40,141 bases of DNA from a virus, in the IMG/VR virus record IMGVR_UViG_3300010403_000036, positions 1 to 40,141 of that record; one strand, 5' to 3'. Below the pieces are notes generated by a model. That model saw only the letters and a list, made by a program, of their open reading frames with translations. It did not search any database and had not been told where the DNA came from. The position numbers and the translations under genes were made by a program. The first letter of the stretch is position 1, and the number at the start of each line of letters is the position of its first letter. Shown one piece after another: positions 1 to 40,141 of the stretch.

Positions 1-48
1 CCTGGTCGTCGCCGGTGTCGACCATTCGCGTGTTGAACCGCCATCCCG

Positions 49-276
49 ATGGCCGCGCGCGCCAAGTCGAACAGTTACTTCCGTGGCGGTGCCGCGACCG
101 GCGTCGGCCGGGAAGAGAAGGCCGCGAATATGAAGAAGTCAAAAACGATGAAGTTCGAAAAAGGCGGCGCAGTGCCAATCTTACCCCCCGGTTTAGGCAA
201 TCCTGATCCGAGGGATCATGTGCCGTACAAACCACCGTCTGATCGGCCAGTACGTCGGTCCGGAACCCCAAGTTGA
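49..276 (+). CDS. small basic phage protein with KGG motif
   Basis: Unrecognised 75-aa protein, rich in Lys, Arg, Gly and Pro, with a basic middle (residues about 28-40, ending MKFEKGG) and a proline-rich tail. No domain is visible. The first ATG (49) lacks a clear Shine-Dalgarno. A second in-frame ATG at 130 follows an AAGAGAAGG purine run and would give a 48-aa protein, so the start is uncertain. It ends 13 bp before the next gene and is probably co-transcribed with it. Small basic proteins with GG-containing motifs recur among the virion genes here (compare 24749-25021), which suggests a minor structural role by inference only. Confidence 0.5.
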   Translation: MAARAKSNSYFRGGAATGVGREEKAANMKKSKTMKFEKGGAVPILPPGLGNPDPRDHVPYKPPSDRPVRRSGTPS

Positions 277-289
277 AGCGTAAGGGAAA

Positions 290-499
290 ATGACGGCGAT
301 CAAGAGCCAGCACTCGCGACTGTTCGAGCATCAGCTTGCCGCCCGTCGGCAGGAGTTGCTCGAATCGCTGGCCGGCGGCCTCGACGTCAATACTTATTGG
401 CGGCTCGTCGGCCAGATCCAAGGCCTCGACGATGCCGTGAAGATATCCGAAGAAGCAGATTTCAAAATCAGTGGAGACGAACCAGATGCCGGTGCTTAG
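290..499 (+). CDS. small conserved-type phage protein
   Basis: 69-aa mostly helical protein with no recognised domain. The sequence has an amphipathic helix-turn-helix look (about residues 8-55, including LAARRQELLESLAGG and YWRLVGQIQGLDDAV) and an acidic C-terminus. The ATG follows AAGGGAAA, a good ribosome-binding site. Its last 14 bases overlap the start of the GroES-like gene in another frame, so the two are probably translationally coupled. Small helical proteins beside portal and scaffold genes often act in head assembly, but nothing in this sequence proves it. Confidence 0.6.
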   Translation: MTAIKSQHSRLFEHQLAARRQELLESLAGGLDVNTYWRLVGQIQGLDDAVKISEEADFKISGDEPDAGA

Positions 500-896
500 T
501 GCCCCGAAGATTGAACAGCTTTCGCAGGCCCAGAATCCGAAACAGGCGATCATCGCCGCGGTGGGTGACTTGTCGAAGGTCGACGTGTTTTCCGACCTCG
601 TGCTGGTGGCGACCTTCATCCGGTCGGAGAAGACCGCCGGCGGCATCATCCGCCCGCGCGAGGTCGTGCAGGAGGATGAGTTCCAAGGCAAGACAGGCCT
701 CGTCCTGAAGTCCGGACCGCTCGCCTTCACCGACTGGGAAGACGACGACACCCGCGGCCAGAACGCCCAGCAGCACACATGGGTCGTGTTCGCGATCAAG
801 GACGGGTGGCCGGTGCAGGTCAACGGCGTTGCCTGCCGCTTCATTCCCTACGACAAGCTCCGCGCGCGCGTGGCTGATCCGACGCTGGTGTTCTGA
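486..896 (+). CDS. GroES-like (Cpn10) co-chaperonin
   Basis: 136-aa protein that resembles phage-encoded Cpn10/GroES proteins, which cap host GroEL during folding of virion proteins. Residues about 36-125 have the alternating hydrophobic beta pattern of that fold. Residues 47-55 (SEKTAGGII) match the GroES mobile loop (ETKSAGGIV in E. coli), including the hydrophobic end that docks on GroEL. It is longer than bacterial GroES (about 97 aa), with an N-terminal extension of about 35 residues. ATG 486 is preferred to the upstream GTG 471 because GGAG lies at 473-476 with suitable spacing. It sits immediately before the putative scaffold, which fits a role in capsid-protein folding. Confidence 0.7.
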   Translation: MPVLSAPKIEQLSQAQNPKQAIIAAVGDLSKVDVFSDLVLVATFIRSEKTAGGIIRPREVVQEDEFQGKTGLVLKSGPLAFTDWEDDDTRGQNAQQHTWVVFAIKDGWPVQVNGVACRFIPYDKLRARVADPTLVF

Positions 897-898
897 CC

Positions 899-1954
899 AT
901 GCCCAAAATCAGACCCCCGCGCCAAGTCGCACTCGACGCCGAACTCCCGGTGATGGAAGATCACACCCCGCCGACCGAGGACATCGAGATCGCGCTGTCC
1001 GACGATACCGTCGGCGATGCCGAGATCGAGCTTGCCGCGCCGGCTGAGCCCGAACTAGCACCTGAGCCCGCTCCCGCACCGCAACCGCCCGGCGACGATG
1101 CGCTAGTGCGCGCGGCCGAGGCGACTCGCCGCGCCGAGGAATTGCAGCGGCAAAACGCCGAACTGATGCGCCGCGACCGCGAGCGCGAGGGGCAACTTGC
1201 CCGCGAGCAGACCGGGCGCGAGGAGGCCGAATACAATTCCGTGTTGACCGCAATCGCAGCGCAGCAGGGCTCGCTGGCCAAAGCCAAGGCCGACTACGCG
1301 GCATCCGCCAGCGCCGGCGATTGGGAGGCCGCGGCCGAGGCCCAGGACGCCATGACGGCGGCGCGGACGGAATTGGTTGACCTTGAGCGCGGCAAGCAGT
1401 CGTTCGAATCCCGCCGCGCCGAACCGCCGCAGAAGACACCGCCCGCGCCGGCGGCCGCAGCGCCACTCGACTTCGAGCAGAAAGTCTCGTCGCTTGGCGT
1501 GCCGGACAGCGCAAAATCATGGCTGCGCCAGCATCCCGAACTGGTCAACGACAATGCCAAGAACGAAGAACTCGGCGCCGCGCACCTGTATCTGACCAAG
1601 GCCAAGAAAATCGAGCCGTTCTCGCAGGCCTATTTCGATGCACTCGACACTGAATTTGGCTTCAAGGCTGCGCCGGCCGCGGCACCCGAGCCCGAACCGC
1701 AACCCCAGCCGCAGCCGCAACGAAGGAGCATTCCCATGACGGCCCCTGTTTCCCGCGACGTCCCGACAGCGTCCGGCCAGCGCCAGCCATCGTCCAAGGT
1801 CACTTTGACCGCCGAGGAGCGCCAGATCGCGCGGACCTCGTTCACGGCGTCGGACATGACCAACGAGCAGAAAGAGCTGCTCTACGCGCGCAACAAGCAG
1901 AAACTTGCCCAACAGCGCGCCAATGGAGCCTACCCGCAAGCGGAGCGTAACTAA
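899..1954 (+). CDS. putative head scaffolding protein
   Basis: 351-aa acidic protein rich in Ala, Glu, Pro and Gln. Residues about 1-65 are acidic and Pro-rich. Residues about 68-170 form a long charged coiled coil (RRAEELQRQNAELMRRDRER region). A Pro/Ala linker and a compact segment (about 190-245, LGVPDSAKSWLRQHPELV) follow, then a Pro-Glu-Gln run and a basic C-terminus (about 295-351). A coiled coil with disordered acidic N-terminus and basic C-terminus is typical of phage scaffolds, whose C-terminus binds the capsid protein. It follows the GroES-like gene by 2 bp and its stop overlaps the next start (TAATG). The major capsid gene is not next to it but near 22.8 kb, so the assignment rests on composition and is tentative. 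Confidence 0.5.
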   Translation: MPKIRPPRQVALDAELPVMEDHTPPTEDIEIALSDDTVGDAEIELAAPAEPELAPEPAPAPQPPGDDALVRAAEATRRAEELQRQNAELMRRDREREGQLAREQTGREEAEYNSVLTAIAAQQGSLAKAKADYAASASAGDWEAAAEAQDAMTAARTELVDLERGKQSFESRRAEPPQKTPPAPAAAAPLDFEQKVSSLGVPDSAKSWLRQHPELVNDNAKNEELGAAHLYLTKAKKIEPFSQAYFDALDTEFGFKAAPAAAPEPEPQPQPQPQRRSIPMTAPVSRDVPTASGQRQPSSKVTLTAEERQIARTSFTASDMTNEQKELLYARNKQKLAQQRANGAYPQAERN

Positions 1955-2568
1955 TGACCGAAGCATCGACGGAAAAGCGCCGGGGAGGGTGGCCGAAAGG
2001 CAAACCCCGCGGCACCAAACCAGCGTCGGACGAAGCCGTAGCCGATCCCGTAGTGGCGCGCGCGGCTGTCCCGGCACGCAATCCAATGCTCGGCAAGATG
2101 AAGGCGCGGCCTAATTGGGAAAGCGACGATTATGTCGGCGTCGGTCAGGATGGCGTCGACCGCTTGCGGATCCCGCCGGAGATCGTCGAATCGCTGTACC
2201 GCGACGGCGTGGCGCTGCAATGGGTGACCAAGTCCGTCCGCGGGCAGGAAACCCCGCAGGAACTCGCCAAGATGACCAAGGGCGGTTGGACTCCGGTGAG
2301 CCAGTCCGACTTCGACGGCGTGCTCGACGGCATGTTCATGTCCAAGGGCGTAGACGATGTGATCACGGTCGACGACTGCATGCTGGTGGCGCGGCCGACC
2401 GAAATCCAGAAGAAGGCGAGGGTTGCCGAGCGGCGCGAAGCGAGCCGACCGCTGCAGATCGCCGAGGAGCAGCTCGGTCACGGCATCCCCGGCGTCACCG
2501 GATCGAACCACAAGAGCGTCAGCAACTCGATCAAGAAGTCGATGGAGCGCGTTGAGATTCCGGAATAG
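1954..2568 (+). CDS. phage protein of unknown function with AT-hook-like N-terminus
   Basis: 204-aa unrecognised protein. The N-terminus carries GGWPKGKPRG (about residues 11-20), similar to an AT-hook or basic DNA-contact motif. Residues about 45-160 look globular and mixed alpha/beta (ESDDYVGVGQDGVDRLRIP, then KMTKGGWTPVSQSDFDGVL). The C-terminal 45 residues are basic and Ser-rich. The start overlaps the previous stop by one base, so translation is probably coupled. Position among head-assembly genes suggests a minor capsid or DNA-packaging role by inference only. Confidence 0.6.
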   Translation: MTEASTEKRRGGWPKGKPRGTKPASDEAVADPVVARAAVPARNPMLGKMKARPNWESDDYVGVGQDGVDRLRIPPEIVESLYRDGVALQWVTKSVRGQETPQELAKMTKGGWTPVSQSDFDGVLDGMFMSKGVDDVITVDDCMLVARPTEIQKKARVAERREASRPLQIAEEQLGHGIPGVTGSNHKSVSNSIKKSMERVEIPE

Positions 2569-2633
2569 GAACCTAGTGACTTTCCGGCTGCTTCAACGTA
2601 TGAACGTTGGGTCAATTGTTGAGGGGTCGCCCG

Positions 2634-3017
2634 TTGTCGGTTGACTATAACATCACCGTTCGGACCAACCGCCTCCAGCAGGTGGTGAACGCAATCGATG
2701 CGGGCACCACGAACGGGGTCATGCGGCTGCTTAATATTGGCGGCACGACCCTATCGTCCCTTTCCCTCGCCAGACCCTGCGGCGTCGCAGCCAGCGGCGT
2801 GCTCACATTTAGCGGCATGTCACTGATCGATCCGGCTGCGGTCGCCACCGATTCGGCGAAGTTCGCCAGAGTCGAGGACGGCGACGGCAATACCATCATC
2901 TCAGGTCTCACCGTCGGCACAGTTGGATCCACGAATAACATCGTGATGTCCCCGACGAATTTCATCACCGCCGGCCAGACCGTGGCCATTACGGCGGCAA
3001 CGATTACAGGCAACTAA
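2634..3017 (+). CDS. beta-rich structural protein
   Basis: 127-aa small Thr/Gly/Val-rich protein with regular beta-strand patterning and no Cys, resembling small phage head-decoration or virion proteins. The family is not named. TTG 2634 is chosen as start because GAGGGGT at 2621-2627 precedes it with 6-bp spacing; TTG at 2607 would add nine residues without a ribosome-binding site. A 65-bp gap separates it from the previous gene. Its TAA overlaps the ATG of the next gene by one base. Confidence 0.6.
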   Translation: MSVDYNITVRTNRLQQVVNAIDAGTTNGVMRLLNIGGTTLSSLSLARPCGVAASGVLTFSGMSLIDPAAVATDSAKFARVEDGDGNTIISGLTVGTVGSTNNIVMSPTNFITAGQTVAITAATITGN

Positions 3018-4180
3018 TGAACAAGCTCACCCCCACTTTTGCTGACCTCCACAAGGCACAGACTAACGGCGCCGGTCCGAACCCGCAGATCATGCACGTC
3101 ATCCCGGCGCATGAGCCTACCAGTGCGGGCGAACAGCCGCCGATCGTCGTCACCAACCTTGTCACGGACCAAAACTCCGCCAGTGGCTTTGCCGTCGCGC
3201 CCGCCCCAGCGCCGGCCCCGCTCAAGGTCGCCCTGATCGGCACCGCGCCGTCATCGCGCATGCTGGCCCCATTTAACGATCCGTCGTGGAAGATTTGGGC
3301 CTGCTCGCCCGGCAACATGAACACGCTGCCGCGCGTCGATCTCTGGTTCGAGCTGCATTCGAACCTGCTGTGGCCGGAATGTGAGAGCTATGGCAAGCCG
3401 TACATCGAATGGCTCAAGCAGCAGAAATTCCCGATCTACATGCAGGACCGCTGGCCGACCGCTGAAGGCAACATGGTTCCGTTGCAGCAGATCGTTCCCA
3501 ACGCCACCGGATTCCCGATGAATGAGATGGTGGCTGAATTCGGCGATAGTTTTTTCACCTCGTCCTTTGCCTGGATGATGGCGCTGGCGATCATGCAGGG
3601 CGCGACCGAGATATCGCTCTACGGCATCGATATGGCGAGCCGCGATGAATACATCCTGCAACGTCCCGGCTTTTTCTTCTTCCGCTATCAGGCAGAGAAG
3701 CGCGGCATCAAGGTATCGGCTCCGCACGAGTCCGACATCATGCAGAGCCCGGCGCTCTATGCCTATGTCGACAGCACTCCTTTTGGTCGAAAGATCGCCG
3801 CGCGCCGACAGGAAGTCAAAGGCCGCGTCAGTGGCATGGTCCAGCAGCGCGATCAGCTCTCTAATTCGATCACCTATCTGCAAGGCGCACAGGAGGACCT
3901 CGACTACTTCGAGAGTATCTGGTCCGGTGTCTGCAACAAGATGGGGCGCGTCGAGTACGAAAATTCGCAGATCAAGGCGGAGAACGCCGCGCTCAAGGCG
4001 AAGATCGCCGAGTTGATGGCTCCGAAAATGACCTTCGAGCCGATGAACATCACGATTTCCGCCACTGGTGGCACTGGTGGCGATGCCGTCGCTCCCGTAA
4101 CGGAAAAGCCTCGGCGTCGAGGCAGCAAGTCCAAACCCCAATCTGAACCCACCGCCCTCACGGAGAGCCACGATGGCTAA
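3017..4180 (+). CDS. Rossmann-fold DUF115/GT42-like phage protein with C-terminal coiled coil
   Basis: 387 aa. Residues 1-68 are a low-complexity N-terminal region ending in a Pro-Ala run. Residues about 69-255 look like a Rossmann-type domain: a first strand and loop VALIGTAPSS (71-80), WKIWACSPGN (91-100), VDLWFELHS (107-115), and LYGIDM (201-206) with downstream QRPGFFFF. This layout is known from phage proteins distantly related to the DUF115/MptE and sialyltransferase-like (GT42) folds. Residues about 258-340 form a coiled coil, followed by a basic tail with RRRGSKSK. Function is unknown; a nucleotide-sugar-dependent modification of a virion protein is one guess. It overlaps both neighbours, by 1 and 8 bp. 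Confidence 0.6.
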   Translation: MNKLTPTFADLHKAQTNGAGPNPQIMHVIPAHEPTSAGEQPPIVVTNLVTDQNSASGFAVAPAPAPAPLKVALIGTAPSSRMLAPFNDPSWKIWACSPGNMNTLPRVDLWFELHSNLLWPECESYGKPYIEWLKQQKFPIYMQDRWPTAEGNMVPLQQIVPNATGFPMNEMVAEFGDSFFTSSFAWMMALAIMQGATEISLYGIDMASRDEYILQRPGFFFFRYQAEKRGIKVSAPHESDIMQSPALYAYVDSTPFGRKIAARRQEVKGRVSGMVQQRDQLSNSITYLQGAQEDLDYFESIWSGVCNKMGRVEYENSQIKAENAALKAKIAELMAPKMTFEPMNITISATGGTGGDAVAPVTEKPRRRGSKSKPQSEPTALTESHDG

Positions 4181-4655
4181 ATATTCCATTACCAATGGCA
4201 GCACCTCTGGCGGCGGCACGCAGCAGAACATGACCACGACCTATGTCGGGGCGCTGATCGGTCTCGCTAGTTCAACCTCGACACCGCGAAGGATCAAGGT
4301 CTACGACGTGTTGATCGGCACGAACGGAACCCCAGCCGATAACTTCGTCGAGTGGGATATCAGCCGGATCACGGCTTCGTCGACCTCAACTGTGCTGGCT
4401 TCGCAGCCGCTCGATCCTGCAGATGCGACCGCGCTCACGGTCACCACCGTGAACAGCTCGACATTCGGCACTATCACGACCGGCTCGAACGTGTTCTACG
4501 TCGGCGCCAACCAGCGCGCATCCTATCGCTGGGTCGCCGCGCCTGGTGGCGAACTGGTCGCACCAGCGACATCATCGGCTGGTTTTCAGCTTCGCGCGCG
4601 CTCCGGCGGCTACACCGGCACGGCAACCGGCACCCTGCATTTCGAGGAGCAATAA
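4173..4655 (+). CDS. beta-rich virion protein, possible decoration protein
   Basis: 160 aa, Ser/Thr/Gly-rich with alternating hydrophobics and no Cys. The N-terminal half (KVYDVLIGTNGTPADNFVEW, about 43-62) and the C-terminal FQLRARSGGYTG segment suggest a compact beta-sandwich. Such proteins are common beside phage head and fibre genes. It starts inside the end of the preceding gene (8-bp overlap) behind GGAGAG at 4162-4167. No enzymatic motif is visible, so the structural role is inferred from composition and neighbours. Confidence 0.55.
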   Translation: MAKYSITNGSTSGGGTQQNMTTTYVGALIGLASSTSTPRRIKVYDVLIGTNGTPADNFVEWDISRITASSTSTVLASQPLDPADATALTVTTVNSSTFGTITTGSNVFYVGANQRASYRWVAAPGGELVAPATSSAGFQLRARSGGYTGTATGTLHFEEQ

Positions 4656-4662
4656 TCTCGAG

Positions 4663-4923
4663 ATGCGAAGGGCAGGTGGGTACGCATATACGTTTGACAT
4701 TGGCGGCATCAGGCAGGAAGCCGACACGTTCACCTGTTTCCACTGCAACACGGTCGTCATCGTCAAGCCGAAATGCGATCCCTGCGACCTCGGTGGCATG
4801 TGCCGACTCTGCGACAAGATGATCTGTCCATCCTGCGTTGATCTCGGGAAGTGTGATCCGTTGGAAAAGAAGCTGGAGCGCGAGGAAGCGAAGTATCGTG
4901 CCCTTCGTTCGTATGGAGTGTAG
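4663..4923 (+). CDS. small multi-CxxC zinc-binding protein
   Basis: 86-aa Cys-rich protein. Cysteine pairs occur at about 25/28 (CFHC), 38/41 (CDPC), 47/50 (CRLC) and 55/58 (CPSC), with a single Cys near 63. This can form two treble-clef or ribbon-like zinc sites. The C-terminus is a charged helix (KKLEREEAKYRALRSYG). ATG 4663 is chosen because everything upstream in frame lies inside the previous gene; GAGGAGC at 4643-4649 is a rather distant ribosome-binding site (13 bp). Similar small zinc proteins sit in phage structural operons, but its partner here is unknown. Confidence 0.6.
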   Translation: MRRAGGYAYTFDIGGIRQEADTFTCFHCNTVVIVKPKCDPCDLGGMCRLCDKMICPSCVDLGKCDPLEKKLEREEAKYRALRSYGV

Positions 4924-4956
4924 CAATGTCTGCGTAAGTCGCGCGGAGGTTTAGGC

Positions 4957-6477
4957 GTGGCCCAAGTCACCATTATTATCACAACTGGCGCGACTTGGAC
5001 CGTACCTGCCGATTGCGTCCTCGTTGACAGTGTCGAGTGCCTGGGTGGCGGCGCGGGCGGTGGTGGTGGTGTCGCCGCGACCAATGGCGCAGGTGGCGCA
5101 GGCGGCGGCGCTTACTCCCAAAGCATCAATATCACGGTTACGCCCGGAGCATCTATCAACATTGGCGTCGGCGCGGCCGGCACGGCCGGCGCGGCAGGCG
5201 GCAATGGTGGTGCTGGTGGCGATACATGGTGGAACGCCACTTCTGCGGCCAATGCTGCGGCGCTCGGCTCCTCGATCGCATGTGCTGCCAAGGGCGGCAC
5301 GAATAGTAACGCGGGCGGCGCGGCCGGCGCGGGCGGTGCGGCGGCCTCTGGAACAGGGACAACCAAAACCTCAGGCGGCACAGGTGGTTCCGCAAACTTC
5401 GGCGGCGGGGGCGGTGGTGCTGCGGGTGGTGCCAACGGCAACGGCGGCGCCGGCGGCAACGCTGGCGGCGGCACGGGCACCGGCGGTGGTGGTGGCGGCG
5501 GCGGCAATGGTGGCGGCGCGGGTGGCAATGGCGTGGTCAATGCCATCACGGCGGGCACCGGCACGGCCGGCGCGGCAGGTGGAGGCGGCGGCGGCAATGG
5601 TGGCACCGGCGAGAATGGTGGCGGCTCCGGCACCGGAGGATCACCCGGCTCCGGAGGCACTAACCTTGACGCTACCCACGGCTCCGGTGGCGGCGGTGGT
5701 GGTGGTAGCGGCGCCGTCGGCAACAACACGCCGCGTGCAGCGGGCGCCGGCGCAGACTATGGTGGCGGCGGCGGCGGCGGTTCAAATAATGCTGGCCTGA
5801 CTTTGGCGGCTGCTGGCGCCGCTGGCGGCCAAGGCATCATTGTCATAAAATATACGCCGTTCTCGTTTGTGTCGTGGTTCTCGCCGCTATCCACGCCGGT
5901 ACGCGTCAAGACAGGCCTGCATGCATCGAAGCAGCAGTTCCTCGCATTCAACCCGCAACCGGTCGTTTCGTTTGGGTGGTTCGCGCCGCTTAGCGAGCCG
6001 GTGCGGGTCAAGCCCGGGCTGAAGCCTGCGCGGCAGCAGTTCACGGCATATGTTCCAAATCCGACCACCGTCACGCCGTTCTCATGGTTTGCACCGCTGA
6101 GCGAGCCGGTCCGGAAGAAGCGAGGCATCCCGGCGCCGGAGCAGCAGTTCTTCGCTCTCCATCCAAGCCCGACCGTCTCGTTCTCGTGGTTCGAGCCGCT
6201 GAGCGAGCCGAAACGGTTCAAGAAAGGCCTCAACGCGGCACGCCAGCAATATCTGGCCGCACCGTCGCGCCTCCTACCGACCCCTACATCATTCGGCATC
6301 CTGTCGGCGCTGGAGACCAAGGACATATTCCTCGCCGGTGCCATGCTCTGGAACAGGGCCACCGACGCCGAAATAGGGGTCATCAATACCACCCCTCAGC
6401 CCGCCGAAATTGGCATCTCCCAGGCAGCCCCAGTCGCTGGGGTCATCACGGTCCGGATTTCCATTGTCATTGGCTGA
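4957..6477 (+). CDS. glycine-rich tail/adhesin-like protein with WFxPLSEPVR repeats
   Basis: 506 aa. Residues 1-30 (QVTIIITTGATWTVPADC) resemble the opening strand of phage glycine-rich tip domains. Residues about 30-300 are a long Gly/Ala/Asn-rich tract of the polyglycine-helix type seen in fibre tips and adhesins. Residues about 305-430 contain four copies of a 35-aa unit with core WFxPLSEPVR followed by QQF. A beta-rich cap of about 70 residues ends the protein. GTG 4957 is preceded by GGAGGT at 4945-4950. It probably contacts the host surface or decorates the tail; this is inferred from composition. The GC-rich tract makes a long, Pro-rich antisense reading frame that is not a gene. Confidence 0.6.
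   Translation: MAQVTIIITTGATWTVPADCVLVDSVECLGGGAGGGGGVAATNGAGGAGGGAYSQSINITVTPGASINIGVGAAGTAGAAGGNGGAGGDTWWNATSAANAAALGSSIACAAKGGTNSNAGGAAGAGGAAASGTGTTKTSGGTGGSANFGGGGGGAAGGANGNGGAGGNAGGGTGTGGGGGGGGNGGGAGGNGVVNAITAGTGTAGAAGGGGGGNGGTGENGGGSGTGGSPGSGGTNLDATHGSGGGGGGGSGAVGNNTPRAAGAGADYGGGGGGGSNNAGLTLAAAGAAGGQGIIVIKYTPFSFVSWFSPLSTPVRVKTGLHASKQQFLAFNPQPVVSFGWFAPLSEPVRVKPGLKPARQQFTAYVPNPTTVTPFSWFAPLSEPVRKKRGIPAPEQQFFALHPSPTVSFSWFEPLSEPKRFKKGLNAARQQYLAAPSRLLPTPTSFGILSALETKDIFLAGAMLWNRATDAEIGVINTTPQPAEIGISQAAPVAGVITVRISIVIG
5860..6270 (+). repeat. four tandem repeats of about 105 bp coding WFxPLSEPVR units
   Basis: Inside the preceding gene, four consecutive units encode the pattern [ST]WFxPLSEPVRxKxGLxxxxQQF. 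They begin near 5869, 5974, 6082 and 6187. The protein motif is better conserved than the DNA, which argues for purifying selection on a repeated fold rather than a very recent duplication. The first unit is the most divergent (STPVR in place of SEPVR). Confidence 0.7.
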
Positions 6478-6527
6478 TCGATTGAGCGGCCGTTCACTTA
6501 TTGGGAGGCCCGTGCTATAGCCATGGA

Positions 6528-6821
6528 ATGGCGCATAATGCACCCCTCGGCCAGTCCATTACCTTCACGGCGATGTTCTTTGACTCCGCCGCCGTGCTGA
6601 CCGTGCCGTCCTCGGCCACGCTGACTGTGACCTATCCGCCATCCTCCAACAGCCTCACCACGGTTTCCTGCTCGATCGACATGACGGCGGTAGGCGACTT
6701 TTTCACGGCGACATGGGCCAGCAGCGTCGCGGCGCTCGGATTGTCGAGCTATGCGGCTTCGGCACCCGGGCTCGTCAGCGGATCATCCGGCAGCACCGGC
6801 ACACTGAGGCTGATCTCATGA
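6528..6821 (+). CDS. small beta-rich phage protein
   Basis: 97-aa Ser/Thr-rich protein with a predicted immunoglobulin-like or beta-sandwich pattern: SITFTAMFFDSAAVLTV, then ATLTVTYPP and FFTATWASS. No recognised family is assigned. ATG 6528 is taken as start. A GGGAGG at 6503-6508 is too far for it and fits no good nearby start, so the N-terminus is uncertain by a few residues. The stop overlaps the next start (ATGA), which couples it to the adaptor gene and suggests a connector or tail-accessory role. Confidence 0.5.
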   Translation: MAHNAPLGQSITFTAMFFDSAAVLTVPSSATLTVTYPPSSNSLTTVSCSIDMTAVGDFFTATWASSVAALGLSSYAASAPGLVSGSSGSTGTLRLIS

Positions 6822-7534
6822 CCAACCCTTTCTCACCCGTCCAAGTCACCAGCGGCACGTATAATTTCAACCCGACCGGCGGCGAATTCATCTTGAACGC
6901 TTTCGATCGAATACAGATCAGGCCGACCGAGATCGAGCCGACGCAGTTTCAGCGCGCGATCATGGAATTGAACTTGGCGCTGACCCGCTTCAACACCATG
7001 CCCGGGCAGAATCTCTGGACCATCGACCTTGTCTCGATCCCGCTGGTGCAGGGCACCGCGACCTACTCGATCGATGCAGAAACGCGCATGATCCTCTCGG
7101 GCTTCATCCGCTATTCGACCAGCCCGCAGCTCGACCGTTACCTGCTGCCGATCAGCCGCGACGAGTACGCCGGCATATCGACCAAGACTGCACAGGGATT
7201 TCCGTCGCAATACTGGTTCGACCGGCTGATCTCGCCGACGATTACGTTCTATCTCGTGCCGGACGGGTCGTTCTCCTACGATTTCTTCTACTATCGCGCG
7301 CGACAAATTCAGGACGCGACGATCTCCAACGGACAGAACCTCGAACTTCCGACGCGGTTTTTCGACGCTATCACGGCGGACCTAGCGCATCGACTGGCGC
7401 GCATCTATCGGCCCGAACTGGAGCAAATCCGTAAGGTTGATCGCGACGAAGCATGGTCGATCGCGGCGACCGAGGATACCGAGTGGGTGCCGCTCATGGT
7501 TTCGCCGATGCTCGGCGGCTACTGGAGGCGTTGA
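6818..7534 (+). CDS. head-tail connector adaptor-like protein
   Basis: 238 aa. The protein resembles adaptor/tubular proteins of podoviruses: an N-terminal helical part with LNAFDRIQIRPTEIEP and FQRAIMELNLALTRF (about 25-60), a middle beta part with ATYSID and YLLPISRDEYA, the phrase GFPSQYWFDR near residue 130, and a C-terminal helix with FFDAITADLAHRLARIY (about 185-205). In this family the middle part usually contacts the tube and the last helices pack on the portal. It overlaps the previous gene by 4 bp and lies 1 bp before the next. Confidence 0.6.
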   Translation: MTNPFSPVQVTSGTYNFNPTGGEFILNAFDRIQIRPTEIEPTQFQRAIMELNLALTRFNTMPGQNLWTIDLVSIPLVQGTATYSIDAETRMILSGFIRYSTSPQLDRYLLPISRDEYAGISTKTAQGFPSQYWFDRLISPTITFYLVPDGSFSYDFFYYRARQIQDATISNGQNLELPTRFFDAITADLAHRLARIYRPELEQIRKVDRDEAWSIAATEDTEWVPLMVSPMLGGYWRR

Positions 7535-7535
7535 G

Positions 7536-8345
7536 ATGCGTCCTCATGGCAATGCCCAGATCAGTGCGCAAAGGCCGCGCGCGCTTGGCGTTTGCCAGCG
7601 TTGCGGTGGGCTTTACAATCTTGACCGGCTGCAATGGCAGTGGGACTGGTTGCAAGGTCCGCGCCTGCGTAACCTGATGATCCAAGTTTGCCCGACTTGT
7701 CTCGACGTGCCGCAGGAGAACGGGCGCACCATCATCCTGCCGCCGGACCCGGTGCCGGTCGCATTTCCATTGCCGGAGGACTACGCGGCGGCCGACAATC
7801 CGGCGTCCTACCTCGGCTATAACGTCGCCAACGCCTTCCTGCCTAATCCGCCACAAAGCCTCGGCGGCAACATCGGAAACATGACGCTGAATGCTGGCGT
7901 CGATGCCGCGTTCAACGGTGTGACGAACAAGCGCGCCGAATACTGCGCTGCACTCTCCGTTTCGAATTCGAGCTTCCAGAACACGGTCGGGAAAAACTGG
8001 TCCGCTGATCCGAGCGGCACGTCGCTGACCATCAGTTCGACCGTTCCGGTGCTCACGCACATCGTCGAGTCCATCACGCTGTATGCACCGAATGATCGTG
8101 GCTTCCTTAACTCGGCCACGGGGATCACCGGTTATGCGCTCCAGGGCAGTGCCAATGGCGCAACTTGGACCACAATCCTGTCGGGCACGACAGCCGGTGG
8201 CGCCGGCGAGACTATCACTGCGAGCACGACATCGGCCGCAGCCTACCAGTATCACCGTATCGCGATCCAAGGAGATGGCGTCTCCGCTGTCGCCATCGCG
8301 CAGGCGATCATGAACATCTCCGACGCTTCTCCGAACGACATCTGA
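7536..8345 (+). CDS. zinc-ribbon plus discoidin-like virion protein
   Basis: 269 aa. Residues 18-58 hold a zinc ribbon with CQRC (20/23) and CPTC (52/55). Residues about 100-265 look like an F5/8-type C (discoidin-like) beta-sandwich, with conserved-looking ITGYALQGSANGATWTTI and YQYHRIAI segments. ATG 7536 is supported by GGAGG at 7524-7528. The gene lies between two adaptor-like genes, so a tail or connector location is likely. Discoidin folds often bind carbohydrate, which hints at receptor or capsule binding, but no ligand residues can be assigned here. Confidence 0.55.
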   Translation: MRPHGNAQISAQRPRALGVCQRCGGLYNLDRLQWQWDWLQGPRLRNLMIQVCPTCLDVPQENGRTIILPPDPVPVAFPLPEDYAAADNPASYLGYNVANAFLPNPPQSLGGNIGNMTLNAGVDAAFNGVTNKRAEYCAALSVSNSSFQNTVGKNWSADPSGTSLTISSTVPVLTHIVESITLYAPNDRGFLNSATGITGYALQGSANGATWTTILSGTTAGGAGETITASTTSAAAYQYHRIAIQGDGVSAVAIAQAIMNISDASPNDI

Positions 8346-8352
8346 GGCAGGC

Positions 8353-9087
8353 ATGGCGATAAACTATTCAACGCTGGTTTCGGAATGCGCGACAATCACA
8401 GTGATTTCGTCGACCATTCTGGTATCCGGCGACAATAATTTCGGCGGCATCATGGAATCGGCAATCAACTATGCCGAAGGCCGTCTTTATCGAGACCTCG
8501 ACCTTGTATCGGCGAGCATCGTCGATGCATCAGTGGTCTGTACGTCAGGCGTGCGCACCGTTTCGCTGTCGACGACCGCAGGGAATCCGCTCCAGATAGA
8601 TGCGCTCAATCTGTTGAGTTCGGCGGGGACGACATCATCGAATGCGACGAGGATACCACTTGTTCCGGCGGCGAGATCGGTTATCGACATGATCTATCCG
8701 TCGGTGGTCTCGTCGAACTGCGGCCAGCCACAGTTCTTCGCGCGTCTGAGCGATACCCAAGTGATCATGGGACCGGCACCCGATCAGGCCTATGGCATCG
8801 AAATGCAGGCGACGATCCGCCCCGATCCTCTATCCGCGTCTAACTCATCGACATGGCTGACACAGAACGTACCGGAATTAATGGTCGCTGCCACGATGAT
8901 CTTCCTGTCTGGGTACATGCGTAACTTCGGGGCGGAATCCGACAACCCGCAAATGGCCCAGAGCTGGGAGAACCAATACAAGGCGCTGATGGCGACGGCA
9001 TCGGTCGATTCCATGCGACAGAAATTCGAGTCAGCGGCGTGGACGGCGCAAAGCCCGACGCCGCTCGCCACGCCCCCGAGGGCCTGA
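8353..9087 (+). CDS. second connector adaptor-like protein
   Basis: 244 aa with the general layout of SU10/phiEco32-type adaptors. It has an N-terminal helical segment with NNFGGIMESAINYAEGRLYR (about residues 27-46), a beta core, the phrase QPQFFARLSDTQVIMGP (about 125-142), and C-terminal helices with PELMVAATMIFLSGYMRNF ending in WENQYKALM. The gene lies between the zinc-ribbon protein and the nozzle-like protein. Together with 6818-7534 it gives two adaptor-like proteins. Adaptors of this type form a dodecameric ring under the portal. Confidence 0.65.
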   Translation: MAINYSTLVSECATITVISSTILVSGDNNFGGIMESAINYAEGRLYRDLDLVSASIVDASVVCTSGVRTVSLSTTAGNPLQIDALNLLSSAGTTSSNATRIPLVPAARSVIDMIYPSVVSSNCGQPQFFARLSDTQVIMGPAPDQAYGIEMQATIRPDPLSASNSSTWLTQNVPELMVAATMIFLSGYMRNFGAESDNPQMAQSWENQYKALMATASVDSMRQKFESAAWTAQSPTPLATPPRA

Positions 9088-9090
9088 CGC

Positions 9091-11130
9091 ATGGCATGGG
9101 GGGCAATCCAACTAAAGCCTGGCGTGGACACCCAGATGACGCTGTCGGCGAACACTGCCGGCGTCTCGCAGTCGCAACTGGTTCGCTACAAGGAAAATCT
9201 GATCCAGTGTTACGGAGGATGGGAAAGCTACGTCTCTTTCACAATCCCATCGACCGTGCGCGACCTTCATCCGTGGCAGGACATCAACGCCGTCCAACAT
9301 CTTGGCGTCGGCGCCACGCAGACGCTCGCGGTTATCACGGCCGGCTCCTATCAAGACATAACGCCGCAAACGACTACCACAAACCCGCCACCAAATTTTT
9401 CTATCTCATCGGGTAGCAATATTCTGACGATCGTGGACGGGGGTGCAAATGCCACGGTCTACAACACGATCTACCTCAATACGCCGATCGCTATTGGCGG
9501 GTTTCTCCTGAATGGCGCATATCCGATTAACACGGTAACCGGATCGTCCATCTATACGGTTTTGCTGCCGTCGAATTCGACATCGACCGTGACATCGAGC
9601 GGAAAACTGCCGGTGTTCTCGATCTCGTCCGGCTCGGCAACGGTCACGGTCACGCTCTCTAACAACGGATTCACAGCGACTCTGGGACTGCTTCAACAGT
9701 TCATCGCGCCCACGCAAGTCGGTTCGACAGGTGCCGGCATTTTAGTCCAGGGCAAGTACCAGATTGCGACGGTCATCGATTCCACGAACTTCACCATCAA
9801 TGCTGCAACGCAGGCCAGTACGACGGCGACAGCGACGATGAACTCCAGTCGCGCGCAGATTGTCTATTATGTGACGCTTGGCCCCGGATCTGTCGGGAGT
9901 GGCTTCGGGTCCGGAGGGTTTGGGTCCGGCGGTTTTGGAACGGGCACCGCGAGCGCTGGCGTTTCCGGGACGCCAATCACAGCCGACGACTGGACAATGG
10001 ATAACTGGGGCGAAATCCTGCTCGCATGCCCCGAGGACGGTCCGATATACGCATGGTCGCCGAGTTTTGGTTTTCAGAACGCGCAGGTGATCAACCAAGC
10101 CCCGTTCTTCAACGGCGGTATCTTCGTTTCGATGCCGCAGCAAATTCTCGTGGCATGGCGATCGATCCTGTCCACCGGGGTTCAAGATCAACTGGTAGTG
10201 CGGTGGTGCGATGCTGGTGACTACACCAATTGGACCGTATCCAATCAGACGACCGCAGGCTCCTTCCACATCCCGAGTGGGAGCACGATCGTCGGAGGAT
10301 TACAGTGTCCGCAGTTTGGCCTGATCTCGACCGATATTGAAGTCTGGACGATGACCTATGTTGGCGGACAGGTGATTTTCAACTTCACCAAGGTTGGCAC
10401 TGGTTGCGGTTGGATCAGTTCGCATGCCTGCGGCATACTTGCTGGCAACCCATTCTGGATGTCTAACAACAACTTCTTCACGTTGGGGGCAAACGGTGTC
10501 GTTCCGCTGCCGTGCACAGTCTGGGATCAGGTGTTTCAAAACCTGTCGACTGCCTACCAGGAGAAGGTCCGCGTCGCAGTCAATTCCCCCTTCAACGAAG
10601 TTGCTTGGTTCTATCCTTCCGCCAATTCAACCGGCGAGAATGACAGTTATGTCAAGGTCCACATCGAGGGAAACGAATACGAATGGGACTATGGATCGCT
10701 AGAGCGTACCGCATGGACTGACGTTTCTGTTCTTGGCATGCCTATCGGCGTCGACACTAACGGTCAGATTTATCAGCATGAGACCGGCACCGCTATCACG
10801 GGCGCCGGTCTGCCCGGATTCAGGACAGGGTGGTGGACGATTGCTGAAGGTCAGGAGTTGCCATTCGTCGACATGATCATTCCGGACTTCATTTACGGTC
10901 TGCGGTCTGCATCGCAGGACGCATCGGTCAACATCACCTTCTATGGGGCCGACTATCCTAGTGGGCCGGTGACGACTTACGGTCCATACACGGTGACATC
11001 GGCTACGGATTTTATCAACACCCGGATTCGCAATCGGCTTCTATCGGCCTTCATCCAAAGTAACGCATCAAGCGAATTTTGGAGAATTGGCCGTATTCGG
11101 TTCCGGCTTGGCCAGTCTGGCAGGAGATAG
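9091..11130 (+). CDS. tail nozzle / tubular protein B-like protein
   Basis: 679-aa beta-rich protein. Its position right after an adaptor and its size match podoviral nozzle or tail-tubular-B proteins, which form the hexameric tail tube end. Residues about 15-60 carry SQSQLVRYKENLIQCYGGWE, followed by DLHPWQDINAVQHLGVG, typical of the first propeller blade in these proteins. Residues about 105-260 are an inserted Ser/Thr-rich domain, and 268-290 a Gly-Phe-rich GSGGFG linker. The remainder contains repeated W-rich strands (DDWTMDNWGE, NEVAWFYPSAN, YEWDYGSLERTAW). It starts 3 bp after the adaptor. The call rests on layout and context. Confidence 0.6.
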   Translation: MAWGAIQLKPGVDTQMTLSANTAGVSQSQLVRYKENLIQCYGGWESYVSFTIPSTVRDLHPWQDINAVQHLGVGATQTLAVITAGSYQDITPQTTTTNPPPNFSISSGSNILTIVDGGANATVYNTIYLNTPIAIGGFLLNGAYPINTVTGSSIYTVLLPSNSTSTVTSSGKLPVFSISSGSATVTVTLSNNGFTATLGLLQQFIAPTQVGSTGAGILVQGKYQIATVIDSTNFTINAATQASTTATATMNSSRAQIVYYVTLGPGSVGSGFGSGGFGSGGFGTGTASAGVSGTPITADDWTMDNWGEILLACPEDGPIYAWSPSFGFQNAQVINQAPFFNGGIFVSMPQQILVAWRSILSTGVQDQLVVRWCDAGDYTNWTVSNQTTAGSFHIPSGSTIVGGLQCPQFGLISTDIEVWTMTYVGGQVIFNFTKVGTGCGWISSHACGILAGNPFWMSNNNFFTLGANGVVPLPCTVWDQVFQNLSTAYQEKVRVAVNSPFNEVAWFYPSANSTGENDSYVKVHIEGNEYEWDYGSLERTAWTDVSVLGMPIGVDTNGQIYQHETGTAITGAGLPGFRTGWWTIAEGQELPFVDMIIPDFIYGLRSASQDASVNITFYGADYPSGPVTTYGPYTVTSATDFINTRIRNRLLSAFIQSNASSEFWRIGRIRFRLGQSGRR

Positions 11131-11133
11131 CTT

Positions 11134-11361
11134 ATGGCGTTCGGAATTGGCGATCTCCTTCAGACATTGCAGCAGGGCGTGCAGGCGATCAATAATCTGG
11201 CGACGCAGATCGGCGTGATCTTCCCGAGCGTAACGGCGGCATCGACTGCAGGCCCTTCGGTGGTCGGAGCGATAAGCTATTCATCGTCACTTGCGACTGG
11301 CTTTATGCTGATCGAACTGTCGTCCGGTGTGACTGTTAAAGTTCCATTTTACACGCAATAG
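11134..11361 (+). CDS. small phage protein, unknown
   Basis: 75 aa, unrecognised. An N-terminal amphipathic helix (IGDLLQTLQQGVQAINNLA, about 5-23) is followed by a hydrophobic Ala/Ser-rich stretch and a beta-like end. AGGAGA at 11122-11127 is a strong ribosome-binding site. It sits between the nozzle-like and collar-fibre genes, with 3- and 7-bp gaps, and so belongs to the tail operon. A tail-tip accessory role is possible but not shown. Confidence 0.55.
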   Translation: MAFGIGDLLQTLQQGVQAINNLATQIGVIFPSVTAASTAGPSVVGAISYSSSLATGFMLIELSSGVTVKVPFYTQ

Positions 11362-11368
11362 GTGACGC

Positions 11369-12334
11369 ATGGTCTCGACCTTCACACCGAATATCCAACT
11401 CGAAGAGCCCGCACGAGGGGATTACGTCGGGACGTGGGATACGCCGGTCAATGCCAACATGACGTTGATCGATCTCGTCGTGGGAGGCGCGACGACAATC
11501 GCTTTGAACAACTCCCCGGTTGTTCTCGCGTCCGCGCAATTCCAATGCAAGACGATAACATTTAATTCGACGCTGACCGGAAGTGTCGTGATCACGTTTC
11601 CAACGTCGTTCACAAAAAGCTATGAGATTCGCAATGTCTGCACGGGATCAAGCGCGTTTGTGGTGACGCTGCAGACCACTGCCGCTTCGGCCCAAGTGGT
11701 CTGTGCGCCTCCCGGAGAGACCGTTGAGATAATGAACCTTGGTGGAAACATTTTATTCAAAAACCTCGATCGCATCGGTGCATATTGGGACTACGCAGGA
11801 TCATCAGTGCCGGCGTGGGTCTCCGGATGCAGCGTGCCGCCGTACCTCAATTGCATCGGCACCACATTCTCGTCGGCGACCTATCCGCAGCTCGCGACCA
11901 TTCTCGGGAGTACGACGTTGCCGGATCAGCGAGGTCGATCGCGCTACGCCCTGAATCAGGGCACCGGCCGCATGACATCTTCCAATGCCGGTATCGACGG
12001 CAATACGATCTTTGCCGCGGGTGGCAACGACGGCGTGATGCTCAGCAGTGCAGAGATTCCCACGCTTAGTGTTGGACCAACAGCAAACAACATAACTCTT
12101 GCTGGTATTGGATTTAACATCCCTAAAGCCAACTCTGCCATAAGCCAACAACCATCGCCCACGACGGGTGGCAACAACACTCCGAATTCTCCCGGAACGT
12201 GGTCTGCTCTGACCTCTAGTGACTCATTCACTCCTGTTAATATAACCACAACCTACACCAACGCTTCTCAGAATAAGGTTGAGGCAACCACGCCGGGCCT
12301 TGTCGGCGGCATCGTCATGATCCGGGCCGGCTAA
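11369..12334 (+). CDS. tail fibre protein with phage collar domain
   Basis: 321 aa. The N-terminal 125 residues are a beta-rich stem or attachment domain that begins with GDYVGTWDTPVNANMTLID, a motif common at the start of phage fibres. Residues about 130-200 match the phage tail collar domain: IGAYWDYAGSSVPAW, then TTLPDQRGRSR. The last part is Asn/Thr-rich and ends in PGLVGGIVMIRAG, typical of collar proteins. Role: receptor-binding fibre. The composition becomes AT-richer near the end (12060-12290). Confidence 0.75.
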   Translation: MVSTFTPNIQLEEPARGDYVGTWDTPVNANMTLIDLVVGGATTIALNNSPVVLASAQFQCKTITFNSTLTGSVVITFPTSFTKSYEIRNVCTGSSAFVVTLQTTAASAQVVCAPPGETVEIMNLGGNILFKNLDRIGAYWDYAGSSVPAWVSGCSVPPYLNCIGTTFSSATYPQLATILGSTTLPDQRGRSRYALNQGTGRMTSSNAGIDGNTIFAAGGNDGVMLSSAEIPTLSVGPTANNITLAGIGFNIPKANSAISQQPSPTTGGNNTPNSPGTWSALTSSDSFTPVNITTTYTNASQNKVEATTPGLVGGIVMIRAG

Positions 12335-12369
12335 TTGCCGTGAAATAGAAATGAGTATAGGTTCACAGG

Positions 12370-12963
12370 ATGCCATTGATCCATTTAGGTAGCCGGAAGG
12401 CGGTCTCCCAGAACATTCGGGAGATGAAAAAAAGTGGAAACCCGCAGGATCAGGCGGTCGCCGCGGCATTGCGCAATGCACGAGAATACGGGGCGAAATT
12501 CGCAGCCGGCGGGGTACCAAAGCAGAAGCCGCATTCCGGCTTCCTTCATTCCCCGGTGCCGGGGAGGACCGACAAATTACCGGTCTCGGTAGCGGGCGGG
12601 TCTTATGTATTGCCGGCCGACCATGTCTCGGCACTCGGGCAGAACAATTCGTTGGCAGGCGCCGACGTCGTCAACAAGACCTTCAAACTCGGCCCCTACG
12701 GATCGAAGCCGACCAAACTGCGCGGAACGAAAGTCTCAGTGCCGCACCTTGATTTTCGGAGTTCGAAGTTTGCCGATGGTGGCGCGACTGAGGACGTGCC
12801 GATCATCGCGGCCGGGGGTGAAATTGTGATTCCGCCGGAAGCCATCATTGAGCGGTTCGGCGATCTGGAGAAGGGGCATCAAGCCCTCGACAAATGGGTC
12901 CTCGACACCCGGAAAAAGCACATACGCACCCTGCGCAGCCTCAAAGGCCCGAAAAAGGACTGA
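12370..12963 (+). CDS. conserved-type podoviral virion protein with GG boxes
   Basis: 197 aa. The N-terminus (about 1-42) is helical and basic, with KAVSQNIREMKKSGNPQDQA and AAALRNARE, then KFAAGGVP. The middle has SVAGGSYVLPADHVSALG, and later KFADGGATEDVPIIAAGGE with VIPPEAI. The phrases AGGSYVLPADHVSALG and AGGEIVIPPEAI are familiar from podoviral genomes, where these proteins sit between fibre and ejection genes. The function is not known. The ATG lacks a strong Shine-Dalgarno (only AGG nearby). It shares the [FY]A[AD]GG box with the two ejection-type proteins downstream. Confidence 0.6.
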   Translation: MPLIHLGSRKAVSQNIREMKKSGNPQDQAVAAALRNAREYGAKFAAGGVPKQKPHSGFLHSPVPGRTDKLPVSVAGGSYVLPADHVSALGQNNSLAGADVVNKTFKLGPYGSKPTKLRGTKVSVPHLDFRSSKFADGGATEDVPIIAAGGEIVIPPEAIIERFGDLEKGHQALDKWVLDTRKKHIRTLRSLKGPKKD

Positions 12964-12966
12964 ACC

Positions 12967-13479
12967 ATGACATGTCCGTCCATCGTTCGCGTGGCACGGC
13001 CCGAAGACCATCAGGAGGTCTGGCGCCTGTTTCTCCAAGGCCACCGCGAGAACGGCCAATTCAATCTCGCTCCCGAGAAGGTCGAATTTTTCCTGTCTCG
13101 CGCGCTTTATCCGGAGATGATCCCCGAATGGGACACCGGACCGCGCGGCGCGATCGGCGTGATCGGCGACATTGGTGCATTGGAGGCATTGGTGTTCGTG
13201 ACGATTGGGTCCTACTGGTACTCGCACGATCGTCACCTCGAGGAATTCCTGGTTTTCGTCGATCCGGAATGCCGGCGATCGGACCACGCGCGCGCGCTGG
13301 TGGGTTGGATGAAAACCCAGAGCGACCGCACCGGCCTGCCGCTCGTCACCGGCATCATCTCTAACGAGAGAACTGAGGCGAAGGTCAGGCTCTATCAGCG
13401 GATGCTTCCGAAGGTTGGCGCATTCTTCCTCTACGGCGGCAAGGGCAGCGTCCATTCCTCCAGTGCTGCATACGCGTGA
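12967..13479 (+). CDS. GNAT-family acetyltransferase-like protein
   Basis: 170 aa. VRVARPEDHQEVWRL (7-21) is a typical GNAT start. The central strands include ALVFVTIGSYWYSHDRHLEEFLVF, and VDPECRRSDHARALVGWMK (98-116) fills the acetyl-CoA loop and helix position. The classical R/QxxGxG/A is degenerate (R-R-S-D-H-A), as in many phage GNATs. YQRMLPKVGAFFLYGG near the end fits the final strands. It follows the previous gene by 3 bp. Phage GNATs beside ejection proteins are common; the acceptor is unknown. Confidence 0.7.
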   Translation: MTCPSIVRVARPEDHQEVWRLFLQGHRENGQFNLAPEKVEFFLSRALYPEMIPEWDTGPRGAIGVIGDIGALEALVFVTIGSYWYSHDRHLEEFLVFVDPECRRSDHARALVGWMKTQSDRTGLPLVTGIISNERTEAKVRLYQRMLPKVGAFFLYGGKGSVHSSSAAYA

Positions 13480-13490
13480 GGATCTGAGCC

Positions 13491-16316
13491 ATGGGGTCGA
13501 AGGGCAGTACCACAAGCACGACGCAGAACCAGCAGCAGTCGCAGACCTATGCGCCGACTGGGGCCGGTTACCTTACGAATGCCCTCGACCGAGCATCGAG
13601 CGCGGCGGCGTTGCCGTTCAACATCCCTCAAGCTCCAGTTGCCGGTTTCTCGAACGATCAGCAGCAGGCATTCCAGCAGTACCGTGACGCGCAGGGGATG
13701 GCGCAGCCATACTACAATCAGGCGTCGAACTACTATTCGCCGCAGGGGGCGCAGGATTTCTTGAATCCCTACACTGCGAACGTTATGGCCAACCTCAAGG
13801 ATGTGTTCGGCCAGCAGACCTCCCAGAACACGGGCAAACTGACGCAACAGGCTGGTGGCATCGGTGCTGACCGGATCGCGGTCGGACAGGCGGAGCTCGC
13901 CAAGCAGCAGGGGCTTGTGGCAGGCCAGACACTTTCCGGCATGTACGACAATGCGGTGCGGCAGGCGCAGTCGGCAGGCCAAGGCCAGATGGCGCTAGGC
14001 CAAGCGGCGCAGGGCTCGGCCTTGCAGGGCGCGGGTGCGCTCTACGGCGCCGGCCAGCAGCAGCAGCAGTTGCAGCAGCAGCAACTGAATTCGCCGTACC
14101 AGCAGCAATTGGCGCAGGCGGCGTTCCCGTATCAGCAGGCGCAGTTCCTGTCCGGCATCACGGGAGCGCTGGCACCCGGTCTCGGCGGAACGACGTCGGG
14201 CTACAGCAACATGCAGGGAACGAAGACGGCCCCGGGCCCGAGCCTTTTCAGTCAGATACTCGGTGGCGGCACGGCAGCGCTCGGCGGCCTTGGCGCAACC
14301 GGCGCATTTGGAAATAATGGCTGGATGACCGGCAAGGGCGGCGAAGCCTATGGTGGAAATGGCGAATGGGGCGGCAGCTCGCAGTACCCGCTTGCTGGTC
14401 TGAGTCCTTCGGACTACGGCGCCGGTTTTGCGCGCGGCGGCCGCGCCGATCCGTATGTGATCGACCTGCCGCGCCGTCGGGATGGCTCGTATGGCTATGC
14501 TGATGGCGGCGAAGTGAGTGACGACCCGATCGACATCTCCGGCCGATCGATCATCCCGACCGTCGAGACTCCGGCGGCAAAGGCTGTCACGCCGCAGCTT
14601 CAGTTCGCCCCGATGGCGCAGGAATCGAGCGGCGGGAGCGGAAACGGCGGGAAGGGCGGTGGGATTGGAGGTCTTGTTGGGAGCGCCCTTAAGCTATTGC
14701 CCCTCGCGCGGGGCGGCCGTGCTTATGCCGATGGCGGCGAGATCGACGACGAAAGCCCGGCGAGTTTTGACGAGCGCTTCCCATACCGGATGCCGGATGC
14801 AGGTGCCATGGATGCTTGGCGAGCGGACGCTCCGTCACCGGATAAGGCCATGGCAGAACCGGTCATGGCATTCTCCGGCGAAGACGCGTCAGACTCGCCC
14901 GCGGCGCGCGCTGTGAGTTCGTTCGCCCGCGGCCCAACTCCGCCGTCATCTCCAGCCAACCCCTATTCTGTGGCCTCCGCTGCTCCGGCAAGCGGCGGTT
15001 CGGAGAAGTCGGAATCCTTCGCGTCGAGCCCGTGGGCGGCGTTGATGGCGGCCGGGCTCGGCATGATGGCCGGCACGTCACCTCATGCCGGCGTGAATAT
15101 TGGCCAAGGCGGGCTGCAGGGCCTGAAGACGCTCGCGGATCAGCGTGAATCCGCGCGGAAGGACGAGACGGTTGCGCAGGCGGCGCGCCGGCTCGAGATC
15201 GAAGCCAAGCACCACGAGGACCAGTACAGCCGGATGACGCCTTACCAGAAGGCGCAGGTCGCGAAGGCCGAGCGGGATGCCGCCATTGAGGCGCTGAAGC
15301 CGGTGCAGATCGGCCAGAACGCCTATGGCCAGCCGATCTACGCCAAGCGCAATCCGAAGACGGGTGAATACGAGCCCATTGCATTGCCCGGCCAGGAACC
15401 TGTGCCACCGGCACCGGCGGCCCCGGCCGCGCCCTCAGGCCAGATGGTCCCGGGAAAGGATGAAGCCTCACTGCCGGTCAACGCTAGGCCGACGCAGGGC
15501 CTCCTGCCCAACGGCACCCTCGGGAATGTCGAGCCGCCGCCGCCGACGGCGAATCCCGAGGCGCTCGAAGGCATGCGGCCGGCCGACGCCAAGATGGTCA
15601 AGGCGATTGCCGAAGGGCGGCAGAAGTTCCTGCCGATCGGTCGGAACAATCCTTACAACCGCTATATCATGGAGAAGGTCCACGAATACGATCCGGCCGT
15701 CGATGAGACGGCAGCAGCGCGCCGGCAGCGGACGGCCAACTTCTTCGCCGTCGGTACGCAGGGCGGTGGTGGCCAGAACATCACGGCCATGAACACGTTC
15801 GGCCAGCATGCCGACGAATTGCTCCGGTTGTCGGAAGAACTGAAGATGGGCAATTACCCGACGCTAAACGCTCTCCGAACGGCTCTTTCAAAACAAGGCC
15901 TTACCGAACGGGAAATCCAGTCGAAGATCGGCGCTTGGGAGGTTGCTTCCAAGGCTGTCGCGGACGAAGGCGCCAAGGTGTTTGCCGGATCGAACAGCGC
16001 GCTCGCTGACCGTGAATCATGGCAGGGCAAATTCGACGTGAACAACCCGCAGACGGTGACCAAAGAAAAACTGAAGGAAGTCGTCAAGCTGATCGAGGGG
16101 CGGCTGAATGCGCTCACGAATCAGTACAACGAAGGCATGCGGACCTCGCACGACGCCAAGGACTTCATCGCGCCGCGCACCCGGGAGATTTTCGACCGCA
16201 TCGCCTCCGGAAAAGGGGAGAAGGGCGGCGGAGAAGGTCCAAAGGTCGGTGAGCGCAAGCAGTTCAAGCAGGGCTGGGGCCGCTGGGACGGCAAATCATG
16301 GGTGCCTGAGCAATGA
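13491..16316 (+). CDS. large internal virion / ejection-type protein (Q-rich)
   Basis: 941 aa. Residues 1-230 are very Gln/Ala-rich (runs of QQQ near 185-200). Residues about 235-310 are Gly-rich, with hydrophobic stretches that could be membrane-active. YADGG boxes occur at about 336 and 412, each preceded by RGGR. After a disordered Ser/Pro part comes a helical region (about 545-610), a Pro-rich linker, and a C-terminal helical domain (about 690-930) with many KEKLKEVVKLIEGR-type helices, ending with WGRWDGKSWVPEQ. Size, low complexity and position before the pyrophosphatase-domain protein match podoviral ejection proteins that leave the capsid with the DNA. No lytic or nuclease motif was seen. 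Confidence 0.55.
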   Translation: MGSKGSTTSTTQNQQQSQTYAPTGAGYLTNALDRASSAAALPFNIPQAPVAGFSNDQQQAFQQYRDAQGMAQPYYNQASNYYSPQGAQDFLNPYTANVMANLKDVFGQQTSQNTGKLTQQAGGIGADRIAVGQAELAKQQGLVAGQTLSGMYDNAVRQAQSAGQGQMALGQAAQGSALQGAGALYGAGQQQQQLQQQQLNSPYQQQLAQAAFPYQQAQFLSGITGALAPGLGGTTSGYSNMQGTKTAPGPSLFSQILGGGTAALGGLGATGAFGNNGWMTGKGGEAYGGNGEWGGSSQYPLAGLSPSDYGAGFARGGRADPYVIDLPRRRDGSYGYADGGEVSDDPIDISGRSIIPTVETPAAKAVTPQLQFAPMAQESSGGSGNGGKGGGIGGLVGSALKLLPLARGGRAYADGGEIDDESPASFDERFPYRMPDAGAMDAWRADAPSPDKAMAEPVMAFSGEDASDSPAARAVSSFARGPTPPSSPANPYSVASAAPASGGSEKSESFASSPWAALMAAGLGMMAGTSPHAGVNIGQGGLQGLKTLADQRESARKDETVAQAARRLEIEAKHHEDQYSRMTPYQKAQVAKAERDAAIEALKPVQIGQNAYGQPIYAKRNPKTGEYEPIALPGQEPVPPAPAAPAAPSGQMVPGKDEASLPVNARPTQGLLPNGTLGNVEPPPPTANPEALEGMRPADAKMVKAIAEGRQKFLPIGRNNPYNRYIMEKVHEYDPAVDETAAARRQRTANFFAVGTQGGGGQNITAMNTFGQHADELLRLSEELKMGNYPTLNALRTALSKQGLTEREIQSKIGAWEVASKAVADEGAKVFAGSNSALADRESWQGKFDVNNPQTVTKEKLKEVVKLIEGRLNALTNQYNEGMRTSHDAKDFIAPRTREIFDRIASGKGEKGGGEGPKVGERKQFKQGWGRWDGKSWVPEQ

Positions 16317-18568
16317 CCGACGTCGGCCACCTGATTCGAACCCATATCGATCGCGCGGCGGCGAAGGCCGCTCGCAAGCCCACGGCTGGGCAGAGGGAGG
16401 CCGGAAACTACCGCAAGGGCAAGATTCGCTTCCACGGGCTGGACATCACGATCGAGAACCCGCGCGGCTCGATGCGCACCGGTGTCGACAAGGGCGGCAA
16501 ACCGTGGACCGTCAGGCTTCCTGACCATTATGGCTACTTCAACCGCACCGAGGGCAGCGACGGCGACCACGTCGATTGCTATATCGGCCGGCACCCCATG
16601 AGCTCGCGCGTGTTCGTGATCGACCAAGTCGACGCCGATAGCGGTGAGCATGATGAACACAAATGCATGCTGGGATACACCAGCCGTGAGCAGGCGCTGG
16701 CGGCCTACCGCCGGGCCTTTTCCGATGGCCGCGGTGACGATCGTATCGGCTCGGTCGAGGAAATGGACATCGACGAATTCAAGAAATGGCTGCACGAGAA
16801 CGGCGATCTTCCGAAATACGCCGCCGGCGGGCGCGTCGGGTATGCCGACGGTGGCGCGCCGGACCTTCCGGATGCTCCTTGGGCAACGGCTGCTGCGCCG
16901 GCACCGGCAAATGACTTGCCGGATGCGCCATGGTCGAGCCAGCCCGCGGCTGCACCTGCCGAGCGCACTTGGGGCGATACCGCGCGCTCCGCCTTCAACA
17001 CCGTTTCCCCGGTCCTGCAGGCGGCGGGCAGCGCGATCCCGGGTCCGATCGGTGCGGCCGCCGCTGGCGCGCGCAATCTTGATCCGGCTGCCGTCGGCGA
17101 GACCGTCAGCAACATCCCAAAGAGCGCCGCGCAATTCGGTTCTGACCTGGTCCAGCCGATCCTGCACCCGATCGACACCGCGGAAAGTTTCAAGAACCTC
17201 GGCCTCGGGGTGCTGGAAAAGACCGGCGTGATGTCCGGAACCGAGCATGAGAAATACGCGGACGCCGTCGGGCATTTCCTCGCCGATCGCTACGGCGGGA
17301 TTGAGAACGTGAAGAAGACGATGCGGGAGGACCCGGTCGGGCTCGCCGGCGACCTGTCGATGTTTCTGACCGGCGGCGGCAGTGCTGCGGCGCGCGCGCC
17401 GGGCATGGTCGGCAGGGTTGGCGAGGCGGCGCGGGCGGCGGGGACCGCGATCGATCCTCTGCGCGCGGTGGAGGCGGCCGGACGCGGGGCAGGTCATGTC
17501 GCGGCCGAAGCGCTGGGCGTCACCACGGGCGCGGGCGGCGAGGCATTCCGGGTTGCGCAGCGGGCCGGACTTGAGGGTGGGAAAGCCGCAGAATCATTCC
17601 GGGAGAACTTGACCGGTGCGGCCCCGCTCGAGGCGGCCGTCGATGAGGCGCGGGGCGCAGTTGCGCAACTCCGCAAGGAACGCGGCGACGCCTACAAGCA
17701 GGCGATGTCGAAAACCGGCAATATCGGAGCTGACACCACGATCCTGGACTTCGACAAGATCGACAAGGCGGTGACGCAGGCCAAGGGCGTTCAGACCTAC
17801 AGCGGCCGCTACGGCACCGGACCGACGCAGAATCTCGCCCCGAAGACGGAAGCTATCCGCAGCGAGATGATCGGTGCCATCGACAATTGGAAAAATCTCG
17901 ATCCAGCGGAGTTTCACACCCCAGAGGGCATTGACGCGCTCAAGAAGCAGATCGGCGATATCCGCGACGCCACCCAACCGCATACGCCGGACCGCATCGT
18001 CGCCGATCGCATCTATAACGCCGTCCGCCAAACCATCGTCGACCAGGTGCCGGAATATGCCAAGGTCATGAAGGGCTATGAGCAGGCGTCGAAGCAGATC
18101 AAGGAGATCGAGACCACGCTGTCGCTGAAGCCGGGGGCCAATATCGACACTGCACTGCGAAAACTGCAATCGACCCTGCGTGACAACGTCAATACGTCGT
18201 TCGGTCGGCGCGGCGAGCTCGCGAAGTTCCTTACCACCGCCGGCGCGCCTCATCTGATGGAGAAACTGGCTGGGCAGGCACTGAGCGCGTGGGTGCCGCG
18301 CGGGCTGGCACGGCTGGCGACACTAGAAAGCATCCCGGCTGTCGCCGGCGCGCTCGGTCACGGCGCTATCGGTGCGGCGGCCGGCGCGCTCGCAACGCTC
18401 CCTGCAATGTCGCCGCGTCTGATGGGCGAGGCAGCTTACGGCGTCGGCAAAGTGCGGAAGGCAGTACGGCCGCTTGCGCCAGTCCCGCGAATCACCCGGC
18501 AGGTCGGCGAGATCGCGCGCGCGACGGACCCGTTCGGCGACATGGCCGAGAACCCGTATCGGCCTTAA
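16313..18568 (+). CDS. polyvalent-type ejection protein with inorganic-pyrophosphatase-like domain
   Basis: 751 aa. Residues about 35-160 match the InPase-type domain known from phage polyvalent proteins. They include GLDITIENPRGSMRTG, LPDHYGYFNRTEGSDGDHVD (69-88) and YIGRHP. Asp 83, 85 and 88 reproduce the D-x-D-x-x-D metal site of soluble inorganic pyrophosphatases. A YADGG box at about 177 and two DLPDAPW repeats follow. The rest is Ala/Gly-rich and helical, with a hydrophobic stretch near 670-705. Known polyvalent proteins enter the host with the DNA and act early. Hydrolysis of pyrophosphate, or a related phosphate reaction, is likely but unproven. It overlaps the upstream gene by 4 bp (ATGA). 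Confidence 0.7.
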   Translation: MTDVGHLIRTHIDRAAAKAARKPTAGQREAGNYRKGKIRFHGLDITIENPRGSMRTGVDKGGKPWTVRLPDHYGYFNRTEGSDGDHVDCYIGRHPMSSRVFVIDQVDADSGEHDEHKCMLGYTSREQALAAYRRAFSDGRGDDRIGSVEEMDIDEFKKWLHENGDLPKYAAGGRVGYADGGAPDLPDAPWATAAAPAPANDLPDAPWSSQPAAAPAERTWGDTARSAFNTVSPVLQAAGSAIPGPIGAAAAGARNLDPAAVGETVSNIPKSAAQFGSDLVQPILHPIDTAESFKNLGLGVLEKTGVMSGTEHEKYADAVGHFLADRYGGIENVKKTMREDPVGLAGDLSMFLTGGGSAAARAPGMVGRVGEAARAAGTAIDPLRAVEAAGRGAGHVAAEALGVTTGAGGEAFRVAQRAGLEGGKAAESFRENLTGAAPLEAAVDEARGAVAQLRKERGDAYKQAMSKTGNIGADTTILDFDKIDKAVTQAKGVQTYSGRYGTGPTQNLAPKTEAIRSEMIGAIDNWKNLDPAEFHTPEGIDALKKQIGDIRDATQPHTPDRIVADRIYNAVRQTIVDQVPEYAKVMKGYEQASKQIKEIETTLSLKPGANIDTALRKLQSTLRDNVNTSFGRRGELAKFLTTAGAPHLMEKLAGQALSAWVPRGLARLATLESIPAVAGALGHGAIGAAAGALATLPAMSPRLMGEAAYGVGKVRKAVRPLAPVPRITRQVGEIARATDPFGDMAENPYRP

Positions 18569-18590
18569 GATTGAACCGACGCTCATATCA

Positions 18591-18619
18591 TTGATGCACC
18601 CTCGGAAATAGGCTACTAC
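18591..18619 (+). promoter_or_regulatory. possible promoter upstream of the lysis genes
   Basis: TTGATG (18591-18596) and TACTAC (18614-18619) lie 17 bp apart in the 87-bp gap before the endolysin. The first matches four of six consensus positions, the second only three. An 8-bp inverted repeat starts at the next base. It is the only non-coding gap in the late region before 20371, which supports a regulatory role, but the match is weak. Confidence 0.3.
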
Positions 18620-18644
18620 TCGCTTCATCGAAAGGTTGAAGCGA
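18620..18644 (+). repeat. 8-bp inverted repeat before the endolysin
   Basis: TCGCTTCA (18620-18627) and TGAAGCGA (18637-18644) are perfect inverted arms with a 9-nt loop. The ribosome-binding site AGGA (18645-18648) of the endolysin begins at the next base. There is no T-run, so it is not a typical terminator. It could be an operator or an RNA hairpin that tunes endolysin translation or mRNA processing. Confidence 0.6.
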
Positions 18645-18655
18645 AGGATTTTGGC

Positions 18656-19294
18656 ATGGCTTGGCGACTGGCTAAATCACTGGAAATCCTGCGCGCTCAA
18701 GTGAACGCAAAATGGCCAGCCCGGAGCAAAAGCAGCGACGGTTCTATTGGCGACGAGCACCATTCGGCTCGGACCTCCGATCACAATCCGGATGACGGTG
18801 GTGTGGTTCGCGCGATCGACATCACCCACGACCCCAAAGGCGGCTTCGATTCCTACGCCTTCGCCGACATGCTGCTGAAAAAGCAGGACCGGCGCCTCAA
18901 GTACGTCATCTCGAACCGCCGCATAGGATCAGGCCCCGCCGGACCAGCCGCAGGCGTGTGGCGGCCATACACCGGCACCAATCCCCACGATCACCATTGC
19001 CATATCAGCGTGATCGCTGGCCCCGCTGGGGATGCCACCGATCCGTGGAACATCGATGGGGTGGCAGCGCCTACACCGAAGGTGGTCGAGGCATTCGTTC
19101 CGGCACCGCCGACACTCATGCCAGGTTCGACCGGTCCCGATGTCGAGATCATGCAGCGAAAGCTCGGCTGCGCGGCCACCGGAAAATACGACCCCAAATC
19201 CGAGACCGAGTGGGCACTGCGACTGTTTCAGGTGCGCCACAAGATCGACCCGGATGGCAGATGCGGTCCGATGACGTGGAAGGCTCTGGGTTAG
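18656..19294 (+). CDS. endolysin, M15-like peptidase with peptidoglycan-binding domain
   Basis: 212 aa. Residues about 25-120 are an M15/D-Ala-D-Ala peptidase-like domain: TSDHNPDDG (40-48), AIDITHD (53-59) and NPHDHHCHIS (109-118), giving candidate zinc ligands His43, Asp55 and His116. A Pro-rich linker (about 138-155) leads to a C-terminal peptidoglycan-binding domain (about 155-212) with GSTGPDVEIMQRKLG and GPMTWKALG. No signal peptide is visible, so a holin would be needed for export. It cuts stem-peptide bonds in the host wall, and it leads the lysis cluster. Confidence 0.85.
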   Translation: MAWRLAKSLEILRAQVNAKWPARSKSSDGSIGDEHHSARTSDHNPDDGGVVRAIDITHDPKGGFDSYAFADMLLKKQDRRLKYVISNRRIGSGPAGPAAGVWRPYTGTNPHDHHCHISVIAGPAGDATDPWNIDGVAAPTPKVVEAFVPAPPTLMPGSTGPDVEIMQRKLGCAATGKYDPKSETEWALRLFQVRHKIDPDGRCGPMTWKALG

Positions 19295-19335
19295 TCCGCC
19301 GCGTGACGGAATCGCGCATGAACAGGGAGATTTAG

Positions 19336-19740
19336 ATGTGGTTGCCCACTAAAGCTCAGGTCGACGCGGCCTCGCGTCATGGCATTACGGCGGTAGGTGT
19401 CGCAGTGACCATTTTCGGTCTCCAAGCCAAAGGTGTCGACATGAACAATGTCAAGGCGCTGATCGAAAGCCTTGGTAGCACGGTCAATACGATCCTGCAG
19501 TTGGTGGCGGCCATCGGCGTCGTCTACGGCGGCATTAAGGCGGCGAATAGCGCCAGCCCGACAAGTCAGATCGCCTCAGTACAGGCCATCGCGAAAGAGC
19601 GAGCTCCCATCGCAGTCGAAGCCAAGGCCGCGCTGCTCGACGCCGTGGCCGCGCAGACCGAGGTCGTCGGCAAGATCAACGTGACCGACCAGAAGCTCGT
19701 CGACGCCACACAGAGTTCTCAAATCCAGAAGGCAGCATAA
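19336..19740 (+). CDS. holin-like membrane protein
   Basis: 134 aa. Two hydrophobic segments are visible, about 16-30 (GITAVGVAVTIFGL) and 50-70 (TVNTILQLVAAIGVVYGG), followed by a soluble, Ala-rich charged tail of about 60 residues. Placement directly after the endolysin and this topology suggest a holin that lets the endolysin reach the wall. GGGAGA at 19325-19330 is a good ribosome-binding site. The precise holin class is not assigned. Confidence 0.6.
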   Translation: MWLPTKAQVDAASRHGITAVGVAVTIFGLQAKGVDMNNVKALIESLGSTVNTILQLVAAIGVVYGGIKAANSASPTSQIASVQAIAKERAPIAVEAKAALLDAVAAQTEVVGKINVTDQKLVDATQSSQIQKAA

Positions 19741-19741
19741 C

Positions 19742-20149
19742 ATGCGGAAAATCATCCTCGCCCTCACGCTGTCATTGTCGCTCGGTGCCTGCGCGCAGCT
19801 TCAAACGCTGCAGAACATCGCCCATTTTGCCACGGCGACTGTCAATAACCCGGTCACGCCGGCGATGGAGGCGCAGATCGAACTCGGTTTTGATGCTGCG
19901 GTGCAGATTTTGCTCACCTATCGTCGGGCCTGCATCGCCGGTAATGCTGACGTCAACTGCCGGCGGAACATTGAGATCATCCAGCCGTACACGATACAGG
20001 CAAAGCCGGTGATCGCACGGCTTCGATCGTTCGTCGACAACAATGATCAGGTGAATGCCGTGGTGGCCTATAACCAGTTGGTGGGGCTGTACGGTAATCT
20101 GAAAACGTCCGCGGCGGCCGTGGGCATGAACGTCGGGAGCTTACCATGA
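19742..20149 (+). CDS. lipoprotein, possible outer-membrane lysis partner
   Basis: 135 aa. Residues 1-16 are a basic then hydrophobic signal, followed by a lipobox Leu14-Gly15-Ala16-Cys17. The mature part is mainly helical, with a pair of Cys near 60 and 67. Lipoproteins in lysis clusters are often outer-membrane spanin subunits. This one is longer than usual for an o-spanin and not Pro-rich, so that role is only a guess. The start is 1 bp after the holin-like stop, and the stop overlaps the next ATG by 4 bp. Confidence 0.65.
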   Translation: MRKIILALTLSLSLGACAQLQTLQNIAHFATATVNNPVTPAMEAQIELGFDAAVQILLTYRRACIAGNADVNCRRNIEIIQPYTIQAKPVIARLRSFVDNNDQVNAVVAYNQLVGLYGNLKTSAAAVGMNVGSLP

Positions 20150-20370
20150 AGATCAGCACTCAAGAAATTCTAGCCCTGCTCGCCAAAGGCCTGTCGGCGC
20201 TTCCCTCACTGATTGAGGGCGGTACGAATGTGATCGATCGCATTAATCAGATGAAAAAACTGGCTGAGGATACCAAAGCCGGCACCGTCACCAAGGCTCA
20301 AATTGATGCAATCCGCGCGCAGACGGATCGCGATCTCGACGAATTCAACTCTCCGCTTCCGCCGAAATAG
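20146..20370 (+). CDS. small helical protein of the lysis cluster
   Basis: 74 aa, unrecognised. Residues about 3-25 (IL-ALLAKGLSALPSLIEGG) form an amphipathic or moderately hydrophobic helix, then a charged helix with KKLAEDTKAGTVTKAQIDAI, and an end with DEFNSPLPPK. It overlaps the lipoprotein by 4 bp, so it is translated with it. Such an arrangement might pair with the lipoprotein in lysis, but no known spanin motif is visible. Confidence 0.55.
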   Translation: MKISTQEILALLAKGLSALPSLIEGGTNVIDRINQMKKLAEDTKAGTVTKAQIDAIRAQTDRDLDEFNSPLPPK

Positions 20371-20388
20371 GACGACTAGAGTACGAGC

Positions 20389-20424
20389 GGACGCCCACAT
20401 GTGTGTCACCACCTGTGGACGCCC
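20389..20424 (+). repeat. 8-bp direct repeat in the gap after 20370
   Basis: GGACGCCC occurs at 20389-20396 and again at 20417-20424, start to start 28 bp. CACATGTG, a palindrome, lies between them (20396-20403). The role is unknown. The whole 92-bp gap 20371-20462 is otherwise non-coding and may hold transcription signals for the hydrolase/membrane genes. Confidence 0.5.
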
Positions 20425-20438
20425 TAACCACTTCTCAA

Positions 20439-20455
20439 ACCCTAGAGGCTAGGGT
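20439..20455 (+). promoter_or_regulatory. 7-bp hairpin covering a ribosome-binding site
   Basis: ACCCTAG (20439-20445) and CTAGGGT (20449-20455) pair perfectly around an AGG loop. The AGGG in the right arm lies 8 bp before ATG 20463 and could be the ribosome-binding site of a small leader frame, so folding would hide it. After the hairpin the + strand is A-rich rather than T-rich, so an intrinsic terminator in that direction is unlikely. Confidence 0.45.
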
Positions 20456-20462
20456 ACAAAAA

Positions 20463-20525
20463 ATGGCTAATAGCGATAAAACCACGAAATCCTTTCCGGA
20501 GTATTTCGGCTCCGTATCGAGATGA
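20463..20525 (+). CDS. possible 20-aa leader peptide
   Basis: A 20-codon frame (starts MANSDKTTKSF) begins at ATG 20463 behind AGGG, and its TGA (20523-20525) overlaps ATG 20522 of the hydrolase gene in the ATGA pattern that repeats throughout this operon. The hydrolase start has no good ribosome-binding site of its own, so reading this leader could feed it. Length is too short to prove coding by itself. Confidence 0.3.
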   Translation: MANSDKTTKSFPEYFGSVSR

Positions 20526-20983
20526 TCACACTTCGCTTCGTGTCTCATCCGGGCGTCTTCAATTGGGCATGCACGATTGCCCAATACGGATTCTGGAGCA
20601 CTCATTGCGAAGCCGTCATGCCGGATGGGAGATATCTGGGGGCGATGAACGACGGGGTTAAAGCGCGGGTCCCTGATTATGATTCGGGGGCATTCCTCAA
20701 GGAGACGTTCCTTGAGGTCCGGGCAACACAAGATCAGGAGGCCATCTTCTACGCCTTCATAGAAAGCCAGATCGGGAAGCCCTACGACACATGGGCGATC
20801 ATGGCTTACTTCTGGCCGAGCCGTGACTGGCAAGCGTTCGATTCCTGGTACTGCAGCGAACTTCTCGGCACTGGCCTAGCCGAATGCGGTATCCTGCCTA
20901 AAGAAATGGCTGTCAAGTTCAGTCGTGTGACCGTGCGTGACCTTTTACTCTTGATCAGCACGCGAACCGAGGCGGAGCAATGA
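20522..20983 (+). CDS. YiiX/NlpC-P60-like papain-fold hydrolase
   Basis: 153 aa. The start MITLRFVSHP and STHCEAVMPDG (His28, Glu30) followed much later by WYCSELL (Cys111, Glu113) match circularly permuted NlpC/P60 proteins of the YiiX type, where His comes before the catalytic Cys. These enzymes cleave amide bonds in peptidoglycan or lipid-linked substrates. No signal peptide is visible. It sits among small membrane genes beside the endolysin, so a second wall-active or accessory lysis enzyme is plausible. The 3' end overlaps the next gene by 4 bp. Confidence 0.65.
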   Translation: MITLRFVSHPGVFNWACTIAQYGFWSTHCEAVMPDGRYLGAMNDGVKARVPDYDSGAFLKETFLEVRATQDQEAIFYAFIESQIGKPYDTWAIMAYFWPSRDWQAFDSWYCSELLGTGLAECGILPKEMAVKFSRVTVRDLLLLISTRTEAEQ

Positions 20984-21276
20984 GCGATGATTTCTTCTCA
21001 CTTCTCGGGATTCATTTAAAGGATCTTATCGCAGGCTTTGCCGGAGGTGTTGCGAACGCCTTCGTCTTCAAAAAGTCGAATCCATGGGCCGTAATTGGTT
21101 CGATCGTTGTTGGAGGTCTCGCGGCAAACTACCTTGGGGCTACGATTGGTAGGATGCTGGGAACTTCTGACGGATTCTCGTCTTTTATAGTGGGGCTGGC
21201 AGGCATGGCAATTTGCCAGGGTATCGTTGAGTCAGCGGGCTCATGGGATATCCTGAGAAAGTTCAAAAATGACTAG
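20980..21276 (+). CDS. small multi-pass membrane protein, holin candidate
   Basis: 98 aa with three hydrophobic stretches, about 15-30 (LIAGFAGGVANAFVF), 35-60 (AVIGSIVVGGLAANYLGATIG) and 66-85 (FSSFIVGLAGMAICQGIVE), and short charged ends. This matches class I holin topology. It overlaps the hydrolase by 4 bp and the next gene by 8 bp. Because 19336-19740 also looks like a holin, one may be an antiholin or a second holin. Confidence 0.55.
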   Translation: MSDDFFSLLGIHLKDLIAGFAGGVANAFVFKKSNPWAVIGSIVVGGLAANYLGATIGRMLGTSDGFSSFIVGLAGMAICQGIVESAGSWDILRKFKND

Positions 21277-21634
21277 TCCAGCCATCAGTTTTGCATATGC
21301 GCTCGTGGCTATGTTCGTGGCCGCTCTCCTTGTGTATGTAATGCAGAAGGTTGAGGACGACCGTTGGAGCAAAATCGATCCACTATGGCTGCAATGGCTG
21401 CGACGGGCGGCATTCGTTGCCACTGCGATTATGCTTCTCTATTCTATCGAATCAACGAACTGGCAGATTACGTGCCTGCTTTTGGTCATCGGTGCCGCGG
21501 CAATCCTGACAATCAATGCGCTGGCTCTCTCGTTGCGCGCGCCGCCAAGGAACAAAGGCAAGATGCGGCATGTACCGCATGGCTTTTCGTATCTTGTTGC
21601 GCGTGTAGTCCACTATTTCCACGTACACAGGTGA
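21269..21634 (+). CDS. small membrane protein
   Basis: 121 aa. Hydrophobic stretches lie at about 5-25 (AISFAYALVAMFVAALLVYV), 47-60 (FVATAIMLLYSI) and 66-90 (ITCLLLVIGAAAILTINALALSL), followed by a basic, His-rich tail. No family is assigned. The start overlaps the previous gene by 8 bp. It belongs to the same membrane-gene run and may help lysis or superinfection exclusion; neither is shown. Confidence 0.5.
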   Translation: MTSPAISFAYALVAMFVAALLVYVMQKVEDDRWSKIDPLWLQWLRRAAFVATAIMLLYSIESTNWQITCLLLVIGAAAILTINALALSLRAPPRNKGKMRHVPHGFSYLVARVVHYFHVHR

Positions 21635-21663
21635 ACGTGGGCGACGCCACTTGGGGGGCATCC

Positions 21664-21930
21664 ATGAATGACACCGCTCAGATCATTGTTGCCGTCGCCA
21701 CACTGGTGACAGCCATCGGCTCGTTCGTCATGAGTTGGGTTAACCGCGGCACAATCAAAAGCGTGCAGGCGCAGACCAACGGCATGATTGCGAAGATCGA
21801 GGCTGCTTCGGAGGCGAAGGGCAACCTGCAGGGCCGCTATGATGAGAAGCAGGACCGACTGAGTAACCGGGCAGCGGATGAGCCGGCCAAGGCCGGTATC
21901 AAAAAAATACCTCCGCTGCCGAAGGCGTAA
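21664..21930 (+). CDS. membrane-anchored small protein, spanin- or holin-like
   Basis: 88 aa. One N-terminal transmembrane helix (about 6-25, IIVAVATLVTAIGSFVMSWV) is followed by a charged helical segment (about 30-70) and a Lys/Pro end with KKIPPLPKA. Single membrane anchor plus coil is the layout of inner-membrane spanin subunits, and the gene closes the lysis block. ATG 21664 is preferred because upstream in-frame sequence lies inside the previous gene. The identity is an inference. Confidence 0.5.
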   Translation: MNDTAQIIVAVATLVTAIGSFVMSWVNRGTIKSVQAQTNGMIAKIEAASEAKGNLQGRYDEKQDRLSNRAADEPAKAGIKKIPPLPKA

Positions 21931-22009
21931 CAAGGAATCCGTCTCCCTAATCAAGCTGACGCTGATTGCCACTTGCAATTGGCGAAGAAATGAACTATCG
22001 CTCAAAAAC

Positions 22010-22053
22010 AGGACCGCGCCGGTCCTAAGTATACCCTCCGAGCGCCTTGGAGG
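22010..22053 (+). promoter_or_regulatory. two adjacent hairpins in the 180-bp gap before the capsid genes
   Basis: AGGACC (22010-22015) and GGTCCT (22021-22026) pair around GCGCC. CCTCC (22035-22039) and GGAGG (22049-22053) pair around nine bases. No T-run follows either. The gap 21931-22110 has no convincing gene and probably carries the transcription start or an mRNA processing site for the capsid operon. A weak TTGCAA/TATCGC pair (21973-22001, 17-bp spacing) precedes the hairpins. Confidence 0.4.
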
Positions 22054-22110
22054 CTCAGGTGATGACCAGATCGCGATTGTCGCGGTGGTCGCCATTTTAG
22101 GAGCCTTCTG

Positions 22111-22803
22111 ATGGCAAATACCCTTGGTTCCCCCACGATGGGCTTTCAGTCCTTCGGCAACGCCGAGGGCGGGTCGCCGACCGCCGGCGCGACGCCGGTC
22201 TGGATCGCATCGACCGATGCCGGTCTGTTTTTCCGTGGTGATCCGGTCGTGACATCGAGCGCTGGCGGGACGAACAATTCCGGCGCTTACATCACGTCGC
22301 TCAACACCAATTCAATCACCACGTCTACCGGCTTCCTTTGCCGTGGCATCTTTCAGGGCTGCTACCAGTATCAGCCCGGTGCTGGCCGCGTGGTCTGGAG
22401 CAATTCCTATAACGGCGCGGTGACCGGTTCAACCGGTGACGTCAAGGCATACGTCATCGATAACCCGGAGCAACTGTTCCTGGTGCAGGCGTCGACCAAG
22501 GCGACGATTACCTCGTCCTATATCGGCCTGAACATCGGCATCACCTACAATACGACCACCGGCAACGCCCTTACCGGCTATTCCAACGTGACGTTGGAAT
22601 CGACTTCGACACTTTCCGGCAGCTCTGGCGCTTTTCAGCCCTTCCGCATCGTCGACTTCTACTCGGCCTATGCGCCGCCCGGCGTTCCCGCGATCGGCAC
22701 GAACGCCTTCATCAACGGCACCGACAACACCACCCCGGCGAACATGCTGATCGTCCGCCTCAACAACTGCGACCGCATGTCTCTCACGGCGCGCAGCTCG
22801 TAA
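22111..22803 (+). CDS. putative capsid cement/head protein
   Basis: 230 aa, beta-rich, with the phrase GLFFRGDPVV (about 38-47) that is familiar from phage capsid-associated proteins of the cement type, then long Ser/Thr-rich strands. It lies directly upstream of the major capsid gene, which is a usual place for such a protein. TAGGAG at 22099-22104 is a strong ribosome-binding site. The stop is 12 bp before the capsid ATG. The role is to stabilise or decorate the head, by inference from position. Confidence 0.6.
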   Translation: MANTLGSPTMGFQSFGNAEGGSPTAGATPVWIASTDAGLFFRGDPVVTSSAGGTNNSGAYITSLNTNSITTSTGFLCRGIFQGCYQYQPGAGRVVWSNSYNGAVTGSTGDVKAYVIDNPEQLFLVQASTKATITSSYIGLNIGITYNTTTGNALTGYSNVTLESTSTLSGSSGAFQPFRIVDFYSAYAPPGVPAIGTNAFINGTDNTTPANMLIVRLNNCDRMSLTARSS

Positions 22804-22815
22804 GGAGGACCACAA

Positions 22816-23730
22816 ATGCCCGTCGCACTCTCACAGATCAAGGACCTCCTGCTCCCGGGACTTTGGGGCATCGATGGCCGATATCCCATGATCGAGCGGC
22901 AATGGCCGCAGATCTTCAAGCAGTTCGATTCGAACATGGCGCTTGAGCGCCGGGCCGCGATGCGGTTCCTGGGCTACGCGCAGATCAAGAATGAGGGCGG
23001 ACCGACCGCGACCGACAATAACGCCGGTCAGCGCTACATCTACAACGCCCAGCACTTCGAAATCGGCCTGATGTACGCCATTACGCGGCCGGCGATCGAC
23101 GACAATCTGTACAAGGCGGAGTTCGGGCCGAACAACGATGGCCTGATGGAGGCGTTCAAGGAGACCGAGGAGGTCTATGCCGCCAACATCCTGAACAACG
23201 CGACCGTGTTCAACACGGCGACACAGGGCGACGGCGTGTCGCTGATCAACACCGCGCATCCGATCGATGGCGCGACCATCGCGAACCAGCCATCTCCGGA
23301 TGTCAGCCTCAACGAGACATCGCTTCTGAACGCGGCGATCACGATCCGCTCGACATGGAAGAACAACGCCGGCCTCAAGGTTCACGCCCGCGGCCAGAAG
23401 TTGATCGTCCCGGCCAACCTCGAGCCGATCGCGGCGCGGCTGTTCCGTTCGGAACTGCGTGTTGGAACCGGCAACAACGATATCAACGCAATCAAGGAAA
23501 TGGAGCAGTCCTTCAAGGAAGGCTACATGGTCTACGATTACCTGACGTCGGCTTTTGCGTGGTTCGTGCAGACCAACGTGCCGGGTCTGGCGTTCTTCAA
23601 TCGAAAGTCGTTTGAGACCGACATGAGCGTCGAATTCTCGACCGACAACCTGCTCGTCAAGGGCTACCAGCGCTACGTTCCAAGCTACTACGACTGGCGC
23701 AGCCTGTACGGCACGTTCCCGACCTCGTGA
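22816..23730 (+). CDS. major capsid protein
   Basis: 304 aa. The pattern resembles HK97-fold major head proteins of the Mu gpT-like type: N-terminal helical part with YPMIERQWPQIFKQFDS, central helix with FKETEEVYAANILNNATVFN (about 115-134), the loop HPIDGATIANQPSPD, then LLNAAITIRSTWKNNAGL and the strand KLIVPANLEPIAARLF (about 192-207), and a C-terminal beta part ending in YYDWRSLYGTFPTS. AAGGAGG at 22802-22808 is the best ribosome-binding site in the window, as expected for the most abundant virion protein. No N-terminal prohead-protease extension is evident. Confidence 0.8.
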   Translation: MPVALSQIKDLLLPGLWGIDGRYPMIERQWPQIFKQFDSNMALERRAAMRFLGYAQIKNEGGPTATDNNAGQRYIYNAQHFEIGLMYAITRPAIDDNLYKAEFGPNNDGLMEAFKETEEVYAANILNNATVFNTATQGDGVSLINTAHPIDGATIANQPSPDVSLNETSLLNAAITIRSTWKNNAGLKVHARGQKLIVPANLEPIAARLFRSELRVGTGNNDINAIKEMEQSFKEGYMVYDYLTSAFAWFVQTNVPGLAFFNRKSFETDMSVEFSTDNLLVKGYQRYVPSYYDWRSLYGTFPTS

Positions 23731-23748
23731 TGGCGGAGGGATGAACTC

Positions 23749-24735
23749 ATGACCATCACTGCAGTTTCCGGTCCGAGTATTTCTTACGGGATCACGCCGA
23801 CCTCGTCGGCCGGTACCGGCTTGCTCGGCAACGATCTGGAGCACAACGAACAGCGCGCGCCGGACATCTCCGATCTCGGCCACGCGATGATGGACCCGCG
23901 CGTTGCGTATGCCTACAACCCTGGCTCGGGCGCCTCCGATCAGGTGTTCGGCTTCTATCGCGGCGTCGGCAATGTCGACTACGTTCCGACAGCCATCGCC
24001 AATAGCGCCAGCGCTTTCGTGGTGCTCGCGACGGTCTCGACCGGTGTTAGTGGAGCGTTCACGCTCGCCGCCGCCTCTTCGGCCAATGGCACCTACGCGA
24101 CCACGATCATCGCACCGGAGACCGGGCAGCCGACGGGCACGTTGATCGCCATCGACTCTACCGCAGCCTACGTGACCTTTGGTTCGGCGGGTACCGTCGT
24201 CGCATGGAACCCCGGTGCAGGTACTGGGCGCAACATCACCATCAATAAGTCGAGCAATCTCGATGCAGGCACCTATGTGGTGATCGGCCGGGATATGTAC
24301 GGCTTCAAGATGACCGAGCAGATCACCTCCAGCTCGTCGACCAATCTCGCGGGCAAGAAGGCGTTCAAGTACATCTCCGCGATCATCAACACGACCACGC
24401 CGACCTCGACCAGCGTCAGCATCGGCTTCGGCGATGTTTATGGCTTCCCGCTCGCGGTTCCGTATGTCGGTCAGAACACGATCCTCAACATCAATACGTC
24501 CGCGTCCATCGCTACCGTGGTGCCACCGTCGACCACCAATATCGTTCTAGCGTCGACTGCCGCAACGCAGACATCGACCACGCCCGATGTGCGCGGGACA
24601 TGGGCATCGACCACCGCGTCAAACGGTGTGATCCGATTGCAGATCACGGTCACTCCCGCTGCCTCGGCTATTGCCTCGATCACGTCCACCAACGTCGCGC
24701 CGCTGTTCGGTGCCACGCAATTCTCGTCAGTCTGA
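23749..24735 (+). CDS. beta-rich head-associated protein
   Basis: 328 aa, Thr/Ser/Ala-rich. Residues about 10-75 contain NDLEHNEQRAPDISDLGHAM, a region likely to bind the capsid. The rest consists of beta-sandwich-like segments, with IVASTAATQ-like low complexity near the end. It follows the major capsid gene behind GGAGGG (23734-23739), so a capsid decoration or head-fibre role is probable. No family name is given. Confidence 0.55.
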   Translation: MTITAVSGPSISYGITPTSSAGTGLLGNDLEHNEQRAPDISDLGHAMMDPRVAYAYNPGSGASDQVFGFYRGVGNVDYVPTAIANSASAFVVLATVSTGVSGAFTLAAASSANGTYATTIIAPETGQPTGTLIAIDSTAAYVTFGSAGTVVAWNPGAGTGRNITINKSSNLDAGTYVVIGRDMYGFKMTEQITSSSSTNLAGKKAFKYISAIINTTTPTSTSVSIGFGDVYGFPLAVPYVGQNTILNINTSASIATVVPPSTTNIVLASTAATQTSTTPDVRGTWASTTASNGVIRLQITVTPAASAIASITSTNVAPLFGATQFSSV

Positions 24736-24748
24736 CAAGGAGCCAGCG

Positions 24749-25021
24749 ATGGCCAAAAGGACAGTCTATTCCGGCGCTGGCTCCAATGTCGCCAAGGAAG
24801 CCTACGCGAAGAAACTCGGCGGATCGGTCTACTCCGGCGCCGGCTCCAACGTCATCAAAGAGGCGAAGGAGAAGAAGCGTGGCGGTGCGCTCTCGATGGA
24901 CGACGGCAAGAAGGTGAAGAAGGCGCGCGGCGGCGGCGTAGGTTCGGACAAGAGCCCGTTCAGTTCGGCCGGCGGCGGCAGCGCGAGCACCAGCCCATTC
25001 AGTTCGGCTTGCCGGAGGTAG
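24749..25021 (+). CDS. small basic repeat protein
   Basis: 90 aa. Residues 5-25 and 26-46 are two copies of a 21-aa unit with core VYSGAGSNVxKEAxxKKxGG, 16 of 21 positions being the same. A Lys/Arg/Gly segment and two SPFSSA motifs follow. ATG 24749 is preceded by AAGGAG at 24736-24741. Basic, Gly-rich composition suggests binding to DNA or to the inside of the capsid. It has a compositional likeness to the gene at 49-276. Its function is unknown. Confidence 0.55.
   Translation: MAKRTVYSGAGSNVAKEAYAKKLGGSVYSGAGSNVIKEAKEKKRGGALSMDDGKKVKKARGGGVGSDKSPFSSAGGGSASTSPFSSACRR
24761..24886 (+). repeat. two tandem 63-bp coding repeats
   Basis: Units 24761-24823 and 24824-24886 encode the duplicated VYSGAGSNVxKEA segment of the small basic protein. 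Differences are mostly at third codon positions in the first half and amino-acid changing near the end, so the duplication is not very recent. Confidence 0.75.
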
Positions 25022-25083
25022 CAACCGCGCCTCTGGCGAACAATCAGCGCCAGCGCATCGGCGCAGACGCTAAGGGGTAAGAA

Positions 25084-25425
25084 ATGCCGACTACCACGCT
25101 CTCATCTGTCGGGGTTTCGAATCCCATCAACCTGAATTGGCGTGGTGCCAAGCCGATCACCGCCCTGGTGACGCTCGGCTCCACCACGATGACCACCGAT
25201 TTCACGATCCAGTACACGCTGGACGACCTGCAACTGGTCAGCAGCCCGACATGGATTGCGATCGGATCCAGCACGGGATCGTCAGCCACCCATTTCTCGA
25301 GCGCTAACGCCGATGGGGCGGTGACGGTCGGATTTCTCTACCCCATCGCAGGGCTGCGGATTTCATCGACAGCGCTTTCGTCGAGCAGTCTGCGCCTGAC
25401 CACGCTTCAAGGGGAAGGGTGGTAG
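25084..25425 (+). CDS. small beta-rich virion protein
   Basis: 113 aa with regular hydrophobic/Thr-Ser alternation and no Cys. Phrases TTTLSSVGVSNPINLNWRG and FTIQYTLDDLQ look like a small beta-sandwich similar to head-decoration proteins. AAGGGG at 25072-25077 supports ATG 25084. It lies in the capsid operon between the basic repeat protein and another beta-rich gene, so a decoration role is likely but not proven. Confidence 0.55.
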   Translation: MPTTTLSSVGVSNPINLNWRGAKPITALVTLGSTTMTTDFTIQYTLDDLQLVSSPTWIAIGSSTGSSATHFSSANADGAVTVGFLYPIAGLRISSTALSSSSLRLTTLQGEGW

Positions 25426-25461
25426 TCATGTTCCTTTACATGAAGAGTGAGGGACAGTGAT

Positions 25462-25863
25462 GTGTCGATATACCCTCCGCGATTCGCCGAATACATCGCG
25501 CTCACAGTGCCCGATTACATCGTCTCGAACGTCACGGGCGGGGGCGGCACGAGCGGCAGCATTCTCCTGTCGAACGCGACGGTCACCGAAGGGTCGAGCG
25601 TCGGCACGGTCATCGGCAATTTCTCCGTCACGGGAGGCTCGACCAGGTCCTACACATTCACGCTCACGAGCAACCCCGGGACGCTGTTTTCGGTCGGCGG
25701 ATCGACGCTGACGGTGGCTGCGGCCCTGACGGCCGGTAACGCGCCGATCACGGTCCGGGCGAGTGATACGGGGACATCGGTGATCAACGGCGGGTTCAAC
25801 ATCACGATTACTTCCAGCACGCCGTCGAACTTCGTGTGGACCTACCCTTACGTGGGATTTTAA
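25462..25863 (+). CDS. small beta-sandwich protein, cadherin-like segment
   Basis: 133 aa. After a short N-terminus (SIYPPRFAEYIALTV) and a GGGG linker, residues about 42-125 form one beta-sandwich of cadherin-like or Ig-like type, with TVTEGSSVGTVIGNFSV and NAPITVRASD. GTG 25462 is chosen because AGGG (25450-25453) precedes it; GTG 25447 would add five residues. It ends 3 bp before the next gene. A surface or fibre accessory role is inferred. Confidence 0.5.
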   Translation: MSIYPPRFAEYIALTVPDYIVSNVTGGGGTSGSILLSNATVTEGSSVGTVIGNFSVTGGSTRSYTFTLTSNPGTLFSVGGSTLTVAAALTAGNAPITVRASDTGTSVINGGFNITITSSTPSNFVWTYPYVGF

Positions 25864-25866
25864 GAG

Positions 25867-26814
25867 ATGGCAGACCTTACCTCAGTTGGCGTTACCTCCG
25901 GTGTCCCTTCAAGCGGGACCGGCACCGTGGCGACGATCAATCAGTTGATCGCGGTTGGCGCGCCGATCTCCAACGGCAGCACGTCGGCTCCAGTAACGGT
26001 GGCCATTACCGGCAATGCCAGTGCCGTTACATCCTCGATGAATGCGCTGGTCGTCAGTCTATCACCGAACAGTTCGGTGAGGACGATGACCCTGTCGTCC
26101 AATCCCACTGTTATCGCTTCTTCGGTTTGGACGGTCACGCTGTCTTCGAATCCTACCGTAATCGCTTCTTCGGATATGGCGATTACGTCGATCTCTTCCG
26201 GAGCGGTCTCCATTATTAATGGAGCTAATACTGCTGCGGTCATGGCAGGCAGTAGCACTCCAACGTCCACCTGTGCTGCACTGGTTGTTGCGATATCGCC
26301 CAATACCCAGAACGCCAATGGACAAACGACGAGCTCTCTGTCGACACCAGTCGTCATCGCAAGCGATCAATCGACAATCACCGTCCGGTTGACGTCGACT
26401 GGCGCTAACTCGGTTACGCTATCGAGCAATCCGACGGTCATCCCCTCCAGCGTCGTGAGCGTGGCACCGTCGACGACGGTTGGCTTGACGATCTCGTCTG
26501 TGATCATGTCCACGACAACCAACGCAACCTTAGTCAGCTCGACACCGCGTCAGCTCAACAAGGTCGAGTGTTTCAATCTGTCGACCACGCCGGGCTTCCT
26601 TAAGATGTATAACCTTTCCAGCGTTCCAACCGTCGGGTCGTCTCTGGTGTTCAATCGCTACCCCGTTCCAACCAACGGCTTTATCTCCACGGTTGAACTG
26701 AGCGATACATATAGCACCGGGTTGGCCTACACCTTTACCGCCAACCTCATAGACAGCGACACGACAGCCATCCAAACTTCCAGCACTTACGTCGTCAACT
26801 TGCACTATAGGTAA
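25867..26814 (+). CDS. Ser/Thr-rich virion protein with short repeats
   Basis: 315 aa. The first 200 residues are Ser/Thr/Val-rich and contain copies of a unit with core VTLSSNPTVIxSS at about 74-86, 90-102 and 183-195. The last 100 residues are a different, compact domain, with NKVECFNLSTTPGFLKMYNLSSVP and FISTVELSDTYSTGLAYTF, a type often met at the end of phage head or neck proteins. It is followed 3 bp later by the first spike gene. Its role is structural by inference. Confidence 0.5.
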   Translation: MADLTSVGVTSGVPSSGTGTVATINQLIAVGAPISNGSTSAPVTVAITGNASAVTSSMNALVVSLSPNSSVRTMTLSSNPTVIASSVWTVTLSSNPTVIASSDMAITSISSGAVSIINGANTAAVMAGSSTPTSTCAALVVAISPNTQNANGQTTSSLSTPVVIASDQSTITVRLTSTGANSVTLSSNPTVIPSSVVSVAPSTTVGLTISSVIMSTTTNATLVSSTPRQLNKVECFNLSTTPGFLKMYNLSSVPTVGSSLVFNRYPVPTNGFISTVELSDTYSTGLAYTFTANLIDSDTTAIQTSSTYVVNLHYR

Positions 26815-26817
26815 TCC

Positions 26818-28191
26818 ATGGCTCTTTCCGCCAACACAGTCTTTGAAGTTCGCAACGGTGGTAGCGACACCAACGGTGGAGGTTTCGTGACCGGCGCGAG
26901 CGGAACGGACTGGTCGCAGCAGACTGCCGCCCAGTATTCGGTGACCGATGGCGTGACTGCTGGTAGCACGATCATCACCAGTGCCACCGCTGCCTTCGGC
27001 ACGGATGTCGTCGGCAACATTATTTATGTTCAGGGCGGAACTGGAGCCGTTTCGTCTGGCTGGTATCAAATTATTACGCGAACCAGTTCGACTACGATCA
27101 CGGTAGATCGTCTGACGGGCCTGACATCCGGAACAGGCGTTACCCTGAAGGTTGGCGGAGCGTTTGCATCTCCCGGTACGGCCGCTGGCGTTGCCACCGT
27201 TGCTGGCATGAAGACGTTTATCAAGTATAGCTCGACGCCGTTTACTGTATCTTCGACTACCAACAATGTCTCTGGTGGATGCATTTCTGGAACAGCAGAC
27301 ACAGCTTATTGTGGCTATGATACGACGCGATCACTGTACAATACAGACGCCAATCGAGCTACCGTAAAGTTAAGCTCTTCTACTGGCTCTGCTACTACCG
27401 TGTTTACAAACTTGAATGCTCACTACCTTCTTCAATCTTTAATTGTTGATGCAAGCTCAGTTGCTGGAAGCCGCTGTGCTCAGATGTCTGGGGAATATTT
27501 TAACGTCAAAGGCATGGGTGGTGTTACCGCAGGACTTTCGCAAAATTCGGCTATCGGGCGTGCAATCTTGTGTGAAGTCACTGGATGTTCGGCTACGCCG
27601 ATAAATATCGTCAGTATGTTTTGGTGTGTCTCTCACGATAATACACTTTCGTCACCATCTAATGTTGGTGCCATTCAGGGACAAGATGGAGGCGCAATCT
27701 ATGGATGTCTCTCATATAGTAACAATTGCGATGGCATTGTTCCAGGCTCTCACACTATAGTTTCAAACTGTGCTGTGTATGGCAATGGAGGCGCAGGTAT
27801 TAATGCGCAAAATAACTACGGAAATATTATAAACTGCATTTCAGAAAACAATACGACCTACGGCTACCGCGTGAATGCCGGCCAGATCATTATGATCAAT
27901 TGCGCGTCCTACAATAATACGCTTGGGCGCTTTCAAAACGCGGCCAGTGGCATCCAATGGACTGATCTCAATCCAATCACGGGCAGCGGTTCGTTTTTTA
28001 CCAATGCAGCGGGCGGCGTGTTTACCTTGAACAACACGGCTGGTGCTGGTGCCCTATGTCGTGCGGCCGGATTCCCGACATCAATTCCGACTTCCACCAG
28101 CAATGCTGATTATGCCGATACGGGCGCTCTCCAATCTTCCGCCGGCGGCAGCGGAACCACCACAGCTATTTATGGTGTCATGGGAAGTTGA
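26818..28191 (+). CDS. tail spike with right-handed beta-helix
   Basis: 457 aa. The N-terminal 110 residues are a beta-rich attachment or structural domain. From about 140 to 390 a series of short strand-turn repeats rich in Asn, Gly, Cys and aromatic residues (for example INCISENNTTYGYRVNAG, IINCASYNNT) has the periodicity of a parallel beta-helix, typical of receptor-binding or polysaccharide-degrading spikes. No catalytic pair is assigned. The DNA from about 27240 to 27860 is more AT-rich than its neighbours and uses more A/T-ending codons, so this domain may have been acquired. Confidence 0.6.
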   Translation: MALSANTVFEVRNGGSDTNGGGFVTGASGTDWSQQTAAQYSVTDGVTAGSTIITSATAAFGTDVVGNIIYVQGGTGAVSSGWYQIITRTSSTTITVDRLTGLTSGTGVTLKVGGAFASPGTAAGVATVAGMKTFIKYSSTPFTVSSTTNNVSGGCISGTADTAYCGYDTTRSLYNTDANRATVKLSSSTGSATTVFTNLNAHYLLQSLIVDASSVAGSRCAQMSGEYFNVKGMGGVTAGLSQNSAIGRAILCEVTGCSATPINIVSMFWCVSHDNTLSSPSNVGAIQGQDGGAIYGCLSYSNNCDGIVPGSHTIVSNCAVYGNGGAGINAQNNYGNIINCISENNTTYGYRVNAGQIIMINCASYNNTLGRFQNAASGIQWTDLNPITGSGSFFTNAAGGVFTLNNTAGAGALCRAAGFPTSIPTSTSNADYADTGALQSSAGGSGTTTAIYGVMGS

Positions 28192-30747
28192 GTGGCTCAA
28201 AATCTAAAATTGTCATCATCTGCGCTGGGGAACCGAAACCTAGGTCCTCAGAATATGGGCGGCGGCGCAAATCTCATTCAGCGCAGCCTGTTCTCGACAA
28301 GCACGCCCACCCTTCCATATTCGTCCTGGTACACGCCTGGAAACGGGAGTCCGGCGGTCAGCACGTCTGACTACTTTCTCATGCAGGGTACGGCTTGGTG
28401 GCGCCCATATGACTTGGATGCCATGGGGTCAGATGGCGCGACTATCAAAGCGGCCAATGGAGGGTTTAGATACGTCTGGCCGATGATGTCGGACCATTAC
28501 GGCAACTGGTTCGGCTCGGTAGACCTTTTCATCGGCTTTTCAAATGACCCTCAAGTTCTTCCAGACCCAACGACGATGCGACTGCTTTACGCTGGGTGTG
28601 ATGGCATCAACCTGACGGACTCTCTTGGTCAATCACAGTCCAATTGGTACTGCTATCAAGTCCCGTGGATCGTCTACAATCCAGACAATGCTGGCGATAA
28701 GTTTTGGATCTACATGGAGAGCTACGCCACTGGGGGGACGGCGCGTCAGCATCAGCTTGGTCTTATTACGACAAACGATTTTTGGTCACATACCAAAGTC
28801 GGGCCGGTGATCCCGAACAGTTCGTTCAATGGCTGGTCAAGCTACGGCAGACCTAACCGGACGGGCGTCAATACCTGGGAAGTCTATGCGCTTGGTAAGG
28901 GTGACGGTTCGGCCGTAACCCCCGCCATCTATAAATACACCAGCACTGATGGTTTGGCGTGGACGGCGGATTATTCGACAATCCGCGCCGGCAACGGGCC
29001 GTTCTTTACATTGGCCGGCCAGAAGCAAATGTTGTGCATCGAGAACGCTTCGGGCAACTCGTATCTGTCGTTTCTCGCCGTAGACAACACAACTAACGTT
29101 TCTCTAGGAACTTACACCAGGATCAGCGCAGCGTTTGGTGACAACACCAGCGATCCGACAAAAGCCTACCCCGGTCCTGCCTACCTTCAGGAGTATGCCG
29201 CCTACGAAGAGGATGGCATAATTTCCATCTATGCGACTCGGGGTTTCCCGGTTTCGCAACATGACGGCACCAATTCGGGGCCGTATTTGGATAACCATCC
29301 TTCCTTTTATAATATCGTCGGCAGTGTTACCAGCAACGTCTTGACCGTCACATCATGGCCCTCTGGGAACCCACCGCTTGCTGTTGGATTTCGCATTACC
29401 AGCCAACGCACCATTACGGGGTTTGGCACAGGGTCTGGCGGAACGGGCACTTACACGGTTTCATCCGGATCTGACATTTCTAGCCAGACATTCACCGTCT
29501 TCACTAATGGTGGTCTGTGGCATCAGTTCATGGATCAGTATTATTGGATTAGTGATGCCACAGCGGCGGCCAGCGCCGCGCCTCTAGGTGTCACCGCATC
29601 CTGCACGTCAGGACTCGTCACCATTCGATGGAACAGCTCTCTTCCACATAATAACTATAGAGTCTATCGCGGCACAACCTCTGGCACTCAGGCCACCTTA
29701 ATAGGAGATGTTGCCGGAACGTCGATCACTGACACGCCGACTCCTGGTTCGCAGTACTTCTATAAAGTCGTCACGATGAATAGTGGTGAGCAGAAGTCCC
29801 GCGTCGTAAGCGTCTACGCCAGCAACAATGCAGAGTTATTCAACCGCCACTACAATCGCGTGATAAATGATGGTGGCGATACTTCCAAGATTGATCCTAC
29901 CTTCCTTGCAAACGCTGCGGGTTGGCTAACCACAAACGACGCTTGGAAGTATGTCCAGTGGTGGACCGATGTCCGCTTTGGCATCAAGCTGGACGGTTCC
30001 GGCTTCATCGCAAAAATCTATGACCTTGGTACTACGTATATGCCGCGCGGCGGCGACTACATTCCGACAACTAGCAACACCTATCCTTCGACCAGCAGCA
30101 ACACGTCATACAGCGCTAATAGCTTCCGCGGCACGACGCCAAGCTGGATCAACAATGCGGGGACAGCCCGCGGGTATTTTGGAGGCGGGCGAGCCAATAA
30201 CATCCAACGGTGGAGCGAGATCACCTTGCTCGCAGCTTATCAGAAACCGGGAACGAGCGTCGGGACTTTGTTCGGACATGGCGAAAACGGCGGGCTGTAT
30301 CTTCGACATGAAACAGGATCAAGTGGGAATATCACATTCGGAATGGTTTGTGATAAAGTAGGAAGCCCGTTCACATTCACGACGGCCACGGTTCCGTTTA
30401 CGACAGCCTCCGCGGCCCATGTCGCGGCAGGCGTGTTCGACGGCACAAATATGATTTGTTATCTGGACGGGACGCCTGGCACTCCTGTTTCTGGCGGACT
30501 AGCGGCCGGCAATGCGCAGCTTTTAAATGACACGGTTCTACGCGGTCAGTATTCAGATGCCGCGATCCAATCGACCAGCACAGGTCCAGTATTGATGTCC
30601 GGCAGCAAGGACACGAGGTATAACTATAAGAATCGTACCTATAACCCAAGCAACGCTGAAGCGCAGTTCACTGGCGCGGCACTGGCAGGTTTCAATAAAG
30701 GCTTGTCGCAGTCGCTTATCCAGTCTTGGGGGGCGCTTTACCAATGA
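28192..30747 (+). CDS. large tail fibre: beta-propeller, FN3 and lectin-like domains
   Basis: 851 aa. Residues about 40-390 have repeated W/Y-rich blade-like strands (YFLMQGTAWWRPYD, WYCYQVPWIVYNPDN, FWIYMESYATGG), consistent with a glycosidase-type beta-propeller. Residues about 463-548 look like a fibronectin type III domain (VTIRWNSS, NNYRVYRGTT, GSQYFYKVVT). Residues about 640-850 resemble a concanavalin-A/LamG-like lectin (WSEITLLAAYQ, VAAGVFDGTNMICYLDG). GTG 28192 starts right after the previous stop. Receptor binding, perhaps with glycan cleavage, is likely. Confidence 0.6.
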   Translation: MAQNLKLSSSALGNRNLGPQNMGGGANLIQRSLFSTSTPTLPYSSWYTPGNGSPAVSTSDYFLMQGTAWWRPYDLDAMGSDGATIKAANGGFRYVWPMMSDHYGNWFGSVDLFIGFSNDPQVLPDPTTMRLLYAGCDGINLTDSLGQSQSNWYCYQVPWIVYNPDNAGDKFWIYMESYATGGTARQHQLGLITTNDFWSHTKVGPVIPNSSFNGWSSYGRPNRTGVNTWEVYALGKGDGSAVTPAIYKYTSTDGLAWTADYSTIRAGNGPFFTLAGQKQMLCIENASGNSYLSFLAVDNTTNVSLGTYTRISAAFGDNTSDPTKAYPGPAYLQEYAAYEEDGIISIYATRGFPVSQHDGTNSGPYLDNHPSFYNIVGSVTSNVLTVTSWPSGNPPLAVGFRITSQRTITGFGTGSGGTGTYTVSSGSDISSQTFTVFTNGGLWHQFMDQYYWISDATAAASAAPLGVTASCTSGLVTIRWNSSLPHNNYRVYRGTTSGTQATLIGDVAGTSITDTPTPGSQYFYKVVTMNSGEQKSRVVSVYASNNAELFNRHYNRVINDGGDTSKIDPTFLANAAGWLTTNDAWKYVQWWTDVRFGIKLDGSGFIAKIYDLGTTYMPRGGDYIPTTSNTYPSTSSNTSYSANSFRGTTPSWINNAGTARGYFGGGRANNIQRWSEITLLAAYQKPGTSVGTLFGHGENGGLYLRHETGSSGNITFGMVCDKVGSPFTFTTATVPFTTASAAHVAAGVFDGTNMICYLDGTPGTPVSGGLAAGNAQLLNDTVLRGQYSDAAIQSTSTGPVLMSGSKDTRYNYKNRTYNPSNAEAQFTGAALAGFNKGLSQSLIQSWGALYQ

Positions 30748-32195
30748 GCATCAACCTCAGGCTCTCCGCGGCATCCGGCGGCTCTCGCAATACATACGAT
30801 AACGTGCTGGATTTCGCTTCCTTCGGCGGCTCTCCGGGGGCAAGTGGCGCCACCAATATCGCCGCCGTATCGTCTTTCAATACCGCATATGCAGCCCTGG
30901 GCGGAAGGACGCAGCTTTATATCGCTCCGGGAGTCTACACCGGAAACAGCGGGTTCAACTTTGCAAATACCGCGGGTATAGCGGGGAGCCAATTAACGAT
31001 CAGTGCCTATGGGGCAACATTCACGGCGCCGGGCGGCAATCAAAATGGCTGGGCCATCAGTGCCGGCATTGTTCAGGGCGCGGATAACGCGAAAGAAACC
31101 CTGATAAATACGGTCAGTGCTGGGGCCAGCACTGTGACCCTCAAGACCGCTGGCCAGACCAGCCGGTTCTCTGTCAATCAGTATTGCTGTGTCGGCGGCA
31201 TCAATCAGCAGGGGGCCGGCGACCCACCAAACACCGGGATCTTTGAGTTCAAGAAGATTCTATCCATTGGCACGGGAACGCTCACATTTACCGAGCCTCT
31301 GGCGAACTCTTACAAGGATACGTGGCCGGTTTACACAGCGGGGCGAGGAGGGCCTGCCACTGTATTCCCAATGCAGGGATTCTGGGATCAGGAAGTAGAG
31401 TTCAAGGGTGCGACGTTTACCGACACCGGCCAGCTTTGCTACGGCAAAACAAGAGTCGCGAAATGGACCGATTGCACTTTTGAAACTTATGGCCCTTGCC
31501 CGACGGTTAATCTTCTATTTCGGAGCACTCGTTGCGTAGGCAATGGCACTGGCGGGCTTGAGGTCGATAAATGTGTGCACCGTATTGAGTTCATCGACAC
31601 CATCCACCGCGCTGTAGACTTCCAAAGCGCCTCGGTAAATGAACTATACGTCTCCAACGTAACCCAGTCGGTTAGCAGCCCTCGTTGGCGTGGCGGCGCC
31701 AGGAATAGCAACACCTTCATTAATCTGACTACCGGAACGTTCAGCTTCGGGGAGATGAACTACGGAGCAATGGGGCCGACGACAATGACGAATTGCTCGG
31801 CGAGTGCGGGTGATTGGTTTGTTCAGACGACGCCATTTTCAGATGTGACTGAAGAAGGCGGCGGCGTTCTTAGCTATGTCAATGGCCCCAATCCGCCAAG
31901 CAACCTTTTTCATTATTGGGCTGTTCCCGGCCAGAATTGTGTTCTGTTAGACGCCAGCAACGCCTGGGCTAGATCGTTCCAGGTTTCCGATGTCTCCCAA
32001 TCCGGCGGCCGAACTTATGTTACGACCAACCTTCCGTTCCCCGTCCCCGGTACGATAAACGGCAAGACCTCGCCCTGGAAGATCGCCAGCCATCCCTGTG
32101 CGGATCTAACGATGGTAAACTGCACAGGCAACTCGCTGTTCACTACCCAATCAGTGCTACCTGCGCACACTCCGTTCCAGAGCTGGACGCTCTAG
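30744..32195 (+). CDS. tail spike, pectate-lyase-like beta-helix
   Basis: 483 aa. After the N-terminal DFASFGGSPGASGATN-like head (about 20-35), which is a common opening in spike proteins, comes FNTAYAALGGRTQLYIAPGVYTG, a classic pectate-lyase-type beta-helix entry. Repeated strands follow to about 370, with FEFKKILSI and VEFKGATFTDTGQ, and a short cap. ATG 30744 overlaps the previous stop by 4 bp (ATGA), behind a G-run (30728-30733). It is the last + strand late gene in this run. Enzymatic residues are not assigned. Confidence 0.6.
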   Translation: MSINLRLSAASGGSRNTYDNVLDFASFGGSPGASGATNIAAVSSFNTAYAALGGRTQLYIAPGVYTGNSGFNFANTAGIAGSQLTISAYGATFTAPGGNQNGWAISAGIVQGADNAKETLINTVSAGASTVTLKTAGQTSRFSVNQYCCVGGINQQGAGDPPNTGIFEFKKILSIGTGTLTFTEPLANSYKDTWPVYTAGRGGPATVFPMQGFWDQEVEFKGATFTDTGQLCYGKTRVAKWTDCTFETYGPCPTVNLLFRSTRCVGNGTGGLEVDKCVHRIEFIDTIHRAVDFQSASVNELYVSNVTQSVSSPRWRGGARNSNTFINLTTGTFSFGEMNYGAMGPTTMTNCSASAGDWFVQTTPFSDVTEEGGGVLSYVNGPNPPSNLFHYWAVPGQNCVLLDASNAWARSFQVSDVSQSGGRTYVTTNLPFPVPGTINGKTSPWKIASHPCADLTMVNCTGNSLFTTQSVLPAHTPFQSWTL

Positions 32196-32328
32196 CGGGG
32201 AACTGTTCTTATTCGCATTGCCCATCTAGCGACATCTGGCCAGAGTAGCGTTGCAAGTTGAGGCCAGCCACACGAAGCCAAAGCCGCTGAGCAATTCTAA
32301 CTCTATATTTTCCCATCCTCTGCCTGCC
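32196..32328. other. convergent gap between late and early genes
   Basis: 133 bp with no convincing gene, between a + strand gene and the end of the - strand run. CTGGCC (32236-32241) and GGCCAG (32262-32267) form a 6-bp inverted repeat with a 20-nt loop and no T-run, so it is a poor terminator candidate. A bidirectional terminator would be expected here but none is obvious. Confidence 0.5.
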
Positions 32329-32487
32329 TTAGCTGGACGCTTTAGGATCGTCCTCGATCTTTAAACGCCCACTTTTCTCCATCTCGGAGAAGAATTGTTC
32401 CAGTGGGTCCGGGACCAGCTTCCGAACGATAAGTCCCAGCAAATAGAAGAAGCCGATGGCGACTCTAAGCTTCAGTTCGGACAACAT
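32329..32487 (-). CDS. 52-aa membrane-anchored small protein
   Basis: Unrecognised. The frame begins with ATG at 32487 behind AGGA and reads MLSELKLRVAIGFFYLLG, then a basic/acidic tail ending in DDPKASS. Residues about 9-22 are hydrophobic (VAIGFFYLLGLIV), flanked by basic residues, which suggests a short membrane anchor. It overlaps the upstream gene by 23 bp. It is the last gene of the leftward run. Short length limits confidence. Confidence 0.5.
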   Translation of the reverse strand: MLSELKLRVAIGFFYLLGLIVRKLVPDPLEQFFSEMEKSGRLKIEDDPKASS

Positions 32488-32662
32488 CCGCGAATCCTGC
32501 TATGTCAACATTGGCGAACGCTTCTGTTCCATATTTGCCTTTCGGCGCGAATATCTCGACCTTGACCGCGGAAAGATCAACCCCGTACTTCGCTGCCATA
32601 TGTTCGGCGATGATCTGAGCCATGTCCTGCTTTGACAGGCGCGCGCTTCCTAGAAATGTCAT
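32465..32662 (-). CDS. small phage protein, unknown
   Basis: 65 aa. Two likely helices (SKQDMAQIIAEHMAAKYGVD, about 10-29) precede a beta-like part (VKVEIFAPKGKYGTEAFANVDI). The layout resembles small DNA- or protein-binding phage proteins, but no family is recognised. It lies 9 bp downstream of the next upstream gene, in the same leftward run. Confidence 0.5.
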   Translation of the reverse strand: MTFLGSARLSKQDMAQIIAEHMAAKYGVDLSAVKVEIFAPKGKYGTEAFANVDIAGFADVVRTEA

Positions 32663-32671
32663 CCCCCACCA

Positions 32672-32866
32672 CTACCCCACGTAGACCCCTCCATCAAGAC
32701 GGAGTTGGCCAAGTCCGAGGAGGTGACTTCTAATGGTGGGCCAGACCTCGTTGAGATAATTGCCCATTTCTAAGACTGGCTGGATTGGCGCGCTACCATC
32801 CTCTGGGTTCGCCTTCTCCATAAGCTCATCGATTCTATTGACGATATCCTTAATCGTGGTGGGCAT
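32672..32866 (-). CDS. small phage protein, unknown
   Basis: 64 aa. It is helical in the N-terminal half (TIKDIVNRIDELMEKAN) and has a second helix around NYLNEVWPTIRSHLLGLG. No family is recognised. It belongs to the leftward run of small accessory genes between the spike genes and the HNH gene. Confidence 0.45.
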   Translation of the reverse strand: MPTTIKDIVNRIDELMEKANPEDGSAPIQPVLEMGNYLNEVWPTIRSHLLGLGQLRLDGGVYVG

Positions 32867-32897
32867 GTTTCGATCCTTTGTAAGGGCCAGACTCTGC

Positions 32898-33083
32898 TCA
32901 ACTCCGAGGTGGCTTATTGTCGGGCCTCGTCACGACCTCAAATGCCATAGCGCCCTGCATCAAGATCTTAATGTCTCGTGACATCGCTTCAGGCAGGTAC
33001 CCCGTCTCCAACAGCATTGTCATTCGCTTGGCAGCGGCAGTAATTGGCGTGTCAAATGTCATGTCATCCTCACTTATGGTCAT
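32898..33083 (-). CDS. small phage protein, unknown
   Basis: 61 aa, helical (PITAAAKRMTMLLETGYLPE, then SRDIKILMQGAMAFEVV), with an acidic start and basic end. No recognised domain. Its start lies 3 bp after the next upstream gene, which supports co-transcription and hence a real gene. Confidence 0.45.
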   Translation of the reverse strand: MTISEDDMTFDTPITAAAKRMTMLLETGYLPEAMSRDIKILMQGAMAFEVVTRPDNKPPRS

Positions 33084-33086
33084 CGG

Positions 33087-33296
33087 TCATGTCCGCCGTG
33101 CCGCCGCCTTGGTGCGGCGAACGTGTCGCGCAAACCCCTTGGATGGGCGAACGTAAAGCAGCGTTCGAAACGAAGTGGCGCTTTCCACTTTACCAATTCC
33201 GGCGACCACGCGACGCATCCGATTAGTGTCAGTGCTAAACTTCACTCGATCCCCAGGGATGAGTCCAAGCGATCTTCGCGTCGTTACTTGCGTCAC
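33087..33296 (-). CDS. small basic protein with KOW/SH3-like segment
   Basis: 69 aa. Residues about 10-50 (LGLIPGDRVKFSTDTN, then LLYVRPS) suggest a small beta-barrel with an RVKF-type turn, and the C-terminus is strongly basic (RHVRRTKAAARRT), so nucleic-acid binding is possible. GTG 33296 overlaps the HNH gene stop in the GTGA pattern, so translation is coupled. The family is not identified. Confidence 0.5.
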   Translation of the reverse strand: MTQVTTRRSLGLIPGDRVKFSTDTNRMRRVVAGIGKVESATSFRTLLYVRPSKGFARHVRRTKAAARRT

Positions 33297-33949
33297 TTGC
33301 CGTCTCCATTCGACTGCATAATGGCAAACCTAGATTTCAAACCAAGGCGACTGGCTCTGCTATAAGTGGCACCAAATGGCCGCCCGACAACTTTTGCCGT
33401 TTGCGAGAAGCTTAAGCCTTGGCTCAAAGCCTCCTTTAACTTGGCGTCCTCGCATGGCGTCCAGAAATTATGGACAGGCGGCCTAGCGTAGTGTTTCCCG
33501 CGGGCTATGTCGCTGATCGTGCTCTCGGTGACGCCGAGGCTGTTGGCGATCTCAAGCTGAGTTTCCGTTCCTAGCCGCGCTCTAATGGCCTGAGCCTGCT
33601 CGTAGGTGAAGTGACCTCGCGGACCAAGGAAGTTCTTCGGCTGAGTGCCGTGAGCGACGCAATCGGCCAAGTTATCCGCCTGCGTCTTCCAGGATAGGTG
33701 GCGTGGGTTGACGCAGCCAAGGTGGCCATTACCGCAACTGTGAGCGGCTCCGTGAGCTGGAGAGGGCGGTTCTCCGTGCACCAAGCGACACATAAATCTG
33801 TGTGCGTACCCACGCTCTCCCTCATGGGTGAGCCATCCACGCCCGTTCTTGTCGAGAAAGTATGGCCATATCAGGCACCAGTCTTCGTGCGGATAGTCCG
33901 CGTGAGCCAGCATCCACTTGTAAGCAAGCCCTTCGCCTTTAGCTGTCAC
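33293..33949 (-). CDS. HNH endonuclease-like protein with two helix-turn-helix segments
   Basis: 218 aa. Residues 50-92 match the HNH_3 type of phage nucleases: HRFMCRLVHG, then AAHSCGNGHLGCVNPRHLSW (68-87), with His70, Asn81 and His84 as likely active-site residues and Cys72/Cys79 near the metal site. Residues about 112-150 (TYEQAQAIRAR, LEIANSLGVTESTISDIARG) are a typical helix-turn-helix. Residues about 162-205 (FWTPCEDAKLKEALSQGLS, then SRASRLGLK) resemble the N-terminal helix-turn-helix of GcrA. GTG 33949 is preceded by GGAG. It is probably a homing-type or DNA-nicking enzyme. Confidence 0.7.
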   Translation of the reverse strand: MTAKGEGLAYKWMLAHADYPHEDWCLIWPYFLDKNGRGWLTHEGERGYAHRFMCRLVHGEPPSPAHGAAHSCGNGHLGCVNPRHLSWKTQADNLADCVAHGTQPKNFLGPRGHFTYEQAQAIRARLGTETQLEIANSLGVTESTISDIARGKHYARPPVHNFWTPCEDAKLKEALSQGLSFSQTAKVVGRPFGATYSRASRLGLKSRFAIMQSNGDGK

Positions 33950-33991
33950 TTTCGGTCTCCATTTTGCGGGCCGGACGCCTTGCCAGTCTGG

Positions 33992-34195
33992 TCAGGTCCA
34001 CTCGTACCAAGGGCGCTCAGCTTTCTCAGGCATGGGTTTTAGCTTGGAGCGGCCAGTCTCGCCGTAGCTCAGATTGCATGCGGGACAGCGCCAAAAGCCA
34101 TCGATAGCCCGCAGCTTCTTGTTGCAGCATCTGACATCTTTGATCGGTATAAAGATTTCGTCGCCATCTTCCTCGACCATTATCTCGTTCTCCAT
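33992..34195 (-). CDS. zinc-ribbon protein, paralogue of 34219-34539
   Basis: 67 aa. An acidic N-terminus leads to DVRCCNKKLRAIDGFWRCPACNLSYG (about 20-45), giving Cys pairs CC and CPAC for one zinc ribbon. The same pattern (DIRCCGEAIRPKHGVWKCPKC) occurs in the neighbour 34219-34539, so the two are probably duplicates. It likely binds nucleic acid or a protein partner; the role is unknown. Confidence 0.6.
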   Translation of the reverse strand: MENEIMVEEDGDEIFIPIKDVRCCNKKLRAIDGFWRCPACNLSYGETGRSKLKPMPEKAERPWYEWT

Positions 34196-34218
34196 TCAGT
34201 GTTTCGGACAGCCGTCCA

Positions 34219-34539
34219 CTACGAAAGAGGGCGGTGCACGCCGTCGATTGGGTCTGAAACCTTCCCATAGTTGACGCCGCATTTTGGGCACTTCCAAACC
34301 CCGTGCTTTGGGCGGATGGCCTCACCACAACAGCGAATGTCTCGGACAGCTACGAAAGCCTTTTCGCGTTCACAGTGAGGGCATAGGTATCTTTCTTCTT
34401 CGACATTCCAATCGGCGATGCTGTCCCGATTGCAGGCGAGGCAGTAGAAAGGTGACGGTGATGGGGTCATTTGGGGCATGATGCTTTCCAGTCGTTTGCG
34501 CGTTCGCTCTAGCCAATCCGTGAAAGTTTCTTCAGTCAT
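34219..34539 (-). CDS. zinc-ribbon protein with two ribbons
   Basis: 106 aa. Residues about 33-57 contain CLAC and CPHC, one ribbon; residues about 68-88 contain CC and CPKC, the second, which is a duplicate of the unit in 33992-34195. The N-terminus is a charged helix (FTDWLERTRKRLESIM). It is preceded by AAAGGGTG. Small zinc-ribbon proteins of this type in phage early regions can act in transcription or packaging control, which is inference here. Confidence 0.6.
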   Translation of the reverse strand: MTEETFTDWLERTRKRLESIMPQMTPSPSPFYCLACNRDSIADWNVEEERYLCPHCEREKAFVAVRDIRCCGEAIRPKHGVWKCPKCGVNYGKVSDPIDGVHRPLS

Positions 34540-34572
34540 GTTTCACCCTTTCGGATAGCCGGCCAGACCGGG

Positions 34573-34791
34573 CTAGCCGCTACCCTCGTTAAAGGTGGTG
34601 ACCCGAAGCAGGGAAATATCCGGTGGCGCCGCTGGCGTATCCTCGTATTCCCGCTGCACCTCATAGCTCCCCGGAGGGAACGGTAGATCAACGGTATGCA
34701 GCCACATTGCGCAGCCCGGCGTATGGCATTCTTGCCCGACGCCATCTAGGCAGGCTTCACAAATATGCATCGTCACGACTTTGATCTTCAT
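34573..34791 (-). CDS. small Cys/His protein, probable zinc binding
   Basis: 72 aa. Residues 11-30 carry CEACLDGVGQECHTPGCAMW, with four Cys and a His that could form one zinc site, followed by a beta-like half with LPFPPGSYEVQRE. GGAG 34799-34802 region is a plausible ribosome-binding site. No family is recognised. It lies between the two-ribbon protein and the SLOG gene. Confidence 0.55.
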   Translation of the reverse strand: MKIKVVTMHICEACLDGVGQECHTPGCAMWLHTVDLPFPPGSYEVQREYEDTPAAPPDISLLRVTTFNEGSG

Positions 34792-34828
34792 GGCCTTCTC
34801 CGGTGTTTCGCTCTGTTTGAATGACTGG

Positions 34829-35212
34829 TCAGGCGGCCGGCGCGCTGTCCGGGATTACCCAGATTTGCTGCACCTTGGCCTTGTTGCCTCGCGTGATCAT
34901 GTCGTGGGTTCCTTTCCCGCCAGGGAAAGCTATGATCAGATCCGGCTTGCCCTGGTCGATCATTTGCTGATTGCGCTTCGGCCCGGCGGCTATCCCGAGG
35001 CGCTGCCAGTCGGCTGGGAACGTCAGAACGTCAATCCCGCGCTCCTCTGCCCACGCCTTTGCCAGCCTGTCAGCGCCGCCGGCTCCGCCTTGTATGAGCA
35101 CTTCGAACGGACCCCAATCTTCGTTGTGTTTGTCGAGTTCGGAAAATACTAGGCCGCGGTCGTTGAAGGTTCGACCGCCGCACACCAGAACCCGCTGCTT
35201 CAATCTACCCAT
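34829..35212 (-). CDS. SLOG-superfamily DUF2493-like protein
   Basis: 127 aa. Rossmann-like SLOG features are clear: RVLVCGGRTF (7-16), VLIQGGAGGADRLAK (38-52), AGPKRNQQM (76-84) and DLIIAFPGGKGT (91-102). DUF2493/YspA-type proteins bind nucleotides or nucleotide-derived signals. The function in phages is unproven; sensing or removal of a defence nucleotide is possible. ATG 35212 is chosen because GGAGAG precedes it; upstream in-frame ATG 35224 and an earlier one at 35347 lack good signals. Confidence 0.7.
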   Translation of the reverse strand: MGRLKQRVLVCGGRTFNDRGLVFSELDKHNEDWGPFEVLIQGGAGGADRLAKAWAEERGIDVLTFPADWQRLGIAAGPKRNQQMIDQGKPDLIIAFPGGKGTHDMITRGNKAKVQQIWVIPDSAPAA

Positions 35213-35268
35213 CGCTCTCTCCATGCCGCCCAATGCGGCTTTCACTGTTTCGGATAGCGGACGGCGGG

Positions 35269-35823
35269 CTAGTGAGCGCCGGCCGCGAGTTTGTCCACTT
35301 GCCACTGCATCAGACCCTGAAGCGTCTGCATCGGGTGAGTAGCCCAAGGCGGCCTCACGTAATCCGCAAGCTCTGCAGTCTGGAGGGCAAGATTGGACAG
35401 CAACCGACCTTCTCTGGTTTCGGCACCGAGCATGTTCCGTTGCTTCCGAAGGCGTCGAATGGCTACCCGAATACCTGGCGGTGGTGGCGGCCTGCGAGAT
35501 GGGATTTCACCGACGATCGACTTGGTGATCTCGATAAATTCGAGCAACTCAGGTTCCGCCCGGAACCACTCTCCGCGAATCCGAAGATGGGCAAATTGCT
35601 CATGCGTTTCGAATTCTCCGATCCGATCGTCAGAGATGGCCGCCATCAATTCCAGCGGCTCGGAATGAGAGGTCTGGAGACCCGATAGGCGCCGCTTCAG
35701 GTCCTTGGTCGTTCCAATCTTGATGGTGTCACCGCGCCGTATGAAGTAGACGCAGCCTGGGCGAACGGGCCGGGAACGCTCGCGTGTCACTGGCGTGTCG
35801 CTTTTCGGGTTTGTTCTATCCAT
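35269..35823 (-). CDS. GIY-YIG-family nuclease-like protein (T5orf172/MUG113 type)
   Basis: 184 aa. The domain spans about 22-98: GCVYFIRRG (23-31), IKIGTTKDLKRRLSGLQ (34-50), with arginine 44/45, then Glu70 and His74 in FETHEQFAHLR, and GEWFR (84-88). These match the Y-I, G, R and E positions of GIY-YIG domains of the MUG113/T5orf172 class. The C-terminal half is helical with Arg-rich segments. It lies 97 bp beyond the integrase stop. It may cut DNA or act as a regulator; no substrate is known. Confidence 0.65.
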   Translation of the reverse strand: MDRTNPKSDTPVTRERSRPVRPGCVYFIRRGDTIKIGTTKDLKRRLSGLQTSHSEPLELMAAISDDRIGEFETHEQFAHLRIRGEWFRAEPELLEFIEITKSIVGEIPSRRPPPPPGIRVAIRRLRKQRNMLGAETREGRLLSNLALQTAELADYVRPPWATHPMQTLQGLMQWQVDKLAAGAH

Positions 35824-35920
35824 GTTCGCCTCTGTTCGTCCGTGATCGGAAGGGTGAAACGCAAAAAATGCAATGAAATCAGTGCGGGTGTTCTATGGTG
35901 AACTCCCCCCGGACGGGTCT
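35824..35920. other. gap after the integrase gene
   Basis: 97 bp with no gene. It contains GCAAAAAATGC near 35861 and a G/C run CCCCCCGG near 35904, neither of which makes a convincing terminator. Attachment sites are often beside the integrase gene, so attP could be here, but no duplicated core or tRNA fragment is visible in the window. Confidence 0.35.
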
Positions 35921-36940
35921 TTATTTGTCTCTATCCTCTTGTTTTTGTTCAACCTGATCCTCGCCGCGTGCTGTAGGCGTGCGGAAAATATCATCCGTCA
36001 GCCTGGCGTTCTTCATCGCGTGCGCATAGGTCTCAAGAAAGAGGCTAACGGAATCCCAGCCACCGAGCCCGGCTGCGGTCTTGGGATCGATGTTGTCCCG
36101 CAACAGTTTCGTTGCAAAGCCATGCCGGCAGCTATGGAAGGTCAGCCGGGCGAAGCCGGGGGCGGCCTTTGCTGCCTGAGCGATCACCGCATCCCACGCG
36201 CGCCGCAGAGTGGTCTCGGGGGCTCCAAAGGGCGCCGTGTCCCGGTCCAGGTTGGCGAGCGCGACCAGCAACCGCGCGGGCATATTGGGCTTGCGTTCCT
36301 TCTTGTTCTTGGTCTTCCGGACTAAGACGGTACGCTGCTGGAAATCAACGTCTGACCATTGCAGGCGCCGCGCCTCCGATATCCGGCAGGCCGTTGCGAA
36401 CATGAAGATTGCCAGCGCGTTCATCTGCTTGTCGCCGTGGGCGCAAAAGGTATCGAGCCATTCGACCGTGACCGGCTCTTTGATCTTCTTCTCGAACTTG
36501 AAGCGCTTGACCCGGATCGGGGCGCACTTCTCCAGCTCGGCACAATGATTGATGACGGCCTGCGTCGGCGTGATGACCTGACGATTCCATGTCGCGCCGC
36601 TGCATCCCGGGTAGATGTCGATTGCGCTCTGTCGGATTGCTCCTGCCGTCATGGTCTTGACCTTCGCATCCTTCCAATGGTCCTCGATCTTGCCGAGGTA
36701 CTTGTCCGACTTGCCGGCCTTCAGATACAGCGCGACGGCTTCCGGAAATGTCAGCGAGTCCTGCGGTCCATCGAGATGACGGTTGAGGAGTTGGTGCTGG
36801 AGCGCGGACGCAATTCGCGCTGCGTCTTTTTTGTCCGCTGTGCCAGTCGTTCCGCGTAGGTAGTTGCCGGCGACGTCTCCGCGGTAGTGCCAAATAAAGC
36901 TGCCGTCCCGCTTGTATCGTTTGAAGAGCTTGAGGGGCAT
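35921..36940 (-). CDS. tyrosine-type site-specific integrase
   Basis: 339 aa. The N-terminal arm (1-60) binds DNA, the core-binding part is helical (about 62-140), and the catalytic domain runs from about 155. Visible catalytic residues are Arg186 (TACRISEARRL), Lys209 (VRKTKNKK), His269 and Arg272 (FHSCRHGFAT), Trp295 (GLGGWDS, at the His/Trp position) and Tyr305 (LETYAHA). All are in order, so the enzyme looks active. It integrates and excises the phage. The start of the gene overlaps the xis-like gene by 190 bp. Confidence 0.9.
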   Translation of the reverse strand: MPLKLFKRYKRDGSFIWHYRGDVAGNYLRGTTGTADKKDAARIASALQHQLLNRHLDGPQDSLTFPEAVALYLKAGKSDKYLGKIEDHWKDAKVKTMTAGAIRQSAIDIYPGCSGATWNRQVITPTQAVINHCAELEKCAPIRVKRFKFEKKIKEPVTVEWLDTFCAHGDKQMNALAIFMFATACRISEARRLQWSDVDFQQRTVLVRKTKNKKERKPNMPARLLVALANLDRDTAPFGAPETTLRRAWDAVIAQAAKAAPGFARLTFHSCRHGFATKLLRDNIDPKTAAGLGGWDSVSLFLETYAHAMKNARLTDDIFRTPTARGEDQVEQKQEDRDK

Positions 36941-37137
36941 GGCTCGGTCGCCTTTGTGATGATCTCAAGATGTCTCGGCAATAGCACCATACGATTGCCC
37001 AGAATGCAGCACGCGCCAAGCCTCTTGGCGAGCTGGCGCACACGTTTGGCGCCCCAGCCCATCTCCTTGGCAAAGACTTCCGGCGTCACCGGTTTGCCCT
37101 GTTCGCGCTCGATCGTCTCGGCTGCCGGGGTGGTCAC
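36751..37137 (-). CDS. putative excisionase-like helix-turn-helix protein overlapping int
   Basis: 128 aa. Residues about 17-55 form a MerR/excisionase-type winged helix: VTPEVFAKEMGWGAKRVRQL, then NRMVLLPRHLEI. The remainder is low-complexity Ser/Thr/Arg-rich sequence that lies out of frame inside the first 190 bp of the integrase gene. In remembered alphaproteobacterial prophages this type is often placed just before int. It probably controls excision direction or int expression. Whether the full overlapping C-terminus is needed is unclear. Confidence 0.65.
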   Translation of the reverse strand: MTTPAAETIEREQGKPVTPEVFAKEMGWGAKRVRQLAKRLGACCILGNRMVLLPRHLEIITKATEPCPSSSSNDTSGTAALFGTTAETSPATTYAERLAQRTKKTQRELRPRSSTNSSTVISMDRRTR

Positions 37138-37454
37138 AGGTTCTTCTCGATTTGGTCGGCGATCGCGGCGAAGGATTCGCCTTCATCGTTCATTTGATAA
37201 AGCTCTTCCTGCTGTGCCTCGGTCATGCCGATCACTTCCAAGGCAGCCGGCTCAAAATAATATTCCTGCAACTCGCCGTTAAAGGTGGCGTGCAGATCGA
37301 CATCGTCGCCTCGCACTTCCCACTTGGCGCCCATAACGTCACACAGGACACCCAAACAGCAAAAGCTATTGCCCTTCCTAAGGGCGCGTTTGCCCTGCTC
37401 ATACTTGCCGCTCCGTAGTGCCTCGACCCACTTCTCTTTCAATTGCGCTTCCAT
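37134..37454 (-). CDS. conserved-type phage protein with CCLGVLCD motif
   Basis: 106 aa. SGKYEQGKRALRKGNSFCCL, then GVLCDVMG, near residues 15-42, is a pattern often seen in phage and prophage proteins of unknown function. It starts with an amphipathic helix and ends with an acidic one (MTEAQQEELYQMNDEGE). The stop overlaps the xis-like start by 4 bp (ATGA), so the two are coupled. No activity is known. Confidence 0.65.
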   Translation of the reverse strand: MEAQLKEKWVEALRSGKYEQGKRALRKGNSFCCLGVLCDVMGAKWEVRGDDVDLHATFNGELQEYYFEPAALEVIGMTEAQQEELYQMNDEGESFAAIADQIEKNL

Positions 37455-37464
37455 GTTTCAATCC

Positions 37465-37647
37465 TCATTTGCTCTTTCGATTTTTCGTCACATCAGCCGG
37501 CGGGACTTGTACGCACCCGGGGCAATCGTTGACGCCGTAAGACAAGTCCGCCCACTGATAGCGCTGCTGAAACCACGTAAGCTGCGTCACGTCGGGCGCG
37601 ATCCACTTGCGCCCCTGACAAACTCGGCATGTTTCTGTTTCACTCAT
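37465..37647 (-). CDS. small CxxC zinc-binding protein
   Basis: 60 aa. CRVCQGRKW (7-15) and CPGCVQVPP (47-55) give two CxxC pairs that can bind one zinc, a DnaJ-like zinc-finger layout. ATG 37647 is used because the longer in-frame extension upstream lies over the preceding gene's reading frame and is Arg/Thr-rich without sense. It sits 10 bp after the next downstream gene's start region. Function unknown. Confidence 0.55.
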   Translation of the reverse strand: MSETETCRVCQGRKWIAPDVTQLTWFQQRYQWADLSYGVNDCPGCVQVPPADVTKNRKSK

Positions 37648-37678
37648 TTGCTCTTCTGATCTTTCGTCATGTCCGCCA

Positions 37679-37975
37679 CTAGGCCGCGCTTCCGGCGGCC
37701 ATCTCCTCCATGTGCCTCTTGATCCACTTGCTGTGGTAGTGCGCCTTGGCAACCGCAGCCTTGGGCGAGTTGTGAACCGACCAGCAATAATCCTCTCCGT
37801 GGTTGGGACGATCGTGCCGATCCGTCTGCGAATTGTAATCAAAAGTAACTATTCCCGTGACGCGCAACTCGAACATCCCGAAGCGGTCCGGCACGACCCG
37901 GTATCCGGGAAGGTCACGAACCTCGAAACCCTCGAAACGGGCCGCCTTGCGGTCTGCGGTGCTCAACTTAGCCAT
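37679..37975 (-). CDS. first gene of the leftward lysogeny run, unknown
   Basis: 98 aa. It is basic and aromatic (ARFEGFEVRDLPGYRVVP, later YCWSVHNSPKAAVAKAHYHS), with a helix at the end. No domain is recognised. AGGAG precedes ATG 37975. It is the gene directly controlled by the promoter at 38009-38036, the head of the run that leads through the xis-like gene to int. A regulatory or accessory role is possible. Confidence 0.55.
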   Translation of the reverse strand: MAKLSTADRKAARFEGFEVRDLPGYRVVPDRFGMFELRVTGIVTFDYNSQTDRHDRPNHGEDYCWSVHNSPKAAVAKAHYHSKWIKRHMEEMAAGSAA

Positions 37976-37999
37976 GTCGATCTCCTCTTGCGTTAATTC

Positions 38000-38049
38000 C
38001 TGATATGACTTATATACCTCATACGAGAAACGTCAATACCTCATATGAG
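38000..38049. promoter_or_regulatory. tandem palindromic operators between divergent genes
   Basis: CTCATACGAG (38018-38027) and the perfect palindrome CTCATATGAG (38040-38049) are 22 bp apart, start to start, about two helical turns, with shared flanks (ATACCTCATA and GAGAAA). A third, degenerate copy CTGATATGAC (38000-38009) matches eight of ten positions. They bracket the elements of the - strand promoter. Placement next to the ribbon-helix-helix gene makes them its likely binding sites. Confidence 0.65.
38009..38036 (-). promoter_or_regulatory. strong leftward sigma70-type promoter
   Basis: On the - strand, TTGACG (38036-38031) and TATAAG (38014-38009) each match five of six consensus positions, with 16-bp spacing. 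One operator lies in the spacer, one just upstream of the -35 and the degenerate one just downstream of the -10, so a bound repressor would block RNA polymerase. It should drive 37679-37975 and the genes down to int. Confidence 0.65.
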
Positions 38050-38058
38050 AAATAATCA

Positions 38059-38217
38059 ATGGGACGCAAAAAAAGATGGGCTGAGGATATGCAGGCCCGT
38101 TTCGCTGAGGGCACCTTCGAGCGGATTGATGCAGTGCGGGAAGACGACGAGGACAGAACGGATTTTGTCCGGGAAGCCGTCGAAAGGGAGCTGAAAAGGC
38201 GGGAGCGGCGCTCATGA
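38059..38217 (+). CDS. ribbon-helix-helix transcriptional regulator
   Basis: 52 aa. A basic start (MGRKKRW) is followed by strand-like MQARFAEG, helix FERIDAVRE, and helix TDFVREAVERELKRRERR, the ribbon-helix-helix order of CopG/Arc-type repressors. It is the only + strand gene after 32195 and faces away from the operator/promoter. The ATG has only a weak purine tract (GAGAAA) upstream. A + strand TTGCGT/TATATA pair (37988-38016, 17-bp spacing) could serve as its promoter. Likely an autoregulated repressor of the leftward run. Confidence 0.65.
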   Translation: MGRKKRWAEDMQARFAEGTFERIDAVREDDEDRTDFVREAVERELKRRERRS

Positions 38218-38496
38218 TTCAGACTTTCGGACACCAGAAGCCTCGGAAAGTGCCTCGCGGGCAATCCGCTGCATTCTGACGAGTGCCCCGGCCTTCTTGG
38301 TGACAGCTATCGCATCGATCTGAACTAGTGCAGAGCGCAGGCACTCGATCTCGTCGGCGGCCTCATCAAGTAGCCGCTCCGTTGGAAGCGGGGCATCATT
38401 CGATCGAGACCGTATGCGTTGGACAACATCGGTCATGCTTCGCTCCTCGTTCCGTTCGATGCGAACAACTGGTAGCGTCACAACATTCTCGGTCAT
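38212..38496 (-). CDS. small helical phage protein
   Basis: 94 aa, unrecognised. Residues about 20-50 are helical with PTERLLDEAADEIECLRSAL, followed by a second helix (KKAGALVRMQRIAREALSEA). Two starts are possible: ATG 38496 overlaps the MazG-like stop (ATGA), and an in-frame ATG at 38436 has a better GAGGAG signal. Its 3' end overlaps the end of the ribbon-helix-helix gene tail to tail by 6 bp, so transcription from opposite sides collides here. Confidence 0.5.
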   Translation of the reverse strand: MTENVVTLPVVRIERNEERSMTDVVQRIRSRSNDAPLPTERLLDEAADEIECLRSALVQIDAIAVTKKAGALVRMQRIAREALSEASGVRKSES

Positions 38497-38786
38497 TTGC
38501 CACCTTGGATACCAGAAGTGAAGAAAACTCCGAACTTCGCCTTGGCTCGCTCGGCCTTCGCTATCTTGTCGTACTGAGACTGCTCTTTGAGAGCAGTGTT
38601 TAGAGGCAATTCATCCATCACCGCCTGCAGATCTCCGCATTCCTCGGACAGTTTGTCACTGTTCCGGCCGTAACCGATATCGTGATCAACGTCATAGCCA
38701 AACCGCAAACACTTGGTGGCAGCCTGGATGACCTCGCCGCACTCTTCGATCAGCAGGATCAGAAGATCTTCGCGGGTGAGTTTCAT
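38493..38786 (-). CDS. MazG-like nucleotide pyrophosphohydrolase
   Basis: 97 aa. The metal-binding pattern ExxE (Glu15, Glu18 in EECGEV) followed by ExxD (Glu49, Asp52 in EECGDL) with LLIEECGEVIQAATKCLRFG is typical of the all-alpha NTP pyrophosphohydrolase family. Substrates in this family are (d)NTPs, and phage members may remove modified or alarm nucleotides. The start overlaps the upstream zinc protein by 4 bp, and the stop overlaps the next gene by 4 bp. Likely active. Confidence 0.7.
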   Translation of the reverse strand: MKLTREDLLILLIEECGEVIQAATKCLRFGYDVDHDIGYGRNSDKLSEECGDLQAVMDELPLNTALKEQSQYDKIAKAERAKAKFGVFFTSGIQGGK

Positions 38787-38947
38787 GTTTCGCTCTTATG
38801 GTTTCCGGAAGAGAGCGCGTCGGCGGAATCATTCAACCGCTTTGCTTCCTGTATCGATTTGTATTCCGCGCACCGGTCGCGCTGCTTCTCAGTTCGGCAT
38901 CGGTCGCCGCTGACAAACCAAGCCTCGCAAAAGTGACAATAGTTCAT
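38783..38947 (-). CDS. 54-aa zinc-finger-like protein
   Basis: Starts MNYCHFCEAW (Cys4, Cys7) with further Cys17 and Cys26 (GDRCRTE, RDRCAEY), which can form one zinc site. A charged helix (about 29-40) follows. ATGA overlaps on both sides (38783-38786 and 38944-38947) tie it to the MazG-like and DUF4326 genes and are strong support for a real gene despite its small size. Its function is unknown. Confidence 0.6.
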   Translation of the reverse strand: MNYCHFCEAWFVSGDRCRTEKQRDRCAEYKSIQEAKRLNDSADALSSGNHKSET

Positions 38948-39246
38948 GATCGGCCCTCACGGTCTGCCGGAGTGTTCGCTAGTTCTAGGAGGACGTCGGC
39001 GTGGCATGCGTCACTGCGCCGGCACCAGCAGGCGAGGTTCTTCCCCCGCAATAATTCCAAGTCGTCGCGCCCTGATTTTGTCTTAGCCAGCCGCTCCCAT
39101 CTAACCCTGAAGAAGCGAACGGCCTGGCATCGCGTCATCGCCGACGTTTGATAAGGGTTGCCCCAGCGAGTCGGGCGGCCGACGTAGACTGTCTCTGGTG
39201 GCATCTTCCAGCCCTTCGTCCGCTTGCGTTGAATGCGCTCAGCCAT
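38944..39246 (-). CDS. DUF4326-like protein
   Basis: 100 aa. It contains the DUF4326 phrases VYVGRPTRWGNPY (20-32), LRGKNLACWC (66-75) and CHADVLLELAN (81-91). The family is common in phages and actinobacteria and has no established activity; the conserved Cys/His suggests metal binding or catalysis. ATG 39246 is chosen over TTG 39270 because GAGGG precedes it at the right distance. It overlaps the previous gene by 8 bp. Confidence 0.75.
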   Translation of the reverse strand: MAERIQRKRTKGWKMPPETVYVGRPTRWGNPYQTSAMTRCQAVRFFRVRWERLAKTKSGRDDLELLRGKNLACWCRRSDACHADVLLELANTPADREGRS

Positions 39247-39532
39247 TTTGCCCTCGCGGACTTCCCACAAGAGCGAGCACGCTCTCGGCCTCTACGAGTT
39301 TGTCGCGGACCACGGCATAATTGGTATTGCTGATCTCTTGCCGGATGCCGATTTCGAATGCATCCCAAATGCCAGCAACCTCGTTCGTGAGACGCTTTAA
39401 TGCCCGTATCAATGTTTCTCGTTCCTCCCGAGCGATCCGCAGCGCTTCGGGGCAGGGTTCGCTGCTTGCGGCCCCACACTTTGGGCAGGCGCCGCGTTGG
39501 GGAAGTTCATTCCCGGCCGCACATCTGTTCAT
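39239..39532 (-). CDS. small protein with N-terminal CxxC zinc site
   Basis: 97 aa. Residues about 16-28 (CPKCGAASSEPCPE) and Cys4 suggest a zinc-ribbon. The remaining 70 residues are a helical coil (REERETLIRALKRLTNEVAG, then SNTNYAVVRDKLVEAESVL). Such proteins are common in phage early runs and have no assigned role. It overlaps both neighbours by 4-8 bp. Confidence 0.55.
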   Translation of the reverse strand: MNRCAAGNELPQRGACPKCGAASSEPCPEALRIAREERETLIRALKRLTNEVAGIWDAFEIGIRQEISNTNYAVVRDKLVEAESVLALVGSPRGQNG

Positions 39533-39747
39533 GTGGCGGACTCCTGGGGAGACCGGGGGAGCGGCATCCAGTGCGTCAGTTCTGGGAGATCCTCCAACGC
39601 GTGGGTATCGCGCCAGCCCTCATGCTCTTCGCCGTCGCTGCAATCAATCCAGATTGAATAGTAGACGATCCGCATCCCGTGCTGGTCGCTCCATGCGAGG
39701 AAGTCCCCGCCAGACTTGGGCGCCGTGTCAATCGTTTGCCAGTCCAT
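39529..39747 (-). CDS. DUF551-like protein
   Basis: 72 aa. DWQTIDTAPKSGGDFLAW (2-19) and LTHWMPLPRSP (57-67) are hallmark phrases of the DUF551 family, frequent in phage and prophage early regions. Function is not established. It starts 1 bp after the next upstream gene's stop, so it belongs to the same leftward transcript. Confidence 0.7.
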   Translation of the reverse strand: MDWQTIDTAPKSGGDFLAWSDQHGMRIVYYSIWIDCSDGEEHEGWRDTHALEDLPELTHWMPLPRSPQESAT

Positions 39748-40141
39748 CTATTCCCCCTGCGTGTTGTGGAGTTGCGAAGTGTCCGAAAGTGCAGCGATCG
39801 AGATCAGCAGATCGCGGAACGGTTCGGGCGTTGCAGCACGTTCGGCTTTTGGAAGCTGCGGTAGCTTCTGGTCGAAGAACCCGATCTGAAACTTGCCGGC
39901 GACCCGGCGCCAGTCCAACAGCGGCGGCAGCGCTTTGCCTCGGTAAAGAAGCCAGGTTCGCTTGCGGGCGCCGTGTCCATAGCTGGACTGCCAAACCTCG
40001 GTCACCCAATCGCCGTCGATAGTGAACTGCCAGCTATCCGATACCGGCTCTGGGATGCCGTGAAACTTGAAAGCTCGAGATTCCGCGGGGTGCTCAAGAA
40101 CGCCGCCATACTTGCGCACGGCGGCCAGGGCTGCGGCGACC
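39748..40141 (-). CDS. partial gene at the right edge, unknown
   Basis: At least 131 codons are visible, and the frame stays open to the window edge, so the N-terminus is missing. Phrases are AVRKYGGVLEHPAESRAFKF, then YGHGARKRTWLLYRGKALPP and GKFQIGFFDQKLPQ. Similar phrases are familiar from phage or prophage proteins related to DNA modification enzymes, but no catalytic motif is in view, so no function is claimed. Confidence 0.55.
   Translation of the reverse strand, partial: VAAALAAVRKYGGVLEHPAESRAFKFHGIPEPVSDSWQFTIDGDWVTEVWQSSYGHGARKRTWLLYRGKALPPLLDWRRVAGKFQIGFFDQKLPQLPKAERAATPEPFRDLLISIAALSDTSQLHNTQGE

Follow-up and report, generated by a model that had tools for sequence, protein, structure and literature searches.

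A ribbon-helix-helix gene with boxes interleaved in two facing promoters: a candidate self-repressing cassette of alphaproteobacterial phages and plasmids

A 52-amino-acid ribbon-helix-helix (RHH) protein, encoded near the right end of the window (i.e., the whole 40,141-nucleotide stretch of viral DNA analyzed here), and the boxes upstream of its gene probably form a compact, portable, self-repressing, bidirectional promoter cassette that is local to its genes (probability of roughly 0.8). The anatomy, conservation, box-protein co-variation, and box locality of the cassette were observed; from these we infer binding, repression, and the timing of a burst. The RHH gene would be transcribed from P_R and a leftward operon from P_L, both sigma-70-type promoters, which overlap face to face. 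RHH dimers would bind three short near-palindromic boxes, one within each promoter spacer and one bordering the P_L -35, and their binding would shut both promoters. On entry into a naive cell, where RHH protein is absent, the leftward genes would be expressed in a burst; as RHH accumulates, it would close its own promoter and P_L, and the operon would be kept low in the lysogen. The burst followed by shut-off is suggested by the logic of autoregulation and by the precedent of Aca proteins (PMC11065993). Activation, rather than repression, of one of the two promoters may also occur. Mobile elements appear to place the cassette ahead of variable early genes, often in an accessory region near the integrase gene (int).

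Boxes, promoters, and genes in the window

The features of the window on which the analysis rests are as follows.

38059..38217, + strand: gene for the 52-aa RHH regulator, with profile matches to solved RHH proteins
Residues 10-15 of its product (DMQARF): predicted DNA-contacting strand
38040..38049: Box 1, CTCATATGAG, a perfect palindrome; borders the P_L -35 on its upstream side and falls within the RHH leader
38018..38027: Box 2, CTCATACGAG, with one mismatch; lies between the P_L -35 and -10, where the RHH transcript is expected to begin
38000..38009: Box 3, CTGATATGAC, with two mismatches; lies between the P_R -35 and -10 and, for P_L, at the -10/start
38009..38036, - strand: predicted leftward promoter P_L (-35 TTGACG, 38036-38031; 16-nt spacer; -10 TATAAG, 38014-38009)
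37988..38016, + strand: predicted RHH promoter P_R (-35 TTGCGT, 37988-37993; 17-nt spacer; -10 TATATA, 38011-38016)
37679..37975, - strand: first leftward gene, 98 aa, function unassigned by matches, with a GAGGAG Shine-Dalgarno sequence
35921..36940, - strand: tyrosine integrase gene at the far end of the leftward gene run from P_L (Pfam PF00589, E 2.8e-21; PHROG integrase)

An initial annotation, made from the sequence of the window, had described the plus-strand RHH frame, the leftward TTGACG/TATAAG promoter with its 16-nt spacer, and three CTCATATGAG-like boxes, all of which were recovered at the positions given above. It had also described perfect palindromes 22 bp apart; the spacing holds from start to start (38018 and 38040), but only the box at 38040 is perfect. 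Its promoter picture was right for P_L but missed P_R, the RHH gene's own promoter, and the box that it called degenerate sits in the P_R spacer. Because P_L and P_R overlap face to face, the boxes touch both promoters. P_L was missing from the output of our sigma-70 scanner because the scanner accepts only -10 elements ending in T. The P_R of the window is weak by consensus, and its layout with a 17-nt spacer is also found in relatives (e.g., TTGACT/TATATA in L014).

The box region was the top 60-bp segment in the 40 kb for triple palindromic repeats, by a slim margin (27 versus 26), and no further site matching CTCATATGAG with at most one mismatch was found anywhere in the 40 kb. Box 1 recurs at the equivalent position in about 20 relatives, and a box similar to Box 3 is kept in L005, L006, L008, L014, L025, and L061. 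At the level of sequence, the persuasive evidence for these putative operators is their conservation across the family, not the single sequence.

The RHH gene product is MGRKKRWAEDMQARFAEGTFERIDAVREDDEDRTDFVREAVERELKRRERRS. A Pfam search returned a weak match to DUF7557 and nothing else. A profile built from 21 relatives matched the CopG-family protein 7by2 (E 0.0053) and, more weakly, MazE6 and AmrZ, all of which are RHH proteins. The NCBIfam model for YlcI/YnfO (NF041551) scored 26.4 bits against the window protein, below the curated cutoff of 30, and 34 against the relative L036, above it. Judged by similarity to solved RHH domains and by the YlcI/YnfO profile, the protein is assigned to the RHH superfamily. 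An AlphaFold monomer model contained helices at residues 19-26 and 33-51 (mean pLDDT, 90) and no assigned strand, as the strand cannot form in an RHH monomer; a Foldseek search with this 52-residue monomer yielded no PDB match. From the alignment with Arc, we take residues 10, 12, and 14 to face the DNA. Across the family, the C-terminal helix REAVERELKRRER hardly varies, in contrast to the hypervariable strand region.

The first leftward gene starts about 27 nt past the predicted P_L start, and its product had no match in Pfam, PHROG, NCBIfam, or PADLOC. A 73-aa open reading frame upstream of int was considered as a possible Xis and discarded: it lies in the wrong frame, and the alternative frame has no family match. 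The proteins examined around the RHH gene, an integrase among them, gave no relaxase match. Other minus-strand genes of the window encode a GIY-YIG-like (MUG113/T5orf172) protein (35269-35823), a protein that weakly matches HNH and sigma/HTH-like families (33293-33949), and a MazG-like pyrophosphohydrolase (38493-38786). A short DNA stretch at 39153-39246, which shares about 75% identity with many phages of Mycobacterium and Gordonia, sits inside a minus-strand gene (38944-39270) that matches phrog_464 (unknown function).

Distribution and architecture of the cassette family

Scans of viral and genome contigs yielded a family of 134 nonredundant loci. Carriers are mostly temperate phages, together with a few plasmids, of Alphaproteobacteria, the group to which most genome loci with named hosts also belong. 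They include Caulobacter phage DMCA, the Mu-like Sinorhizobium phage StopSmel, and plasmids of Azospirillum, Sphingobium, and Methylobacterium. Open-access literature searches returned no description of the cassette.

The initial annotation had named a search for conserved boxes in homologous prophages as a check, and such boxes were found across the family. Within about 120 bp upstream of the RHH gene, GTCAATA (the P_L -35 read on the plus strand) occurred in 82 of 132 loci, compared with 1.3 expected from shuffled sequences. Repeated palindromes exceeded the 99th percentile of shuffles in 74% of loci; boxes did not stand out from shuffles in about a quarter, and some of these box-poor loci are explained by an RHH frame that sits in another context. 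In L196, L205, L077, and L026, the RHH frame lacks boxes and the upstream sequence is coding-like, so the frame may belong to a longer gene. The P_L spacer was 17 nt long in 61 of the 82 loci with GTCAATA, and a -10 matching at least five of six consensus positions was present in 29%, versus 4%.

Two layouts were distinguished. In layout A (39 loci, including the window), the P_L -35 precedes the RHH start by about 27-28 nt and the promoters overlap. In layout B (43 loci), it lies at about -67 and the promoters are back-to-back, most loci having further boxes at -25 and +35/36. In 30 of the 43 layout B loci, the P_R -35 precedes the start codon by exactly 36 nt, which would place the transcript start at the start codon and make the RHH mRNA leaderless. 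The predicted P_R -10 in this layout (e.g., L062:5001, L071:5001, and L137:3001) ends about 7 nt before the start codon.

The boxes are local to the cassette. All 21 exact CTCATATGAG-type boxes, from 19 phage records, lay inside RHH cassettes, and the RHH protein is therefore regarded as a local regulator. Two cassettes occur together in some phages. The L052 record combines an ILLPL and a TQVRL type whose boxes differ (at about 39.4 kb and 43.7 kb), the L048 record a NINLTL and a TQVRL type (at about 1.2 kb and 3.2 kb), and the L025 record two cassettes of one type. The pairing of different box types in L052 and L048 suggests orthogonal regulation by paralogous cassettes inside one genome.

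The first leftward gene starts a median of 54 nt after the P_L -35 and is hypervariable, with 97 of 126 such genes resembling no other in the set. Searches of 99 first leftward genes against Pfam, PHROGs, and PADLOC revealed no common family, and most lacked a known function. Matches were scattered (two HNH proteins, one cytosine methylase, and one each of LPD29, AP2, GapR-like, and DUF1391), and we rejected the assignment of a functional class to the leftward genes on this basis. On Sphingobium xenophagum plasmid p4 (L221, 2931-5177), the cassette is divergent to a small gene followed by parA and parB, an arrangement that may place a plasmid partition operon under RHH control.

On the other side of the cassette, a transposase-like gene of about 430-460 aa begins at or just past the RHH stop codon in L060 (5159-6535), L010 (5159-6514), L017 (823-2184), L039 (198-1505), L040 (5189-6472), and L072 (DMCA_042), with a 4-nt overlap in several loci. 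The encoded proteins are 28-35% identical to the first of the set. Inverted repeats were sought around three of the RHH-transposase pairs, and no clear insertion sequence ends were found.

Box classes and the DNA-contacting strand

The box cores fall into more than 12 classes, which follow the predicted DNA-contacting strand of the RHH protein. The following strands and boxes were paired.

DMQARF: CTCATATGAG
Q(M/T/I)PAR(F/L): GGTGATATCA
QTIIRL: GATGTAATCA
NINLTL: CATGTACACG
RLT(L/V)PL: CGTACATACG
RILLPL: CATATATACG
PT(L/V)VRL: GCGATATCGC
PTQVRL: CGATACCG or CGGTACCG
ETKVRL: CGGGGACGG
PTTVRL: GCGGTTGCGG

Among 82 loci, the box core was correlated with the strand when the helices and N-terminal tail were controlled for (partial Mantel r, 0.50; p 0.0005). 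The partial correlation with the helices, controlling for the strand, was 0.35, and shared ancestry therefore contributes; that with the N-terminal tail was nil. Between proteins with 65-80% helix identity, the mean core difference rose from 0.43 to 1.67 and 3.0 of 8 positions for 0, 1-2, and 3-6 strand changes, respectively. When only neighbors with less than 70% helix identity were used, the strand predicted the core to within one mismatch in 66% of cases and the helices in 20%. This co-variation, which is a correlation and not a measure of binding, is consistent with strand residues 10-15 determining the DNA site.

Three plasmid cassettes outside the set gave a mixed picture. L222 (TPARF) fits the strand rule, and L221 has no exact precedent. 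L220 (DMVARF) has AGATATC boxes, whereas L009, with the same strand, has CTCATATGAG; residues outside positions 10-15 must therefore matter too. A helix-region tree of the 82 loci implied no fewer than 25 switches of box class and 14 of layout, although the tree is weak, resting on 37 residues only, and these counts carry little weight. Changes in the DNA-contacting strand have probably allowed related cassettes to swap box specificity. The central claim of the initial annotation, a promoter interleaved with the cognate operators of an RHH protein, fared well: the arrangement is conserved in dozens of phages, its boxes co-vary with the protein, and repression is the most likely outcome of binding.

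A more tentative proposal, to which we give less than even odds, is that many mutually orthogonal RHH/box specificities exist, that they diverged by selection to escape repression by resident cassettes, and that each cassette delivers a burst of early accessory, possibly anti-defense, genes. Selection of this kind is a plausible cause of the box divergence. If the proposal is true, the family would provide a natural code by which RHH strands recognize DNA and would serve as bait for unknown anti-defense genes. With more than 12 box classes, it supplies naturally occurring RHH repressors together with their own sites, in numbers sufficient to work out and test the way strand residues read DNA, which has so far been studied mainly via single examples such as Arc and SmpO. 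Small and self-contained, the cassette also appears to be orthogonal from one type to another, and it flags hypervariable early genes in phages and plasmids of Alphaproteobacteria.

Alternative roles and known systems

The initial annotation had suggested that the RHH protein might control int/xis or lysogeny. As a dedicated regulator of an int/xis operon, it would set integrase dosage through P_L, an internal int promoter lambda-like in role. Such control is possible in the window, where the genes from P_L to int run leftward, and int lies within 5.6 kb of the RHH gene in 25 of 29 large records with an integrase (p 2e-12). However, int is to the left of the RHH gene in 14 of these 25 records (on the plus strand in 3) and to the right in 11, on the strand convergent with the RHH gene, so that P_L cannot read into it there. 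Plasmid cassettes lack an int operon, the leftward genes on Sphingobium plasmid p4 leading instead to parAB, and the hypervariability of the first leftward gene also speaks against a dedicated int/xis role. Integrase control does not appear to be the common function of the family, and we consider this reading rather unlikely.

A role as the lysogeny (immunity) repressor of a cI-less phage, holding the lytic program off and conferring superinfection immunity, is very improbable. In its favor, the operators overlap a strong early promoter, and their types diversify like immunity groups. The window does contain no cI-like gene above the cutoff, as the initial annotation had noted, but it ends 1.9 kb to the right of the RHH gene, and this absence therefore says nothing. 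At least 11 relatives carry a cI-like HTH_3 gene, often in a divergent pair, 1.1-7.6 kb to the right of the RHH gene, and HTH_3 scored above the cutoff in 24 of 50 records; in the sequenced phage StopSmel, a c repressor is annotated separately from the RHH gene. These relatives appear to have another repressor, and the exact box is confined to the cassette, whereas a lysogeny repressor would be expected to have operators at several early promoters. On box locality and the separate HTH_3 genes, we rejected the idea that the RHH protein replaces cI. Least credible is an antitoxin of a type II toxin-antitoxin pair autoregulated through the boxes: RHH proteins often serve as antitoxins whose operators lie in their own promoter, and MazE6 is among the profile matches, but a same-strand gene follows closely in only 44 of 134 loci (36 of the 44 being singletons), so that no conserved same-strand partner exists, the next gene in the window is convergent, and a 52-aa protein leaves no C-terminal toxin-binding tail.

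The preferred reading, a self-repressing local cassette, has several partial precedents. Arc and Mnt of phage P22 are phage-encoded RHH repressors with operators inside a promoter, whose strand residues read the bases. They sit in a defined immunity region controlling an antirepressor, whereas the cassette is free-standing, near int or on plasmids. YlcI/YnfO proteins (NF041551; e.g., YlcI of Escherichia coli prophage DLP12) are likewise small, prophage-encoded, and RHH-like, and some cassette proteins exceed the model's cutoff, although the window protein does not; inspection by eye of the region upstream of E. coli ylcI revealed no comparable box cassette.

Bacterial Aca proteins are helix-turn-helix (HTH) proteins. 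Aca8 of rudiviruses, a predicted winged-HTH protein, is a small local DNA-binding regulator associated with strong early promoters and small, fast-changing genes, for which a burst followed by shut-off has been proposed (PMC11065993). Aca-type autorepressors thus resemble the cassette in pairing a small local regulator with strong early promoters of fast-changing genes. They differ in being cotranscribed HTH proteins, whereas the cassette regulator matches RHH profiles and is divergent, with no known Acr identified beside it. SmpO proteins are RHH relaxosome accessory factors of pWBG749-family plasmids, with GNNNNC-type cognate sites that form subtypes; the N-terminal substitution F7K alone switches site specificity, and specificity has switched more than once in evolution (PMC8136818). 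The cassette proteins share with SmpO the RHH fold and the subdivision of sites, and the divergence of their boxes resembles that of SmpO and oriT. SmpO acts at oriT with a relaxase, whereas the cassette has its sites in divergent phage promoters, more site classes, and no relaxase partner among the neighboring proteins examined. On this comparison, Aca-type autorepressors and SmpO RHH proteins are the closest precedents for the cassette.
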